Positions 1-64,000 of a stretch of 64,000 bases of DNA are shown here, piece by piece (position 1 is the first letter of the stretch; every line of letters starts with the position of its first letter). Made by a program: the position numbers and the translations under genes. The notes below the pieces were generated by a model. It saw only the letters and a program-made list of their open reading frames with translations, ran no database searches and was not told where the DNA came from. Source of the stretch: Spiroplasma apis B31 (GTDB taxonomy: Bacteria; Bacillota_I; Bacilli_A; Mycoplasmatales; Mycoplasmataceae). The DNA lies in the NCBI RefSeq assembly GCF_000500935.1, contig NC_022998.1, positions 124,001 to 188,000 of the forward strand, given 5' to 3'.

Positions 1-1
1 G

Positions 2-547
2 ACTGCTTTTTGAATGTCTCGTAATTATTCGGTTGTATCAAAGTTTGAAATATTTATTGACCAAAAGACAAATTTCACAATATTGCTACTTCCTATAAGT
101 TTTATGTTAATTTCCATCGCTATAACACTAGGTATGGAGCAGCCGTTTGTATCTACAAACGATAACTACCTTAACTTTCTTTACGTTTGAACTTCAATAT
201 TTAAAAATAAAAATGTTAACTTTTGAACAACTTTTATTCTCGCAATGGTTATTTTAGCCTTATCATTTTTTTGAATATTCATTAGGAAAAAAATTAGAAC
301 TACAGGGCTTACAGGAATTATTGATTTGATATTGATTAGTTATTTAACTTTCTACAATCCGATAGTTGTTAAGTTTATAAACTTCATATACCCAGATATG
401 ACAAAAACAAATGGTGTTGTTATGATAGTAATGGGTATAGTATTATTAAATGTTGTTGTTTATTGATTGTTCGACTTCATCAAAAGACGAAAAGTAAGCA
501 CAAATGAACCAGTTATTATTAAAAAATATACTTGATTAAGTTTATAG
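2..547 (+). CDS. Multi-pass membrane protein, C-terminal part (5' end outside window)
   Basis: The frame is open from base 2 to a TAG at 545-547 and uses several UGA Trp codons. The 181 visible residues form about five hydrophobic segments with short polar loops: around residues 28-45, 62-90, 108-130 and 142-160, followed by a basic tail (IKRRK). I recognise no catalytic motif or family signature. It ends 11 bases before ligA, so it is probably cotranscribed with it. The function is unknown; a permease fragment or a generic integral membrane protein is all that can be said. Confidence 0.75.
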
Positions 548-558
548 GAGATATTATT

Positions 559-2558
<2,000 letters not shown>

Positions 2559-2559
<1 letters not shown>

Positions 2560-2849
2560 TGAAAATCACAAAGAATTTGATAAAAGAGCTAGCAGCCGAT
2601 GTTATGCTGGACTTGGATGAAAATGAGGTAAATGAAATTACAAACTTGGAAAATGATATTTTAAATAAGTTTGAAAAAGTGCTTTTAATAAATACTGAGG
2701 GTGTTGAGGAAGCACATTACCCTTTTGATTTAACAAATAGTTATTTAAGAGAAGATGAGGTTTCAAAAACAACACCAAAAGAAAAAGTTTTAAGAAATGC
2801 ACCACAAACATCAGAAGGTTATGTGGTAATTGAAAAGGTAGTGAACTAA
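2559..2849 (+). CDS. gatC: Asp-tRNA(Asn)/Glu-tRNA(Gln) amidotransferase subunit C
   Basis: GatC is the small subunit that tethers GatA and GatB in the tRNA-dependent amidotransferase, which makes Gln-tRNA(Gln) and/or Asn-tRNA(Asn) from the mischarged forms. The 96-residue length is usual. The sequence has the GatC pattern: an N-terminal LAADVMLDL-like helix, a helical middle, and a C-terminal segment ending in EGYVVIEKVVN, where the family typically has a valine-rich end. It overlaps ligA upstream and gatA downstream by one base each, so stoichiometry is likely held by coupled translation. Confidence 0.93.
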
Positions 2850-4315
2850 TGGAAATAAAGTTTTTAAGTATTAAAGAACTAAACGAAAAATTAAAAAATC
2901 AAGAAATCACTATCTCCCAACTAACAAATTTAACTATTAAAAACCTAAAAGAAGAAATGAGCTCAAACTTTCTTGTGACTTTAACCGAAGATCATTCCCT
3001 TGAAAGAGCAAAGGAGTTGGAAAAAACAAAAAATTTTGATAATCCCCTTTATGGAATTCCTTATGTAACAAAAGACAACATATCGACAAAAGACATTCTA
3101 ACAACTGGTAGCTCAAGAATTTTATCAAATTACTATCCTACTTTTGACGCAACAATAACAGAAACCCTTGATAAGTCTGGTGCTATCCTTTGTGGTAAGG
3201 CCACTTTGGATGAACTAGGTATGGGGGGTACTGGACTTTTTGCGTTCAACGGAGAAGTTCGTAACCCTTTAGATAAAGAAAGAATAATTGGTGGAAGTTC
3301 AAGCGGAAGTGCTTTTGCAGTGGCTACTGGTTTAGTTCCTTACTCAACAGGGACAGACACTGGTGATTCAATTCGTAAACCAGCAAGCTATACAGGTATT
3401 GTTGGTTTTAAACCAACTTACGGAAGTATTTCTAGATATGGTGTGATACCATATTCTCCAAGCTTAGACCATGTTGGTTTTTTTACTAGAAGTGTAGAAG
3501 ATATGGCTATATTGTGCGATGCTTCTTTCGGTTTAGACCACAATGACTTTACATCAATAGATAACAAACAAAGTTTTTCTGCAAACTTAAATGAAAAAAA
3601 AGAAAAAATCAAGTTTGGTTTTTTAACATCTGTAGAAAAATATATGGATAAAAGTTTGCTTGGAAGCTACGAAAAACTTTTCGATAAGGTTAAAAAAGAC
3701 GGCCATGAAGTTATTTTTGTAGACTTCAAAAAAGAGCTACTCGATGCTATAACTGCCGCATATATGATGATATCTTTCTCAGAAGGTGCAACCACACACG
3801 CGAACCTGGATGGTATTAATTTTGGTAAAAGGGAAAAAGGACAAGATTACCTTGAAATTATGCGAAACTCAAGATCAAAAAACTTTGGATCCACAGTGAA
3901 AAGAAGATTTGTTATTGGAAGTTTTCAGTTAAAAAAAGAAAATCAAGAGAGACTTCTTGCAAAATCTAAAAAGGTACGACGATTAATTAATGAAGAGTTA
4001 TCAAGAGTATACGAAGAGATAGATATTTTAATTTTGCCACCAAGTTTGAATGTGGCACCTAAAGTTTCTGAAGTTCTAGGTACTGATGTAGAAGAAAGAG
4101 ATAATGATGAAAAAGTATTTCTTGAAGATCTTTTAATTTTAGCTAACTTCAACGGTATGCCTTCAATAACTTTGCCTTTTATTAAATCCAACGGTCTTCC
4201 AATAGGTATAAATTTAAATGCCAGACCAAAAAATGACTTGGAATTATTACAAGTATCTAAGTATATAGAAGAAGTAGTTGCAAAACAAAAAAATGGGGGT
4301 GAGACAAATGACTAA
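2849..4315 (+). CDS. gatA: Asp-tRNA(Asn)/Glu-tRNA(Gln) amidotransferase subunit A
   Basis: GatA is the amidase subunit that releases ammonia from glutamine for transfer to the mischarged aminoacyl-tRNA. At 488 residues it is full length. The Ser-cisSer-Lys amidase signature is visible: Lys in YVTKDN, the Gly/Ser-rich GGSSSGSA block, and the nucleophile region in TDTGDSIRKPAS. The ATG overlaps the gatC stop. The last eight bases overlap gatB, whose Shine-Dalgarno (GGGGGTGAG) lies inside the 3' end of this gene. Confidence 0.96.
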   Translation: MEIKFLSIKELNEKLKNQEITISQLTNLTIKNLKEEMSSNFLVTLTEDHSLERAKELEKTKNFDNPLYGIPYVTKDNISTKDILTTGSSRILSNYYPTFDATITETLDKSGAILCGKATLDELGMGGTGLFAFNGEVRNPLDKERIIGGSSSGSAFAVATGLVPYSTGTDTGDSIRKPASYTGIVGFKPTYGSISRYGVIPYSPSLDHVGFFTRSVEDMAILCDASFGLDHNDFTSIDNKQSFSANLNEKKEKIKFGFLTSVEKYMDKSLLGSYEKLFDKVKKDGHEVIFVDFKKELLDAITAAYMMISFSEGATTHANLDGINFGKREKGQDYLEIMRNSRSKNFGSTVKRRFVIGSFQLKKENQERLLAKSKKVRRLINEELSRVYEEIDILILPPSLNVAPKVSEVLGTDVEERDNDEKVFLEDLLILANFNGMPSITLPFIKSNGLPIGINLNARPKNDLELLQVSKYIEEVVAKQKNGGETND

Positions 4316-5753
4316 TTTTGAAGTAATAATTGGTATTGAAAATCACGTAGAGTTGAAATCAAATACAAAGATATTTTCACCCGCACCAGTTAATTTCGGC
4401 CTTGAACATAATACTCAGGTTTCCGAGGTTGATCTTGGTTATCCTGGAGCTTTACCAAGTGTTAATAAAGAATGTGTTCGTCTTGCGTTACTTGCGTGTA
4501 ATGCATTAAATTTGAAAATAGACCCCTTACTAAGATTTGATCGCAAAAACTATTTTTACCCTGATCTAGTCAAAGGGTTTCAAATAACTCAACAATTCTT
4601 TCCAATAGGGAAAGATGGCTTTTTAGAAATAGAACTAGATAATAATACTTCTAAAAAAATAGAGATAGAAAGACTTCATATCGAAGAAGACACAGCCAAA
4701 CAGATACACAAAGATAATTTGACATTTATCGATTATAACAGAAGTGGTATAGGGCTGATAGAAATCGTTACTAAACCAGTAATTAGATCATCTGATGAGG
4801 CTGTTGCTTATGTAAATGGTTTAAGAGAGATTTTGCTATTCCTAGGTGTAAGTGATGTTAAAATGAACGAAGGGTCATTAAGATGTGATGTAAACATTTC
4901 TTTACGTCCATTTGGATATGACGGCTATGGTTCCAAAGTAGAAGTTAAAAATTTAAACTCGCTAAACAATGTAAAAAAAGCTATTGAGTTTGAAATCAAA
5001 AGACAATCAGACTTATTACTTAACGGGCACAAAATTCAACAAGAAACTAGACGTTTTGATGAAAACAAACAAGAAACTGTCTTAATGAGAGTTAAAAACG
5101 ATGCGGTTGATTATAAATATACACGCGAGCCAAATATTTTTCCGATAAAACTAAATGAACAATGAATAAATGAAACTATAATTAATGCACCTGAGTTACC
5201 ATCAGTAAAAAGAAAAAGATACTTTGGTGATTATAAATTATCAATGGATGATATAAATTATATTCTTTCAGACTTAAACTTGACATTATTTTTTGAAGAG
5301 ACAATAAGTTATGGTGCTGACCCTAAAAAAGTGGCGAACCTTTTAATAACAGAAATAAAAGCAATATTAAATAAGGATAATATAACTCTGAAGGGGTCAA
5401 ATTTAAAACCAAAAGACTTATTTGAAATCATCTCACTCACAGATAAAGGAGTTATTTCTTCAAAACATGTAAAAATGATCATGCCAGTAAAAATCAAAAG
5501 TAATGAAAACGTGCTTTCAATTATAGAGAAAAATAATTGAAAACTTATAAGTGACACAGACGAAATCAAAAGATTAGTAATGCCTATTGTTGAAAAAAAT
5601 ACTTCGTTGATAAAAGAACAATTTATAAACAGACCTGAAAGGGTAGAAAAGACAATAATGGGTGAGTTGATGAAATGTACTGGTGGAAATGTTAATCCAG
5701 ATATTGCAATCAATATAATCAAAGAACTTGCAGATGCAGCTTTTAAAAATTAA
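4308..5753 (+). CDS. gatB: Asp-tRNA(Asn)/Glu-tRNA(Gln) amidotransferase subunit B
   Basis: GatB binds and phosphorylates the mischarged tRNA and accepts ammonia from GatA. The 481 residues include the GatB hallmarks IGIENHVELKS near the start, YPGALPSVN, and EVKNLNSL, followed by the helical tail/YqeY-like domain. The ATG at 4308 (MTNFEVIIG) is preferred over an in-frame upstream codon at 4278 because it sits just after GGGGGTGAG and matches the usual GatB N-terminus. UGA Trp codons fall at 5163 and 5538. It ends at a strong terminator, closing the ligA-gatCAB operon. Confidence 0.96.
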
Positions 5754-5768
5754 TAATTGTACAAAATA

Positions 5769-5802
5769 AACTAAAAAAAGAACCTTGGTTCTTTTTTTAG
5801 TT
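5769..5802. terminator. Bidirectional rho-independent terminator (gatB / ktrA)
   Basis: A perfect 16-bp inverted repeat (arms 5769-5784 and 5787-5802, 2-base spacer) has a GAACC/GGTTC core flanked by A-run and T-run. It lies between the convergent 3' ends of gatB (+) and ktrA (-), so it can serve both. Confidence 0.9.
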
Positions 5803-5809
5803 AATGCTT

Positions 5810-6502
5810 TTATTCATACTCATCTTCACCACGTATTTTAAGAACTAAGTCATTTATCATATGATTCTTAGCGAAAACGACTAATACATCGTCTTCTTTG
5901 AGAGTAGTATATTCATCGGGTATGACAATTTTACCATTTCTTTTAATTTGAACAATGTTGAAGTCTTTATTTGAGCTCAACCCAGCGTCTCCGATTGTTT
6001 TATTAATTACGTTTTCTTCTGCTACTTTGATGCTTGTAAAGACATATTCTCCATCGGTTGATTGAACCTCACTTTCAATATCAAAAAGCGACTTAGTTGC
6101 AACCATTTTTCCTGTTATTACATCAGGTATAATTACCTTGTCCTCGTCTAATCCAAGTGCTAATAAAATTCGTTTATGATGTTTGTCTCTTGCCTTAACG
6201 ATTATATTTTCAACACCTAGATCAATTAAATTTAGAACAGTAAGTATACTTGCTTCCATATTTGTTCCAAAACAAACAATTACTCCATCAAATTGTGATA
6301 TTCCATTTTTCTCTAGTGCTGCTTTGTTGGTAGTATCTAATACAACAGCTTCAATAGAGTCAAACTCAGACATATATAAATTTAATTTTTCAACATTTAG
6401 ATCAAATATTTTTATATGTTGTTTTTTTTCTTCTAAAGTCTGGGCTACAGATAATCCAAAATAATTCGCTCCCATAATAGCGAAACTTTTCTTTCTAGCC
6501 AT
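5810..6502 (-). CDS. ktrA: Potassium uptake regulatory subunit KtrA (TrkA family)
   Basis: KtrA is the cytosolic RCK ring subunit that gates the KtrB K+ channel-transporter in response to nucleotide. The 230 residues split into an N-terminal Rossmann RCK_N domain (GANYFG near residue 11, acidic DLN at the end of strand 2, CFGTNMEASI) and a C-terminal TrkA_C domain from about residue 145 (FNIVQIKRNGKIVIPD and DDVLVVFAK). The start is supported by a GAGGGG Shine-Dalgarno. It is divergent from ktrB, with 95 bases between the starts, so the two can share a regulatory region. Confidence 0.92.
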   Translation of the reverse strand: MARKKSFAIMGANYFGLSVAQTLEEKKQHIKIFDLNVEKLNLYMSEFDSIEAVVLDTTNKAALEKNGISQFDGVIVCFGTNMEASILTVLNLIDLGVENIIVKARDKHHKRILLALGLDEDKVIIPDVITGKMVATKSLFDIESEVQSTDGEYVFTSIKVAEENVINKTIGDAGLSSNKDFNIVQIKRNGKIVIPDEYTTLKEDDVLVVFAKNHMINDLVLKIRGEDEYE

Positions 6503-6597
6503 ATTTTGCCCCTCATTTCTTTACTCATTTTATTATATAACTCTTTTAAAGTTTGTTGTATAATTTAAGGTAGTTTTATTAATTAGGAGATGATTTT

Positions 6598-8223
6598 GTG
6601 GATAATTCTAATAATAACTCACTTACAACTGGTGAACCTAAGTCTGGAAAAAAGAAAAGGTCAAAAAGAAAATACTCAACTGAAAAATCTGAGAAAACCT
6701 TTTTTGCAAAACCAAAAAATTGATGGCCGTTTTCTAGGGTTAGCGGTAGGATTATATCCGTTTACCTGCTTACCATTGTAATTGGTGGTTTTTTATTGAG
6801 CATTCCTGGTGTTGTAAAAGAGGAGTCTAATTTTTGAAACTTTATAACTGGTATGTTTACCGCCTCAAGTGCATTTTCTGACACAGGTATTACAATGATA
6901 CAAACTAACACTGGATATAGCTTTTTTGGCCAGTTTTTAATATTGCTTCTTATACAAATGGGTGGGATCGGTATTCTAACTGTTAAAATTGTATTTTTAG
7001 TATTTTTAAATAAAAAAATTTCATTAGACGACCAAAGTGTTGCAAACACCGAAAGAGGAAGTAACTCTCTTGCAAACACTGTTGAAATGATTAAAGATGC
7101 GTTCTTCTTTCTCCTTTCTGTAGAAATTATCGGAGCATTTATTCTGTTTTTTGGGTTTTATTTCACTCCAATGTCAAAGAGTTATTTGCAAGAGAATCCA
7201 AACACTACTACAAATCCATATCATAATTTTGGAACATCATTGTGAGCGTCTATTTTTCATTCAGTGAGTGCTGTTAATAATGCGGGTTTTGATATCTTGA
7301 GTGGAAACTCATTGCAGCCTTATAATCAAGATGACTCAAGAGGTTACATCCTACAATTTACATTTTTAGCTCAATGAATTATTGGTGGTCTTGGTTATCC
7401 AACATACCATGATATTAAAAGAAAATTTCGTGCTAGAAAATTAGGTAAAACAGTTAAGTTTTCTTTATTCACAAAACTTAACTTTATAGTGTATGTAACT
7501 TTATTTATATTGGGTCCAGTTTTAGTGTTTCTTTCTGAATATTTAACGATCGAGAATAGTGCTATCTTACTTAATAAAGATAGTAACGGGGAGCACTCAG
7601 AAAAAATATGAAAACCAGCCTATGTTTGAATAATTGATATATTATTCAATGTTTCTTCTTGTAGAAATGCTGGTTTTGCGAGTGTGGATATTAATAATTT
7701 TACTGCTGGATCAAAGTTCATTTTATCAATTTGAATGTTTATTGGTGCAGCGCCTTCTTCAACGGCTGGTGGTATTAGAACAACGACTCTAGCAATTTGT
7801 TTTATAGCAATTTTCTCAATAATGAGAAATAAATCTTCTACAGAAGCGTTTAAGAAACGTATCCCAGACGAAACAGTTAAAAGAAGTTTTGCTGTTGTAT
7901 TACTTTCCTTCATGATTGTATTGGTCAGCATATATGTTGTTTATTTAGACTCTAACGAGATGTTGTTTAACACTGATGACTCAAAAAATACCGAGTCCAC
8001 AATCATTAAACTAATTGTTTATGTTTGTAGTGCTTTTGGAACCGTTGGTTTTCAACCATTTACTAATGGTCAGATTATTCAAATGGGTGTCATAAGTAAA
8101 ATTATGCTAGTAATAACAATGTTTATAGGTCAATTAGGTATATCTAATACTTTGTTGGCTTTCGTTAAACCTAAAAACAAACAGAATTACGGATATTTAG
8201 AAGAAGATGTAACAATCGGATAA
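6598..8223 (+). CDS. ktrB: Potassium transporter KtrB (TrkH/KtrB family)
   Basis: KtrB is the membrane pore for Na+/H+-linked K+ uptake. From the GTG at 6598 (after AGGAGATG) the 541 residues begin with a long basic cytosolic tail of about 50 residues, then transmembrane/pore/transmembrane repeats. Selectivity-filter-like P-loops are visible: TGIT in the first repeat, NNAGF, RNAGF, and TVGFQ in the last, with the SSTAGGIRTTT gating-loop motif in the third repeat. Several UGA Trp codons are read through. The lysine-rich N-terminus is longer than in many KtrB proteins. Confidence 0.93.
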
Positions 8224-8244
8224 AAATTAGTGTATATATTAAAT

Positions 8245-8278
8245 AAAATCTACACCTTCAAAAGTGTAGATTTTTTAA
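8245..8278 (+). terminator. Rho-independent terminator after ktrB
   Basis: An 11-bp inverted repeat (8245-8255 and 8264-8274, core CTACAC/GTGTAG) with an 8-base loop runs directly into a T-run. Confidence 0.85.
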
Positions 8279-8280
8279 CA

Positions 8281-8512
8281 TGATTAAGCCGCTTGCAATT
8301 GATCTCAATATCAATTATGAGCAATGTAAGTGGTATAAGATGTCATAAATCGCTCATATAGCTTAGATTAATAATAAAAAAACTCGTTCTTTTAATCTAA
8401 TAGCGTCTTTAGTTAGTGTATTAAGACTTTAAAACAATGTGAAAACTTTGCATTATTATAGGGTGCAATTGTAGGCAAGTATAATCAAAAGCTTGTTCTT
8501 GAAAGCCTTTTT
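8281..8512. other. Non-coding stretch between ktrB terminator and orphan ORF
   Basis: I see no intact gene here; all six frames are broken by TAA/TAG. The only structure is a 9-bp inverted repeat with arms at 8363-8371 and 8392-8400 (TTAGATTAA/TTAATCTAA). This could be decayed coding sequence, but I cannot match it to a transposase or other family by eye. Confidence 0.5.
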
Positions 8513-8722
8513 ATGAAAAAAAATCAGAAGGAGTTTATTGAAACACTTTTATTTTCTTGAGTAAACAACAAAAAGTTTGTCATTGAACACCAAGTTATAG
8601 ATTTTTATCCAAAGAGTGATATTATTAACAAGTTCATAGATAGAGTTCTATTAAAAATAAAAAAAGAAAAAAAATTCAAAATTTTGTTGCTTTTATTTAT
8701 ATTTATATGCTATTATGAATAA
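8513..8722 (+). CDS. Short orphan ORF, possibly a gene remnant
   Basis: ATG to TAA gives 69 residues with one UGA Trp. The first part is charged and hydrophilic (EFIETLLFSW, VIDFYPKSD, FIDRVLLKIKK) and the last part is a short hydrophobic stretch. Without a start codon, the same frame stays open upstream to about 8463 (GKYNQKLVLESLF). There is no clear Shine-Dalgarno, and the tRNA promoter at 8687-8716 lies inside the 3' end. I recognise no family. It reads more like the tail of a decayed gene than a functional one. Confidence 0.3.
8687..8716 (+). promoter_or_regulatory. Promoter of the Asn-Glu-Val-Thr tRNA operon
   Basis: TTGCTT (8687-8692), an 18-base spacer and an extended -10 TGCTATTAT (8708-8716). 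The predicted start near 8723 is about 16 bases ahead of the first tRNA. Confidence 0.65.
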
Positions 8723-8738
8723 GTAGATTTTGCTCTAT

Positions 8739-8814
8739 GGCTTTTTAGCTCAGTTGGTAGAGCAACCGGCTGTTAACCGGTTGGTCGCAGGTTCGAGTCC
8801 TGCAAAAGCCGCCA
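8739..8814 (+). tRNA. tRNA-Asn (GUU)
   Basis: 76-nt cloverleaf with acceptor GGCTTTT/AAAAGCC, anticodon loop CTGTTAA, GGTTCGAGTCC T-arm and encoded CCA. First gene of a four-tRNA operon. Confidence 0.96.
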
Positions 8815-8822
8815 TTTTTTAT

Positions 8823-8898
8823 GGCCTGTTGGTGAAGCGGTGAACACACACGGTTTTCATCCGTGCATACACGGGTTCGATCCCCGTACAGGCTACCA
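8823..8898 (+). tRNA. tRNA-Glu (UUC)
   Basis: 76-nt cloverleaf with acceptor GGCCTGT/ACAGGCT (G-U first pair), anticodon loop TTTTCAT, encoded CCA. It lies 8 bases after tRNA-Asn. Glu-tRNA(Gln) made with glutamate is the substrate class of the GatCAB complex encoded upstream. Confidence 0.95.
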
Positions 8899-8911
8899 TT
8901 ATTTTATTGTT

Positions 8912-8987
8912 GGAGTGCTAGCTCAGTTGGGAGAGCTCCTGCCTTACAAGCAGGCGGTCGGCGGTTCGAGCCCGTCGCACTCCACCA
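8912..8987 (+). tRNA. tRNA-Val (UAC)
   Basis: 76-nt cloverleaf with acceptor GGAGTGC/GCACTCC, anticodon loop CTTACAA between CTGC and GCAG stems, and encoded CCA. Confidence 0.95.
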
Positions 8988-8996
8988 TTTTTTTAT

Positions 8997-9072
8997 GCTG
9001 ATGTGGCTCAATTGGCAGAGCAACTGACTTGTAATCAGTAGGTTGTAGGTTCAAGTCCTATCATCAGCACCA
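8997..9072 (+). tRNA. tRNA-Thr (UGU)
   Basis: 76-nt cloverleaf with acceptor GCTGATG/CATCAGC, anticodon loop CTTGTAA between CTGA and TCAG stems, and encoded CCA. Last gene of the operon, followed by a terminator. Confidence 0.95.
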
Positions 9073-9084
9073 TCAAAAGAATTT

Positions 9085-9115
9085 AAAACAATCTTACAAG
9101 AAGATTGTTTTTTTA
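9085..9115 (+). terminator. Terminator of the four-tRNA operon
   Basis: An 11-bp inverted repeat (9085-9095 and 9101-9111, core CAATCTT/AAGATTG), 5-base loop and T-run. Confidence 0.88.
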
Positions 9116-9157
9116 TTAAGTGAAATATTGTATCATTAAAGAAATATGGGGTACATA

Positions 9158-9532
9158 ATGAAGAAATGAGTTTTTATTTTAATTATTATAGGGTCAACAT
9201 TTTTGCTCTTAAACCAACTTTTGACACTTATATTCTATAAGACGGTTTCAACAGCCCTTGGTTCTTTCAATTTACTTGGTTATGGCATGGTAATTGGTTA
9301 TTTGGTGGTTAACATTATATGGATAAGCACCTACACAATATTAACTTTACTAAAAGGTAAATTAACAAAAAACTACACAGGAGCAATACTAGGTCTAGTT
9401 TTCTCTGTAACTACAATTTTGTTATCTTGACTTTTTGTAACTTGAATTTTTTGGGCATTGAATCTTATATTTTCTATATTAATTACAATAGCAATGTCAG
9501 TTATCATTAAAGATAATAGAGAAAATTTATAA
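9158..9532 (+). CDS. Small integral membrane protein of unknown function
   Basis: ATG at 9158 to TAA gives 124 residues with UGA-coded Trp at codon 4 and near the end. Four hydrophobic helices are apparent: residues 4-26, about 33-55, 67-85 and 88-112, with a basic loop (LKGKLTKNY) between the second and third. No family is recognised. The upstream bases GAAATATGGGG give a weak ribosome-binding site. It stands alone between two tRNA operons. Confidence 0.7.
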
Positions 9533-9694
9533 TAATATATTTTATATCTTGTAAAAAATCCTAGTTAGATTTAAATAGGAATTTCTGTAGTTATATAATT
9601 GTAATTAATATAGGATTACGATAAAAATAATAATTTTTAGAGTTTTAGTTACACCTTACTTAAAAATATGTTATTATAATTTTGTTCAATTTTC

Positions 9695-9770
<76 letters not shown>

Positions 9771-9774
9771 TTTT

Positions 9775-9860
9775 TCCGGAATTGGCGGAATTGGCAGACG
9801 CACCAGACTTAGGATCTGGCGTTGTAAAACGTGGGGGTTCAAGTCCCTTATTCCGGACCA
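9775..9860 (+). tRNA. tRNA-Leu (UAG)
   Basis: 86-nt class II tRNA with acceptor TCCGGAA/TTCCGGA, anticodon loop CTTAGGA, a variable arm and encoded CCA. It starts 4 bases after tRNA-Lys, so they are cotranscribed. Confidence 0.95.
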
Positions 9861-9871
9861 TAAAAGATTTT

Positions 9872-9898
9872 AAATCATTCTTAAGAATGATTTTTTTT
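9872..9898 (+). terminator. Terminator of the Lys-Leu tRNA operon
   Basis: A perfect 22-base palindrome (9872-9893, core CATTCTTAAGAATG) followed by a T-run. Confidence 0.85.
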
Positions 9899-9946
9899 AT
9901 TAAAAATTGGTAGAAAAACTATAATATAATTAAAAAAGGTGATAAC

Positions 9947-10786
9947 GTGAGAAATGAATTTAAAGAAAAATTATTAATATTCTCTGACTTGGATGGGACT
10001 GCACTAAATTCTAATCATGAGTTTAGCGAACGAACGAAGAATACAGTAAGAAAAGCTTATGAAAACGGTCATTATTTTATTCCAATAACCGCAAGAAGTA
10101 CTAAAGATGGAATTTTCACACAAGCTATAAATATCGGAATTGATAAGTTGGGTGGAATAGCCGTATCAAATAATGGTACTCATATTTATGATTTTGAATC
10201 AGGAACTTGGTTACGTGAGATATATGTAAGTCAAAAATTAATAAAAAAAATATTTAACAAAACATTTGGCAAGGTTGGCAAATATAAAGTTCACTATTTT
10301 GCCAACGACATAACTTATGTATATGGTCCAGGGGAAAATTCAAGATATTGAAGCGATATAATGAAGGTTGATTATAAGGTAATTGAGTCACTTGAAGAGA
10401 TAACAAAACCGATATCACATTTAACAATAATCTTACCCGATAATGCTGGTGAAGTTGAGGAAAAAGAACTTCATAAAGACTTCAACTTTGCCAAAAGAGG
10501 TTTAGACATAATCAAATATACAAACAGAGTTTATGAGATAATACCCAAAAATATTAATAAAGGAGAAGCTGCACAATTTATTTCAAAACATTTTGCTAAA
10601 AAGAATAAATCTTTCCAATCAATATGTTTCGGGGATAATTTCAATGATATTCCTTTATTTGAAAAAACTGATTATTCAGTTGCTATGGATAATGCAATTG
10701 ATACTTTAAAAAAAATAGCTACACACAAAACTCTTTCTAATAACGAAGATGGTGTAGCGCACTTTATAGAAAAAGAAATACTTTAA
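9947..10786 (+). CDS. Cof-type HAD-superfamily phosphatase
   Basis: Cof-like HAD hydrolases dephosphorylate small phosphorylated metabolites; the substrate cannot be read from the sequence. The 279 residues start with motif I DLDGTAL (nucleophile Asp around residue 14), then the TARS motif II region. A C2-type cap spans roughly residues 85-190, and motif IV is GDNFNDIPLF. The GTG start at 9947 follows AAGGTGAT; no in-frame ATG lies nearby. One UGA Trp codon at 10352 is read through. trxA starts 13 bases downstream, so they are likely one transcript. Confidence 0.88.
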
Positions 10787-10799
10787 GGAGAAAAAGAAA

Positions 10800-11102
10800 A
10801 TGGCAAAAATTATTACTAGTAAAGAAGAATTTAAAAACGAAATATCAAAATCAAACACTGTAGTTGATTTCTATGCAGACTGATGTGGACCTTGCAAAAT
10901 GCTTGCACCCGTATTTGATGAGGTAGCAAAGGAACAAACTGAAATAAACTTTATAAAAGTTAATACAGATGACTTGAAAGAAATAGCAAACGAATATGGA
11001 ATAATGTCAATTCCAACTTTAATTAAATTTGAAAATGGTGAAGAAAAACAAAGACATTCAGGTTTTATAGGAAAAGACCAACTAATTCACTTTGCAAAGT
11101 AG
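10800..11102 (+). CDS. trxA: Thioredoxin
   Basis: Cytosolic thiol-disulfide reductant. The 100-residue length and fold are standard: VDFYAD, then the WCGPC active site around residues 27-31, the cis-proline in SIPTL, and a C-terminal SGFIGKDQL helix. The active-site Trp is encoded by UGA (TGATGTGGACCTTGC), direct evidence for code 4 because this residue is invariant. AAGGAG precedes the ATG. The 3' end overlaps the frame of the next HAD gene. The FAD reductase at 56562 lacks a CxxC, so the thioredoxin reductase partner must lie elsewhere. Confidence 0.97.
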
Positions 11103-11931
11103 GCACAACCAAAAATATAAAATGATAGCATTGGACCTTGACGGTACCTTGATTGGTAAGGGGAGAAAGGTTTCAAAAGAAAATATAAAAGCTATCAACA
11201 TGGCTAGAGAAGCCGGAATGAAAATTTGTATAGCCACCGGGAGAAGCATAAGTAGAGTATTAAGCATTGCAAAAGAAATCGGAAGTTTCGAGTTTGAAGA
11301 ATTTGTAATTTGTTTAAACGGCGGAGGAATATATAAATTAAAAAAAGATTTTTCTTACGAAATAATTAAAGAAGTGTTTTTCGAGATTGAAGATGTAAAT
11401 TCTATCTATGAAAAATCTAAGGAACTAAAAATAAATTGTTTTTCTTATATAGAAGACCCTAAGATATCTTATGTGATAAAAAAGGGCGGACTTTTTATTT
11501 GGTTCATGAAGAAAATAACAAATAGGAAACTTATCATTTTTAACAATAAAAACATAAAACATAGAGCATATAAAGTAATAGCCTGTGGAAAAAAGAACAA
11601 CATACAATATCTTAAAAAGTTTATTGAAAATAAAAACTACGAGAGTTATGCTTGAAGTTATGTCTCAAAAAAAACTATGAATATAGAAATTAGTCCACCG
11701 AATGTCGATAAGGTAAATGCCTTAAAAATTGTTTCAGATATTTATAATATTGTTAAAGAAGAAGTTATTTATTTTGGTGATGGTGAAAATGATAGACGCT
11801 CAATAGAATGGGCTGGTGTGGGTGTTGCAATGGAAAATGCCTCACATTCTATCAAAAGTTCTGCAAACGAAATAGCACCACATCATAAAAAAAACGGTGT
11901 ATCATATAAAATTCACCGATTTATTGATTAA
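11092..11931 (+). CDS. Cof-type HAD-superfamily phosphatase
   Basis: Second Cof-like phosphatase, 279 residues if started at the TTG at 11092, or 269 from the ATG at 11122. Motif I is ALDLDGTL; TGRS is the motif II region, and motif IV is FGDGENDRRS. Between them is a basic, tyrosine/phenylalanine-rich C2 cap. The TTG start keeps the NQKYKMIALDLDGT N-terminus usual for the family and overlaps trxA by 11 bases, but neither start has a convincing Shine-Dalgarno, so the exact N-terminus is uncertain. A UGA Trp is at 11653. Its substrate is unknown. Confidence 0.85.
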
Positions 11932-11990
11932 ACTTGATTTGATACAATAAGTTGTTTAAAATAAATAAAAATAATAAAGGGGCTAAAAAA

Positions 11991-14864
11991 ATGAAAAAAT
12001 TATTAATTGGATTGTTGACAGTATCTATGTCAACAGCTGTTGCTTCAAATGCAGTAGCGTGTACAAACTTTAAAGTAAATGAGTTAAACGAACCTTTAAA
12101 GATAGAAAATCCAAATGCCGATGGGGGCACAAAGCAAGGTGAACAATTACTCAAAACTTATAACAAATCAAAATCAATGAAGTGAGGAGAAGTTTTAACA
12201 AAAGATTATAGTTCATCAAGTGAAAAAGGTCCTCAAGCTAGATCTGCAAATTTATCTAACTCTATTACAAAGTCAACATTAGCAAAGAAACAAATTCTTA
12301 ATATAACTGATAATTTATCATTTACACCTTATACAGATATCGGTATAGTTAAAGATACTGCTGAATACCTTTTAAAAGAGAAAGGTGTTAGTTCAAACCA
12401 TCACGGTGATGCTGAAAAAAGTCTAATTGACAAGAATAACGAGTATAATAACCTAGGTAAATTAATTAACAACAAAGAAATTTTTAGTGATAATGACGGC
12501 ATAACATTAGGTTTTATGCAAAATGCTAGCGACGAAGATAACTTAGTACCTATGTGAGACGCCGCACCAAATAGGAGTTCAAATAATTCAGCTAAATGAT
12601 TTGAAAAAAGATTTGAAGAATGAACAAACAACGGTCTAAAAACTGAAAAATTAACCATATCATTTGGACCGTTTGCAAATTCCCTTTGACATGAAGCATA
12701 TAAAAATAATTTAACAGAAGAAGAATTAGCAGATAAGTTACAAAAGATTTCAGAGAATTACTCAACAAAAAAATTCGACTTTTACTTTGCAGCACCTTAT
12801 TTGTCAAATAAAGGTAGCTATGCGGATTCTCAAAGACTTTTAGCAGGGGCTTTAAAAATACTTCTAGAAAAACATAATGATTTTGATATAAGATTGTCCC
12901 TTGTTGTCTCAACAGAAGATGGAATCTCAAGTGTCGCTGGACAAGAAAGTTGAAATGGAGATATTTCATTATTATCAGATGAGGAGTTTCCTTTATTCAT
13001 GTTCACCAAGTACTTGGGTACGAATTTTAGATTAAATCTAGTATTACCATATTTGACATATACTGATAAGCACTCTTCAAATGAAGATTGAGAATTACCA
13101 ATCATGAAAAAAGCAATTGAGAATACAAAAAATACTTGAAAGATTATGAATCAAAATGTTAATGAAAATAATCAGACAAGAGATGACAAATTTTATTTTA
13201 AACATATGGGAGTTACTCCTTGAATTGGTAGACGTGCAGAAAAAGCGGTTTATAATTTTACTGCTAAGGATGCATTGGAATTGAGAAAATTTGCAGTGGA
13301 AAAAGGGTTAGGACAAATCTCGATGTTCTACTTAACAAGAGACTATCCGTCTAAGTTTGAAAGTAATAATGAAAGTAAGGAGGCTTTAGCTGATAAAAAT
13401 CCACTAGACCAAAACATAAGATCTGGTGCAGGGTTTGAAAAACTTACTTTTGCTAAGATATTATCAGGTCATTTAAATGAAGCCAAAGACGAAGTAACAA
13501 AAGCTGAGGATTTAGAAAAATTAGATGGATATATTGACTACGATAAGAATATTAAAAATAATAAAGAGCTAGACAAAATTATTCAAAAGGAGCCTAATCA
13601 ATGAGATGGTGTATCAGGAAGTACGCCAGGTGACGGTAATGTTGTAGCACCATCTACACCAAGTACTTCTTCTAAATCTAATTACATATCTTGAAAAGAC
13701 GCTAACCCGAACCGTAGCTCTAAAATAAACCAAAAAGCAACTCCAAATGGTAGCACTTATTTTTCTCCTTACCTAGATGCCGGTCTATATGAAGGAAATG
13801 ATATATCAAAAATAAGAGAGGTTTCTGGTTTAGATCACTTAACACTAGCGTTTGTTCAACAAGTAAATAGTCATAGTAATTATCTTGATTTATCAATAGC
13901 AGGTATTGAAAATAAAGGAGAAGGATTCGATTGGTGAGAAAAAAGTCAGTTATATGAAAAAGATTTAAAACCATTAATTGAATCAAATAACTTTAAAAAT
14001 ATTAAAGTAGCATATGGTGGAGCAACAACAGGGGGATATATTGAAAAAAACCCTTGAAATGTGGCTTATAAACAAGCAAATGGGGATATTAATAAAGCTG
14101 CAGAACTATTGGAAGAAGCCTTAATCAAGTTCAACCAAAGTCTTGTAGATTTAGCAAAAAGAAAAAATCATAATGTTGAAATGCCAAAAAACATAGACTT
14201 TGATATTGAAGGTCAAGCTCAAAATGATGAAACAGGTAATGCTGTTTTGGCTAAAACATTAGCAAATATGAAGAAAAAAGACAGCTCATGAAACTTTTCT
14301 ATAACACTTCCAGTACTTCCAACAGGGTTAACCAGCGTTGGATACAATGTTATGGACAAGTTTACTAAGGCATACAAAAATGCTGGAATTTCATACAAGG
14401 ATTTACCAGTAACAAACTTAATGTTGATGGATTATGGTAATCCAATATACGAAGAGGCAATACGCCAAGGTAAAACAAACTTTGACTTAGCTAAGGAAGC
14501 TGTTGATAACACAAGAGACAATATAGCAAAATCAATTATGAACAATTACAAAGTATCTGATTTATTGAAAAAGGACATCTATAAACTTATTGGTGCGACT
14601 CCTATGATTGGAGTTAATGACACTGTTTCTGGAGTGTTCACTTTAGAAGATGCAAAAGAACTTTATAATTGAGCACAAAATGTCGGATTGGCTTATCTTT
14701 CAATGTGATCTGTTAACGACGACCGTGGAAAAAATGCAAATGGCGTTGGGGTAGCAAAATCATTAGTTAATCATGGACTTAGTTATTTAAGAGAATATGA
14801 TTTCTCAAAAGCATTTAATGGTTCATGGGATGATGGTGTTAAAAATCCTAGCGATAAAGCTTAA
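11991..14864 (+). CDS. Lipoprotein with tandem GH18 (chitinase-like) domains, first copy catalytically degenerate
   Basis: The 957-residue secreted protein starts at the ATG after AAAGGGG, with a KK n-region, hydrophobic core and a lipobox-like AVAC ending at Cys24, so it is probably membrane-anchored outside the cell. Two homologous TIM-barrel units follow. Copy 1 (about residues 111-460) and copy 2 (about 591-950) align by FTPYTDIG/FSPYLDAG, GVTPWIG/GATPMIG and GQISMFYLTRD/AYLSMWSVNDD. Copy 2 has the GH18 acid motif DFDIE with Glu740. Copy 1 has DFYFA at residues 263-267, so the catalytic Glu is Ala. A Ser/Thr/Pro-rich linker joins them. By family, copy 2 should hydrolyse beta-1,4-GlcNAc polymers such as chitin; copy 1 may bind substrate. 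Confidence 0.88.
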
Positions 14865-14877
14865 ATATATATAAATT

Positions 14878-14901
14878 AAAGAGTGTTTAAACTCTTTTTT
14901 A
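14878..14901 (+). terminator. Terminator after GH18 lipoprotein gene
   Basis: AAAGAGT (14878-14884) pairs with ACTCTTT (14891-14897) across a 6-base loop and runs into a T-run. Confidence 0.75.
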
Positions 14902-14920
14902 TTTTCAAAAATGTTTTAAG

Positions 14921-14929
14921 TGTTATAAT
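14921..14929 (+). promoter_or_regulatory. Extended -10 promoter of the pot operon leader
   Basis: TGTTATAAT is an extended -10 element with no clear -35. It would start RNA near 14936, leaving about 30 bases before the leader ORF. Confidence 0.6.
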
Positions 14930-14965
14930 AAATTTTGAACGAATTATTTTATAGGAGGTAAAGCA

Positions 14966-15091
14966 ATGAAACTAATAGATACAATAAATATTTCTCAATA
15001 TATTATATCTGAATGATTAGATGTTGTTATTACAAGAACAGAATGATTCGAAAAGATATTAGAAACTGAATGACTCTCCCTGAATGCGTAA
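14966..15091 (+). CDS. 41-residue leader peptide upstream of potA
   Basis: ATG to TAA with an unusually strong Shine-Dalgarno (AGGAGGT, 14953-14959) in a good position, so it is very likely translated. The peptide contains three UGA Trp codons, at positions 17, 27 and 36, each preceded by Glu: SEWL, TEWF, TEWL, spaced 10 and 9 residues. Under the standard code it would stop after 16 codons. It resembles no protein I know. Its stop codon lies in the first arm of a hairpin, and the codons just before the stop are complementary to the potA ribosome-binding site. A regulatory leader is more likely than an enzyme or structural protein. Confidence 0.65.
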
Positions 15092-15138
15092 TAACTTAGA
15101 TTACGCGATCACAATTAAATACTTTACTTAAAGGGAGA
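15075..15138 (+). promoter_or_regulatory. RNA structure masking the potA ribosome-binding site
   Basis: TCTCCCT at 15075-15081, inside the leader ORF, is fully complementary to AGGGAGA at 15132-15138, the potA Shine-Dalgarno. Nested between them, GCGTAAT (15086-15092, containing the leader stop) pairs with ATTACGC (15100-15106). A ribosome on the end of the leader would cover the first arms of both helices and free the potA site. Confidence 0.55.
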
Positions 15139-15145
15139 AAACACA

Positions 15146-16204
15146 ATGAAAAATAATAAAAACATTTTGGAAATTCGTAACTTGACTAAAAGTTACGATG
15201 GAAAAGTTGTTTTAAGAGGTGTTAGTTTTAATGTCCACGAAGGAGAGTTCATAACTCTTTTAGGTCCTTCTGGTTGTGGAAAAACCACAACCCTAAACAT
15301 AATCGGTGGACGTGAAAAACAAGACTTTGGGGATTTGCTTTTTGAATCAAAAAACTTAACTCCAATACCCAGCAATAAGCGCCAGATTAACACAATTTTT
15401 CAAAATTATGCCTTGTTTCCTCACTATGATGTTTATGACAACATAGCTTATGGTCTAAGAATCAAAAAAATGAAAGAAGACCTTATAGAACAAGAAGTAA
15501 TGAAATATATCAAAAAGTTCTCTTTAGAAGGTCATGAAAATAAAAGAGTTCATGAACTTAGTGGTGGTCAAAAACAAAGGGTGGCAATCGCCAGAGCCTT
15601 AGTTTTAAAACCTAGAATATTGTTACTTGATGAACCAATGTCGGCTCTTGACGTACAATTAAGAAAAAGAATGCAAAACGAGTTAAAAGATTTGCAAGAA
15701 GAAATTGGAATAACATTTATCTTAGTAACACATGACCAAGAAGAAGCACTAACACTAAGTGATAGAGTTGTCGTTATGAATGAAGGTAACATACAACAAA
15801 TAGGAACACCAGAAGAAATTTACAATGAACCAGAAAATAGATGAGTTGCAAACTTCATCGGAGTTTCAAATGTCATTGACAATGGTGTTATGATAAAAGA
15901 CTTAAGACTTAAATTTGATGGAAAAGAGTTTGATTGTATAGACAAAGGTTTTGGTGAAAACGAAACTAATATTGACATAGTTATCAGACCTGAGGATATC
16001 AAGATTTCAGAACCCGGAAAAGGTTACTTTGATGGTATCGTTGAAAATGTTATTTTCAAAGGTGTTCATTATGAGATAACTATCAAAACTGAGTATAGAA
16101 CATTTGTTGCACATACAACCGAGTTCCACGATTTTGACAAGAAAGTTTCTATAAAATGATTTGACAATGATCTTCATGTAATGTGAAAAGAAATTGACGA
16201 TTAA
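15146..16204 (+). CDS. potA: Polyamine ABC transporter ATPase PotA
   Basis: ATP-binding subunit of spermidine/putrescine import. The 352 residues include Walker [11 protein letters not shown]-loop FQNYALFPH, signature LSGGQ, Walker B ILLLDEP and the switch His in VTHDQEEAL, followed by a C-terminal TOBE-like regulatory domain from about residue 240. The ATG follows AAAGGGAG, the site that can be masked by the upstream leader RNA. One UGA Trp is at 15841. The stop overlaps the potB ATG by one base. Confidence 0.95.
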
Positions 16205-17217
16205 TGATTAATCAAGATACTACAAATGTTTTAAATGACAATCTTGACTTAGATCAAGAAGTTGAACATGAATTAGAAGATATTGAAATAATCGAATCGG
16301 AAGGTGAAAATCAAGAATTCGTCTATCCTAAAAAAAGTCTTAAGGAAAGAATCGGCAATTTCAAAGTTGTCAAAGCAATGAAGGGGAAAATATGACCAGT
16401 TTTATTACCCTTCATACTTACAATGGTAATTTTAGTAATATTACCATTATTAGGAATCATAATATTTGCAATAGTTAAGCCAACTGGAAATAGTCTTAAG
16501 TTTTCTGTAAACTTAGATAATTTTTGAAAATTGTTTAGCTCATCAGGAATAATGTCTGTTATGGGATTATCACTTTTATATGCTTTTATAGCAAGTATTA
16601 TTTGCGTTATAATGGCCTACCCAATAGCGCTGATTCTATCTCAATTAAAAAGTAAATGAGTAGCTAAAAACGTATGAATATTATTAACTTTACCAATATG
16701 AATTAGTATGCTACTAAAAATACTTGGTTTGAGAAGTTTATTTTACTTAATGGGTTCAACAACAATAGGAACTCCGTTTGCAGTTATAATTGGAATGGTT
16801 TATATGTTTATACCATTCTCAATTTCTCCAATATATAATGCTCTAGAAAACCAAGACCCAAATTATTATCAAGCTGCGCTTGATTTAAAAGCCAGTAAAG
16901 CAAAAGCCTTTTGACATATAACTTTTAGGCAATCTTTACCTGGTATTTTCACAGCATTTACATTAGTGATTGTTCAAGCAGCAACTTCACTACTTATTGT
17001 GAGATATATGGGTGACGGTAAAATTAATTTAATTACCACAATTATTGAAAACTACTTTTTCAAAGGATCAGACTTTGGATTTGGAGCTACAGTAGCTGTT
17101 GTCCTTGCTGCCCTACTATTTATAATAATGGGGTTAATGAAATTAATTTCAAATAAATTTGAGGTAAGGGGGTCTAAAAAATGAAAAAATTCATTAAATC
17201 AAGTTACTTCGCAATAA
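16204..17217 (+). CDS. potB: Polyamine ABC transporter permease PotB
   Basis: Inner-membrane permease of the polyamine importer. An acidic cytosolic N-terminus of about 60 residues (QEVEHELEDIEIIESEGE) is followed by six transmembrane helices and the EAA-like coupling loop (AALDLKASKAKAFW). The codon at 17182-17184 is UGA (Trp), so in code 4 the frame runs on for ten codons to TAA at 17215-17217 (337 residues). It therefore overlaps the start of potCD by 37 bases. The conserved membrane region ends before this tail. Confidence 0.92.
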
Positions 17218-20200
17218 TACTATTATTTATTTATGTACCAATTGCAGTTATGATGTTTTTTTCATTTAACTCTGGAAAAACTCTTAGCTCATTTGAAGGT
17301 TATAGCACTGAATGATATAGTTACTTTCTAAGTTACTCACCATTCGTTAAATCAATTATCGTATCACTATTTGTTGCAATGGTATCGACAATTATATCTG
17401 TTGTAATTGGTGTTATGGCTTGTGTTGGTTTAGCGAGAATCAAAAGAAGACAATCTAACAACTGAGTGCGTGTAGCAAATATACCACTAGTAAATGCAGA
17501 TGTTATTACAGCTGTTGGACTGATGCTATTATTTGTTATAGCAGGTTTAAAGTTTGGAGCTTTTACTCTAATTGCAGCACACGTTTCATTTAACGTGCCT
17601 TATGTAATAATTACTGTTCTTCCATTTATGCTAAGATTAGATAAAAATATTTTGGAAGCATCTAAAGATCTTGGTGGAACACCTACAAAAACATTTTTTA
17701 AAGTTGTATTACCAATTCTTACACCTTGTATAATAACTGCATCAGCAATTTGTTTTGCTATGAGTTTTGACGACTTTATAATTTCATATTTCACAGGTGG
17801 TGGACAAACTAACGTATCAACATTTATTTATACTGCTAAAAAAATGCAACCATATATAAACGCTTTTGGTACAGTGCTTGTAGCAGTTATATTATTTGTA
17901 ATCATCATCTGAAATGCAGTTCATCTTTCATTTCAAAAAGCAAATGAAACAAAGAATCAAATTAAAAAAGGTGAATATAAAATAAAAAAAATAAGTCAGT
18001 TAAAAAAGAAAATTGCTTATTACAATAAATGTGTTGAAACAAATACAGTTCTTAGAAGAAGTATGAATATATTCAAATGAATTAATTATGGAATTATTTC
18101 ATTAGAAGTAAAAAGGTTAAATGCAATTAACCACAACGCAAAAATTAGTAAACTGGAGTGAAAACTTGATAGAATCTCAAATGAAATAAAAGAAGAGAGT
18201 AGATTGCAAACAATTCATGCAAAATTAACTCTTAAGAAAAGTCAATTGAGTTCTAAACTTGCGTTATCAAAAAATGAAAAGAGAAATAAAAAACTATCTT
18301 CATTATTGTCTAAGTTAGATAAAAAAATTAGTTATTATGAAAAAGAACTTGATTGAATCAAAGAAAGAGACTCTTACGATAAAGAGTTAGCTAATGATTT
18401 AATTAAACAAATTAACAATTTAAAAGAAGAAAAAAATGGTTTGCAAAACCCAAGTCAAAGTCTTATTACATGATATGATAAAAAAATTGCAAAACTAACT
18501 ATAAAAAAAGATCAATTGATTGAAGGAAGAAATAACTTTAAGCTTCGCTCAACAATCGAAAAAATACAAGCAGTTAAATTAAAAACTGATGAGAAAATAG
18601 CTAAAAAATATCAAATGCTAGAAGAAGCTAAATGAAAAGTATTCAAAAAAGTTTCGTTCTCAAATGCATTAGATAAAGCAATTATCAAGCTAGAAGCATC
18701 AAAAAACAAGCTTTCAAATTATCAAGAGAAATTAGCATCATATGAAGAAAGAAAATCAAAAGTAGTTGATTCAAAGTTAGCAAAAATATTATCAAATATC
18801 AAAAAGAACAATGAAAAACTAGAAAATATTAAGATTGATACAGAAAAGAAAAAAGCAAAATACTTTCCTGATGTATTGTCTGCAGATTACGTTTCAACAA
18901 GAAACAGATGATTCAAAAGAAACTGAAAACAACTTTCAATGGGAACTATTCTTTTGGGTTCATTCTCATTAGTTACAACAGCATACATTATGAACAATAT
19001 CTATGATTTGGTTATTGGTAACTGAGGAAGTTATATTGATCCAAAATTACTAGCGCAATTTGAATCTGAAAATAATGTTAAAATAAACTATCAACAGTAT
19101 GACTCTAACGAAAGTTTATATAACAAAAACTACACTTTCAATTATGACATCATGGTTCCAAGTGACTATATGGTTAAAAAAATGGCCGAAGAAAATATGT
19201 TACAAGAAATTGATTGATGTAAAATAGAAAATATCAAAACTCCTAATGAGTTATTGAATAAAAAAGAATGCTCTGATAAAAAAGATGAAAATGCAACTGA
19301 GGCTATAAATGATGCCCTGCAAGAAACTATGAAATTAACAACAGTTGGAAAAAATGAAGATTTAAATATACTTTCATATTCAGTGCCTTATGTTTGAGGA
19401 GATGTTCGAATAGTTTTCAACTTAGAAAATGAAAATGTCTTAGAGTTTTTGAAAAGTCATAATGAGGGAGAAGATATTTCATCTCCAGAAAATAACCTGA
19501 TTTATCAAAATACGGATACTCAACCAGAAGCTGATGGTTGAATACTAAATGAAAAAAATTTAAGTTGAAATATTTTATGAGAAGCAGCTCAAGAAAATCT
19601 TAACGTTGCACTTAATGAAGACCCAAAAAACGTATTTATGTATGCGTTTGAAAAATTATATGGAAATGTCGAATCTGTACCGAATAAAGATGATAACAAG
19701 ACATTACCTTCAAGAATGGAACAAATTGACAAAGCAGCCGAAGCTGTAATAGAACTATTAAAACCTAGAAATGTTGGGGTATACGGAGATCAATTAATGG
19801 ATAAAGTTCATGATGGTGATTATGATATTGCTGTTATGTATAATGGTGATGTTTTATGATCACTATCACCTGATTATGAATCAGAAGGCGGAGAAGAAGA
19901 CAGTCTTTCAAAACAAGAAGCTAGTGCAGAAGGTGATGAAGAAGAAAATGCTGAAACTCCAAAAGTTATTACTGGTGTACCTGGTGCAAAATCAGAACTT
20001 AATAAAGACAAAAAACAAAAAACAAATATTTTTAGTGACGACTTAGTTATCAGTAAAAGTAACCGTAATATTGACTTAACATACAAATTTATCAACTTTA
20101 TCTATTCTCACGAAAGTCAAATGGCTATCGTAGAAGAAACAAGCCAAACTTCTCCTTTGCAAAGTGTTATTGATAAAATACAAGAAGGCTATGGAAAAGA

Positions 20201-20318
20201 CTCATTATATGCTAAATGATTTTTACCTTCAAAAGAAGGTGAACCATTTGGATTCAATGAAGAGTTAGATAATTATTTAGTTGATAGATACAACAACATA
20301 ATAGCAACAAAAATTTAA
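17181..20318 (+). CDS. potCD: PotC-PotD fusion: polyamine permease joined to substrate-binding protein through a long coiled coil
   Basis: One 1045-residue frame. Residues 1-250 are PotC: six TM helices with the coupling loop EASKDLGGTPTKTFFK. Residues about 250-580 are a highly charged Lys/Glu/Leu/Ser coiled-coil region with heptad-like stretches. A TM helix lies around 587-607, then the PotD-like polyamine-binding domain to the C-terminus (FESENNVKI, YDIMVPSDYMV, VPYVWGDVRI, ATYKFINF-like end). PotCD fusions are known in Mollicutes; the intervening coiled coil of over 300 residues would lie in the cytosol, as the extra TM brings PotD outside. An acidic low-complexity insert (EGGEEDSLSK, GDEEENAE) sits near residues 896-930. 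Confidence 0.92.
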
Positions 20319-20342
20319 AGTTAGAATTTTCTAACTTTTTTT
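20317..20342 (+). terminator. Terminator of the pot operon
   Basis: AAAGTTAG (20317-20324) pairs with CTAACTTT (20331-20338), loop of 6, followed by T residues. It overlaps the potCD stop codon. Confidence 0.8.
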
Positions 20343-20362
20343 AATTTAGAGTTCAAATTTGT

Positions 20363-20368
20363 TATAAT
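20363..20368 (+). promoter_or_regulatory. -10 element of tRNA-Cys
   Basis: A consensus TATAAT 12 bases before the tRNA-Cys gene, in the space after the pot terminator. No clear -35. Confidence 0.5.
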
Positions 20369-20380
20369 ATTTTTTGTAAT

Positions 20381-20455
20381 GGTACCATAGCCAAGAGGCT
20401 AAGGCATGGGACTGCAACTCCCTGATCGTCGGTTCGACTCCGACTGGTACCTCCA
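20381..20455 (+). tRNA. tRNA-Cys (GCA)
   Basis: 75-nt cloverleaf with acceptor GGTACCA/TGGTACC, anticodon loop CTGCAAC between stems GGGA and TCCC, and encoded CCA. Single-gene transcript. Confidence 0.95.
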
Positions 20456-20472
20456 AAATGAAATAAATAATC

Positions 20473-20496
20473 AAAACCCACCTCGGTGGGTTTTAA
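20473..20496 (+). terminator. Terminator of tRNA-Cys
   Basis: AAAACCCACC (20473-20482) and GGTGGGTTTT (20485-20494) form a perfect 10-bp stem around a TC spacer. The T-run is short, but stem stability is high. Confidence 0.75.
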
Positions 20497-20570
20497 AGTA
20501 CTTGTAAATGTAAAAGTTGCAACTATTTAACAAAAATTGAAAAAAATATATACATTAAAAATATATTTGT

Positions 20571-20631
20571 TATAATAAATATTGTCGATTTTATAACAAA
20601 TCGCAATAATTATTAAAAATTGTATTATAAT
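20571..20631 (+). promoter_or_regulatory. Possible tandem -10 elements before the nine-tRNA operon
   Basis: Two perfect TATAAT boxes (20571-20576 and 20626-20631) precede tRNA-Arg by 81 and 26 bases. Between them CGATTT/AAATCG (20586-20602) forms a small inverted repeat. No strong -35 is visible for either. Confidence 0.45.
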
Positions 20632-20657
20632 ATTTTTGGTTGTTTTTATTATTATTT

Positions 20658-20734
20658 GCGCCCTTAGATCAATTGGATAGATCGTTTGACTACGGATCAA
20701 AAGGTTAGGGGTTCGAGTCCCTTAGGGCGCGCCA
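20658..20734 (+). tRNA. tRNA-Arg (ACG)
   Basis: 77-nt cloverleaf with acceptor GCGCCCT/AGGGCGC, anticodon loop CTACGGA, encoded CCA. A34 is expected to be edited to inosine. First gene of a nine-tRNA run. Confidence 0.95.
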
Positions 20735-20779
20735 TTTTAGGAACAACTAATGAATATTCAAAATTAATATTCATTACTT

Positions 20780-20856
20780 CGGGAAGTGGCTCAGCTTGGT
20801 AGAGCATTCGGTTTGGGACCGAAGGGTCGCAGGTTCGAATCCTGTCTTCCCGACCA
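20780..20856 (+). tRNA. tRNA-Pro (UGG)
   Basis: 77-nt cloverleaf with acceptor CGGGAAG/CTTCCCG, anticodon loop TTTGGGA between TCGG and CCGA stems, and encoded CCA. Confidence 0.95.
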
Positions 20857-20881
20857 TTAATTTAATATTTATTTTATATAT

Positions 20882-20957
20882 GGGCCCGTAGCTCAGCTGG
20901 GAGAGCACCTGCCTTGCACGCAGGGGGTCGACGGTTCGATCCCGTTCGGGTCCACCA
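20882..20957 (+). tRNA. tRNA-Ala (UGC)
   Basis: 76-nt cloverleaf with acceptor GGGCCCG/CGGGTCC, anticodon loop CTTGCAC, and encoded CCA. Confidence 0.95.
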
Positions 20958-20964
20958 TATATAT

Positions 20965-21041
20965 GGCGGGGTAGCTCAGCTGGTTAGAGCGCTCGGCTCA
21001 TACCCGGGAGGTCAAGAGTTCAAGTCTCTTCCCCGCTACCA
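20965..21041 (+). tRNA. tRNA-Met (CAU), elongator
   Basis: 77-nt cloverleaf, anticodon loop CTCATAC, encoded CCA. The body (GGCGGGGTAGCTCAGCTGG, CCCGCTACCA end) closely follows the Bacillus elongator tRNA-Met type and lacks the initiator features of the CAU tRNA at 21292. Confidence 0.9.
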
Positions 21042-21064
21042 TATATTTATCAATTTTATATTAT

Positions 21065-21141
21065 GGACCTTTAGCTCAGTTGGTTAGAGCATCCGGCTCA
21101 TAACCGGATGGTCATTGGTTCGAGTCCAATAAGGTCCACCA
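21065..21141 (+). tRNA. tRNA-Ile2 (CAU, lysidine type)
   Basis: 77-nt cloverleaf with CAU anticodon. The acceptor GGACCTT/AAGGTCC and the body match the Bacillus tRNA-Ile2 type, in which C34 is changed to lysidine to read AUA. A TilS enzyme is required and is not in the window. AUA is common in the genes here. Confidence 0.88.
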
Positions 21142-21190
21142 TAATTTGACTCTAGATAAATTCGCGAATTATGTGGAACGAAATAAATAC

Positions 21191-21283
21191 GGAAGATTAC
21201 CCAAGTCTGGCTGAAGGGGTCGGTCTTGAAAACCGAGAGTCGGGGAAACCCGAGCGGGGGTTCGAATCCCTCATCTTCCGCCA
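21191..21283 (+). tRNA. tRNA-Ser (UGA)
   Basis: 93-nt class II tRNA with acceptor GGAAGAT/ATCTTCC, anticodon loop CTTGAAA, long variable arm (CGGGGAAACCCG) and encoded CCA. Confidence 0.95.
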
Positions 21284-21291
21284 TTTTATAT

Positions 21292-21367
<76 letters not shown>

Positions 21368-21371
21368 TTTT

Positions 21372-21448
21372 GGCCCCATAGCGAAGTTGGTTATCGCGCC
21401 TCCCTGTCACGGAGGAGATCACGGGTTCGAGTCCCGTTGGGGTCGCCA
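21372..21448 (+). tRNA. tRNA-Asp (GUC)
   Basis: 77-nt cloverleaf with acceptor GGCCCCA/TGGGGTC, anticodon loop CTGTCAC, and encoded CCA. It begins 4 bases after tRNA-fMet. Confidence 0.95.
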
Positions 21449-21456
21449 TTATTAAT

Positions 21457-21532
21457 GGTTTTGTAGCTCAGTTGGTAGAGCAGTTGACTGAAGCTCAACG
21501 TGTCGGCGGTTCAATTCCGTCCAAAACCACCA
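21457..21532 (+). tRNA. tRNA-Phe (GAA)
   Basis: 76-nt cloverleaf with acceptor GGTTTTG/CAAAACC, anticodon loop CTGAAGC, and encoded CCA. Last gene of the nine-tRNA run. Confidence 0.95.
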
Positions 21533-21546
21533 TTATTGAAACTGCG

Positions 21547-21573
21547 ACATCTTAAATAAAGATGTTTTTTTTA
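21547..21573 (+). terminator. Terminator of the nine-tRNA operon
   Basis: ACATCTT (21547-21553) pairs with AAGATGT (21559-21565), 5-base loop, then a long T-run. Confidence 0.85.
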
Positions 21574-21621
21574 TTGATTGATAAAAAATCATAATTAATA
21601 ATTTATTTTTATAAAAAAAGT

Positions 21622-21650
21622 TTGCAAATTATGAATGATTATCTTATAAT
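21622..21650 (+). promoter_or_regulatory. Promoter of tRNA-Ile
   Basis: TTGCAA (21622-21627), a 17-base spacer and TATAAT (21645-21650). One of the clearest sigma-70 type promoters in the window, 14 bases ahead of the tRNA. Confidence 0.75.
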
Positions 21651-21663
21651 TAATATTGTTTTA

Positions 21664-21740
<77 letters not shown>

Positions 21741-21753
21741 TTTAGAATCAAAT

Positions 21754-21790
21754 AAGGCACTTCATGTATTTTAGGGAAGTGTCTTTTCTT
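21754..21790 (+). terminator. Terminator of tRNA-Ile
   Basis: AAGGCACTTC (21754-21763) pairs with GAAGTGTCTT (21776-21785), including one G-U, across a 12-base loop, followed by T-rich sequence. Confidence 0.7.
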
Positions 21791-21819
21791 ATTAAACATT
21801 GAAAATAGAAGGGGTAATC

Positions 21820-23607
21820 ATGAAAGAAGACAACTACATCTTGAAAGAAAAAAGTCTTGATACTACAACTATTCATAAAAAGAATAAAGTTAAAAAAAGA
21901 TTTTTTGCAGAAAAACAATGATATAAACTGACGTTGACAATAATTTTATGATCAGTACTCCAAGAAGTTATTATGGCTTCTACAGATTTGGTCGACAATA
22001 TTTTTGTTAACCATCTTAGGCCAGAACATATAAATGGGTTTCAAGAATTGTTAAACTACATTAAAGACTCTGGTTGAAAGGAATTATCAACAAACCCTGA
22101 TTTTTTGAAGCTACTTGAACAAAACGGATTATTAGGTTACGCTGGTGATGGTATGTTTTATGAAGCGGGTCAAATAGGTGTTAATGCGGTTTCAGCAAGT
22201 AATCAGCTATATATAATTATGTTTTGTATGGTTTCTGGTTTCTGTTATGGTGCTGGAATATTTTCAGCACAATATTTCGGTGCGGGTGAGTATCAAAAAC
22301 TAAAACAAGTAACAGCCTTGAAAATGTATTTGACATTATCAATAACAGTATTATTTATGCTGTTTGCTATACCAGGAATTACTGAGAAGATGATAGGATT
22401 CACCACTCATCCTTTAAATGTATCTAAACCAACTGACCAACTTGTAGCTGAAAAAGACTCAATTATGTCTTATTTTAGTTACTTTCAAAACGAAGCAGCA
22501 AAGCTAGCAACGCAAGAAGGTGTCAGATATTATAGAATAGTTTCAATGAGTTACATCTTATTAACAATTAATCAAGTGACTGTAACTGTTTTAAGAGAAA
22601 CAAGAAGACCATTTTATTCTTTATTTATGGCGTCAATATCACTTGTAGCTAATTCAACTTGTAATATATTCTTAACATCTCCAACATTTATCCCAGGATT
22701 TATAGGGTTTGGAGTTGAAGGTTCTGCATATGGAACAGTTGCTTCTAGAATAATGCAAACTATATTCATTTTTTGCTTATTATCAATTAAAAGATTCGAA
22801 TTCATTCCTAGAATCAAACATTTTTTGATAAATAGAATCATTGTAAAACTTGTTCTTTTGAAGTCTATTCCGATTTTATTTAATGAAACACTTTATGCAT
22901 TTGCACAAGTATTACAAGTTAAATTGAGAGCTTTATACTCCGTAGAGTCACTAACGGCTAATGCAATGTATGAAACCATGTTAATGGCCTTCTTCTCGCC
23001 AATGTATCATGGTTTAAATGCCGGTATATCAACCCTGGTTGGAAATGAGCTAGGAGCACAAAGGTTTGATAAAGCTAAATACAACGCTACTCATTTAATG
23101 AGACTAAGTTTTGTTATAGGTATATGTTTTACAGCATTATTATCTGGTCTTTCATTTGTAATTCCAAACTTGATATTCCCTAATGCTCTTCCTGAAGCAA
23201 ACAGGATTGGTATATGAATGATTTTTATATATACTATGACTTATCCAGTTATTATGATTAATAATTGTTGTTACTCCGTTCTAAGAGCGGGTGGTAGTGT
23301 TATAAGTTCATTCTTGATGGATTCTGGATTTAATTGAACTATTCAAATTCCAACTCTAGCATTTCTTATATTAGCTAACAAACACATTTTCCCAGAGTCA
23401 GGGCTATTCACCTTAGACATCGTATGAGTTCATTTAATTACATGTCTATGCGAAACATTTAAGTTGATACCTGCATTAATTTTATACTTCAAGAAAACAT
23501 GGGTTAGAAGTTTAATTGAACCTAAAGAAGAAGATCCAACATATATTTTAACAGCAGACGGAAAATCAAAAATTGACGATCTCAAAGAAGTAAAATCAAC
23601 TAATTAA
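21820..23607 (+). CDS. MATE family efflux transporter
   Basis: Multidrug/toxin extrusion proteins export organic cations in exchange for Na+ or H+. At 595 residues this is longer than the usual 450 or so. It has a 30-residue basic N-terminal tail, a soluble insert between TM1 and TM2 (about residues 67-120), another after TM3 and a hydrophilic C-tail. Family features include ASNQLYIIMFCMVSGFCYG in TM2, ETLYAFAQVLQVK at the start of the second half, and YETMLMAFFSPMYHGLNAG. The ATG follows AAGGGGTAATC. UGA Trp codons are frequent. Substrate unknown. Confidence 0.87.
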
Positions 23608-23620
23608 AGTTGATTTTTTA
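23592..23620 (+). terminator. Terminator of MATE gene, overlapping its stop codon
   Basis: AAAATCAACT (23592-23601) and AGTTGATTTT (23608-23617) form a 10-bp stem with a loop that contains the stop codon. The T-run also holds the -35 of the next promoter. Confidence 0.82.
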
Positions 23621-23639
23621 TATTAAGATAAGTTATAAT
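23610..23639 (+). promoter_or_regulatory. Promoter of the mgtA leader-mgtA transcript
   Basis: TTGATT (23610-23615), 18-base spacer and TATAAT (23634-23639). Predicted start near 23646, about 20 bases before the leader ATG. Confidence 0.65.
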
Positions 23640-23666
23640 TAATAAGCATTAGAAAGAGGTGGTAAT

Positions 23667-23756
23667 ATGAGCATTCCTTCCGCCAAAATGGAACTTATCA
23701 ATAAAAATAGAAATAAAGGGAGTGCCATATTATGCACCAATTTTTCAGTAGTATAA
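23667..23756 (+). CDS. 29-residue leader peptide upstream of mgtA
   Basis: ATG to TAA after a good Shine-Dalgarno (AGAGGTGG, 23655-23662). The peptide is basic in the middle (LINKNRNKGS) with a hydrophobic/Cys-containing end (AILCTNFSVV), and has no match I know. It lies between a promoter and the Mg2+ ATPase gene. Codons 17-20 of the ORF form one arm of a hairpin that competes with masking of the mgtA ribosome-binding site. By position it resembles enterobacterial mgtL, but the sequence is unrelated and lacks the acidic/proline stretch that drives mgtL control. Confidence 0.6.
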   Translation: MSIPSAKMELINKNRNKGSAILCTNFSVV

Positions 23757-23783
23757 AACGAGCACTCTCTTTAAAGGAGAGAG
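23717..23783 (+). promoter_or_regulatory. Mutually exclusive hairpins controlling the mgtA ribosome-binding site
   Basis: Hairpin A: AGGGAGTGC (23717-23725, inside the leader ORF) with GCACTCTCT (23762-23770), nine pairs including one G-U. Hairpin B: CTCTCT (23765-23770) with AGAGAG (23778-23783), loop TTAAAGG, which buries the AAAGGAGAG ribosome-binding site of mgtA. The two share 23765-23770, so only one can form. Leader translation would block A and favour B (off); stalling or failure early in the leader would favour A (on). Confidence 0.6.
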
Positions 23784-23786
23784 GTT

Positions 23787-26492
23787 ATGAAAAACGAAAT
23801 TAAAAATAATAATAAAAAAAATACAGCTAAAAATATGAGCAATGAACTAGCTGTTTTCTCAAATGTATCTTCTAAAGAGGTTTTAAAAAAGTTTAACATT
23901 TCAAGATTTGGTTTAAATGACGACGAAGTTGAAGAACTTGCAACTAAATATGGGGAAAACAAACTTGATGCTAAACGTTTTAATGTTTTCAACGCATTTG
24001 TTAAATCTTTTTTAAGCCCTTTTAACTTAATTTTAATAGTTATTGACTCGTTTAGCTTTTATCAATATTTTTCAGATAGTGGGTCAGAAATATTCGATCT
24101 TTTCGGAGCTTTATTGGTACTATTTATGATTGTTCTAAGTGGAACAATCACATTTTTTCAAGAAGTTAGATCATTTCTTGTCATTAAAAAAATGAAATAC
24201 GATAGTAAGCAAACATGTAAAGTAATAAGAAATACAGAGTTTAATGTGCAAACAATTGATAATGCCAACTCTATCAAGTTGATCAAAGAAGCACATAATA
24301 TCATTACAGAAGAACTTGTCCCTGGTGATTTGATTTATCTATCAAACGGTGACTTAATACCAGCAGATGTAAGAATTGTTTGATCTAATAACTTATATCT
24401 TAATCAAGCTGCATTAACAGGAGAATCATTTCCTGTGCAAAAAAAAGATACAAATATCAACACAAATTATTTGGAGTATGAAAATATTTGTTATACAGGA
24501 ACAGATGTAGTTTCAGGTTCAGCATTAGCGATCGTTGTGGCGACAGCAAAAAACACATACTTTTCTACAATAAATGACAAAATAACAGAAAAAAGACCAA
24601 AGAGTTCATTTGATAAAGGTATTCGTAAAATAACATTTTTATTGATTGCTTTTATGCTTGCAGTTACTCCAATTGTTTTATTAGTTTTTGGTCTAAGACC
24701 TATTGGAGATGGCAAATGATTAAATGCAGCATTATTCTCTTTATCGATAGCAGTTGGACTTACTCCAGAAATGTTACCCATTATTGTTACCTCAAATCTT
24801 ACTAGAGGTTACTCTAAAATCAAAAAACACAATGTTTTAGTTAAAAACTTAAATGCTGTACAAAACATGGGTGCCATTGATATACTTTGTACCGATAAAA
24901 CAGGTACTATAACAAATGGTGAAATCATATTGGAAAAAGTATTGGATGTTACAAATCAACGTAATGAAAAATTAAATAGAATTTTGTATTTAAATAGCTA
25001 CTTCCAATCTGGATTTCAAAATCCAACAGATAATGCTGTATTATTATCAAACTTAATCGATAAACCCAATGTTGAAGAGTATGTTAAAGAATGAGAAGTT
25101 CCATTTGACTTTAAAAGAAAAATGTTATCTGTAATTCTTTCTAAAAAAGAACAAAAGGAAATATTCACTAAGGGCGCAATTGAAGAAGTTTTAAAAATTT
25201 GTGACAGAATAGCTGTGAATGGTGTAATTGAACCATTAACAGATGATTACAGAGAAAAAATAGTAAGTAAAGCAAAGGCTTTAAATGAAGATGGATTTAG
25301 AGTTATAGGTGTAGCTCACAATGAGTTAGAGGACGAAGACATAGAAGAAGATTTGATATTTTATGGTTTCGCTACTTTCTTCGATGAACCAAAAACCACT
25401 TCAAAAAAAATTATAAAAAACTTAAAAAATAAAGGAATCGATGCAAAAGTTCTTACTGGTGATAGTGAAGTTATCACAAGAGCAATTTGTAAAAAGGTCG
25501 ACTTTAAAATAACAAAACTTTTCTCTGGAAAAGAAATTGAAGAAATGAATGAATCTCAACTTGCTAAGGCGGCACGAGAAGGAAACGTTTTCGTCAAACT
25601 GAGTCCTTTACACAAGTCTATGATAATCAAAGCATTAAAAGATCAAGGTCACGTAGTTGGTTTCATGGGTGATGGGATAAATGATGCGCCTGTTCTTAGA
25701 GAGTCTGATGTTGCAATATCATTTGCAAATGCTTCAAACATTGCTCAAGATGCAGCAGACATCATATTGATGGATGACTCTTTATTACCAATAGAAATAG
25801 CAGTTCATGAAGGAAGAGTTTCGCTAGCTAACATTCTAAAATACATAAAAGTTACAATTGCTTCAAATTTTGGAAATGTTCTAAGTGTATTGGTGGCATT
25901 ATTCATAACTGTTGTTTCACCAATGCAACCAATTCACTTACTTCTTCAAAATCTTTTATATGATATAGTTATGTTTGCATTTATTTTTGATAAAGTAGAC
26001 AAAAAGTTTACTGATAATCCACGACCACTTAGAACAAAAAATATCATATGGTTTACTTTAATAAACGGTCCGGTAAGTTCTATATTTGATATACTAACGT
26101 TCATTGTTTTACTTTACGGATTCCAAAGTTATATTGGAATAAAACCTGGAATAAATGTTGACCCAGATAGTTTTGATGCCAGCTCTACTAGTCGCTTTAA
26201 TGCATCTTGGTTCGTAGTCGGTTTAATGACGCAAACTGCAGTTATGCAAATGTATCGAACAGAGAAATTACCATTTATTCAATCGAATGCATCATGACAA
26301 GTGAATGCATCTACAATATTTGTTTGTGGTATGGCTATATTAGTCCCATACTCACCAATAAATAGACTTGTTAAAATGGAACAACCACCATTGGTATTTT
26401 TACCGGTTGCTTTGTCATTTGTCTTATGTTACATAATGCTAGCACAATTGGTAAAAACACTTTATATAAAAAGATTTAAAGAATGATTATAA
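23787..26492 (+). CDS. mgtA: Magnesium-importing P-type ATPase (MgtA type)
   Basis: P3B-type ATPase of 901 residues, the usual length for MgtA. The phosphorylation site is CTDKTGTIT (Asp), the TGES-like actuator motif is TGESFPVQ, and the hinge is MGDGINDAPVLRESDVAIS. The TM4 region VGLTPEMLPIIVT is nearly identical to the MgtA/MgtB signature and separates it from Ca2+ (SERCA-like) or K+ pumps. Family role: Mg2+ import when external Mg2+ is low. The ATG follows AAAGGAGAGAGG within a regulatory hairpin. UGA Trp codons include the penultimate codon. Confidence 0.93.
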
Positions 26493-26493
26493 C

Positions 26494-26517
26494 AAAAGCA
26501 CCTATTGGTGTTTTTTC
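26494..26517 (+). terminator. Terminator after mgtA
   Basis: AAAAGCACC pairs with GGTGTTTTT around the loop TATT, ending in a T-run. Confidence 0.8.
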
Positions 26518-26564
26518 TATTGTAAAATACAATTAGATTTAATTTATAGATATAGAGGTAAAAA

Positions 26565-28985
26565 ATGGAATACTCACATAAAAAAATAGAAAAAAAATGA
26601 CAAAAGTTCTGAGAAGATAATCAAACATATGTAACGACAAATCATAATGATAAAAAAGCTTACATTTTAGATATGTTTCCTTATCCTAGTGGTTCAGGAT
26701 TACATGTTGGACATCCCAAAGGTTATACAGCTACTGATGCATTTGCTCGCTTAAGAAGACTACAAGGTTATGATGTATTACATCCAATCGGTTGAGACGC
26801 TTTTGGTTTACCTGCAGAACAATATGCATTGAAGACAGGAAATGATCCAAGAGAATTTACAGAAAAAAATATTATAATATTTAGAAATCAATTGAAAAAA
26901 TTAGGTTTTAGTTACGATTATAATAAAGAAGTTAATACTAGTCATCCAAACTATTATAAGGTTACCCAATGAATCTTCCAACAATTATATAAAAAGGGCC
27001 TAGCAGAGATTAAAGATGCAAATGTAAACTGATGTGAAGGCCTTGGAACTGTTCTTGCTAATGAAGAAGTATTATTAGAGAACGGTAAGATGATATCTGA
27101 AGTTGGCGGATTTGAAGTAGTCAAAAGACCTATGAAGCAATGAGTTCTAAAAATAACCAAGTATGCTGATAGGCTACTTGAAGGCCTAGACGAATTGGAT
27201 TGACCGAATTCAGTAAAAGAATTACAAAAAAATTGAATAGGAAAATCTAATGGAACAATAATAAATTTCCCTGTGGTTGGTTTGAACAAAACAATATCTG
27301 TATTTACAACAAGAGCAGACACTATTTTTGGTGTTTCGTATATTGTTTTAGCTCCTGAAAATAAAATAGTTTTAGATGTAACAACAGATGATAACTTAGA
27401 AATAGTTCAAGATTACATCAAAAGCACTCAAATGAAAACTGATGTGGAAAGACAAGATGATTCAAAAGAAAAAAATGGTGTCTTTACAGGAAGTTACGCA
27501 ATAAACCCTATTACAAAAGAAAATGTTCCAATCTGAATAGCTGATTATGTGTTGAACGATTATGCAACAGGTTCAGTAATGGCAGTTCCTGCCCATGATG
27601 AGAGAGACTGAAAATTTGCAACAAAATATGATTTACCTATTAAATTTGTTTTAGAGACTAAGGATATGTCTAAACCTTTTGTTGGCGAGTCTATTCATAT
27701 TAACTCGGAATTTTTAAATGGAATGAACAGAATCAAGGCACTTGAATGCATAAATGAAAAAATAACAAATCAAAACATGGGAACTCTAACAACTAACTAT
27801 AAATTGCGAGATTGATTATTTTCTAGACAAAGATTTTATGGAGAACCTTTTCCTTTAGTATTTTTGGAAAATGGTGATGTTGCATTGATTGACGAAAAAG
27901 ATTTACCTTTAACACTTCCTAAGACAGATTATATTAAACCTTCTAAAACGGGTGAGTCACCATTGGCAAATCTGAGTGAATGAGTTAATATAGAGTACAA
28001 TGGAATGAAAGCTAAACGAGAGACAAATACAATGCCTCAATGAGCTGGTTCTTGTTGATACTATTTGGCATACATTTTAACTTCTAGTCCAAATAACCTA
28101 GTGGATATTACTAGTGAAGAAGCTATGAATTTATTTAAAAAATGATTACCTGTAGATCTTTACATTGGTGGACAAGAACATGCAGTACTTCACTTACTTT
28201 ACGCTAGATTTTGACATCAAGTATTATTCGACCTAAATATAGTACCAACTAAAGAACCTTTTCATAAACTTATTAATCAAGGTATGATCTTGGCCGATAA
28301 TGGCGAAAAGATGAGTAAATCGAAAGGAAATGTCATCAATCCAGACGATATTATTGAATCTCATGGTGCAGATACATTAAGACTTTATGAATTATTTATG
28401 GGGCCACTTGAAGCTTCCTTACCTTGAAGTTTCAAAGGCTTAGATGGTTCTAGAAAGTGATTAGATAGAGTTTATCGTATGATAGAAAAAGTGGTTTTAG
28501 TAGATAACCACGAAAATCAGAATTTAGATTTCGTATATAATGATGTTGTTAAAAAGGTCACACAAATGGTTGAAGAATGCAAATTCAACACTGCTATCTC
28601 GCAACTGATGGTGTTTGTTAATGCGGTTTATAAAGAAGAAAAACCCGTCTATAAGAAGTATGTAGAAGGGTTCTTGATTATGTTATCTCTATTTGCTCCT
28701 CATTTAGCTGAAGAGTTATGGGAAAAAATCGGGAATTCACCATCTGTGTGTTTGCAAAAATGACCAACATATGATGAGACCAAACTTGTATCATCAACAG
28801 TTGTGATTGCAATACAAGTCAATGGTAAACTTAAAACTACAATGGAGGTTTCTAAAGGAACTGCAAAAGATGAAGTTCTAAAAAGAGCAAAAGAATTAGA
28901 ACAAGTTGCTAAAAACCTAAACGGGAAAACTATTTTAAAAGAAATAGTAGTTTTAGATAAAATAGTTAACTTCGTAATTAAATAA
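26565..28985 (+). CDS. leuS: Leucyl-tRNA synthetase
   Basis: Class I synthetase charging tRNA-Leu, 806 residues as in other bacteria. HIGH-type motif is HVGHPKG (after PYPSGSGL), KMSKS is KMSKSKGN, the CP1 editing domain carries TRADTIFG and the AVPAHDERD region, and the LeuS-specific C-terminal domain ends the protein. ATG after AGAGGT. Many UGA Trp codons, including several in conserved sites. No T-box leader lies upstream; mgtA ends 72 bases before it at its own terminator. Confidence 0.97.
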
Positions 28986-29020
28986 AAAAGAGTAATAAAA
29001 GTTAAAACAAACACATTTAG

Positions 29021-29047
29021 AAAAACACCTTTGTGGTGTTTTTTCTT
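29021..29047 (+). terminator. Terminator after leuS
   Basis: AAAAACACC (29021-29029) pairs with GGTGTTTTT (29035-29043), 5-base loop, followed by T residues. Confidence 0.85.
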
Positions 29048-29261
29048 TTCTGAGTTTTATAATTAACGAAATAACAGGATAAATACTTTGTTGTATAACT
29101 GCTTTTATATTAAAATACTTTGCGATCATTTATTTTTTTTATATAAACTAGAAAATACTCTCCCGCACTAAAACCTGTGAAATTTGTTATTTTTTTTGGC
29201 ATAAAGATAATTAAACTCAAGGTGTTATAATTTATTTATATATTTAATTCGAGGTTAGATT
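29048..29261 (+). promoter_or_regulatory. Upstream region and promoter of the helicase-AAA-radical SAM operon
   Basis: AT-rich and without ORFs. An extended -10 TGTTATAAT lies at 29223-29231, and the first gene starts at 29262 after CGAGGTTAG. I see no clear -35, operator repeat or RNA fold. Confidence 0.5.
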
Positions 29262-32200
29262 ATGCAAAATATGATAAAGAATAATGAAAATAAAGAGATA
29301 TTTTTAGACTTTTCTTTTATGCAAAATGTACGCTTTAAAGAAAATCACAGCTCCTTGGATGAGATTATTGAAAAGCTTGAAATACAAAATGTAAAAACAT
29401 ATCAAGAGTTTTTATCTTTCTTGCGTAATTCAATAATGAAACAAGGTTTTATTTGTTTAGTGAATGATACTACAAGAAAAGTAAACTCAAAATCAAATGA
29501 AGATTATGTTTATGATGCGATAATCAGAATGGAACTAAATACAACTAGTCAAGAAAAGTTACCTAAGGAAACATACCTAGGTTTTTTTGTAAATATTAAT
29601 CCAAAGGCACCTGTATTAACTATAACTTCTATATTTCAAACTAGACTTTCAAATAAAGCCCAAGACTTTGAAACTACAATCGACGAAGCATCGATAGAAC
29701 TCATAAAATATAAAAACCAGTTTCAAACAGATGAACTACTAAGAAGGAATTTGTTAAACTCTAGCACTATAGAAAATATAGGTGTACTTGTTTCCAAGTT
29801 TATCGAAACTAAAAATAAATGATCAAATTATTTAAATTTCTTGACTGATTTATTAAGCGTTCAAAGAAAAGTGGCACTTCCATTTTTAAATTTAAGTTGA
29901 AGTAGAGTTGTTAAAGTTGAGAAAAAAGAATTTACTGATGACCTAAATTCTTTCATAGTATCTAAAACGAAAAACAAAAATTATTTTTATTTAAGTTTAG
30001 ATTCTATGACGTTACTTGAGAATAAAAATATTTATTTTGATGTGGTTGATCTTGTTACAATAGATTTATTAACAAATAATTTAGATAAAGTGAATAATTT
30101 TAAAGTTATGGAAAGTTTAGCTCTTATACCCTTGGTTAATAATAGAGCTCTTCCTTCTTTGTCAGAGTTTCAAAGAGACCCAGAAGTTTTGTTTGATTTC
30201 GAGTTAGATAAAAATAAGGATAGTAAGGAACTTCTTTCGCTCTCAGAGTTGGTTGCAATAGATGAAAAACAAATAAATTTTGTTTCCTATTGAGAAGAAA
30301 AGCAAAATATTTTTTTAGGCACAAGAAAAGATTTGAAAAGTATTCTAACTAAGCATGCAAATAAATTATCTGAGTGATTTGTTTTAAAAGTAACTTTTGA
30401 AACTGATTATTTTATAGAGACTACAAACATTAATGAGAAAAACATTATTGATACATACAAAACAGGTTATTTAGCTTACTCTGGTGTAGGAGAAGAGGTT
30501 TTAATTGAGAGAAGTAAACAAGTATTAAAAAGAATAGCAGAGGGAAATACCAAGAACCCTTACTTGATAAATTACTTGTTTAACACAAAATTATTAGAGC
30601 TAACAGAGAGTACTAATTTACAAGAATTAGAAAATTACAAATATGAGCTTAACCAAGAACAAAAAGAAGCTGTTAACAAAGCCTTAAACTCTAAAGATGT
30701 TTTCATTTTACAAGGTCCGCCAGGTACTGGTAAAACCCAAGTTATATGTGAAATAATTTATCAATTATCCCAAAAAAATAGAAAAGTTTTGATTTCAAGT
30801 CAAAATCATGAAGCTATTAAGAATGTAGTTGATCGCCTGCCATATGAACCAAATGTGAATAGATTAAGACTTACTAATAGATTAAATACTTCATCTAAGG
30901 CGCAAAATAATTTCTCCCCAGAGAGAGTTGTGTACAACTATTATAAATCTATAGCAAACTCAGTTTTTGAATACTTGAGAACAGAAAGTTTCTCGATCGA
31001 AGAATTTAATAATACTATTATGGAGTTGGAAAAACTTATAAATAATAGTAAAGGTTTTCACCAATTAAATAATAGTATAAGAGCCTTAGATATAGAAATT
31101 ACTACAATGAAATCTAATGTGCAAACATTTAAGTCTAAACGTAATGACTTGTTTAGAAAAAAAGATAAACTAAAAGATGAATTATTAAATTTAAAAAATT
31201 TTATAGAATTGCTGAGCACAAAAGATTTTAGTATGGCAATTGTAATAAGTGATAAATTAAAAAGTTTATATGAAATGAAGTATCAAAACTTATTCGATGA
31301 CTTTAAGTGAAATAATAATTTAAGCTTTATGATTAGCGAGAATTTTGTTAGAACTTTAGAAAACATTTGTGAAGAAGTTTTATTTAGTAATGACATCTAT
31401 AAAGAGATTGCAGCATTAAAAAGAGACATATACCAAAATAAAAAAATGGGTAATTTAGAGAATGTTTTAAAATTAGAAAGTCAGATATCCACACTTGAGA
31501 AAACTTTGGATGAAGTATCGTTAATAAAAGAATTTAATAACTTTCTTTTCTCCTTGAGCAAAGATTTAGATTTCTTAAAAACAGATCTAGAACATGAACT
31601 GTATGAAGTTGAATATTCTTTGGCTGATGATAGTATCATAAACAATCAAGAAGTTGAAATAAACAATTTAGAAGTAAAACTTCAAAAACTATATAAGTCA
31701 CGAACTGAGAATAATAAAGAACTCACAAGTTTATTGAAAAAAATAAATAACAAGTTCAACTTGAACCTAGATTTAAAAAATATCGATTTAGAAGAAATTC
31801 TTAGAGAAGAGTTGAATAGTTTTTCTAGTGAGTTGGAAGCAAAACAAAGTAAAAGAGAAGAACTGAATGAGTTTTATTCCTTGATAACAAGTTATCTTAA
31901 AGATAATTACAAGATAGAAGATGATTTTGACAGTGAAGTGGCAACAAATAACTTTACAGTACAAATGATACAAGAATCAAAAAAATATATGCCTACGCTT
32001 ATTAAAAATATTATAAATGTTTATGCGATGACTCTTACCTCATCAAACCTTTTCAAGTTTAATAAAAACGAGCAGGCAAATAAGTTAGGATTAGAAGAAA
32101 TTAGTTTAAAGTCAATAGATGTGGATGTTGTTATTATTGATGAAGCTTCAAAAGCAACTTTATTAGAAATACTTATGCCATTAATTTATGGGAAAACATT

Positions 32201-33101
32201 AATACTTGTAGGTGATTATAAACAGTTACCTCCAATTTTTAAACTTCAACCAAGTGATGTTAAAACAGTTAATGAGCAACTGGGAAAAGATTACGATTAT
32301 TATGAGTTGATGGAATTACTAGATCAATCCGCATTTAAAAACTTAGTTGGTGTTAATAAAAAAGAAATTACTACTCTATTAAGAACACAATATAGAAGTC
32401 ATCGTAAAATTATGGATATTGTTAATAAATTTTATGACGGCTTTCTTAAAGTAGAACAAAATGTTAGTGACCAAAAAGAACACAATCTTATAGTACTGGG
32501 TAATAAAAACAAAGAGATTATTAATCAAAATAGCTCTGTGTATTGAATAGACTCAACATATGATGAAAATGATGAAATATTCTTTGAACAGAGAGAAGAT
32601 AATTCAACAAGTATTTATAATGACTTAGAAGTTGAAATAACCATTAACATGGTATCTAAACTAAATGAGTCTGTTAAAAATTTATCTCTAGATAAAAAAC
32701 CAACACTAGCAATAATTAGTTTTTATGGTTTACATGTTAAAAAAATAAAAAACAAATTACGAAATCACAAGTTTAAAAATATAGAAATTGTTGTAAATAC
32801 AGTCGATGATTTTCAAGGGAAAGAGGCAGACTACGTAATAGTTAATATTGTCCGTAATCCTGCCAAGTTATCATCAAAGAGTGGCAGAGAGTTTTTAAAA
32901 AAATATGAGCGTATAAATGTCGCCTTTAGTAGAGCGCGAGAGCTTTTAATTATCGTTGGTTCAAAAAGAGCGGTTAATGATATCACAGTTAAAATACCGA
33001 AAACTTCAGACCCTAATATCATAAACACACACGAAATATACTCATCAATAATAGACAAAATTGAATATGATGGAAGTTTTTTAACTTTAAAAGATATTTA
33101 A
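29262..33101 (+). CDS. Large superfamily I (Upf1/DNA2-like) helicase with N-terminal domain and coiled-coil insertion
   Basis: First gene of the five-gene operon, 1279 residues. Residues 1-430 match nothing I recognise. Motif I is GPPGTGKTQ (Lys491) preceded by the Q-motif-like LNQEQKEAV; motif Ia SSQNHEAIKNV follows. A charged coiled-coil insertion spans roughly 555-900. Then come motif II DEAS (960-963), motif III VGDYKQLPPIF, motif IV RTQYRSHRKIM, motif V VDDFQGKEADYVIV and motif VI NVAFSRARELLIIVG. This is the AAA_11/AAA_12 SF1B layout used by 5'-3' RNA or DNA helicases. All core motifs are intact, so it should be an active ATPase. Its nucleic-acid substrate is unknown. Confidence 0.85.
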
Positions 33102-33114
33102 GAAGGAGGATAAG

Positions 33115-35382
33115 ATGGTTTTTGAAAAAATTGAAATTTTATATAACAAGAAAGTTTTACAACTAAAAATCAAGTACTCAGAAATAAGAAAACCAACTTT
33201 TCCTGAATTTGTGATTTTAGCAACTTTGATTACTCATCCGAATAAGAATCTCTCCATAAGAGAAATTCTTGAAAGAGACCTAAAGATAACAAACGCATAT
33301 ATTTTTGAACGAGCGCTTAAAGATTTAATTGACTTTGATATTGTTGAAACAAATAAGTCAAATGACATTTGAAGTATCTTAGATATGGATTTAAAAACCA
33401 AAGATATGTGGGTAAACGAAAAAATAAAAGAAAACTTTTTAAAAAAAATATACAGTATTTCACAATATAATAAATACCAAGATTTTAAACTTAGTTTTGA
33501 TCCTATTAAAAAAACTTATGAAAGAATTAGGGAAGTCAATTGAGATAAAAGAGTTTCAGGTGTTAAGTATAGTAGCTTAATCGAAGTAACAGAAAAACCT
33601 AACTTTTTTTATAACAATCATTTCTTAGAAGATGAAGCTATTGAGTTTATGGAAAAGAACAAAGAATTATTTGGTGAAAACTCTAAATTCATTCAGGTTG
33701 AACTTAAAGGTAAAAATGATACATTAGATCCTACATTTGTAGAACAAAATATTGATAATGTGCAAAAAGCAGTAGAAGGAAAACTTATAATAGAAAACAA
33801 TTGATTCAAAATTGAGACAAAAGAAAAAGTTATAGATAACTATCTTAAAAATAATGATGTTGCTCAGGTAGAAATAGCTAAGGGAGTTTTGAAAAAGTAT
33901 ACAAATAAATTGAAAGAGATTTTTATTCCCAAAACAAATGTTGGTATAGAAGGCACACATTATGACAATTTCTTTTCTTTGAATGATATTTCTAATCACT
34001 ATAATTGGTCACTTCTACTAATTAATGGTGAAGATATTTACTCAGTTGACAAACTTCTTAAAACTAAAGAGGTAACATCATGTTCGGACACTATAATTAT
34101 TTACAATTCTAAAATTAACAATAAATTGCTAGAAGTTTCAAACAACAAAAATATTGTTTATTTTGAAAACATGAATAATGAGTTTTTAAATGAGAGCTCA
34201 TTGATTTATGTTGACTCTGAAAACAAAGTTAAAGCATATACTTTGTTAGATAAATATTTGAATTACTTAGATTTCAAGACACCGGTTTTAGTTGAAAGTA
34301 AAAAATTAAAAGTTTTAAATTTAGATACTACTTTCAAAGACTCTTTTGTAAAAACACTAGAAAACTATCGTTGAGAACTAACACAAAAAGTTTTTACCAA
34401 TTCTGAGCTGATTTACACAGTGTCAAAAAAACTTGGTTTGGAGTTAGAACTTCAAAAAGTTCTTATCGCTTTTTTAAAGGAATGTTTAAAAAGTAATAAT
34501 GATATAAAGGAGATCAAAACAAGTTATGTTTTTGAAAATGACTCAGAAGGAATAAACTTTTTTGAAAAGTGCTTGTGTAAATGTATCATAGAGCTTACTA
34601 ATGACGACACTAGTTTTAATACATTGGAGTGAATTGAAAACTACAGTTTCAAAAAGTCTAAAAACCTATTTAGAGTATTGCAATCATTCTATAAAAATAC
34701 TTCAATAGAAAATATATTTTTGATTAACTCTATTTTAGAAAAAAATAACTTCGATGGCTGGTTGGAAAATCATAATGATTCGCTAGTAAATTTGTTATTG
34801 TATGCAAAAGATAATCTAAAAAAAGACTTAGTCGATGAAAATATGTTTGACTCTAAAACATGGCAACAGCATTCATTGTTGATAAACAAAGTAGGTGAGT
34901 TACTAAAAGATTTATATAACAATAACCTTGAAGAGGTTGAAGTTAACTACGAAAGCATCCTGAAAATAATTAGGGTTGTAACTAAAGAAAACTTAAGTAT
35001 GCAAAACTACAGTTCATATTTACAGGCCTTGGCGCTTTTATTGAACGAATTATACCCTTATTATTATGATGTAAAAAGAAAAGCATTGAGTGTAGAGGAC
35101 CATGATACAATAAACTATAAAGTTCAGCTATTAGCAGGAAATTATTTAAGCAAATGCGAAAAGGTTTTAGATTCGAATATTAAAGAAAACATATCTAGCT
35201 TTCCAATAGAGTTGAAACTAGCATGAAACAAGTATGTCGAAAATACAGATACAAAAAAAGAAAAATGAATTAATAAAAACGAAACAAATATATTTAAAGC
35301 ATTATGTATTATATTTGGTAAACAAAAAAACTTTAATAAGAAAGATCTGGACCATTATCAACAAGTCTTTGGAGGAAATTAA
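33115..35382 (+). CDS. 755-residue protein of unknown function, possible N-terminal winged helix
   Basis: Second gene of the operon, 13 bases after the helicase, with AAGGAGG before the ATG. Residues about 20-85 (PEFVILATLITHPN, LSIREILERD, AYIFERALKDLIDFDIVE) have the helix-helix-helix-wing rhythm of a winged helix-turn-helix. The rest is a mix of alpha/beta and helical sequence with no metal, nuclease or nucleotide motif I can identify. Several UGA Trp codons are needed to join it. The ribosome-binding site of the next gene (GGAGG at 35371) lies inside its last codons. Low similarity to known families suggests fast evolution. Confidence 0.7.
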
Positions 35383-35383
35383 T

Positions 35384-36472
35384 ATGAGTATGTCAGCACA
35401 ACAAGTATTACTTAATTGTAAAAAACATTTTGAGTTAATCAAAAAAGATTTAAAACTTTTACTAAGTTACATAAAAGAAGAAATAGAGAAGTGCAAAATG
35501 ATTGACGCCTCAAATTTTCATCAAGAGGAGATTAATAAACTATATAAGGAAGTAGAAAAAGAACTTTTAGATATGAGCATTGCAGATGAAATGGCTAAGG
35601 AAGTTCAAAAAGACGAACACATAGCAATAGAACAATATAATAAAATTAATAATTATTTAGAAAGAAAAAGAGAAACTATTGCAGATTTAAAAACTAAAGT
35701 TTTTATTTATAAAAAAGATATTGTCAATACAGAACAAAAGTTTATTTCCAATGCCCTTATAAATAAGAGTTATGCTAGTTTTCAAGAACTTGTACAAGGA
35801 ATTATTCAAAGCCAAGTATCGACAGATGATAAGATACTTGTAAAAAAGTTTCTAATAGATAACGAAGTTAGATTAATAAATTTACCTAAAAACGATGTTA
35901 TAGAGGAAGCTAAAAACTACATTTTTAATCAAAAACAAAAACCAGAGTACATTATTAATGATGTTGTAAAAAGTTCGATTGAATATATTAAAGATGAAGA
36001 AGGTATGGAAGATTATCTTAAAGATGAAGTCTCAACTTTTAAAGAAGTTACGAATGAACAAAACTTATTCAAAAACGTTAAAAGTTATTTTATAAACGCA
36101 TCTAAGAGTACAGAGAGTGAGTTAGTAAGAAGAGACAACGTAATAAAAATAGTGAATGCAATAAGAAGCATAGGATACGTAGTCAATCCCGAGAATATCA
36201 TTAATAAAAAAGAAAAAAATGTCATCTTCATTCATGGGGAAAAACCATCTGGTGAGACTGCTGACTTTGCAGTAAGATTGGATGGAAGCTTCATATATAA
36301 CTATGAAGGCTTTGAAAATCACGATCATGATGAAGATGCAAACGACTTTATGAAAAAGTTGAAAGAGTTTGGTTTGTCCTCAAGTGAGGCTTATAAAAAA
36401 GTATACAGAGAGCCAAAATATGTGGCAGATGTAAAAAAACTTCATAAAAAGAAGTACAATTCAAGTAAGTAG
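35384..36472 (+). CDS. Coiled-coil protein with small C-terminal beta-rich module, unknown function
   Basis: Third gene of the operon, 362 residues. The ATG at 35384 is chosen because GGAGG sits 8 bases upstream; the frame is open further upstream without a site. Residues 1-130 are charged helices likely to form a coiled coil (EEINKLYKEVEKELLDMS, KINNYLERKRETIADL). The C-terminal 110 residues differ: NAIRSIGYVV, FIHGEKPSGETADFAVRLDG, YNYEGFENHDHDEDA, FMKKLKEFGLSSSEAY. The dG-x(4)-yEGF-x-H/C-x(3)-D pattern faintly recalls small DUF2997-like modules found beside AAA+ genes. That resemblance is by eye only. No enzymatic motif. Confidence 0.65.
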   Translation: MSMSAQQVLLNCKKHFELIKKDLKLLLSYIKEEIEKCKMIDASNFHQEEINKLYKEVEKELLDMSIADEMAKEVQKDEHIAIEQYNKINNYLERKRETIADLKTKVFIYKKDIVNTEQKFISNALINKSYASFQELVQGIIQSQVSTDDKILVKKFLIDNEVRLINLPKNDVIEEAKNYIFNQKQKPEYIINDVVKSSIEYIKDEEGMEDYLKDEVSTFKEVTNEQNLFKNVKSYFINASKSTESELVRRDNVIKIVNAIRSIGYVVNPENIINKKEKNVIFIHGEKPSGETADFAVRLDGSFIYNYEGFENHDHDEDANDFMKKLKEFGLSSSEAYKKVYREPKYVADVKKLHKKKYNSSK

Positions 36473-36480
36473 GTGTAAAT

Positions 36481-38292
36481 ATGAGTGTTAAAAAACAGTT
36501 GGAACAATTAAAAAATATTATAGGGATAAAAAAAGTCATCATATTAGAGGGAAATGTTGACGATATTTATGAGTTGGAAGGTAGATATGTAAATGTCCAT
36601 GAGTACTTAAAAACAGTATTCAATGAGAAAAATTTCTCTGACATATTCATTTATGACACAAACTCTGGTCTAAGAGGAAGCAAAATGAGCTCATTGATAT
36701 TGACAAATGAAGATAAGAAAGCGGCTTCCAATACAAGTTATAATGAGTTTGAAGAACTTTTTGAAAACAATAAACAAACAGATGATAGTTCTTCAGAAGT
36801 GAGAAAGCCAATCGATTTTTTTAAAGTGTTGAATAAAAACTTGAATAGGGAAGATGATAAAACAATCGGTTTCATTGCCGACTACACTAACTTTGTTTTT
36901 AATGAACAATCAATGGATATCGAAGATCGATTTGTCCTAACGGAGTTCTCTAAAACTTTAAAAGAGTTTAAGTTTGTTATATCAAGAATAGATGAGTTAA
37001 CAAGTTGTGTTATATTTATCACAAAAAAAATTAATCAACTTCCGCCAAGTTTTTATTTAGACAATCCAGAAATTTTAATAAGTACTTTACCAAAGCCTAG
37101 TAGAGAAGAACGCAAACAGTTTTTAAGTACTGTAAAAGTTAGAATATCATTAATTGATGTCAATGAAGAGTTTGAAAATATAGTAGATGCTACAGAGGGA
37201 TGAACAATCAAAGAGTTGTCTCACTTTGTAAAATTTACTTGCAATTTCAGACAAACGCTAACATTTGCTAATATGATGAACATATATAAATATGGTGACA
37301 AGGTATCTCCTTGGGAAGAATTGAATTATGAGAAAATGTTATCTATCAAAAGTGAGTTGAGCAAACGAGTTATAGGACAAGATGACGCAATTGAAAAAGT
37401 TACCAGAGTTATTTACAAAGCTTTCACCGGTTTAACTGGAATAACTTACTCTGCTAGTCGTTCAAAACCTAAGGGAACGTTATTTTTTGTGGGTCCAACA
37501 GGTACGGGTAAGACTGAGTTAGCGAAAGCAATAACAAAGTTTTTATTTAATGATGAAGCTAACTTAATTAGATTTGATATGTCTGAGTATGGCCAAGACA
37601 ACGCAGATCAAAAGTTGATAGGAGCGCCCCCTGGATATGTTGGGTTTGAAGGTGGTGGACAGCTAACAAATGCTGTTAAAGAAAAGCCTTTTAGTGTAGT
37701 TTTATTTGATGAGATTGAAAAAGCTAGTCCTAAAATTTTTGATAAGTTTTTACAAATCCTTGAGGATGGTAGACTTACAGATAACACTGGACAAACTATA
37801 AGTTTTAGTGAAACATTTATAATATTCACATCAAATATAGGTGCAGCAGACGTATCACCAAATCAGAGCAAAGAGGAAATATTTAAAGACTTCATCAAAA
37901 AAGTACACAATCATTTCACAAACGAGTTAAATAGACCCGAGTTATTAGGGAGATTTGGAAATAACATCGTTCCATTCAACTTTATTAAAGATGTTTCAAT
38001 GAAAGCGGCAATTATAAAACAAAAAATTAGACCACTTCAGATGGCTATATATGAAAAATACAAAGTGGAGCTTCACATAGATCTTTCAAATCCAACAATA
38101 TTATCAATTTTGTTAAAAGATGCAGATGAAAGAAGAGGTGGGCGTGATGTGGTTAACTCTTTAGAATCAAACCTTGTCGACCCTCTCTCAGAGTTTATTT
38201 TTGAGAATTTACCTTCAATGAAACCGGGAAGTAAAATAAAAACAATTGATACTACCAATAAATTAGGTTTCCAATTTTATGGCGAATATTAA
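36481..38292 (+). CDS. ClpB/ClpA-like AAA+ ATPase with degenerate N-terminal AAA domain
   Basis: Fourth gene, 603 residues. The C-terminal half is a standard Clp D2 domain: Walker A GPTGTGKTE (Lys344), Walker B VVLFDEIEKA, pore loop GYVGFEGGGQL, sensor 1 FTSN, arginine finger RPELLGRFG and a sensor 2 region with RRGGRD. Residues 1-240 look like an AAA fold without Walker A (ILEGNVDDIYEL, IGFIADYTNFV). There is no Clp N-domain, middle domain or ClpP-binding IGF loop that I can see. This argues against the general disaggregase ClpB and for an operon-specific remodeller. It overlaps the radical-SAM gene by 14 bases. Confidence 0.85.
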
Positions 38293-38875
38293 TGTAGGCA
38301 AATTTTTAATGAACAGTGATATTGAGGGACCAGGAACAAGATTTGTTTTATGATTTCAAGGATGTAACATTGGGTGTAATGGTTGTTCCAATCAAGAACT
38401 TTTACCATTAGAACCAAAGTTTTTCATGCCTACAAGTTATATTTTTGAAAAGATTGTTGAAGCCAAAGAAAAATTTAATATAGAAGGAGTAACCTTAATC
38501 GGAGGCGAACCCTTCTTACAACCCGACGGTCTAAAAGAAATAGTAGACTTTTGTTACAACAAAGATTTAACTGTAATATGTTTCACTGGTTATATATACG
38601 AGAAACTTTTAGAGGAACACCAAGATATTCTCTCGAAAATAGATATTTTAATTGATGGGCCATTCATTATGAAACTTTTAGATAGAAAAAGAAGACTTAT
38701 AGGAAGTAAAAATCAAAGAGTTCATAAATTATCGGAGAAATACAAAAATTGTGATTATTTTGAGCAACCACACTCTGAGGTTGAAATTCAACTTTATAAT
38801 AATAGGCTAGCTATAAATGGCGATGGAGTTGTATTTGATGATGAAAATGGCAAGTTTAATTTTAAAATCGAGTAA
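38279..38875 (+). CDS. Radical-SAM 4Fe-4S protein of the NrdG/PflA activase type
   Basis: Fifth gene, 198 residues. The start DIEGPGTRFVLWFQGC is followed by the cluster motif C-x3-C-x2-C (Cys29, Cys33, Cys36), then the SAM-binding GGEPFLQPDGL segment. This is the short activase form that installs glycyl radicals or acts on a dedicated partner. No glycyl-radical enzyme such as NrdD or PflB occurs in the window, and the gene overlaps the AAA+ gene by 14 bases, so it belongs functionally to this operon. The C-terminal ~30 residues form an extra beta segment (EIQLYNNRLAINGDG). A true anaerobic RNR activase cannot be excluded without the rest of the genome. Confidence 0.85.
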
Positions 38876-38963
38876 TACATAACTAAAAAAGTTATACTTT
38901 ATAAGTACCTAACCAGGTATAAATTTATTAATATTATTTAAGTTTAAATTATAGGAGATTGTT

Positions 38964-39611
38964 ATGACAAAAAGTTTAGAATTTGTATCAAAAAGAAGAT
39001 CAGCTAAAAAGTTCATAGAAAATTATAATTTATCAGACACAGAAATTAATGAAATATTAGAATCAATTAGAATGGCACCAACTTCTTTTGGAATGGAACC
39101 TTTTAGGGTAATTTACCTAGAAAATAAAGAGATTAGAGATGAATTATTTGAGACATGATGAAATCAAATAGGAGTAAATAAATCGTCAGCTCTGTTGTTA
39201 TGATACATTCCTACTAACGAAGTTATAATCAATAAATGAATTGATGAACAAAACAACAGAAATATACCAGATGGTTTTGAACACATAAAAACCTATCGTA
39301 AAAGTGGTTTGGATTTAGTTTTAAAAACACACAGTTTAGATGTTGGTGAGTGAGCGGCAAGACAAGTATATTTAAGTCTTGGTGTATTATTAAATACAGT
39401 GCAAGAACTAAATCTTGACATTTGTCCGTCAGAAGGCTTTGATCCAAAAAAAGCTGAGGCTGTACTGGAAAAAAATGGTTTAATTGATCTCTCTAAAGAA
39501 AGATTGGTCTTGGGTGCGTTTCTTGGTAAAGTTGATAAATCAAAAGAAAACCATCACGCGTTTGAAAAGATAAGAAGACCCTTGACTGAAATGTCTAAAA
39601 TAATTAAATAA
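38964..39611 (+). CDS. Nitroreductase-family NAD(P)H-dependent FMN oxidoreductase
   Basis: 215 residues. N-terminal FVSKRRSAKKF and RMAPTSFGMEPFRVIYL match the FMN-binding signature of the nitroreductase fold; AARQVYLSLGVLLN and a C-terminal LVLGAFLGKVDKSK segment follow. ATG after TAGGAGATTGTT. The physiological substrate is unknown for most of these flavoproteins (quinones, nitroaromatics). Three UGA Trp codons occur between 39157 and 39352. It is separated from the preceding operon by 88 bases, with a small hairpin (TACCT/AGGTA, 38906-38919) but no strong terminator, so partial readthrough from the helicase operon is possible. Confidence 0.85.
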
Positions 39612-39619
39612 TAAGATTC

Positions 39620-39645
39620 ACAAGGGTAATAGCTCTTGTTTTTTA
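39620..39645 (+). terminator. Terminator after nitroreductase gene
   Basis: ACAAGGG (39620-39626) pairs with CTCTTGT (39633-39639) with one G-U, then a run of T. Confidence 0.75.
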
Positions 39646-39646
39646 A

Positions 39647-39783
39647 TTGGAGTACCTCAATGCGCAATATATCTATATAATTAATTAGAGTTAGGGGATA
39701 ATGATTATGCATTTTATTTACAAAAGTATGAATGATTTTAACTCCAAGAGCCTTTTTTTAATTTATTAAAGAAAGGAGAACTT
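39647..39783 (+). promoter_or_regulatory. Possible structured RNA leader of the ECF/MFS transporter gene
   Basis: 137 non-coding bases with competing long-range pairings. TTGGAGT (39647-39653) can pair with ACTCCAA (39741-39747), while GAGTTA (39688-39693) can pair with TAACTC (39739-39744); they share 39741-39744. A T-run follows at 39753-39759, and then the gene's AAAGGAG. This layout fits a switch, but I cannot match it to a known riboswitch class. The promoter is unclear. Confidence 0.35.
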
Positions 39784-41655
39784 ATGAATTCACAAACTAA
39801 AAAAACACAAGCTATTATTAAAATTTGTGTAATTGCACTAATTAGTGCCTTAAGTGTTTGTTTAAATATTTTTTTTGTTTGAGTTCCTGGCTTAGATTTC
39901 GGTTTATTTGTAGTTGTACTTTGTTGTTTGGTTTTTACTTGAGAATCATCTCTAACAATAAGTTTGGCAATAAGCTTTTTGATGTTTTTTATAAAACCAA
40001 CCATCATTGAAGGTCTAGCATATTTAGCAACTAATATTACCGTTTGACTTGTAATGTTAGTAATAAGAAAACAAAGTTTCAAATATAGGATAATAATTTA
40101 TATTGCTTTTTTAGTCTTTTCAACATTCAACGATTTCTATATTTTGTTTTTTTGAACGGCAATAACAGATTGAAAAAATGGTATGGCAATTTACTTGGCA
40201 CGTGTTGTTCACATACATGTAATGTTTGCACTTTATTGTTTTTTACCGATTATTTTTCTCAAGAGAGTAGAAAAACTATTCAACAAGTTACTCGGTAAAA
40301 ATGATTTCTTATTTAATAAGAATTTTAAGCAGTACACAGAAGATAAGGAGAATATAATAAACATGAAATATTATGATGATAAAAAATACTATATAATTCA
40401 AATGCTATCTTTAATAGTTTCATTAATGTTGATGGTGAACTTTTTGGCATTCATACCTTATAAAATTGTAGTTTCATTTAATATACATTATTTAGCAGCG
40501 ATCTTAATTGTGCCGGTGTTGATGTTAATAATTACACCGAATTGAATGAAACTTAAGAAAAAAGTCGGGAACAAGAATTTGTTACAATTTAATAGTTTTG
40601 GATTATTGATTGCAACAGTTGTTACTACTCTGGCTTTCTCTTTTAGCAATAATATCGTGGCCCATATTTTGCTTTTTTTAGGATTAATTCTTTTTGGAAT
40701 ATTCATTGCAGGATTTGTGCCAATTAATATAGAAATGATTAAAAGCCATGATTTAAGAAATGGTAACGCCCACATTACAAATAAAATTACAAGCCTTACA
40801 ATTTTTTGGACTATTCCTATACCGTTCATAATAAACGAATATTCAAAAAATACTTTTAATGTTATCTTTCTAGGTATGTTGGCAGTAACTATAATAATTT
40901 TGTTATTTACAAATAAAAACATAATGGATAAAGGTAATGTTCTGGATGTAGATAAAAGCCAATTTAAATCTTTAAAATCTAATAAGATATTCTTTATATC
41001 TATATTCTCTCAAAACTTATTTGTAGGTATCATTAAGTTTCTTGAAATTGCATTATGTTTATTCTTTTTTGTACGATTAGAAAACAAAGAATTATATTAC
41101 TCTTTCAATGAGAGTAATACATATATCTATCTTGTATTAGGTTTTCTTTCTAAGTTTATTGCTCAAGCAATACTTAGACAAGTCAGCTTAAAAGAAAAAT
41201 ATCATAGTCAACTCAACATGATTGGAATGTTATTAATAGTTTTTGGGTTTATGTCTCTTTTTGCTTATATATTAGCTTATAAGTTTCTAGGTTTTAATAA
41301 TCCAAATACTCTTTATTATGCTCTTTTAATTGCTGTACAGTTTCTTTTTGGTGCAGGTTATATTCTTATAGAAAGAACAAAAGCAAGTTATTATAAAACA
41401 TTAGTGAGTAAAGATGAATTTAAAATGGCTATGATTATAGATCATGTTCTTGGTAATGCGTTTTTTTCACTGCTAGTAAATATTTTATTTTTAATAACAA
41501 TGGTTTTCTTGAGTCCAACAATATTTAAGTTTATCTTAATATTAGGAGTTGTATTCTCAATGACATTAATTTCTATGATTGTTAATGTTGCCATTAGGCA
41601 CAAAAACAAAACAAAAGTTATGAATGAGGAACACAAAATTATAAATAAAATCTAA
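39784..41655 (+). CDS. Membrane transporter: ECF S-component-like module fused to a 12-TM MFS-like module
   Basis: 623 residues. Residues about 10-175 form six hydrophobic helices in the style of an ECF vitamin-transporter substrate-binding S component (ALISALSVCLNIFFVW, LDFGLFVVVLC, SLAISFLMFFIKP). A charged linker follows, then twelve more helices from about 215 to 605 with MFS-like spacing and a central basic/acidic loop (MDKGNVLDVDKSQFKSLKSNK). AAAGGAG precedes the ATG. I infer a vitamin or nucleobase-type substrate for the first half only from the fold; the second half has no specificity motif I can see. The fusion is unusual because S components normally pair with EcfT. Confidence 0.65.
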
Positions 41656-41670
41656 AAAAACAACACAAAA

Positions 41671-41706
41671 ACAAAACCCCTTATTGCTTTATAAGGGGTT
41701 TTGTTA
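41671..41706. terminator. Bidirectional terminator (transporter / folD)
   Basis: A perfect 14-bp inverted repeat (41671-41684 and 41691-41704, core CCCCTTAT/ATAAGGGG), 6-base loop, with A-run and T-run on opposite sides, between convergent genes. Confidence 0.9.
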
Positions 41707-41718
41707 TATATATATTAA

Positions 41719-42564
41719 TTATTTTAGTTTATTCAAGTATAAGTTCACTAAATTTTCAAGTAAACAAACTATTGTCATCGGACCGACTCCACCAGGAACA
41801 GGTGTGATTAAACTAACCTTGCTTATAACATCATCGAAATTTACATCTCCACAATATTTACCTTGAACAAAATTTGCACCCACATCTATAACAATGCTAT
41901 CTTTTTTTACAAAATCTTTTGTTACCAAACCAGGGGAACCTGCGGCACTTACTAATATATCTGCTTTTGAGCATATTTCGCTAAGATTTTTAGTCTTTGT
42001 ATTACAAATCGTTACAGTTGCAGATTCGTTTATAAGTATATTTGCTAAAGGTTTACCCACAATGTTGCTTCTTCCAATTATTACAACATTAGAACCTACC
42101 AAGTTAACTTTTTTCCATTTTAGTAACTTCAATATTCCTGATGGTGTTGCAGGAAATATATTGGTATTATTTAAAATTAGACTTCCCATGCTATTTGGAG
42201 TAAAACCATCAGCATCCTTAGTTGGTGAAATTAAATTGTTTATTTTGCTTCCATCAATATGATTGGGCAGTGGTAGTTGCACAATAATCCCATCAACTTC
42301 ATCATCATCGTTCAAATTGCTTATTTTTTTACTCAAAGCTTCTTGGTTTATATTTTCTTCTAATCTAAGGTGTCGCCCTATAATTCCCACAGTTTCGCAA
42401 GCCTTTAATTTATTTTTTATGTATTTGTTACTTGCTAAATTATTTCCGACTTGAACAATCACTAAAACTGGGGGTCTTTGTAAACAACATTTTTCAATTT
42501 TGCTCTTCAAATTACTTAAAAGTTCCAATGATAGTTGTTTACCATCAATTATTTTGTTATCCAT
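41719..42564 (-). CDS. folD: Methylene-THF dehydrogenase/methenyl-THF cyclohydrolase
   Basis: FolD interconverts methylene-, methenyl- and formyl-tetrahydrofolate. The 281 residues from MDNKIIDGKQL include the catalytic Lys in SNKYIKNKLKAC, the QLPLP motif, the DGF motif (KDADGFTPNS), the NADP-binding GRSNIVGKP and the C-terminal PVPGGVGPMT. The start at 42564 follows AGGAATT and fits the family; in-frame codons further upstream only add a non-conserved Tyr/Lys-rich stretch. Fhs, encoded at 43761, supplies its formyl-THF. Confidence 0.95.
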   Translation of the reverse strand: MDNKIIDGKQLSLELLSNLKSKIEKCCLQRPPVLVIVQVGNNLASNKYIKNKLKACETVGIIGRHLRLEENINQEALSKKISNLNDDDEVDGIIVQLPLPNHIDGSKINNLISPTKDADGFTPNSMGSLILNNTNIFPATPSGILKLLKWKKVNLVGSNVVIIGRSNIVGKPLANILINESATVTICNTKTKNLSEICSKADILVSAAGSPGLVTKDFVKKDSIVIDVGANFVQGKYCGDVNFDDVISKVSLITPVPGGVGPMTIVCLLENLVNLYLNKLK

Positions 42565-42676
42565 ATTTAATTCCTGACTCTTTGCTTTCCAATACATATT
42601 ATAATAAAAAAAATACAATAATGTTTTAATAGTTTCTTATCTATGTTTTAATTAAAAAGTAATTAAGGAGAATAAA

Positions 42677-43423
42677 ATGAAAATTTTGAAATATTTCGTT
42701 TATAGTTTTATGATATTAACGCTTTTATTCTTATTTGGAACATTAGTTTACAATTCGATTAATGACAAAAACTCATACGTAATAAATAGGATAGCAACTA
42801 AAGAGAAGGTGGTTATGTTAACTTTCGATGACGGACCAAACAAAGTTAATGATAAAGAGATCATTGATATATTGGAATCTAATGGCGCAACAGGTACTTT
42901 CTTTTTTACCGGAAGTAATATAAAAAAATATGCTGATGAAAATAGTGAAAAAGAATTATTTAAGAAAATAAAAGAGTCAGATATGTCCGTAGGTAATCAT
43001 TCATATTCGCATTCTAAATATCAAAACAATAAACAAAAACTAATAGATGAAATATTAGAAACTGACAATTTAATTAGAGAGAACTTTGAGTTAGACCAAA
43101 ACTATGAAATTCCAATGAGAATGCCTTATCTTCAATTTTATAATGGTTTGAAAAAAGTTTTAGAAACAACAAAGAGAACTTATTTTACAGGTGGCTACCT
43201 AAGTGGAGACTGAGATTATGAAAAACACGGTCATGATAAAATTATTAAAAGATATCTTGACAACCTAAAACCTGGTGAAATATTCATTATGCATTCAACA
43301 CATTATGCAAAACTATTTTTGAACGATTTGATAAAGGAAATCAAAAACAGAGGATATGAGTTTGCGAATTTCAATCCTAGCAGTCAAAGGTATTACAAAA
43401 AGTTTGGAGAACTAGTATGGTAA
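42677..43423 (+). CDS. CE4 polysaccharide deacetylase (NodB domain), membrane-anchored
   Basis: 248 residues with one N-terminal TM helix (about 7-25) and an extracellular NodB domain. All five CE4 motifs are present: TFDDGP (Asp51, Asp52), HSYSH (His108, His112), RMPY, SGDWDY and the LKPGEIFIMHS motif. It should therefore be an active metal-dependent N-deacetylase. CE4 enzymes act on chitin oligomers, peptidoglycan or poly-GlcNAc. A cell-wall-less organism has no peptidoglycan of its own, so host chitin or an exopolysaccharide is likelier. AAGGAG precedes the ATG. The stop overlaps the next gene by 7 bases. Confidence 0.88.
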
Positions 43424-43773
43424 ATTTAAGTATGTTATCAGATTTCATAGATGTGACAGGAATAGCTACAACATTGGTGTCAGCCGTTTTTATAGTTGCA
43501 ACAGTATACTTTATAATTAAAAGATTTGAAGTGAAGAAAAACAAAAAAGCGTTTAAGTTACTTGTGACGTTTGATTGTTTAGCATTATTTATTTGTGGAT
43601 ATTTTTTTGTTTTGAGTATTATGAACTTTTATTTTCTTACAAACAGTTACAAGTATATAATAATTAATAGAATTATGTGTTTGGTTACCCTTACATTGAT
43701 ATTTGGATATTTTTTAATAGTAGAAATTTATTTTTTAAAAAAAAATAAAAAGAGGTTTAAATGAATAAAATAA
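43417..43773 (+). CDS. Small three-helix membrane protein, unknown function
   Basis: 118 residues from the ATG at 43417, which overlaps the deacetylase stop by 7 bases. In code 4 the UGA at 43762 is Trp, and the frame ends at TAA 43771-43773, inside fhs. Three hydrophobic segments lie at about 15-35, 49-74 and 84-110, with Lys-rich loops. No family is recognised. The tight overlap on both sides suggests coupled expression with the deacetylase and fhs. Confidence 0.7.
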
Positions 43774-45326
43774 CTGAAGTTTTAAAAACACTTAACTTGA
43801 AAGAAGACGAGTACGAACTCTACGGAAATGACATTGCAAAAGTTAATTTTAAAAATTTCGCTTCCTTGGAAAGAAAAGCAAAATTAGTATTAATGACTTC
43901 GATAAATCCAACCCCAGCAGGAGAAGGTAAAACAACAACTGCAATTGGTTTAACTGATGGTCTTAACTACATCGGAAAGAAAGCAATTTTAGCTTTAAGA
44001 GAACCAAGCTTAGGTCCTGTCTTTGGTAGAAAAGGTACTGCAACTGGAGGCGGTGAAAGTGAAGTTATACCCATGGATAAAATTAATCTTCATTTTACAG
44101 GAGATATTCATGCAATAACAACTGCAAATAATTTAATATCTGCTTCTATTGATTCCGAATTATATTGAGGAAATAAATTGAATATCGACCCAGAAAATAT
44201 AATTTGAAAAAGATGTTTAGACTTAAATGATAGAGCTTTGAGAAAAGTTGACTTACAAATATCAAAAACCTTATCAAGAAAAGAAGAGTTTACGATTACT
44301 GCAGCAAGTAATATGATGACTATTTTGTCTTTATCTAAAAACGAGGAAGATTTGAGATGCAGACTTAACGAAAGTATAGTGGCCTATGATTTAAACGGAG
44401 AAGAAGTTTTATTAGAAAAATTGGGAATTACAGGTTCATTAATGGCTCTTTTGAAGGATGCTATAAAACCAAACTTTGTTTTAACAAAACATAACTCACC
44501 AACTTTTGTACACTGTGGACCTTTTGCAAATATCGCCACTGGGACAAACTCAGTTATTTCAACAGATCTTGCCTTAAAGTTAGGGGAGTATGCTATAGTG
44601 GAATCAGGGTTCGGGAGCGACTTAGGTTTTGAAAAGTTTATGAATGTTGTAAACGAACAAAATAGTTTTATTCCTCATTGTGTAGTTATGGTGGTTACTT
44701 TAAGAGCATTGAATTTGCATAAAGATTTCGAAAACAATTTTGAGCATTTAGAAAAACACATCTCACACATAAAGAACTATGATTTAAATTTTTTAGTGGC
44801 TATAAACTTTATAGAGGGCGATGATGAAAATCAATTAACATATTTAAAAGAATGGCTGGATGAGAAAAATTATCCGTGAGAAATAAATGAAGCATATGTT
44901 AAGGGCCCCAAAGGTGCCGAAAAACTTGCTAAAAAAGTTGTAGAGATTTCCAACACAAACTTTACTTTTAGAAAGTTAATAAACCCAATGGATAAAATAG
45001 AAAACAAAATTAGTAAAATAACTGAAAACTTTTATTTCTTGAAAGATTTCTCAATTACAGATGAGGCAAAAAAAGAAATTGAAAAAATAGAGAACTCAAA
45101 ATATAGAAACTTGCCGCTTTGTATGGTTAAGTCTCACAGTGCAATTGACGGTAATGAAACCAAAGACAAAAACTATTTATTGAAAATCAAAAACGTTAGA
45201 ATAAATAGTGGAGCCAAATTTATTTTAGTTTTTACAAATGCAATAATGAGCATGCCTGGTTTAAATAAAGAACCAAATTCAAAAAGTATTGACGTTGAAA
45301 ACGATCGTATAACTGGTTTAAAATAA
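43761..45326 (+). CDS. fhs: Formate-tetrahydrofolate ligase
   Basis: Makes 10-formyl-THF from formate, ATP and THF, feeding fMet-tRNA formylation and purine steps. The 521 residues are somewhat short of the usual ~555. Key motifs: the ATP-binding loop [32 protein letters not shown] and the C-terminal INSGAKF-like region ending in [15 protein letters not shown] after AGAGGTTTAA. It overlaps the small membrane protein gene by 13 bases. Several UGA Trp codons. Confidence 0.95.
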
Positions 45327-45330
45327 TTAA

Positions 45331-45359
45331 AAAAATGTAGATTACTCTACATTTTTTTA
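45331..45359. terminator. Bidirectional terminator (fhs / mtlD)
   Basis: AAAAATGTAGA (45331-45341) and TCTACATTTTT (45346-45356) form an 11-bp stem with a 4-base loop between convergent genes. Confidence 0.88.
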
Positions 45360-45381
45360 TTTAAGATTAAGCGAAACATAA

Positions 45382-46506
45382 TTAATTTGTTATCAATTGG
45401 ATTATTGAGTCATCTATATTTTCTACTAATTTTTTTATTATGTAATCTAAAGATTTGTTCTCTTGTAACAAACTTTGAATAATAGTTCCATCCTCATCAT
45501 TAGTATTGTTATATGAAAAAGCATTTTTAATTGTTTCTTTCAACTTCACAAAGCTTATATCATTTTTTTTAGCTATTAAAAAAGGTTTCATTATTCTTTC
45601 ATCTAATTGCAATTTTTTAATAGTGTTTCTAGCAACTCTCTCAAAATCATCTTTAATATAATTATTGGTGAATCTCTTGATAATGGTTTCTATAAAATCC
45701 TCTAGTTTTTCTTTGTCATAATTAAATTCAACTGAAACTATTTCAGATATTTCCTTTAAATAATCTTGTAAAAAATAAAGAAGAGTGTGGTCCTTAGCGT
45801 CGTTTAACGTTATGTTTATGTATTTCTTCTCGAACTTTGTAAGTGTTCATTCCTTTCAAGCTATAGCTGCATGAGCTCCATTTAGCATTCATACTTTTTT
45901 ACAAATCTCTGCATCAATGTTATTTGTATATGTTATTGTTTCAAATTTATTAGTTTGTTCTGGTCAAGCATCTTCATTCGCTACTCAAGAATAATAAGGT
46001 TCAACTTTGATACTCAAGTCATCAGATACTTCATTTGGAACGATCCTGTCCACCATAACATCTACAAATTTTATTAAATCATTATTTATAACGTGATGCT
46101 CCTCAATTTGATTTTTGAAGAATGAAGATACTTTTTCACCATTCTCACAACACATTATAATTAATGGTGTGTTTGATTTTTGTTTAGCCTCTATTATACT
46201 TATAACTTGACTTATGATATGCTTTAAATTTCCTGAGCCAATTGAGGTTGTTATCACATCAATGGTTTCTAAGCTCAAATTGCTCTCTAGTTCATTAGAT
46301 AACAATGCTTTATAACCTTTAACGGTATCAACTTTATTGCTTTCATCTAAATATTTTATTTTATACTCTTTGCTGTTTTTAAGTTTGTTTATAAGTTCTT
46401 TATTGTTGTCGATGAAATAAAATTCTGTTACAAAACCACTATTTAATAATATCGGAGCAATGAAACCACGACCAATATTACCAGCACCATAATGTAAAAT
46501 TTTCAT
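45382..46506 (-). CDS. mtlD: Mannitol-1-phosphate 5-dehydrogenase
   Basis: Oxidises mannitol-1-phosphate from the PTS to fructose-6-phosphate. The 374 residues start with the dinucleotide site HYGAGNIGRGFI and continue through the VDRIVP motif and the AHAAIAW block of the family. Four or more UGA Trp codons in the middle must be read through. The ATG overlaps the mtlR stop (TAATG on the minus strand), so it is the last gene of mtlA-mtlR-mtlD. Confidence 0.94.
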
Positions 46507-46928
46507 TAAAAGTTGAACTCCTTTAGTATTCTATCTTTTGAAGGATTTTTGATTAAATCCTCGACAAAGTCAATATCCATCATCTTTTCAGCAATATTTG
46601 ATAATATATCTACATGATTGTCAGATTTAGCTGCTATTCCTATAAAAAAGTGCACAGGATTTGAATCATAATCTACTGGTTCATCGTAATGGACAATAAC
46701 TATTCCATCTTTTATTACTCCATCATCGTTTATTCCATGAGGAATGGCTAAATAGTTACCAATGTACACGGAGAACTTTTTTTCTCTTTCTATCATTGAG
46801 TTCACATAGTCCTCTGTAATATAACCTTGTTCTATAAGTAAATTACCACATTGTTTTATGGCATCAATTTTGCTTTTTGCTTTTTGCTTTATTAATATAT
46901 TTTCTGCTTTTAAAATTTGTGTCTCCAT
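46506..46928 (-). other. Possible internal start producing free EIIA-Mtl (MtlF)
   Basis: Within mtlR, the in-frame ATG at 46928 (METQILKAENI) is preceded by AATAGGTGAG, a plausible Shine-Dalgarno. The 140-residue product would match a stand-alone MtlF in length and N-terminus. Either a fusion only, or dual products, is possible. Confidence 0.4.
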
Positions 46929-48371
46929 TTTCTCACCTATTAAATTTCTATATATTTTTTCACTTATTATTTTATGTATGTCATTTTTCTTACTTAGAAT
47001 TAAAATAATTGGCATAGCTAAAATGTTTGGTAATTTGTATTCACTTAAGTCAATTGAAGAAATAACTAAATCGTATTTCATTAGAAGTTTTTTATTAACC
47101 GATGAGTAAGGTAAATTCTCAACATCTGCATTTCGGTAAATTGATTTTAAGTGGTTTTTAATCATAACACTCTGACCAAACCCCCCAATACAGATAGTTA
47201 AGAGCTTTAGTTTTTCATTATATATGTATGTATCAAACCATACAAGCACATGTATAAATATTTCATATGCAAGAACCTCAAATGATTTTAGATCTCTAAA
47301 GTATAAAGCTAAATTTTTTTCAATTTCTTCTCATAGTTCAACAAACTTCATTTTGTATGGTTGTAAACTTCTTGAGTATTCTTTGATAACAAACTCATCC
47401 ACATTCTGAATATAAATATTTGATGCCAAGTGATTTACAATTCTTTCTTTTATATTGTTATCTAGACATAATTTTTCATTGAATAGCTTGAATAATCCTT
47501 TATCCAGATTGTTTACAAATTCGATAACACTATTTTTATTTTTATCTATTGAGATCTTTTTACTTAAAAAGTGATTAATATCATCACTACAATATAACCC
47601 ACCAATATTATCAATGAACTCGTTATAATAAGCTGAGTCTTTAAGTTTTTCTAATAGTATAGAGTTCTTTGAATGATTTAATCAGTACGTAATTTTGATC
47701 GATAGCAAAATGGCATTTAAGTTAGATATATTAATGTGGTTTGATGTGTACTCAATTATTCAATGAAATATCTTATTATAAATATCAATATTATATTTTT
47801 TCTTTAGTGTTGTATAAATGTAACTAGAAAAAAGTTTTTCTATTTTGTTTAATTTCAAAATCGAGTAAACTTTTTTAAATAACAAACATTTAGTTGTAAG
47901 TTCTACAACAGCTTCAATCTCATTTTCTTCAGTGACATCTGCAATTTTCAATCCTTGTTTGCTAATTGTTAAATTTATTTTTTGTTTATTACAAATATTT
48001 CTTAACTCATCAATATCATCTTCAATGATATTTAAAGAAATATCTAGATCGTCTGCTAGTTGTAATTTTGTAGTTTTTTTATCTCTCAGTAAGATTAAGA
48101 AAATATATAATAATCATTCTTCTTTCATTAAAAAATTATCATCTAGCTGCAACTTTTGAAGAATGTTTTCCGTATTTCCTTTGAACTCAATGTTGTTATC
48201 ATTATCTAAAATAATGAAATCTCCTAAGCCCTTTAAAAAAATGTTGATTTCTTCAAAATCTCTATTTAGAGTTTTTTGGCTAATATCGAAATAACTAATC
48301 AACATTTCTTTTTCTACGTTTTTATAATTTATTAGTATATTTAAAATTCTAAATTGTCTTTCTTTTTTCAT
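46506..48371 (-). CDS. mtlR: Mannitol operon regulator MtlR carrying a complete EIIA-Mtl domain
   Basis: 621 residues in one code-4 frame. Two N-terminal HTH regions (LISYFDISQKTLNRDFEEI and LADDLDISLNIIEDDIDEL) come first, then two PTS-regulation-like helical domains (about 120-370). An EIIB-like domain has Cys in TICIGGFGQS, and the last 140 residues are EIIA-Mtl with the phosphorylatable His in LAIPHGI. MtlR proteins of Firmicutes activate mannitol operons according to PTS phosphorylation. No separate mtlF exists here, so this C-terminus may also serve as the catalytic EIIA. It starts 7 bases after mtlA. Confidence 0.85.
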
Positions 48372-48378
48372 CTGTCAT

Positions 48379-49914
48379 CTATATTTTTTTATTAAAATCT
48401 AGGATGATTTTATCATAAAAGTTTTTATCTAAAAAGTTAGTGATACTTTTATGTATAGCGTTTGGCGCTTTTTGTTTAGCGAAGTCTGTTAACTGTTCTT
48501 GTGTAATTACAAACATTGCATCACTTGGAAGTTCTTTTACAGGTAGATTAATTACTTCAACTTCTATTTTATTTTCCTTAAGTTTTTTTCTCAAAACAGA
48601 AGCACCCATTGCACTTGAACCCATACCTGCTTCACAGGCGAATATGATAGTTTTAACATCTTCGATATTTGGTAAACTGACCCCATGTTCACTGTTGGGT
48701 TTTAGATATTTACTTTCTTTACCTTTAAGATCATTAACTTTATCAACTGCTTCTTCATAAGAAAGTTCTTTACTTTTGTATTTACGTCTCATAATAATAT
48801 GAATTAATGACCCAACTAAAAGGGTAGTTGCACATGCTGCAAATACTCCCAGAAATACTCCAACATAATTCATAGCACCAGAAGCTATAAATATAGAAAT
48901 AGCTATTATTGAACCTGGTGAAGCGGGCGCGATTAATCCTGCATCAAATATTTGGAATATTGCATCACCAACAAGTCCACCTGCTATTAAAGCTATTAAC
49001 ATTTCAATTTTCATTAGGATGAATGGGAAGTATACTTCATGCACACCACCAAAGAAATGTATTACTGAAGCTCCGGCTGCATTTCCTCTTTGTTTTTTAT
49101 CAAATATAATTATTGTTAATAAGGCTCCTAGACCTGGTCCTGGATTAGCCTCCAATAAGTACAATATTGATTTTCCGTATTGTCTATATAAGTCTTGTGA
49201 AAGCGCTGTGAATACCCCATGGTTAATTGCATTGTTTAGGAAAAATATTTTAGCTGGCTCTACAATCAAAGCACTTAGAAAAATTAATTTGTTATTTATC
49301 AATAGTCTTACTAGTTCTCCAAGCGCTCATGTGATTGAATTAAATACATAAGGCATCCCATAAAAGGCTCCTATACCTAACCCGAATGCTAAAAATCCCA
49401 TTACAAAGTTATTTACAAGCATTTCGAAACCTTGTTTAACTTTTCCATCTAGCAGTTTGTCTATTCCCAGAAGGATACCGGCTGAAGCAGGTCCAACAAT
49501 CATTGCTGATAGGAATTGTGGTGAAGATGTTGAGTTTTCTGCAAAACCTGGATTATATTCATTCCCAAGCACTACAGCGAAAACAACAAATGCTGCTATA
49601 AAACCACCACGATCTTTGTGAACTATTCTACCCGCATTGAATCCAATTAAGACTGGTATCAAATACTTTATTACGTTGCCAACAATATATTCTTCTATTA
49701 TTGCAACTGGTGTCCATCCTTTTTCTATGAAAAAGGCAGTTAATAATCCTCATGCTATCATCAACCCAATTATTGGCATGATCATCGAGCTGAGTCATCC
49801 ACCAAACTTTTGTACTCTTCGCATTGCGATTCTTTTGTTAAAGTTATTCTTTAAAAAAAGCGAGAACTTATTATTGGTTTCTTTCTTATTTAAATCTTTT
49901 ATAATTTCGTCCAT
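48379..49914 (-). CDS. mtlA: Mannitol PTS permease, EIICB component
   Basis: 511 residues from MDEIIKDL after AAGGAGTC. The EIIC part (about 30-360) has the mannitol-type membrane segments and VGSVIHFFGGVHE-like GASVIHFFGGVHE motif; the EIIB domain has the phosphorylated Cys in FACEAGMGSSAMG. The EIIA domain present in E. coli MtlA is absent, as in Gram-positive EIICB forms, so EIIA must come from the mtlR C-terminus. First gene of the minus-strand mtl operon. Confidence 0.94.
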
Positions 49915-49944
49915 TATATCGACTCCTTTCAAGCATATTGTCTA

Positions 49945-50006
49945 TTTTTTTGTCGTACTATAAAAGTGTCATGTTCATTTTTTTTGTCAAAATAAAGGAC
50001 AAAAAA
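49945..50006 (-). promoter_or_regulatory. Candidate MtlR operator and promoter region of the mtl operon
   Basis: A perfect inverted repeat TTTTTTGTC (49980-49988) / GACAAAAAA (49998-50006) with a 9-base spacer, and a third TTTTTTGTC as direct copy at 49946-49954. It lies 66-92 bases upstream of mtlA. A weak -10 (TATAGT on the minus strand, near 49957-49962) without a proper -35 fits activator control. Confidence 0.55.
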
Positions 50007-50046
50007 TACTTTTGTTATTTATATAGATTTATAACTAAATCGATAC

Positions 50047-50073
50047 AAAAAAACTCCTTGAAAGGAGTTTTTA
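50047..50073 (-). terminator. Terminator of nox
   Basis: AAAAACTCCTT (50049-50059) and AAGGAGTTTTT (50062-50072) form an 11-bp stem just beyond the nox stop. Confidence 0.85.
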
Positions 50074-50089
50074 AATGACTTGATTGAAC

Positions 50090-51448
50090 TTATTTCTTAA
50101 AATAGTTTAAGCCTAGTACTTCTAACCCTGCAAGAGTTACAAAGTTGTAAGGTTTATTGAAGTGAGGTAAGAAGAATATATCAACAAGTGGTAATTCATC
50201 AATAGTTAATCCTTTTTGTATTGCTAAAGCAAACATATACATTACCTCAGTGTGATTATTTTGCGATGCAACTTGAGCACCAACGATTTTTCTTGATTTT
50301 TTATCTCAAACTATTTTAATTATTACTTCTTTATATGAAGACATGAACTCTGGTCTATCTGAGTCTTTGAAAAGTTTTTCTTCAACATCAAATCCAAGTT
50401 TATTAGCTGCGTTTATTGATAGACCAACAGCAGCCATTTTTCATCCAAATACTTCGATACCATTAGCGCCTGTGAAACCTAGACCTGTTAATGAATCACC
50501 ATTAACTATATTTACTGCTGCCATAATGCCAGTTCTAACAGCTGTTGTAGCTAATGCTATTTGACTATTCTTATTCATAGAAATATTATATACTTGCGCA
50601 CAATCACCAACAGCATAAATGTCTTTTACAGAAGTTTGCATAAACTCGTTTGTAATAATTGCTCCTTTTGCATCAAGCTCTAGAGTGTTTTTTAATAGAT
50701 CTGTTTGTGGTTTAACACCAACTGAAAATACAACATAATCAACTTCTATTTCACCTTTATCAGTGATCACTTTATTCACTTTACCATTTGTACCGACAAA
50801 CTTTACAACCTTTTGATTTAGTGCTAAATTTACACCTTGATTTCTCATTTCACTTTCGATATTTTCAGTAAATTCGCTGTCATAATATACAGGCATAATT
50901 CTGTTTTCGATATCCACTAAACTTACTTCTTTACCAGCTGCCACAAAAGCATCCACCAACTCAACACCTATGTATCCAGCACCAATAACTGCAACCTTTT
51001 TAATCTTTGGATCATTATTTGCAGCTTTTATTGCTTGCGCATGATGGTAGTTTTTGCAAATTTGTACACCTTCCAAAGTTATCCCTTCTATTGGTGGGAA
51101 AACTGGTCAAGTTCCAGTTGCTATTACTAATTTGTCATAATTATCATCAAATTCTTCACCTGTTTTAAGATTTCTAACTCTAACTACTTTTTTATTTGTA
51201 TCTAGAGAAACTCATTCATGTTCCATCTTAATGTTAATATTTTCTTCTTTTAATATCTCTGGTGATGCGTAAAATAATCCCGCGGGATCTTTGACCTCAC
51301 CTTTAACTCACAAAGCAATACCACATCCTAAGAAAGATATGTTATCATTTCTGTCATAAGTTGTTATTTCCATATTTTTGTCTAATCTTCGTAATGTTCT
51401 TACTGCAGTGGTACCTGCATGATTTGTTCCAATAACGATAGTTTTCAT
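50090..51448 (-). CDS. nox: NADH oxidase (Nox family flavoprotein)
   Basis: 452-residue FAD/NAD-binding oxidoreductase. It starts IVIGTNHAGTTAVRTL with the redox Cys42 in SFLGCGIALW, the NADH-binding GAGYIGVELVDAF, and the second FAD motif IYAVGDCAQVYN. In Mollicutes this enzyme reduces O2 to water and regenerates NAD+ for glycolysis. CoA-disulfide reductases share the fold and Cys, so the alternative remains open. Start fixed by GGAGGAATATAA. It diverges from the hypothetical gene at 51621, with a long inverted repeat between them. Confidence 0.92.
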
Positions 51449-51494
51449 TTATATTCCTCCAATTTACAAGGTTATAATAATACAAATATAGAAG

Positions 51495-51536
51495 TTTAAT
51501 GAAAAAAGTTTATTTATGAATTCTTTTTTCATTAAA
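51495..51536. repeat. Perfect 14-bp inverted repeat between nox and the next gene
   Basis: TTTAATGAAAAAAG (51495-51508) and CTTTTTTCATTAAA (51523-51536) with a 14-base spacer, 47 bases upstream of the nox start. A related CATTAAAAAATTCTTTAAG element follows at about 51561-51579. It could be an operator; a terminator is unlikely because neither flanking gene points into it. Confidence 0.6.
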
Positions 51537-51620
51537 GAGACTATTTTTAAAAATATTTCCATTAAAAAATTCTTTAAGATTTTTTTTATTGTAAAATAGT
51601 TTTATAAGAGGAGTGTAATT

Positions 51621-52346
51621 ATGTTTTTGCGAGCAAACATGGATGTAGATTATTTTTTTAAGCGAGTTAAATGAATAAAGTATTTAGACGAGGATAATAT
51701 TTCAAGAAAATCAAAATTTTATGTTAAAAGAATTTCAAAAAAAATTAATGATAAAACTACATTTGCTCAATTCAAGTACTGAGTTTTGTGGAGGTGAGTT
51801 AATAAGAATTTCGAATTATCTGAGCATTTCGTAAATCAAGTCAAGAGAAATATCAAAAAACTAGATCTTACATTAAGTTCAAAAGAAGAACGATTTTTAG
51901 ATGACTTAGATGAGCTAATCTTTAACTCATGAAGACCATTAAAATTAGTGCCTGTGAAGTTTGAATTAGAAAAAAAAGAAAAAATCAATCTACTTCAAAC
52001 TAGTGTTAATGTGCACCACCTCTTTGAAGAAACTTCGGAAAAAAAACTGAAGATGATTGGCAAGTTTGATGTATATTTCTCAAATAAAAAAGTTTATTTG
52101 ACATCTAATAAACAAGTTTCTGTGTTTGATATTTCATACAAAGATATCGTTGATGTTATACCTAAAAGTTATGGAACTATAATAAAAACTAAGGAGAAAA
52201 GCTATTTATTTAGAGGTAAAAATAGATTATTAACATACGTGCTATTACAAAGAATGATTCCAGATTTAGGTCTTAATATTCAAAAAATACAAAATCTATA
52301 TGAGTATTTTGATTATTGGAATTCATTTCTTGCACGAATAAATTAA
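51621..52346 (+). CDS. Conserved-looking hypothetical protein, possible PH-like C-terminal domain
   Basis: 241 residues from the ATG after AAGAGGAGTG. The N-terminal 110 residues are basic and Trp-rich (FKRVKWIKYLD, FKYWVLWRWVNK; four Trp by UGA). The C-terminal part alternates short strands (IGKFDVYFSNKKVYLTSN, VSVFDISYKDIVDVIP, GTIIKTKEKSYLFRG) and ends in a helix, like a GRAM/PH-type sandwich that binds lipids or proteins. No signal peptide or TM. It ends 10 bases before nagB, so they are probably cotranscribed. The function is unknown. Confidence 0.7.
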
Positions 52347-52356
52347 AGGAGAACTT

Positions 52357-53085
52357 ATGAAACAATTAATATTAAAAACAACCGAGGAGATCGGTAAAAC
52401 AGCTGGAGATATTATCATTACAAAAATTACAAAGAAACCAGATGCAATACTTGGGTTAGCTACAGGAAGTTCACCTTTGTCTACATACAAGTATCTAGTT
52501 GAAAGAACTAAAAAGAACAATATAGATTGGTCAAATATTACAACTTTTAACCTAGATGAATATAAAGGATTAAGCTCAGATCACGAACAATCATATAGAT
52601 ACTTCATGAATGAGAACTTATTCAAACACGTAAATATAAAAATGGAACAAACACATGTTCCGTCTGGATTAATAAATTCTAATTCAGAAGCAGCAACTTA
52701 TGACCAAGAAATACAAGAAGCAGGCGGAATAGATTTACAAATTTTAGGATTAGGAATAAATGGGCATATCGGTTTTAATGAACCTGGTACAAGTTTTGAT
52801 TCAATAACCTCAGTAGTTGATTTGCAAAAATCAACTATAGAAGCTAACTCAAGATTCTTTGAAAATATTGAGGAAGTTCCAACTCAAGCAATATCAATGG
52901 GTCTAAAGACTATCATGAAAGCTAAGGAAATTTTGTTAATTGCTACAGGTTCAAGTAAAGCAAATGCAGTAAAACATCTAGTTGAAGGACCTGTTACCAC
53001 TGAATGACCTTGTTCAATTTTACAACAACATCCCAATGTAACCTTGTTATTGGATGAGGATTCTGCCAGTTTATTAAGTAAGTAA
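52357..53085 (+). CDS. nagB: Glucosamine-6-phosphate deaminase
   Basis: Converts glucosamine-6-phosphate to fructose-6-phosphate and ammonia, moving amino sugars into glycolysis. The 242 residues contain ATGSSPLSTY, the catalytic FNLDEYKGL and the GINGHIGFNEPG loop. AAGGAG precedes the ATG. One UGA Trp at 53005. No nagA deacetylase is in the window; a deacetylated amino sugar, as a CE4 enzyme would release, would enter here without it. Confidence 0.95.
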
Positions 53086-53111
53086 TAATTTTCAACATTT
53101 TTAATAATTTT

Positions 53112-53140
53112 AAAATAATGTCTGTGGACATTATTTTTTA
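53112..53140 (+). terminator. Terminator after nagB
   Basis: AAAATAATGTC (53112-53122) pairs with GACATTATTTT (53127-53137), loop TGTG, then T-run. Confidence 0.88.
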
Positions 53141-53205
53141 TAGTTTTTATTATTTTTTATAATCGCAAAATGTTAAAATTTAAATTAGATAGTAGGAGTA
53201 AATAT

Positions 53206-53946
53206 ATGAGAAAACAAATTATTATAGGTAACTGAAAAATGTTTAAGACTAATTCAGAAGCGGTAAAATTTATACAAAATATAGAATCAAAATTAACAAT
53301 TAAAGAAAACTTAATAGCAGGGATTGCTGCACCAGCAATAATGCTAGCGGATATTAAAAAAAGCTCAAAAAACTTAGTTATAGCAGCACAAAATTGCTAT
53401 TTCGAAAAAGAAGGTGCATTTACTGGAGAAATATCAATTCCAATGTTGAAAGATATAAACGTGGACTACGTTGTTATCGGTCACTCAGAAAGAAGAGACA
53501 TATTTGGAGAAACAGATGAGCTTATTAATTCAAAAGTAAAAGCCTTGTTAGATTCAAATTTGACTCCAATATTATGTTGTGGTGAAAGTCTTGAAACTTA
53601 CGAAAGTGGTAAAACTATTGAGTGGGTTAAATCACAAATTGAAAAAAACTTGAAAGACGTTACAGCTGAGCAAGCTAAAAAAGTTGTAATTGCTTATGAA
53701 CCAATTTGAGCAATTGGTACAGGAAAAGTTGCAACACCAGAAATTGCTCAAAACGTATGTAAAGAAATAAGACAAATTATAAAAAATATTTATAATGAAG
53801 AGGTTGCGAATGAAGTTCTAATTCAATACGGTGGAAGTGTAAAACCAGAAAATATTAAGGAAATATTAGCCCAAGAAGATATTGACGGTGCACTTGTTGG
53901 TGGTGCTTCACTTGTTGAAGACTCTTATCTAGGACTTTTGAAATAG
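53206..53946 (+). CDS. tpiA: Triosephosphate isomerase
   Basis: Glycolytic interconversion of DHAP and glyceraldehyde-3-phosphate. 246 residues with GNWKMFK (Trp by UGA, catalytic Lys), VIGHSERR (catalytic His), AYEPIWAIGTG (catalytic Glu; Trp by UGA) and the phosphate loop YGGSVKPEN. ATG after AGTAGGAG. The next HAD gene starts 3 bases after its stop, forming the operon tpiA-HAD-gpmI. Confidence 0.96.
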
Positions 53947-53949
53947 TTT

Positions 53950-54768
53950 ATGGGTAAATTTAAGTTAGTAGCTCTCGATATGGATGGAACAACATATGCA
54001 AACCTAGGCAATTACATTGAACCAAATGTTGATGTTATAAATAATGTTATTAGAAAAGGTGTTAAAGTAGTTTTTGTAACTGGTAGACCTGTATTAGCAA
54101 AAGTAAACAAATTTGAAATTTACGATTTTGATAAACAAGAAGCGCTTGTTGCTGGGTTTAATGGTGCTTTGATATACGATTTAAAAAATGACAAGGTAAT
54201 TGATGCAAACCCAATACCTAAGGATATTGTAAAAAAAGCTTTTGATTTAATATCAAGCGGAAAGTTTGCTGATCAAGAAATATGAGCTTATTCAACAGAT
54301 ATGTCTAAGTGTTTTGTTTCTAAACCAATAGAGCTGTCAAAAGGATTGTTTTTTGAAACAAACTTTTTTGAAGGAAATCTCATGGTTTTTAACGAAGATA
54401 TAGCTACTAATTGCTACAAATTACTTATATTCAATGTTGTACCTAGCTTTGTCGAGGAACTAAGAAACCTTGGTTTAGAAGTAGCTTGACATCCAGAATC
54501 ACTTGGTGGTGAAGTTACTCTTAAGGGTATTAATAAAAAATATGCGGTGGAGTTTTTAAAAAATTACTATGCGATTGAGATTGACGAAATTTTAGCAATG
54601 GGTGACGGTGCTAATGACATACCAATGCTTGAGTACGCGGGTCTATCTATAGCTCCAGCCAATGCTAACGATGAAGTAAAAAAACATGCTAAGGTTGTTT
54701 CTAAATTTACACATTTAGAAGGTTCAGTAGCAAAAGAATTAAAAAATTATGTTTTAGGAGACAATTAA
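53950..54768 (+). CDS. Cof-type HAD-superfamily phosphatase
   Basis: Third HAD/Cof phosphatase of the window, 272 residues. Motif I is ALDMDGTTY, the motif II region TGRP, and motif IV MGDGANDIPMLEYAG. Its place between tpiA and gpmI suggests dephosphorylation of a glycolytic or sugar phosphate, which is inference only. No obvious Shine-Dalgarno in the 3-base gap; translation is probably coupled to tpiA. Three UGA Trp codons. Confidence 0.88.
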
Positions 54769-54770
54769 TT

Positions 54771-56357
54771 ATGAAAACAAAAAATCCTGTTATTCTTGCA
54801 ATCCTAGATGGATGAGGATTAGCCGAACAAAATAAAGGTAATGCTGTTTACGAAGCAAATATGGAATTCGTAGAATCTTTAAAAAAAGAATATCCTTGAG
54901 TATCAGCTCACGCAAGTGGCGAATGAGTGGGTCTACCAGAAGGTCAAATGGGAAACTCTGAAGTTGGACACATACACTTAGGTGCAGGGAGAATTAAATA
55001 TGAATCACTTTCTCTTATCAATAAGGCTATAAAAAATAATGAGTTTGAAAATAATGAGGAAATTGTAAAAGCAATAGAAAACTGTAAAAAATATAATAGC
55101 GCATTACATATTATGGGTTTATTCTCTGATGGTGGTGTTCACTCTCATATGTTACATATGTTTGCAACATTTGAAGCTGCTGCTAAGGCTGGACTTAAAG
55201 AAATATACGTTCATTTATTCACAGATGGTAGAGATACCAAACCCACAGTAGCAATTAATTATCTTAAAGATTTATTTACTTTATTTGATAAATATAAAGT
55301 TGGACAGGTCGGTTCAATATCAGGAAGATTTTATTCTATGGATAGGGATAAAAGAATGGAAAGAACCGCCGAAGCATATAGTGCTATGGTAAATAGAACT
55401 TCAAAAAATAGTTTCACAAACCCGGTAAAATATATCGAAGAACAATATTCACTTGGGAAAGATGATGAAGCAATTCTACCAGCTTATAATACTGACGCAC
55501 CAAACGGTTTTATAAAAGAAAATGACTCTGTTATTTTCACAAACTTTAGACCAGATAGAGCTATTCAATTAGCAAGTGCATTTACAAATAAAAATTATGA
55601 TTCTTGAAAAGATGAGAACTTTTCTAATCTTGCATTTTTAGGTGATAAAATCCATTTCGTATGTATGATGGAATATTCTGCATCAGTATTGAGCAATAAT
55701 ATTGCTTTTAAATCAATCGAAGTTATTAATGGCCTTGGTGAATGACTAAGTAAAAAAGGTTATCGCCAATTAAGAATAGCAGAGACTGAAAAAATCGCAC
55801 ACGTTACATTCTTTTTTGACGGTGGAAAAGACTACTTTAAAAATGGATTAGCTAACCAAGATGAAATCACGCTTCAAGGAGCATCAATAGATTTAATACC
55901 ATCTCCAAAAGTAGCAACTTATGACCTTAAACCAGAAATGTCGGCTGTAGAAATCACTGATAAATTAATTGAAGAAATTAACAAAGATGAGTTCGATTTG
56001 ATCGTTCTTAACTATGCAAACTGTGATATGGTAGGACACACTGGCGATTTAGAAGCAGCTATTAAGGGTGTTAAAACCTTGGATGAACAATTGAAAAGAG
56101 TTTATGAGGCTGCAAAATCACACAATTCCACTATGATAATAACAGCTGATCACGGAAATGCTGAGGTTATGATTGATGCAGAAGGTGGTCCTAATAAGAA
56201 ACATACAAGCCAACCGGTACCAATCATCATTACTAATAAATCTTATAAATTGAGACAACAAGATCCTGCAATTGCTGATGTTGCTCCAACAATATTGGAA
56301 ATTTTAGGAGAAGAAGTTCCAAAAGAAATGACTCAAAAAAGTCTTATTGTTAAATAA
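54771..56357 (+). CDS. gpmI: 2,3-bisphosphoglycerate-independent phosphoglycerate mutase
   Basis: Manganese-dependent isomerisation of 3- and 2-phosphoglycerate. 528 residues, normal length. Metal/phosphatase motifs: LDGWGL (Trp by UGA), the phosphoserine in GQMGNSEVGH, the HSHM segment, RFYSMDRDKR, TADHGNAE near the C-terminus. The ATG at 54771 follows TTAGGAGACAATT, overlapping the HAD gene end. It closes the operon at a terminator. Confidence 0.96.
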
Positions 56358-56390
56358 AAAAAACGCCATTTAAAGTGCGTTTTTTCTTTT
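56358..56390. terminator. Terminator after gpmI, possibly bidirectional
   Basis: AAAAAACGC and GCGTTTTTT flank a 10-base loop and are followed by T residues; A-rich on the other side. The minus-strand FNR gene ends 170 bases beyond, so it may use this site too. Confidence 0.75.
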
Positions 56391-56561
56391 TTGTAAAGAA
56401 ACAGTAATCACCTATTTCACAAGATAAAGCCTGTTTAAAATTTCTTTGTTAGTTGTATCATTTCTCTTAAAACATTATTTACTCTCGTAAACAATTTCAT
56501 AAAAAGGAATATGTATTTTAGTCTCTCAATTTAACATGTAATCATGAAATTTCAAAATAAC
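56391..56561 (-). other. Region downstream of the FNR gene with in-frame open codons
   Basis: Past the TAG at 56562-56564 the minus-strand frame stays open for about 28 codons (ILKFHDYMLNW, IHIPFYEIVYESK) to a TAA near 56476. No start with a good ribosome-binding site is evident. It may be the remains of a longer C-terminus or chance. The rest, to the gpmI terminator, shows nothing. Confidence 0.3.
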
Positions 56562-57548
56562 CTATCAACCGTTATTAAGAATTTTTCTTTGATGTACCGT
56601 CTTTTCAATATTAAAAACAGAGTGCATTGCTTCATAAAAACCACTTAAAAGGTTTCTAATCTTTGTTTCATATCAACAACAATCCCCAGCAGCATAAATT
56701 CCCTTAACTGAGGTTTCCATATTATAATTTACTAAAAATTTATTTACTCTATTTATCTCGATTTCTAAATTTTTATGTATGTCTTTTTGAATAGATTGAC
56801 CGAATTGAACTATTATATAGTCAAAATCTAAATGTAATGAATTTTGATCATCAACTCTTTTAACTTCTATTGATAATGCTTTGTTATTTTCTTCTTTTGT
56901 TATATTCACAAATTCATAAGACTTCAATATTTTAACGCCTGATGAGATTGCCTTTTCTAAATTACCTGGCTTCGCTCTAAATTCATCTCTTCTATGTATT
57001 ATTGTAACTGAAGAAGCTATTTCTACAAGTTCGTTAGCTCAGTCCACAGCTGAGTCTCCACCACCAAAAACAATAATATTTTTATCTTTTAATAGTCTTA
57101 AGTCGTTAACATTATAAAAGATATTTTCATATTCTTTTTCACATAACGGGATTGGTTTGAATGTACCAATACCATCAGATATTAATATTCTTTTATATAC
57201 TTCTTTAGACTTATCGTCAAATTCCACTTCAAACCAGTTTTCGTAAAGTTGAATTTCTTCTAAAGGTTGTATTGCTTTGATTTGCTTAACACTTTTATTA
57301 AATAATAGATCGATTTTAGAGATGTCTTTATTTACTGCATCGAACATACTATGCATAGCATCTTTTCCAATTATCTTAGGAATTGCTGGGAAATTATAGA
57401 TGTATTTTTCAGGATACATTGACATTACTTGCCCACCATAAGTAGATTTGGCTTCTACGATAGTACCGGTTAGACCTAAGTCTACTGCCATTTTCCAAGC
57501 ATAAAGGCCCGTTGGTCCACAACCAATTATTAAAATATCTTTAACCAT
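56562..57548 (-). CDS. Ferredoxin/flavodoxin-NADP+ reductase, thioredoxin-reductase-like (type 2)
   Basis: 328 residues. FAD motif GCGPTGLYAWKMA near the N-terminus, GGQVMSMYPEKYIYNFPA, NADP motif FGGGDSAVDW and the late GIYAAGDCC. The CxxC redox pair of thioredoxin reductase is absent at the point where it should lie (before GGGDSAVDW), which places it with the YumC-like FNR group. Expected role: electron exchange between NADPH and ferredoxin or flavodoxin, perhaps supplying the radical-SAM protein of this genome. The stop is TAG in a UGA-TAG context. Confidence 0.85.
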
Positions 57549-57613
57549 AATATTGCCACTCCTACAAAAAAAATTATATCATATATATGAGATAGGAAGT
57601 TGAGATTAGATAT

Positions 57614-58018
57614 ATGAAGGTTAGCTCACTATCAGAATTACAAAAGGTTTTTGATGCATTAGACTTAAGAGAACCAAAAAACACTTGCATATTATTGAAT
57701 GGACCAATGGGTGCAGGTAAAACAACATTTACGAAATTACTTTTAAAAGAAATGGGTGTTACTGATGTAGTAACCTCACCAACTTATGTGATAATGAATC
57801 AATTTATAGGTCGTAATAATTTACACATAAATCATGTTGATGCTTATAGAATGAGCAAAGGTGAGGAAATAGATATGTACACCGACTATTTTTATGACTC
57901 ACTAAATGTTATTGAGTGAAGTGAAAATATGAATTATGACTTCAAAAAAAACTTCAAGATTATAATAATAAACATTAGTATCATTGATGAGACAACAAGA
58001 GAATTCATCATAGAATAA
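57614..58018 (+). CDS. tsaE: tRNA threonylcarbamoyladenosine biosynthesis ATPase TsaE
   Basis: Partner of TsaB/TsaD in t6A modification of ANN-decoding tRNAs. 134 residues, slightly short. Walker A GPMGAGKTT, switch-like VTSPTYVIMNQF and the HVDAYRM motif match the family. It is divergent from the FNR gene. tsaB follows 11 bases downstream, confirming the assignment; tsaD is not in the window. Confidence 0.93.
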
Positions 58019-58029
58019 GAGAGATTTAA

Positions 58030-58596
58030 ATGAATTTATTTATGGATACAAGTAACAATACTTTGATACTTATTTTAGAACAAGAAAATAAGATTGTCGA
58101 TTCCTTATATCTACAAAACCAAAATAAAATAAGTGATATAGCTTTAGAGGAGTTACAAAAAATTTTACAAAAAAATGGACTAAACCTTAAAGATATAACC
58201 AATATATATTTAACTAAAGGTCCTGGTAGTTACACTGGAGTTAGGGTTGCAGTTACAATTGCAAAAACTTTAAAAACAATAAACAACTCTTTTAAGGTAT
58301 ATCTGATATCATCACTTTTTTTTCAAGCTGGTTTGGATTCAGTGGTTAGCATTTTAGATGCTAAAGGAGGAAAAGTTTATATCGGAATTTATGATAATGG
58401 AATTTGCATAATCCAAGACCAATTAATACCTTTAGAGATTCTAGAAGATTTTATAGAGAATTTTCAAAAGTTTGTTATTAAAAAAGATTATCTAGATTTG
58501 GATTATGTATCTAGTTATTTAAAACTAAAGCATTTGTTTGAGGAAGCTACTGATGTGGAACAGATAGAACCTTTATATATTAAATCTTTTATTTAA
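58030..58596 (+). CDS. tsaB: tRNA threonylcarbamoyladenosine biosynthesis protein TsaB
   Basis: ASKHA-fold scaffold of the t6A complex. 188 residues, with the N-terminal MDTSNNTLILIL strand and the LTKGPGSYTGVRVAVTIAKTL motif. The length is shorter than the E. coli protein but usual for reduced genomes. GAGAGATTTAA precedes the ATG. No UGA is needed for this gene. Confidence 0.9.
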   Translation: MNLFMDTSNNTLILILEQENKIVDSLYLQNQNKISDIALEELQKILQKNGLNLKDITNIYLTKGPGSYTGVRVAVTIAKTLKTINNSFKVYLISSLFFQAGLDSVVSILDAKGGKVYIGIYDNGICIIQDQLIPLEILEDFIENFQKFVIKKDYLDLDYVSSYLKLKHLFEEATDVEQIEPLYIKSFI

Positions 58597-58620
58597 CTTG
58601 TTTTTTCGTATAATGTTGAG

Positions 58621-58629
58621 TGCTATAAT
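58621..58629 (+). promoter_or_regulatory. Extended -10 promoter of guaA-guaB
   Basis: TGCTATAAT, an extended -10 element 23 bases before the guaA ATG, in the space after tsaB. No purine riboswitch is present. Confidence 0.5.
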
Positions 58630-58652
58630 AATTAAATACAAGGAGAGATAAA

Positions 58653-60194
58653 ATGAGCAAAACACAAATATTAATTCTAGATTACGGAAGCCAATATACG
58701 CAGTTATTAGCAAGGAGAGTTCGAGAATTAAATGTTTTTACAGAAGTTGTTGATTTTGATATCACCGCTGAACAATTGAAACAATATAGCAATCTTAAAG
58801 GTATTATTCTTTCAGGTGGTCCTTCAAGCGTTTATGCTCAGGATGCTTATACAATAGATAAAAATATTTTTGGTCTCAATTTACCGATTTTAGGAGTTTG
58901 TTATGGTATGCAACTAATAACAGAACTTTTTGAAGGTAAAGTCGAGTTAGCTGACTCACAGGAGTTTGGAAAAGCAGATTTAATTATTGACCAAACAGAA
59001 AACCCATTATTTAAAGACATAGATAAACAAACACAAGTGTGGATGAGTCACGCCGACCACTTAACAGTAATGCCAAAGGATTTCATACAATTAGCTCATA
59101 CAAACTCAAGTGTAGCAGCAATAGGGAACCTAAAAAATAAGATTTTTGGAATTCAGTTTCATGCTGAGGTAACACATTCAACACAAGGTACACAGATAAT
59201 CAAAAACTTCTTATATGATATTTGCAACTGTAACAAAGATTGGTCGATGAGCAGATACATAGACCAACAAGTTGATGAAATTAAAAAAATAGTAAAAGAT
59301 GATCGTGTAATTTTAGGGCTTAGTGGTGGAGTGGATTCAAGTGTAGCTGCTGCTTTAATTTCAAAAGCGATTGGTAAACAGTTAACTTGTATCTTTGTTG
59401 ATACTGGTTTATTAAGAAAAGACGAAGCCAAAAAAGTTATGGATACTTATACCAGTCAATTTGACATGGAAATAAAACTAGTGGATGCAAGTGAGAAGTT
59501 TTATGATGCTTTAAGAGGAATAAGTGACCCTGAAGAGAAACGAAAAATAATAGGACACACATTCGTTGAGGTATTTAATGAGGAAGCGAGTTTATTTAAA
59601 AACGCAAAATATTTAGCGCAAGGTACAATCTACCCTGATGTTATAGAATCTTCATTAAAATCTCATAGTTCTAAAACCATTAAATCACATCATAATGTTG
59701 GAGGACTTCCAGATGATCTCAAGTTTACCTTATTAGAACCGCTTAGAACTTTATTTAAAGATGAAGTTAGAAAGGTTGGAATAGAACTTGGTTTAGATCC
59801 TTTGATTGTCAACCGTCACCCATTCCCAGGACCTGGTCTTGGAGTTAGAATTATTGGCGAGGTTTCTAAGGAAAAAGCGAATATATTAAGAGAAGTTGAT
59901 GATATATTTATACAAAATCTTATCGATGCTGGACTTTATAATAAAGTTAGTCAAGCATTTGCAACAATCCTTCCGGTTAAAACTGTTGGGGTTATGGGAG
60001 ATAATAGAACATATGATTGAGTCGTAGCGTTAAGAAGCGTTAACACTGTAGATTTTATGACAGCTACATCAACCCACCTACCTTGAGAGTTTTTAGATAA
60101 GGTTGTTAATGAAATTATCAATAAAGTCGATGGTGTTAATAGGGTGGTTTACGATATAACTTCTAAGCCCCCAGGAACTATTGAATGGGAATAA
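58653..60194 (+). CDS. guaA: GMP synthase (glutamine-hydrolysing)
   Basis: Aminates XMP to GMP. 513 residues. The class I glutaminase domain has the nucleophile in GVCYGMQL and His/Glu in FHAEVTH; the ATP-pyrophosphatase P-loop is [12 protein letters not shown]; the C-terminal dimerisation domain has [11 protein letters not shown] and ends KPPGTIEWE-like ([10 protein letters not shown]). AAGGAGAG precedes the ATG. It is followed after 9 bases by guaB, giving the complete IMP to GMP route. Confidence 0.97.
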
Positions 60195-60203
60195 GGAGAT
60201 AAA

Positions 60204-61673
<1,470 letters not shown>

Positions 61674-61700
61674 ATATAGAAATAGTTTAACTCCTAATTT

Positions 61701-61735
61701 AAGCTCGGATTGATTTGTCTGAGTTTTTCTTTTTT
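61701..61735 (+). terminator. Terminator after guaB
   Basis: CTCGGA (61704-61709) pairs with TCTGAG (61718-61723), one G-U, followed by T-rich sequence. Confidence 0.7.
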
Positions 61736-61833
61736 TATGTTTCATAATACTTACATATTTTTTAAGAAATTTTCGTACTATCTTTGAAGAAAAAATTTTA
61801 TATCAACTCAAAATTTGATATTATTATTCTATA

Positions 61834-61970
61834 AGTCTTATTAAGAACTACTGAGAGAAAAAACTCGACGAAGTAGTAGCAACCTTTTAAGTTAGGTGCT
61901 TAAATTCAGGGGAAACCAACGATGAGAAGAAGATAACTTTAAATGTGTCCCTTCTTAGTGGGACTTTTTT
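61834..61970 (+). ncRNA. SAM-I (S-box) riboswitch with intrinsic terminator
   Basis: The S-box core is recognisable: TCTTATTAAGA, GACGAAGTAGTAGCAACC, TTAGGTGCTTAAATTC and GATGAGAAG, the last able to close P1 with TCTTAT. The expression platform is a terminator GTCCC (61947-61951) / GGGAC (61960-61964) plus six T. AAGAAG (around 61926-61932) can pair with CTTCTT (61951-61956) as antiterminator. When SAM binds, P1 forms, the terminator folds and metK is off. Confidence 0.9.
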
Positions 61971-61986
61971 AATGAGGAGAGATTAT

Positions 61987-63120
61987 ATGAAAAAATATTT
62001 TACAAGTGAATCTGTATCTGAAGGTCACCCAGATAAGTTATGTGATCAAATATCGGATGCAATCCTAGATGCTTGTTTAGAACAAGACAAAGAATCTAGA
62101 GTTGCATGTGAAACTCTAGCAACTGCGAACTTTATTATTGTTACTGGAGAGATTACAACTAAAGCAGTTGTAAATTACGAAGAAGAGGTTCGAAAGATAT
62201 TAAGACGTATTAATTATAAAAGTGCAACAACTGGAATTGATGCAGAAAAATGTGAAGTTGTTATAAAGCTAAAGGAGCAATCGCCAGATATAGCTCAAGG
62301 AGTGGATGGTGATGAACAAGGTGCTGGCGATCAAGGAATTATGTTTGGTTATGCAATTAAGGAAACCGAAACTTTTATGCCTTACTCAATTCAACTAGCT
62401 CATGATTTAGTTCACATGGCTTCAAAGTTAAGAAAAGCGGGCATATTCAAATATGCACAGCCAGATATGAAATCACAAGTTACTATGGACTATACAAACC
62501 CAAATAATCCATCTATTTCAACTATTTTAATGTCAGTTCAACATGATGAAGATTATAACAAAGAGGAGTTTGAAACATTCATTAAAGAAAACATTATGAA
62601 TGTGATAGCTAAGCGACATGGATTGAATACAGATTTTACAGTTTTGATAAATCCAACTGGTAAATTTGTTATTGGTGGACCTTTGGGAGATGTTGGTTTG
62701 ACAGGTAGAAAAATTATTGTCGACACATACGGAGGTTTTGCTAGACACGGTGGTGGGGCTTTCTCTGGAAAGGATCCTTCAAAAGTAGATAGAAGTGCAG
62801 CTTACATGTGTAGGTACGCAGCTAAAAACTTAGTTGCTGCTGGGTTAGCTAATCAAGTTGAAATACAAGTTAGTTATGCAATTGGTAAACCAAACCCGAT
62901 TTCAATCCACATAGAAGCTTTCGGAACTAATAATGTTTCAATGCCAGTGTTGTATAAAGCTTTGTTGGAAAATTTTGACTTTAAAGTAAAACACATAATA
63001 GACCACTTAGATTTAAAAAAACCTATTTATTTTAGAACATCTAAGTATGGGCATTTTGGGAAAAAAGAATTCTCTTGAGAAAAACTGGATAAAGTTAGAG
63101 AGCTTGAGGCATATTTATAA
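61987..63120 (+). CDS. metK: S-adenosylmethionine synthetase
   Basis: Makes SAM from methionine and ATP. 377 residues: SEGHPDKLCDQISD, GAGDQGIMFGYA, the GGAFSGKDPSKVDRSAAY loop and KIIVDTYGG. The ATG at 61987 after GAGGAGAG is the true start; an in-frame codon at 61945 lies inside the riboswitch terminator and is rejected. SAM made here feeds methyltransferases and the radical-SAM protein at 38279. cutC starts on the base after its TAA. Confidence 0.97.
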
Positions 63121-63780
63121 ATGTTTCTAGAAGTTATTGCTCAAAACTTAGAAGATGTTATTTTAATCAATAAAACTAAAGCAAGTAGAATTGAACTTTG
63201 TGCAAATTTAGAACAAGATGGGTTCACTCCTTCGTACGAAATAATTAAAGAGGTTTGTGATTATTCTAAACTACCTGTTAATGTAATTGTGAGACATAAA
63301 AATAATAACTTTGTTTCTGAAAAAGAAGAAGTGTCCTTGATACTAAAAGATATTGAATATATTAAAAGTACTAAAGCTAACGGTATAGTAATCGGGTTGC
63401 TTAATGAAAACCTTTCTGTAGATGTAGAATTTCTCAAGAAGGTGATAGAAATAAAAGAACATTTGACAATAACTTTTCATAAAGCCTTCGATCATGTGAA
63501 AGACTTTTTAAAAGAATATAAAATTCTAAATGACCTAGGCATAGATTTCGTTTTGACTTCTGGTGGTCCAACACTAAATATAAACATCATAAAAGAAATG
63601 AAAAAATTGAATTTAAAAACTAAAATTTTAATTGGTGGAGGTGTAACTTTGAATAATGTTAAAGATTTAAAAAAAATCTCGAAATATATCCATATAGGTA
63701 CTGCGGCAAGAGTAAACAATAGTTTTAATAATGATATTAGTATAGAAAATATTAACTCTATAACAGGTGTTGTTCAATAA
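63121..63780 (+). CDS. cutC: CutC family protein
   Basis: 219-residue TIM-barrel CutC protein: [48 protein letters not shown] and [11 protein letters not shown]. It was named for copper homeostasis, but the biochemical role remains uncertain. It has no spacing from metK and overlaps trmFO by one base, so it belongs to the SAM-controlled operon. Confidence 0.9.
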
Positions 63781-64000
63781 TGGGAGTCATTATTGTAGGA
63801 GCTGGACTTGCGGGGTGTGAAGCAGCATTACAACTAGCTAATAGAGGAATTAAAGTTAAACTTTATGAAAAGAAAAAAACAAAGAAAAATGAAATACAAA
63901 AAAGTGATTTTTTTGCAGAGTTAGTTTGTTCAAATACATTTAGAAGTATGTCAACTCAAAACGCGGTTGGGATTTTAAAAAAAGAGTTAGAATTATTTAA
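63780..64000 (+). CDS. trmFO: tRNA uracil-54 methyltransferase TrmFO, N-terminal part (runs off window)
   Basis: The first 73 residues show the FAD Rossmann start [20 protein letters not shown], then [32 protein letters not shown], which closely follows the TrmFO pattern. GidA/MnmG has a different continuation. TrmFO makes m5U54 in tRNA with methylene-THF and FADH2, not SAM, so its place behind a SAM riboswitch is notable. The ATG overlaps the cutC stop. Confidence 0.88.

Follow-up and report, generated by a model that had tools for sequence, protein, structure and literature searches.

A possible RNA-cutting immune system of an undescribed kind, kept as a core operon in a Spiroplasma-like lineage

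Several described conflict systems share a component with the operon studied here. Mokosh combines an SMUBP2-like SF1 helicase (MkoA) with a phospholipase D (MkoB), and Dodola (DolA, DolB) contains a ClpB-like AAA protein; one B. cereus locus has been named both Dodola and PDC-M37 (PMC11811056). The HEPN RNase effectors, among them the DUF4145 family, AbiA, Cas13, and RnlA, are helical bundles with an RNxxxH motif. In the FtsH ternary conflict systems, a radical-SAM enzyme was proposed to modify a peptide effector (PMC7159879). The ClpB/ClpC disaggregases and the NrdG/PflA activases are the other points of comparison.

An earlier note, made from the letters of the window (the whole 64,000-nucleotide stretch of Spiroplasma apis B31 that was analyzed), had pointed to five genes as one functional system with a gene set not known from any described defence system. 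No such set was found in the defence libraries or in the literature searched, a scope that leaves outside bioRxiv and most subscription journals. The cassette formed by these genes spans at least five bacterial phyla as one unit.

Layout of the operon and its proteins

With genetic code 4 (TGA = W) used for the ORF calls in the window, the following features were located.

29020-29044, + strand: terminator-like hairpin after the preceding gene; left edge of the operon
29262-33101, + strand: HEL, SF1B Upf1/SMUBP2-like helicase, 1279 aa; Pfam AAA_11/AAA_12 (1.7e-30, 6.3e-39)
30714-30737, + strand: HEL motif I, GPPGTGKT, aa 485-492; identical in 42/42 aligned members
32139-32150, + strand: HEL motif II, DEAS, aa 960-963; D, E, and S identical in 42/42
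33115-35382, + strand: P2, 755 aa; parts assigned by homology
34912-35379, + strand: P2 C-terminal region, ~aa 600-755; positional equivalent of the HEPN domain of relatives
35384-36472, + strand: P3, coiled-coil protein, 362 aa; strong profile matches fall inside the cassette
36116-36424, + strand: P3 conserved C-terminal domain, aa 245-347; six residues identical in 42/42
36481-38292, + strand: AAA, 603 aa; ClpB/ClpC D2 matches in PDB, and alignment
37492-37515, + strand: AAA D2 Walker A, GPTGTGKT, aa 338-345; conserved in 42/42, except T342
38279-38875, + strand: RSAM, small NrdG/PflA-type radical-SAM protein, 198 aa; Pfam Fer4_12 (8.3e-33)
38363-38386, + strand: RSAM [4Fe-4S]/SAM motif CNIGCNGC (C29, C33, C36); three Cys identical in 42/42

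The five ORFs, their gaps of 13, 1, and 8 bases, and the final 14-base overlap agree with the coordinates given before. The longest ORF of gene 3 opens at 35234, and the 362-aa start at 35384 is supported by an M-S start common to the relatives. The hairpin behind the upstream gene supports the left edge of the operon. Of the single promoter-like element that the earlier note placed ahead of the operon, the extended -10 can be read directly from the sequence (TGTTATAAT, 29223-29231); as a signal it is weak, with promoter-like matches at shuffle level (59 in the stretch vs 56.2 in shuffles, sd 7.4).

The SF1B motif set attributed to the helicase is present, its residues being conserved in the alignment of 42 members, and a long insertion (~aa 530-930) separates motifs Ia and II. 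The nearest solved relatives of HEL are SMUBP-2, DNA2, SEN1, and UPF1. The AAA protein likewise has the expected Clp D2 domain (ClpB-type, aa 280-592), which follows a family-specific N-terminal domain (aa 1-279). Against the ClpB model, D2 alone matches (258 bits vs a cut-off of 1232), and the full N-D1-M-D2 architecture of ClpB was not found in AAA. Walker B (D410-E411), sensor N452, and R491 are invariant in the 42 aligned members. Profiles gave no support for a degenerate AAA or Ycf46-like domain at the N-terminus of this protein.

Strong P3 profile matches sit in the cassette in all genomes inspected, also on plasmids. Six P3 residues (E246, R249, G290, Y305, D318, and P344) are invariant in 42/42, and the first strand and the C-terminus make one compact domain. 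The best structural match of a P3 homologue model (pLDDT 79.1) was the spermine synthase N-domain (Z 13.0, rmsd 2.7, 98 aligned). A relationship to DUF2997/DUF1257 (Ycf35), suspected on inspection and from a single sub-threshold match (0.17), was not confirmed in a 45-member scan. When viral models were searched with the P3 model, Foldseek returned nothing under 0.001, and no P3 homologue turned up in the phage collection; an IMG/VR search matched one contig. Profile searches of P2, P3, and the AAA N-terminus against solved structures gave nothing significant.

Distribution, co-divergence, and neighborhoods

Identical gene set and order were found in 20/20 congeneric genomes and in sister genera, the cassette being present in 20/20, 13/14, and 3/3 genomes of the Spiroplasma-type lineage, where it is vertically inherited and almost universal. 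In many congeners it occupies a fixed place behind leuS, and one congener (L044) carries a broken copy. In six related genera, 20/20 genomes lack the cassette, and E. coli genomes gave only short ClpB-type matches. The same five-gene order recurs in ~42/50 distant loci of Bacillota, Bacteroidota, Planctomycetota, Campylobacterota, and Pseudomonadota, with a nearly always complete gene set, and the full cassette is carried by five proteobacterial plasmid types, among them plasmids of Polaromonas and Photobacterium with a PIN-type cassette.

The arrangement is beyond chance, since the five-gene order is identical in dozens of genomes. The five proteins also co-diverge (distance-matrix r 0.85-0.97 vs permutation maxima ≤0.35), and host phyla are intermixed in the AAA tree. 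Conserved order, co-divergence, and shared transfer thus strongly support one functional system, and gene order across genomes places the homologues together rather than apart. All five genes are under strong purifying selection among congeners and relatives (dN/dS 0.02-0.30), with AAA and RSAM as low as leuS.

In three of the five plasmid types, restriction, ArdA, DarT, TIR, or HsdR genes lie near the cassette, and a serine integrase lies beside it at one locus (L142). RNase III-like, DEDD-type exonuclease, and HTH genes are recurrent neighbors, and a divergent copy lacking the radical-SAM gene adjoins AIPR, HATPase, Z1, and DUF4420 genes. Many distant neighborhoods are mixed, and a PADLOC/Pfam flank scan, run without a matched control and from which no enrichment is claimed, showed no uniform signature of a defence island. 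The defence-like character proposed earlier is plausible for the wider family, being supported by its plasmids, patchy distribution, some defence neighbors, and HEPN/PIN domains. In the window's lineage the RNase site is lost, and near-universality is unusual for a defence system and closer to a core function.

The RNase end of P2 and the radical-SAM partner

By homology, P2 consists of a winged-helix N-terminus, a middle domain, an alpha-solenoid, and a C-terminal HEPN-equivalent region, although a Pfam scan of the window's own P2 returned no match. For the winged helix, which had been raised as a possibility, a MarR match (Z 6.9) in the model of a relative lends modest support. In distant P2s, R674, R677, N678, and H682 are invariant in 35/35, forming an RNxxxH motif in a helical C-terminal domain; the Rx4-6H motif is present in all HEPN-type members displayed, and Pfam DUF4145 (HEPN) matches 26/41 P2 homologues. 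In a second branch and in the plasmid copies, a PIN domain replaces HEPN at the P2 C-terminus (PIN_4 to 1.2e-20), with conserved acidic residues visible in the alignment and PIN annotations in the plasmid records.

Foldseek of the P2 model against PDB gave nothing under 0.001, and the middle part of a homologue model (pLDDT 89.8) had no clear structural match. Matches to the C-terminus of this model include AbiA, Cas13bt3, and RnlA, but their Z of 5-7.5 is in the chance range for helical bundles, and the HEPN assignment is carried by the sequence motif and Pfam. On these grounds P2 is likely the effector of the system. In the window's P2 and 14 other aligned same-family copies (15/15), Rx4-6H was not found in the last 110 aa, and as judged from the alignment the window's lineage has lost the HEPN active site. 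The helicase motifs, the AAA site, and CxxxCxxC are intact there despite this loss.

The NrdG/PflA-type cluster motif CxxxCxxC reported for the last protein is present, and its GGEP (aa 75-78) is identical in 42/42. NrdG is the best named model for RSAM (88.8-92.8 bits, below the cut-off of 126.1), and RSAM lacks the combination of score and NrdD partner that defines a curated NrdG. In the same genome, a true NrdG (157.9 bits) adjoins NrdD (G000:C1:960712-963222), and PflA adjoins PflB elsewhere. With both pairs already in place, the third activase, RSAM, probably acts inside the cassette system, and its substrate becomes a sharply posed question. The suggestion of a glycyl radical in P2 or P3 was not supported, as the alignments, when read through, showed no canonical RVxGY-type motif. 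RSAM shows a weak profile similarity to prokaryotic viperins (1.5e-8), its 28.9 bits not reaching the curated pVip score (cut-off 180).

Readings of the cassette and comparison with known systems

Beyond the unit, its conservation and spread, its domains, the HEPN motif loss, and purifying selection established here, we infer a defence role, RNA as the target, an order of events, and a radical-SAM substrate. We lean, at slightly better than even, toward one multi-protein, RNA-directed conflict (anti-phage/anti-plasmid) system that was domesticated in Spiroplasma-type mollicutes. The Upf1-like helicase would engage RNA that is foreign or aberrant, or else an RNA-DNA hybrid. P2 would join a winged helix to an effector RNase domain, HEPN in most relatives and PIN in the plasmid/proteobacterial branch, and P3 would be the scaffold of the complex. 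The Clp-type AAA could then remodel the complex, releasing or resetting P2, while RSAM might modify a protein of the complex by radical chemistry and so arm or tune it when oxygen is low. As the HEPN site is gone while both motors and RSAM are kept, the system of the window's lineage most likely now serves to sense, bind, or clear RNA-protein complexes, with no HEPN cleavage by the system itself. Only tentatively do we go further and propose a new immune system in which a HEPN/PIN RNase is controlled by a Upf1-like helicase, a Clp unfoldase, and an RSAM of the glycyl-radical-activase type that modifies a protein of the complex, a mobile system that Spiroplasma-type mollicutes would have made into a core function with a dead RNase site.

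Near-universality in the lineage, the fixed site behind leuS in many congeners, leuS-level dN/dS of AAA and RSAM, and the lost HEPN site would also suit housekeeping RNA/RNP quality control in Spiroplasma-type mollicutes, where helicase and unfoldase clear stalled RNA-protein complexes whatever the relatives do. We consider this rather unlikely, given that the 20 genomes of six related genera lack the cassette, that a congener carries a broken copy, and that the relatives are mobile and keep their RNase motifs. Plasmid carriage, the adjacent integrase, the RNase domains, and the nearly always complete gene set could instead reflect a plasmid/element-maintenance or toxin-antitoxin-like module in which P3 and AAA restrain the RNase; however, a set of five large co-diverging genes, a helicase and an unfoldase among them, far exceeds the usual toxin-antitoxin size, and the cassette is chromosomal and fixed in one clade, making such a module improbable.

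It is decidedly improbable that the operon is a nucleic-acid modification or repair device, with RSAM modifying bases that the helicase exposes. The two proteins share an operon and RSAM is weakly viperin-like by profile, but its viperin score is far under the cut-off, it belongs to the small NrdG/PflA type that activates proteins and has no RNA-binding domain added, and the part exchanged between branches is the RNase. Hardly credible, and largely contradicted already, is an anaerobic metabolism in which RSAM activates PFL or class III ribonucleotide reductase and keeps company with the operon by chance: NrdG is the best named model and the genome has NrdD and PFL, yet each of these has its own adjacent activase, and RSAM co-diverges with the other four genes across phyla.

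If the RNA-directed conflict system is the correct reading, the toolkit of RNA-directed immunity would gain a Clp unfoldase together with a radical-SAM protein activase, a combination that would be new relative to the defence libraries and literature searched. It would also be a clear example of how, in a reduced genome, a mobile conflict system can turn into a core operon that is near-universal and has lost its RNase site.

Compared with known systems, the best PADLOC match of HEL is the SMUBP2-like SF1 helicase MkoA of Mokosh (1.1e-95), a strong match over the helicase core common to many SF1B helicases. Mokosh has no counterpart of the other four genes; no phospholipase D domain was matched among the five operon proteins or among relatives of P2 and P3, the nuclease role of the cassette falling to HEPN/PIN. 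AAA resembles PDC-M37B (6e-34) and DolB of Dodola (1.8e-21), but over the generic Clp D2, and PADLOC scans matched no cassette protein to DolA. Like the ClpB/ClpC disaggregases, AAA has an intact D2 (Walker A/B, GYVG pore loop, and sensors), though the N-domain, D1, and M-domain of ClpB are not matched in it. RSAM has the CxxxCxxC, GGEP, and near-NrdG size of the NrdG/PflA activases, but scores below the NrdG cut-off in a cassette without a glycyl-radical enzyme. The FtsH ternary systems also have a radical-SAM member in a conflict setting, with vWA, MoxR, and FtsH as partners and no helicase plus HEPN/PIN set found in the portion of PMC7159879 considered. With the HEPN RNase effectors, finally, the P2 relatives share the RNxxxH helical bundle at their C-terminus, but here HEPN lies within a 700-aa winged-helix/solenoid protein belonging to a fixed five-gene set.

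The five-gene operon and its spread

Translation of the window with genetic code 4 bore out the five open reading frames that the earlier note had read from the sequence, on the + strand at 29262-38875, the first four separated by 13, 1, and 8 bases and the last two overlapping by 14 bases; the surrounding genome is a single contig of 1.16 Mb. The first gene encodes an SF1B helicase (HEL) of the Upf1/SMUBP2 group according to Pfam and solved-structure matches, and its helicase motif residues are conserved in 42 members. The fourth protein, a Clp-like ATPase (AAA), carries a family-specific N-terminal domain followed by a ClpB-type D2 domain in which Walker A, Walker B, the GYVG pore loop, and the sensors are all intact. 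The fifth is a small radical-SAM protein (RSAM) of the NrdG/PflA type, with CxxxCxxC and GGEP kept in 42/42 members. No above-threshold Pfam family was found for the second and third proteins of the window (P2 and P3).

The operon is present in all 20 genomes of the genus, and the 19 congeners examined keep the gene order with nearly equal lengths. One congener, G042 (L044, G042:C1:166600-185600), has broken HEL, P2, and RSAM genes and open P3 and AAA genes, reflecting either ongoing decay or assembly errors. Full-length AAA was found in 13 of 14 genomes of a sister genus, 3 of 3 of another genus of the family, and none of 20 from six further same-family genera; single genomes of three more also carry AAA, one copy being partial. 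Some sister-genus genomes have additional genes between P3 and AAA (loci L077 and L082), so the operon tolerates interruption there.

In the rest of the phylum, beyond the family, seven of ~330 sampled genomes were positive, six with the five-gene set and one with the last three genes. The AAA N-terminal profile, run against ~85,000 species genomes, gave 49 loci, which with one viral contig make up 50 distant loci. The order HEL-P2-P3-AAA-RSAM is found at ~42 of these 50, the P2 gene being assigned by position in a few, and most exceptions are fragments or contig-end loci.

Two congeners, G028 and G041, harbor a second, divergent copy. That of G028 (L146, G028:C1:782000-801000) reads HEL-598 aa-341 aa-AAA without RSAM, which suggests that RSAM is dispensable in some variants. 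Directly after it come AIPR, HATPase_c_3, Z1, and DUF4420 genes, as is typical of conflict loci of the restriction type. The G041 copy is similar, with a shorter ORF at the P2 position, and fragments were seen in G031, G045, and G046.

P2 as likely effector

HEPN-type relatives of P2 share the C-terminal motif LR..RN...H, with R674, R677, N678, and H682 invariant in 35 aligned sequences. Pfam DUF4145, a HEPN family (PMC3710099), matches 26 of 41 P2 members. In one relative, modelled with AlphaFold (pLDDT 89.8), the N-terminus forms a MarR-like winged helix (2qww, Z 6.9, 79 aligned). Its helical C-terminus matches, among others, AbiA (8oz7, Z 7.5, rmsd 3.4, 97 aligned), Cas13bt3 (7vti, Z 6.3, 77 aligned), and RnlA (4i8o, Z 5.0, 95 aligned), in portions that are HEPN domains, although Z values of this size, taken alone, are no proof for helical bundles; the HEPN assignment is carried by the sequence motif. 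In a second P2 branch, a PIN domain occupies the HEPN position (PIN_4, down to 1.2e-20). That one RNase fold has replaced another at this position suggests that the system acts by cutting RNA.

None of the 15 aligned same-family P2 copies has the Rx4-6H motif at its C-terminus. Since the catalytically dead HEPN domain of Swt1 has been suggested to bind or sense RNA (PMC3710099), it is reasonable to infer by analogy that the equivalent region of P2 in the window's lineage might bind RNA. Among relatives, dN/dS is 0.02-0.30 for all five genes; constraint on AAA and RSAM is close to that on leuS, and P2 and P3 evolve fastest. The operon sits behind leuS in many congeners, and in this lineage it looks like a domesticated mobile system.

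A possible partner for the radical-SAM protein

The genome's PFL has an adjoining PflA and its NrdD an adjoining NrdG, which scores 157.9 bits, above the NrdG cut-off of 126.1; the operon RSAM, at 88.8 bits, falls below it. As PFL and NrdD each have their own activase, RSAM is a third activase with no known partner. Because its gene is so tightly linked to the other four, its substrate is likely to be a protein of the proposed complex, P3 being one candidate. The P3 model (pLDDT 79.1) forms a single compact domain from the first strand and the C-terminus, best matched by the spermine synthase N-domain (Z 13.0, rmsd 2.7, 98 aligned), and E246, R249, G290, Y305, D318, and P344 are invariant. No radical site was identified.

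In the same genome, an in-frame stop separates the PFL body from its glycyl-radical domain (RVSGYAV), which restarts as a 78-aa ORF; this is a split gene, decay, or a sequencing error.

L145:6184-6453 (G000:C1 ~110183-110452), outside the window: PFL interruption

Transfer, surroundings, and known systems

The five proteins diverge in step, with pairwise distance-matrix correlations of r 0.85-0.97 against permutation maxima of ≤0.35, and host phyla are intermingled in the AAA tree, indicating that the five genes travel together. A Prevotellaceae copy clusters with those of Helicobacteraceae, and among the Lachnospiraceae and Ruminococcus copies there are some from Planctomycetota and Paludibacter. 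Metagenome-contig hosts may be mis-binned, making individual placements less certain, but the overall picture survives because complete plasmid records agree: Photobacterium, Polaromonas, Moellerella, Acinetobacter, and Leisingera plasmids carry the cassette, annotated in the order AAA domain, PIN domain, hypothetical, AAA family ATPase, 4Fe-4S single cluster. More radical-SAM genes lie near plasmid cassettes, two in Photobacterium and one in Acinetobacter (L152:5410-7478 and L155:17236-18222).

Some neighbors recur among the distant loci. Nine have an HTH-like gene upstream; downstream, six have an RNase III-like gene, matched by Pfam Ribonuclease_3 in four (down to 2.2e-11), and four have a DEDD-type exonuclease, matched by Pfam RNase_T in two. 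A conserved gene of ~310 aa lies upstream at L093:1308-2234 and five other loci; it has no family match at these six loci and is a possible sixth component. At L142 the cassette adjoins a large serine integrase (phrog_95, 4.5e-135). The ORF upstream at L094:15-1433 is a chimera, a phage tail/minor head protein at its N-terminus followed by the C-terminus of a large serine integrase, which resembles the outcome of an element inserting into a tail gene. AbaSI endonuclease, restriction subunit S, and ArdA genes are near the Moellerella plasmid cassette, DarT near that of Acinetobacter, and HsdR-N and TIR genes near that of Photobacterium. The remaining neighborhoods are mixed, and a PADLOC scan of the flanks found scattered defence genes in no uniform pattern.

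No model in PADLOC 2.0.0, NCBIfam 20.0, or Pfam covers the five-gene set, and a literature search found no description of it. The nearest library models are the Mokosh helicase for HEL and the Clp-type protein of Dodola/PDC-M37 for AAA (PMC11811056). We rate the cassette as new as a system built from parts of known kinds; under a broader view that lumps every helicase-nuclease defence system together, it would be a further variant.
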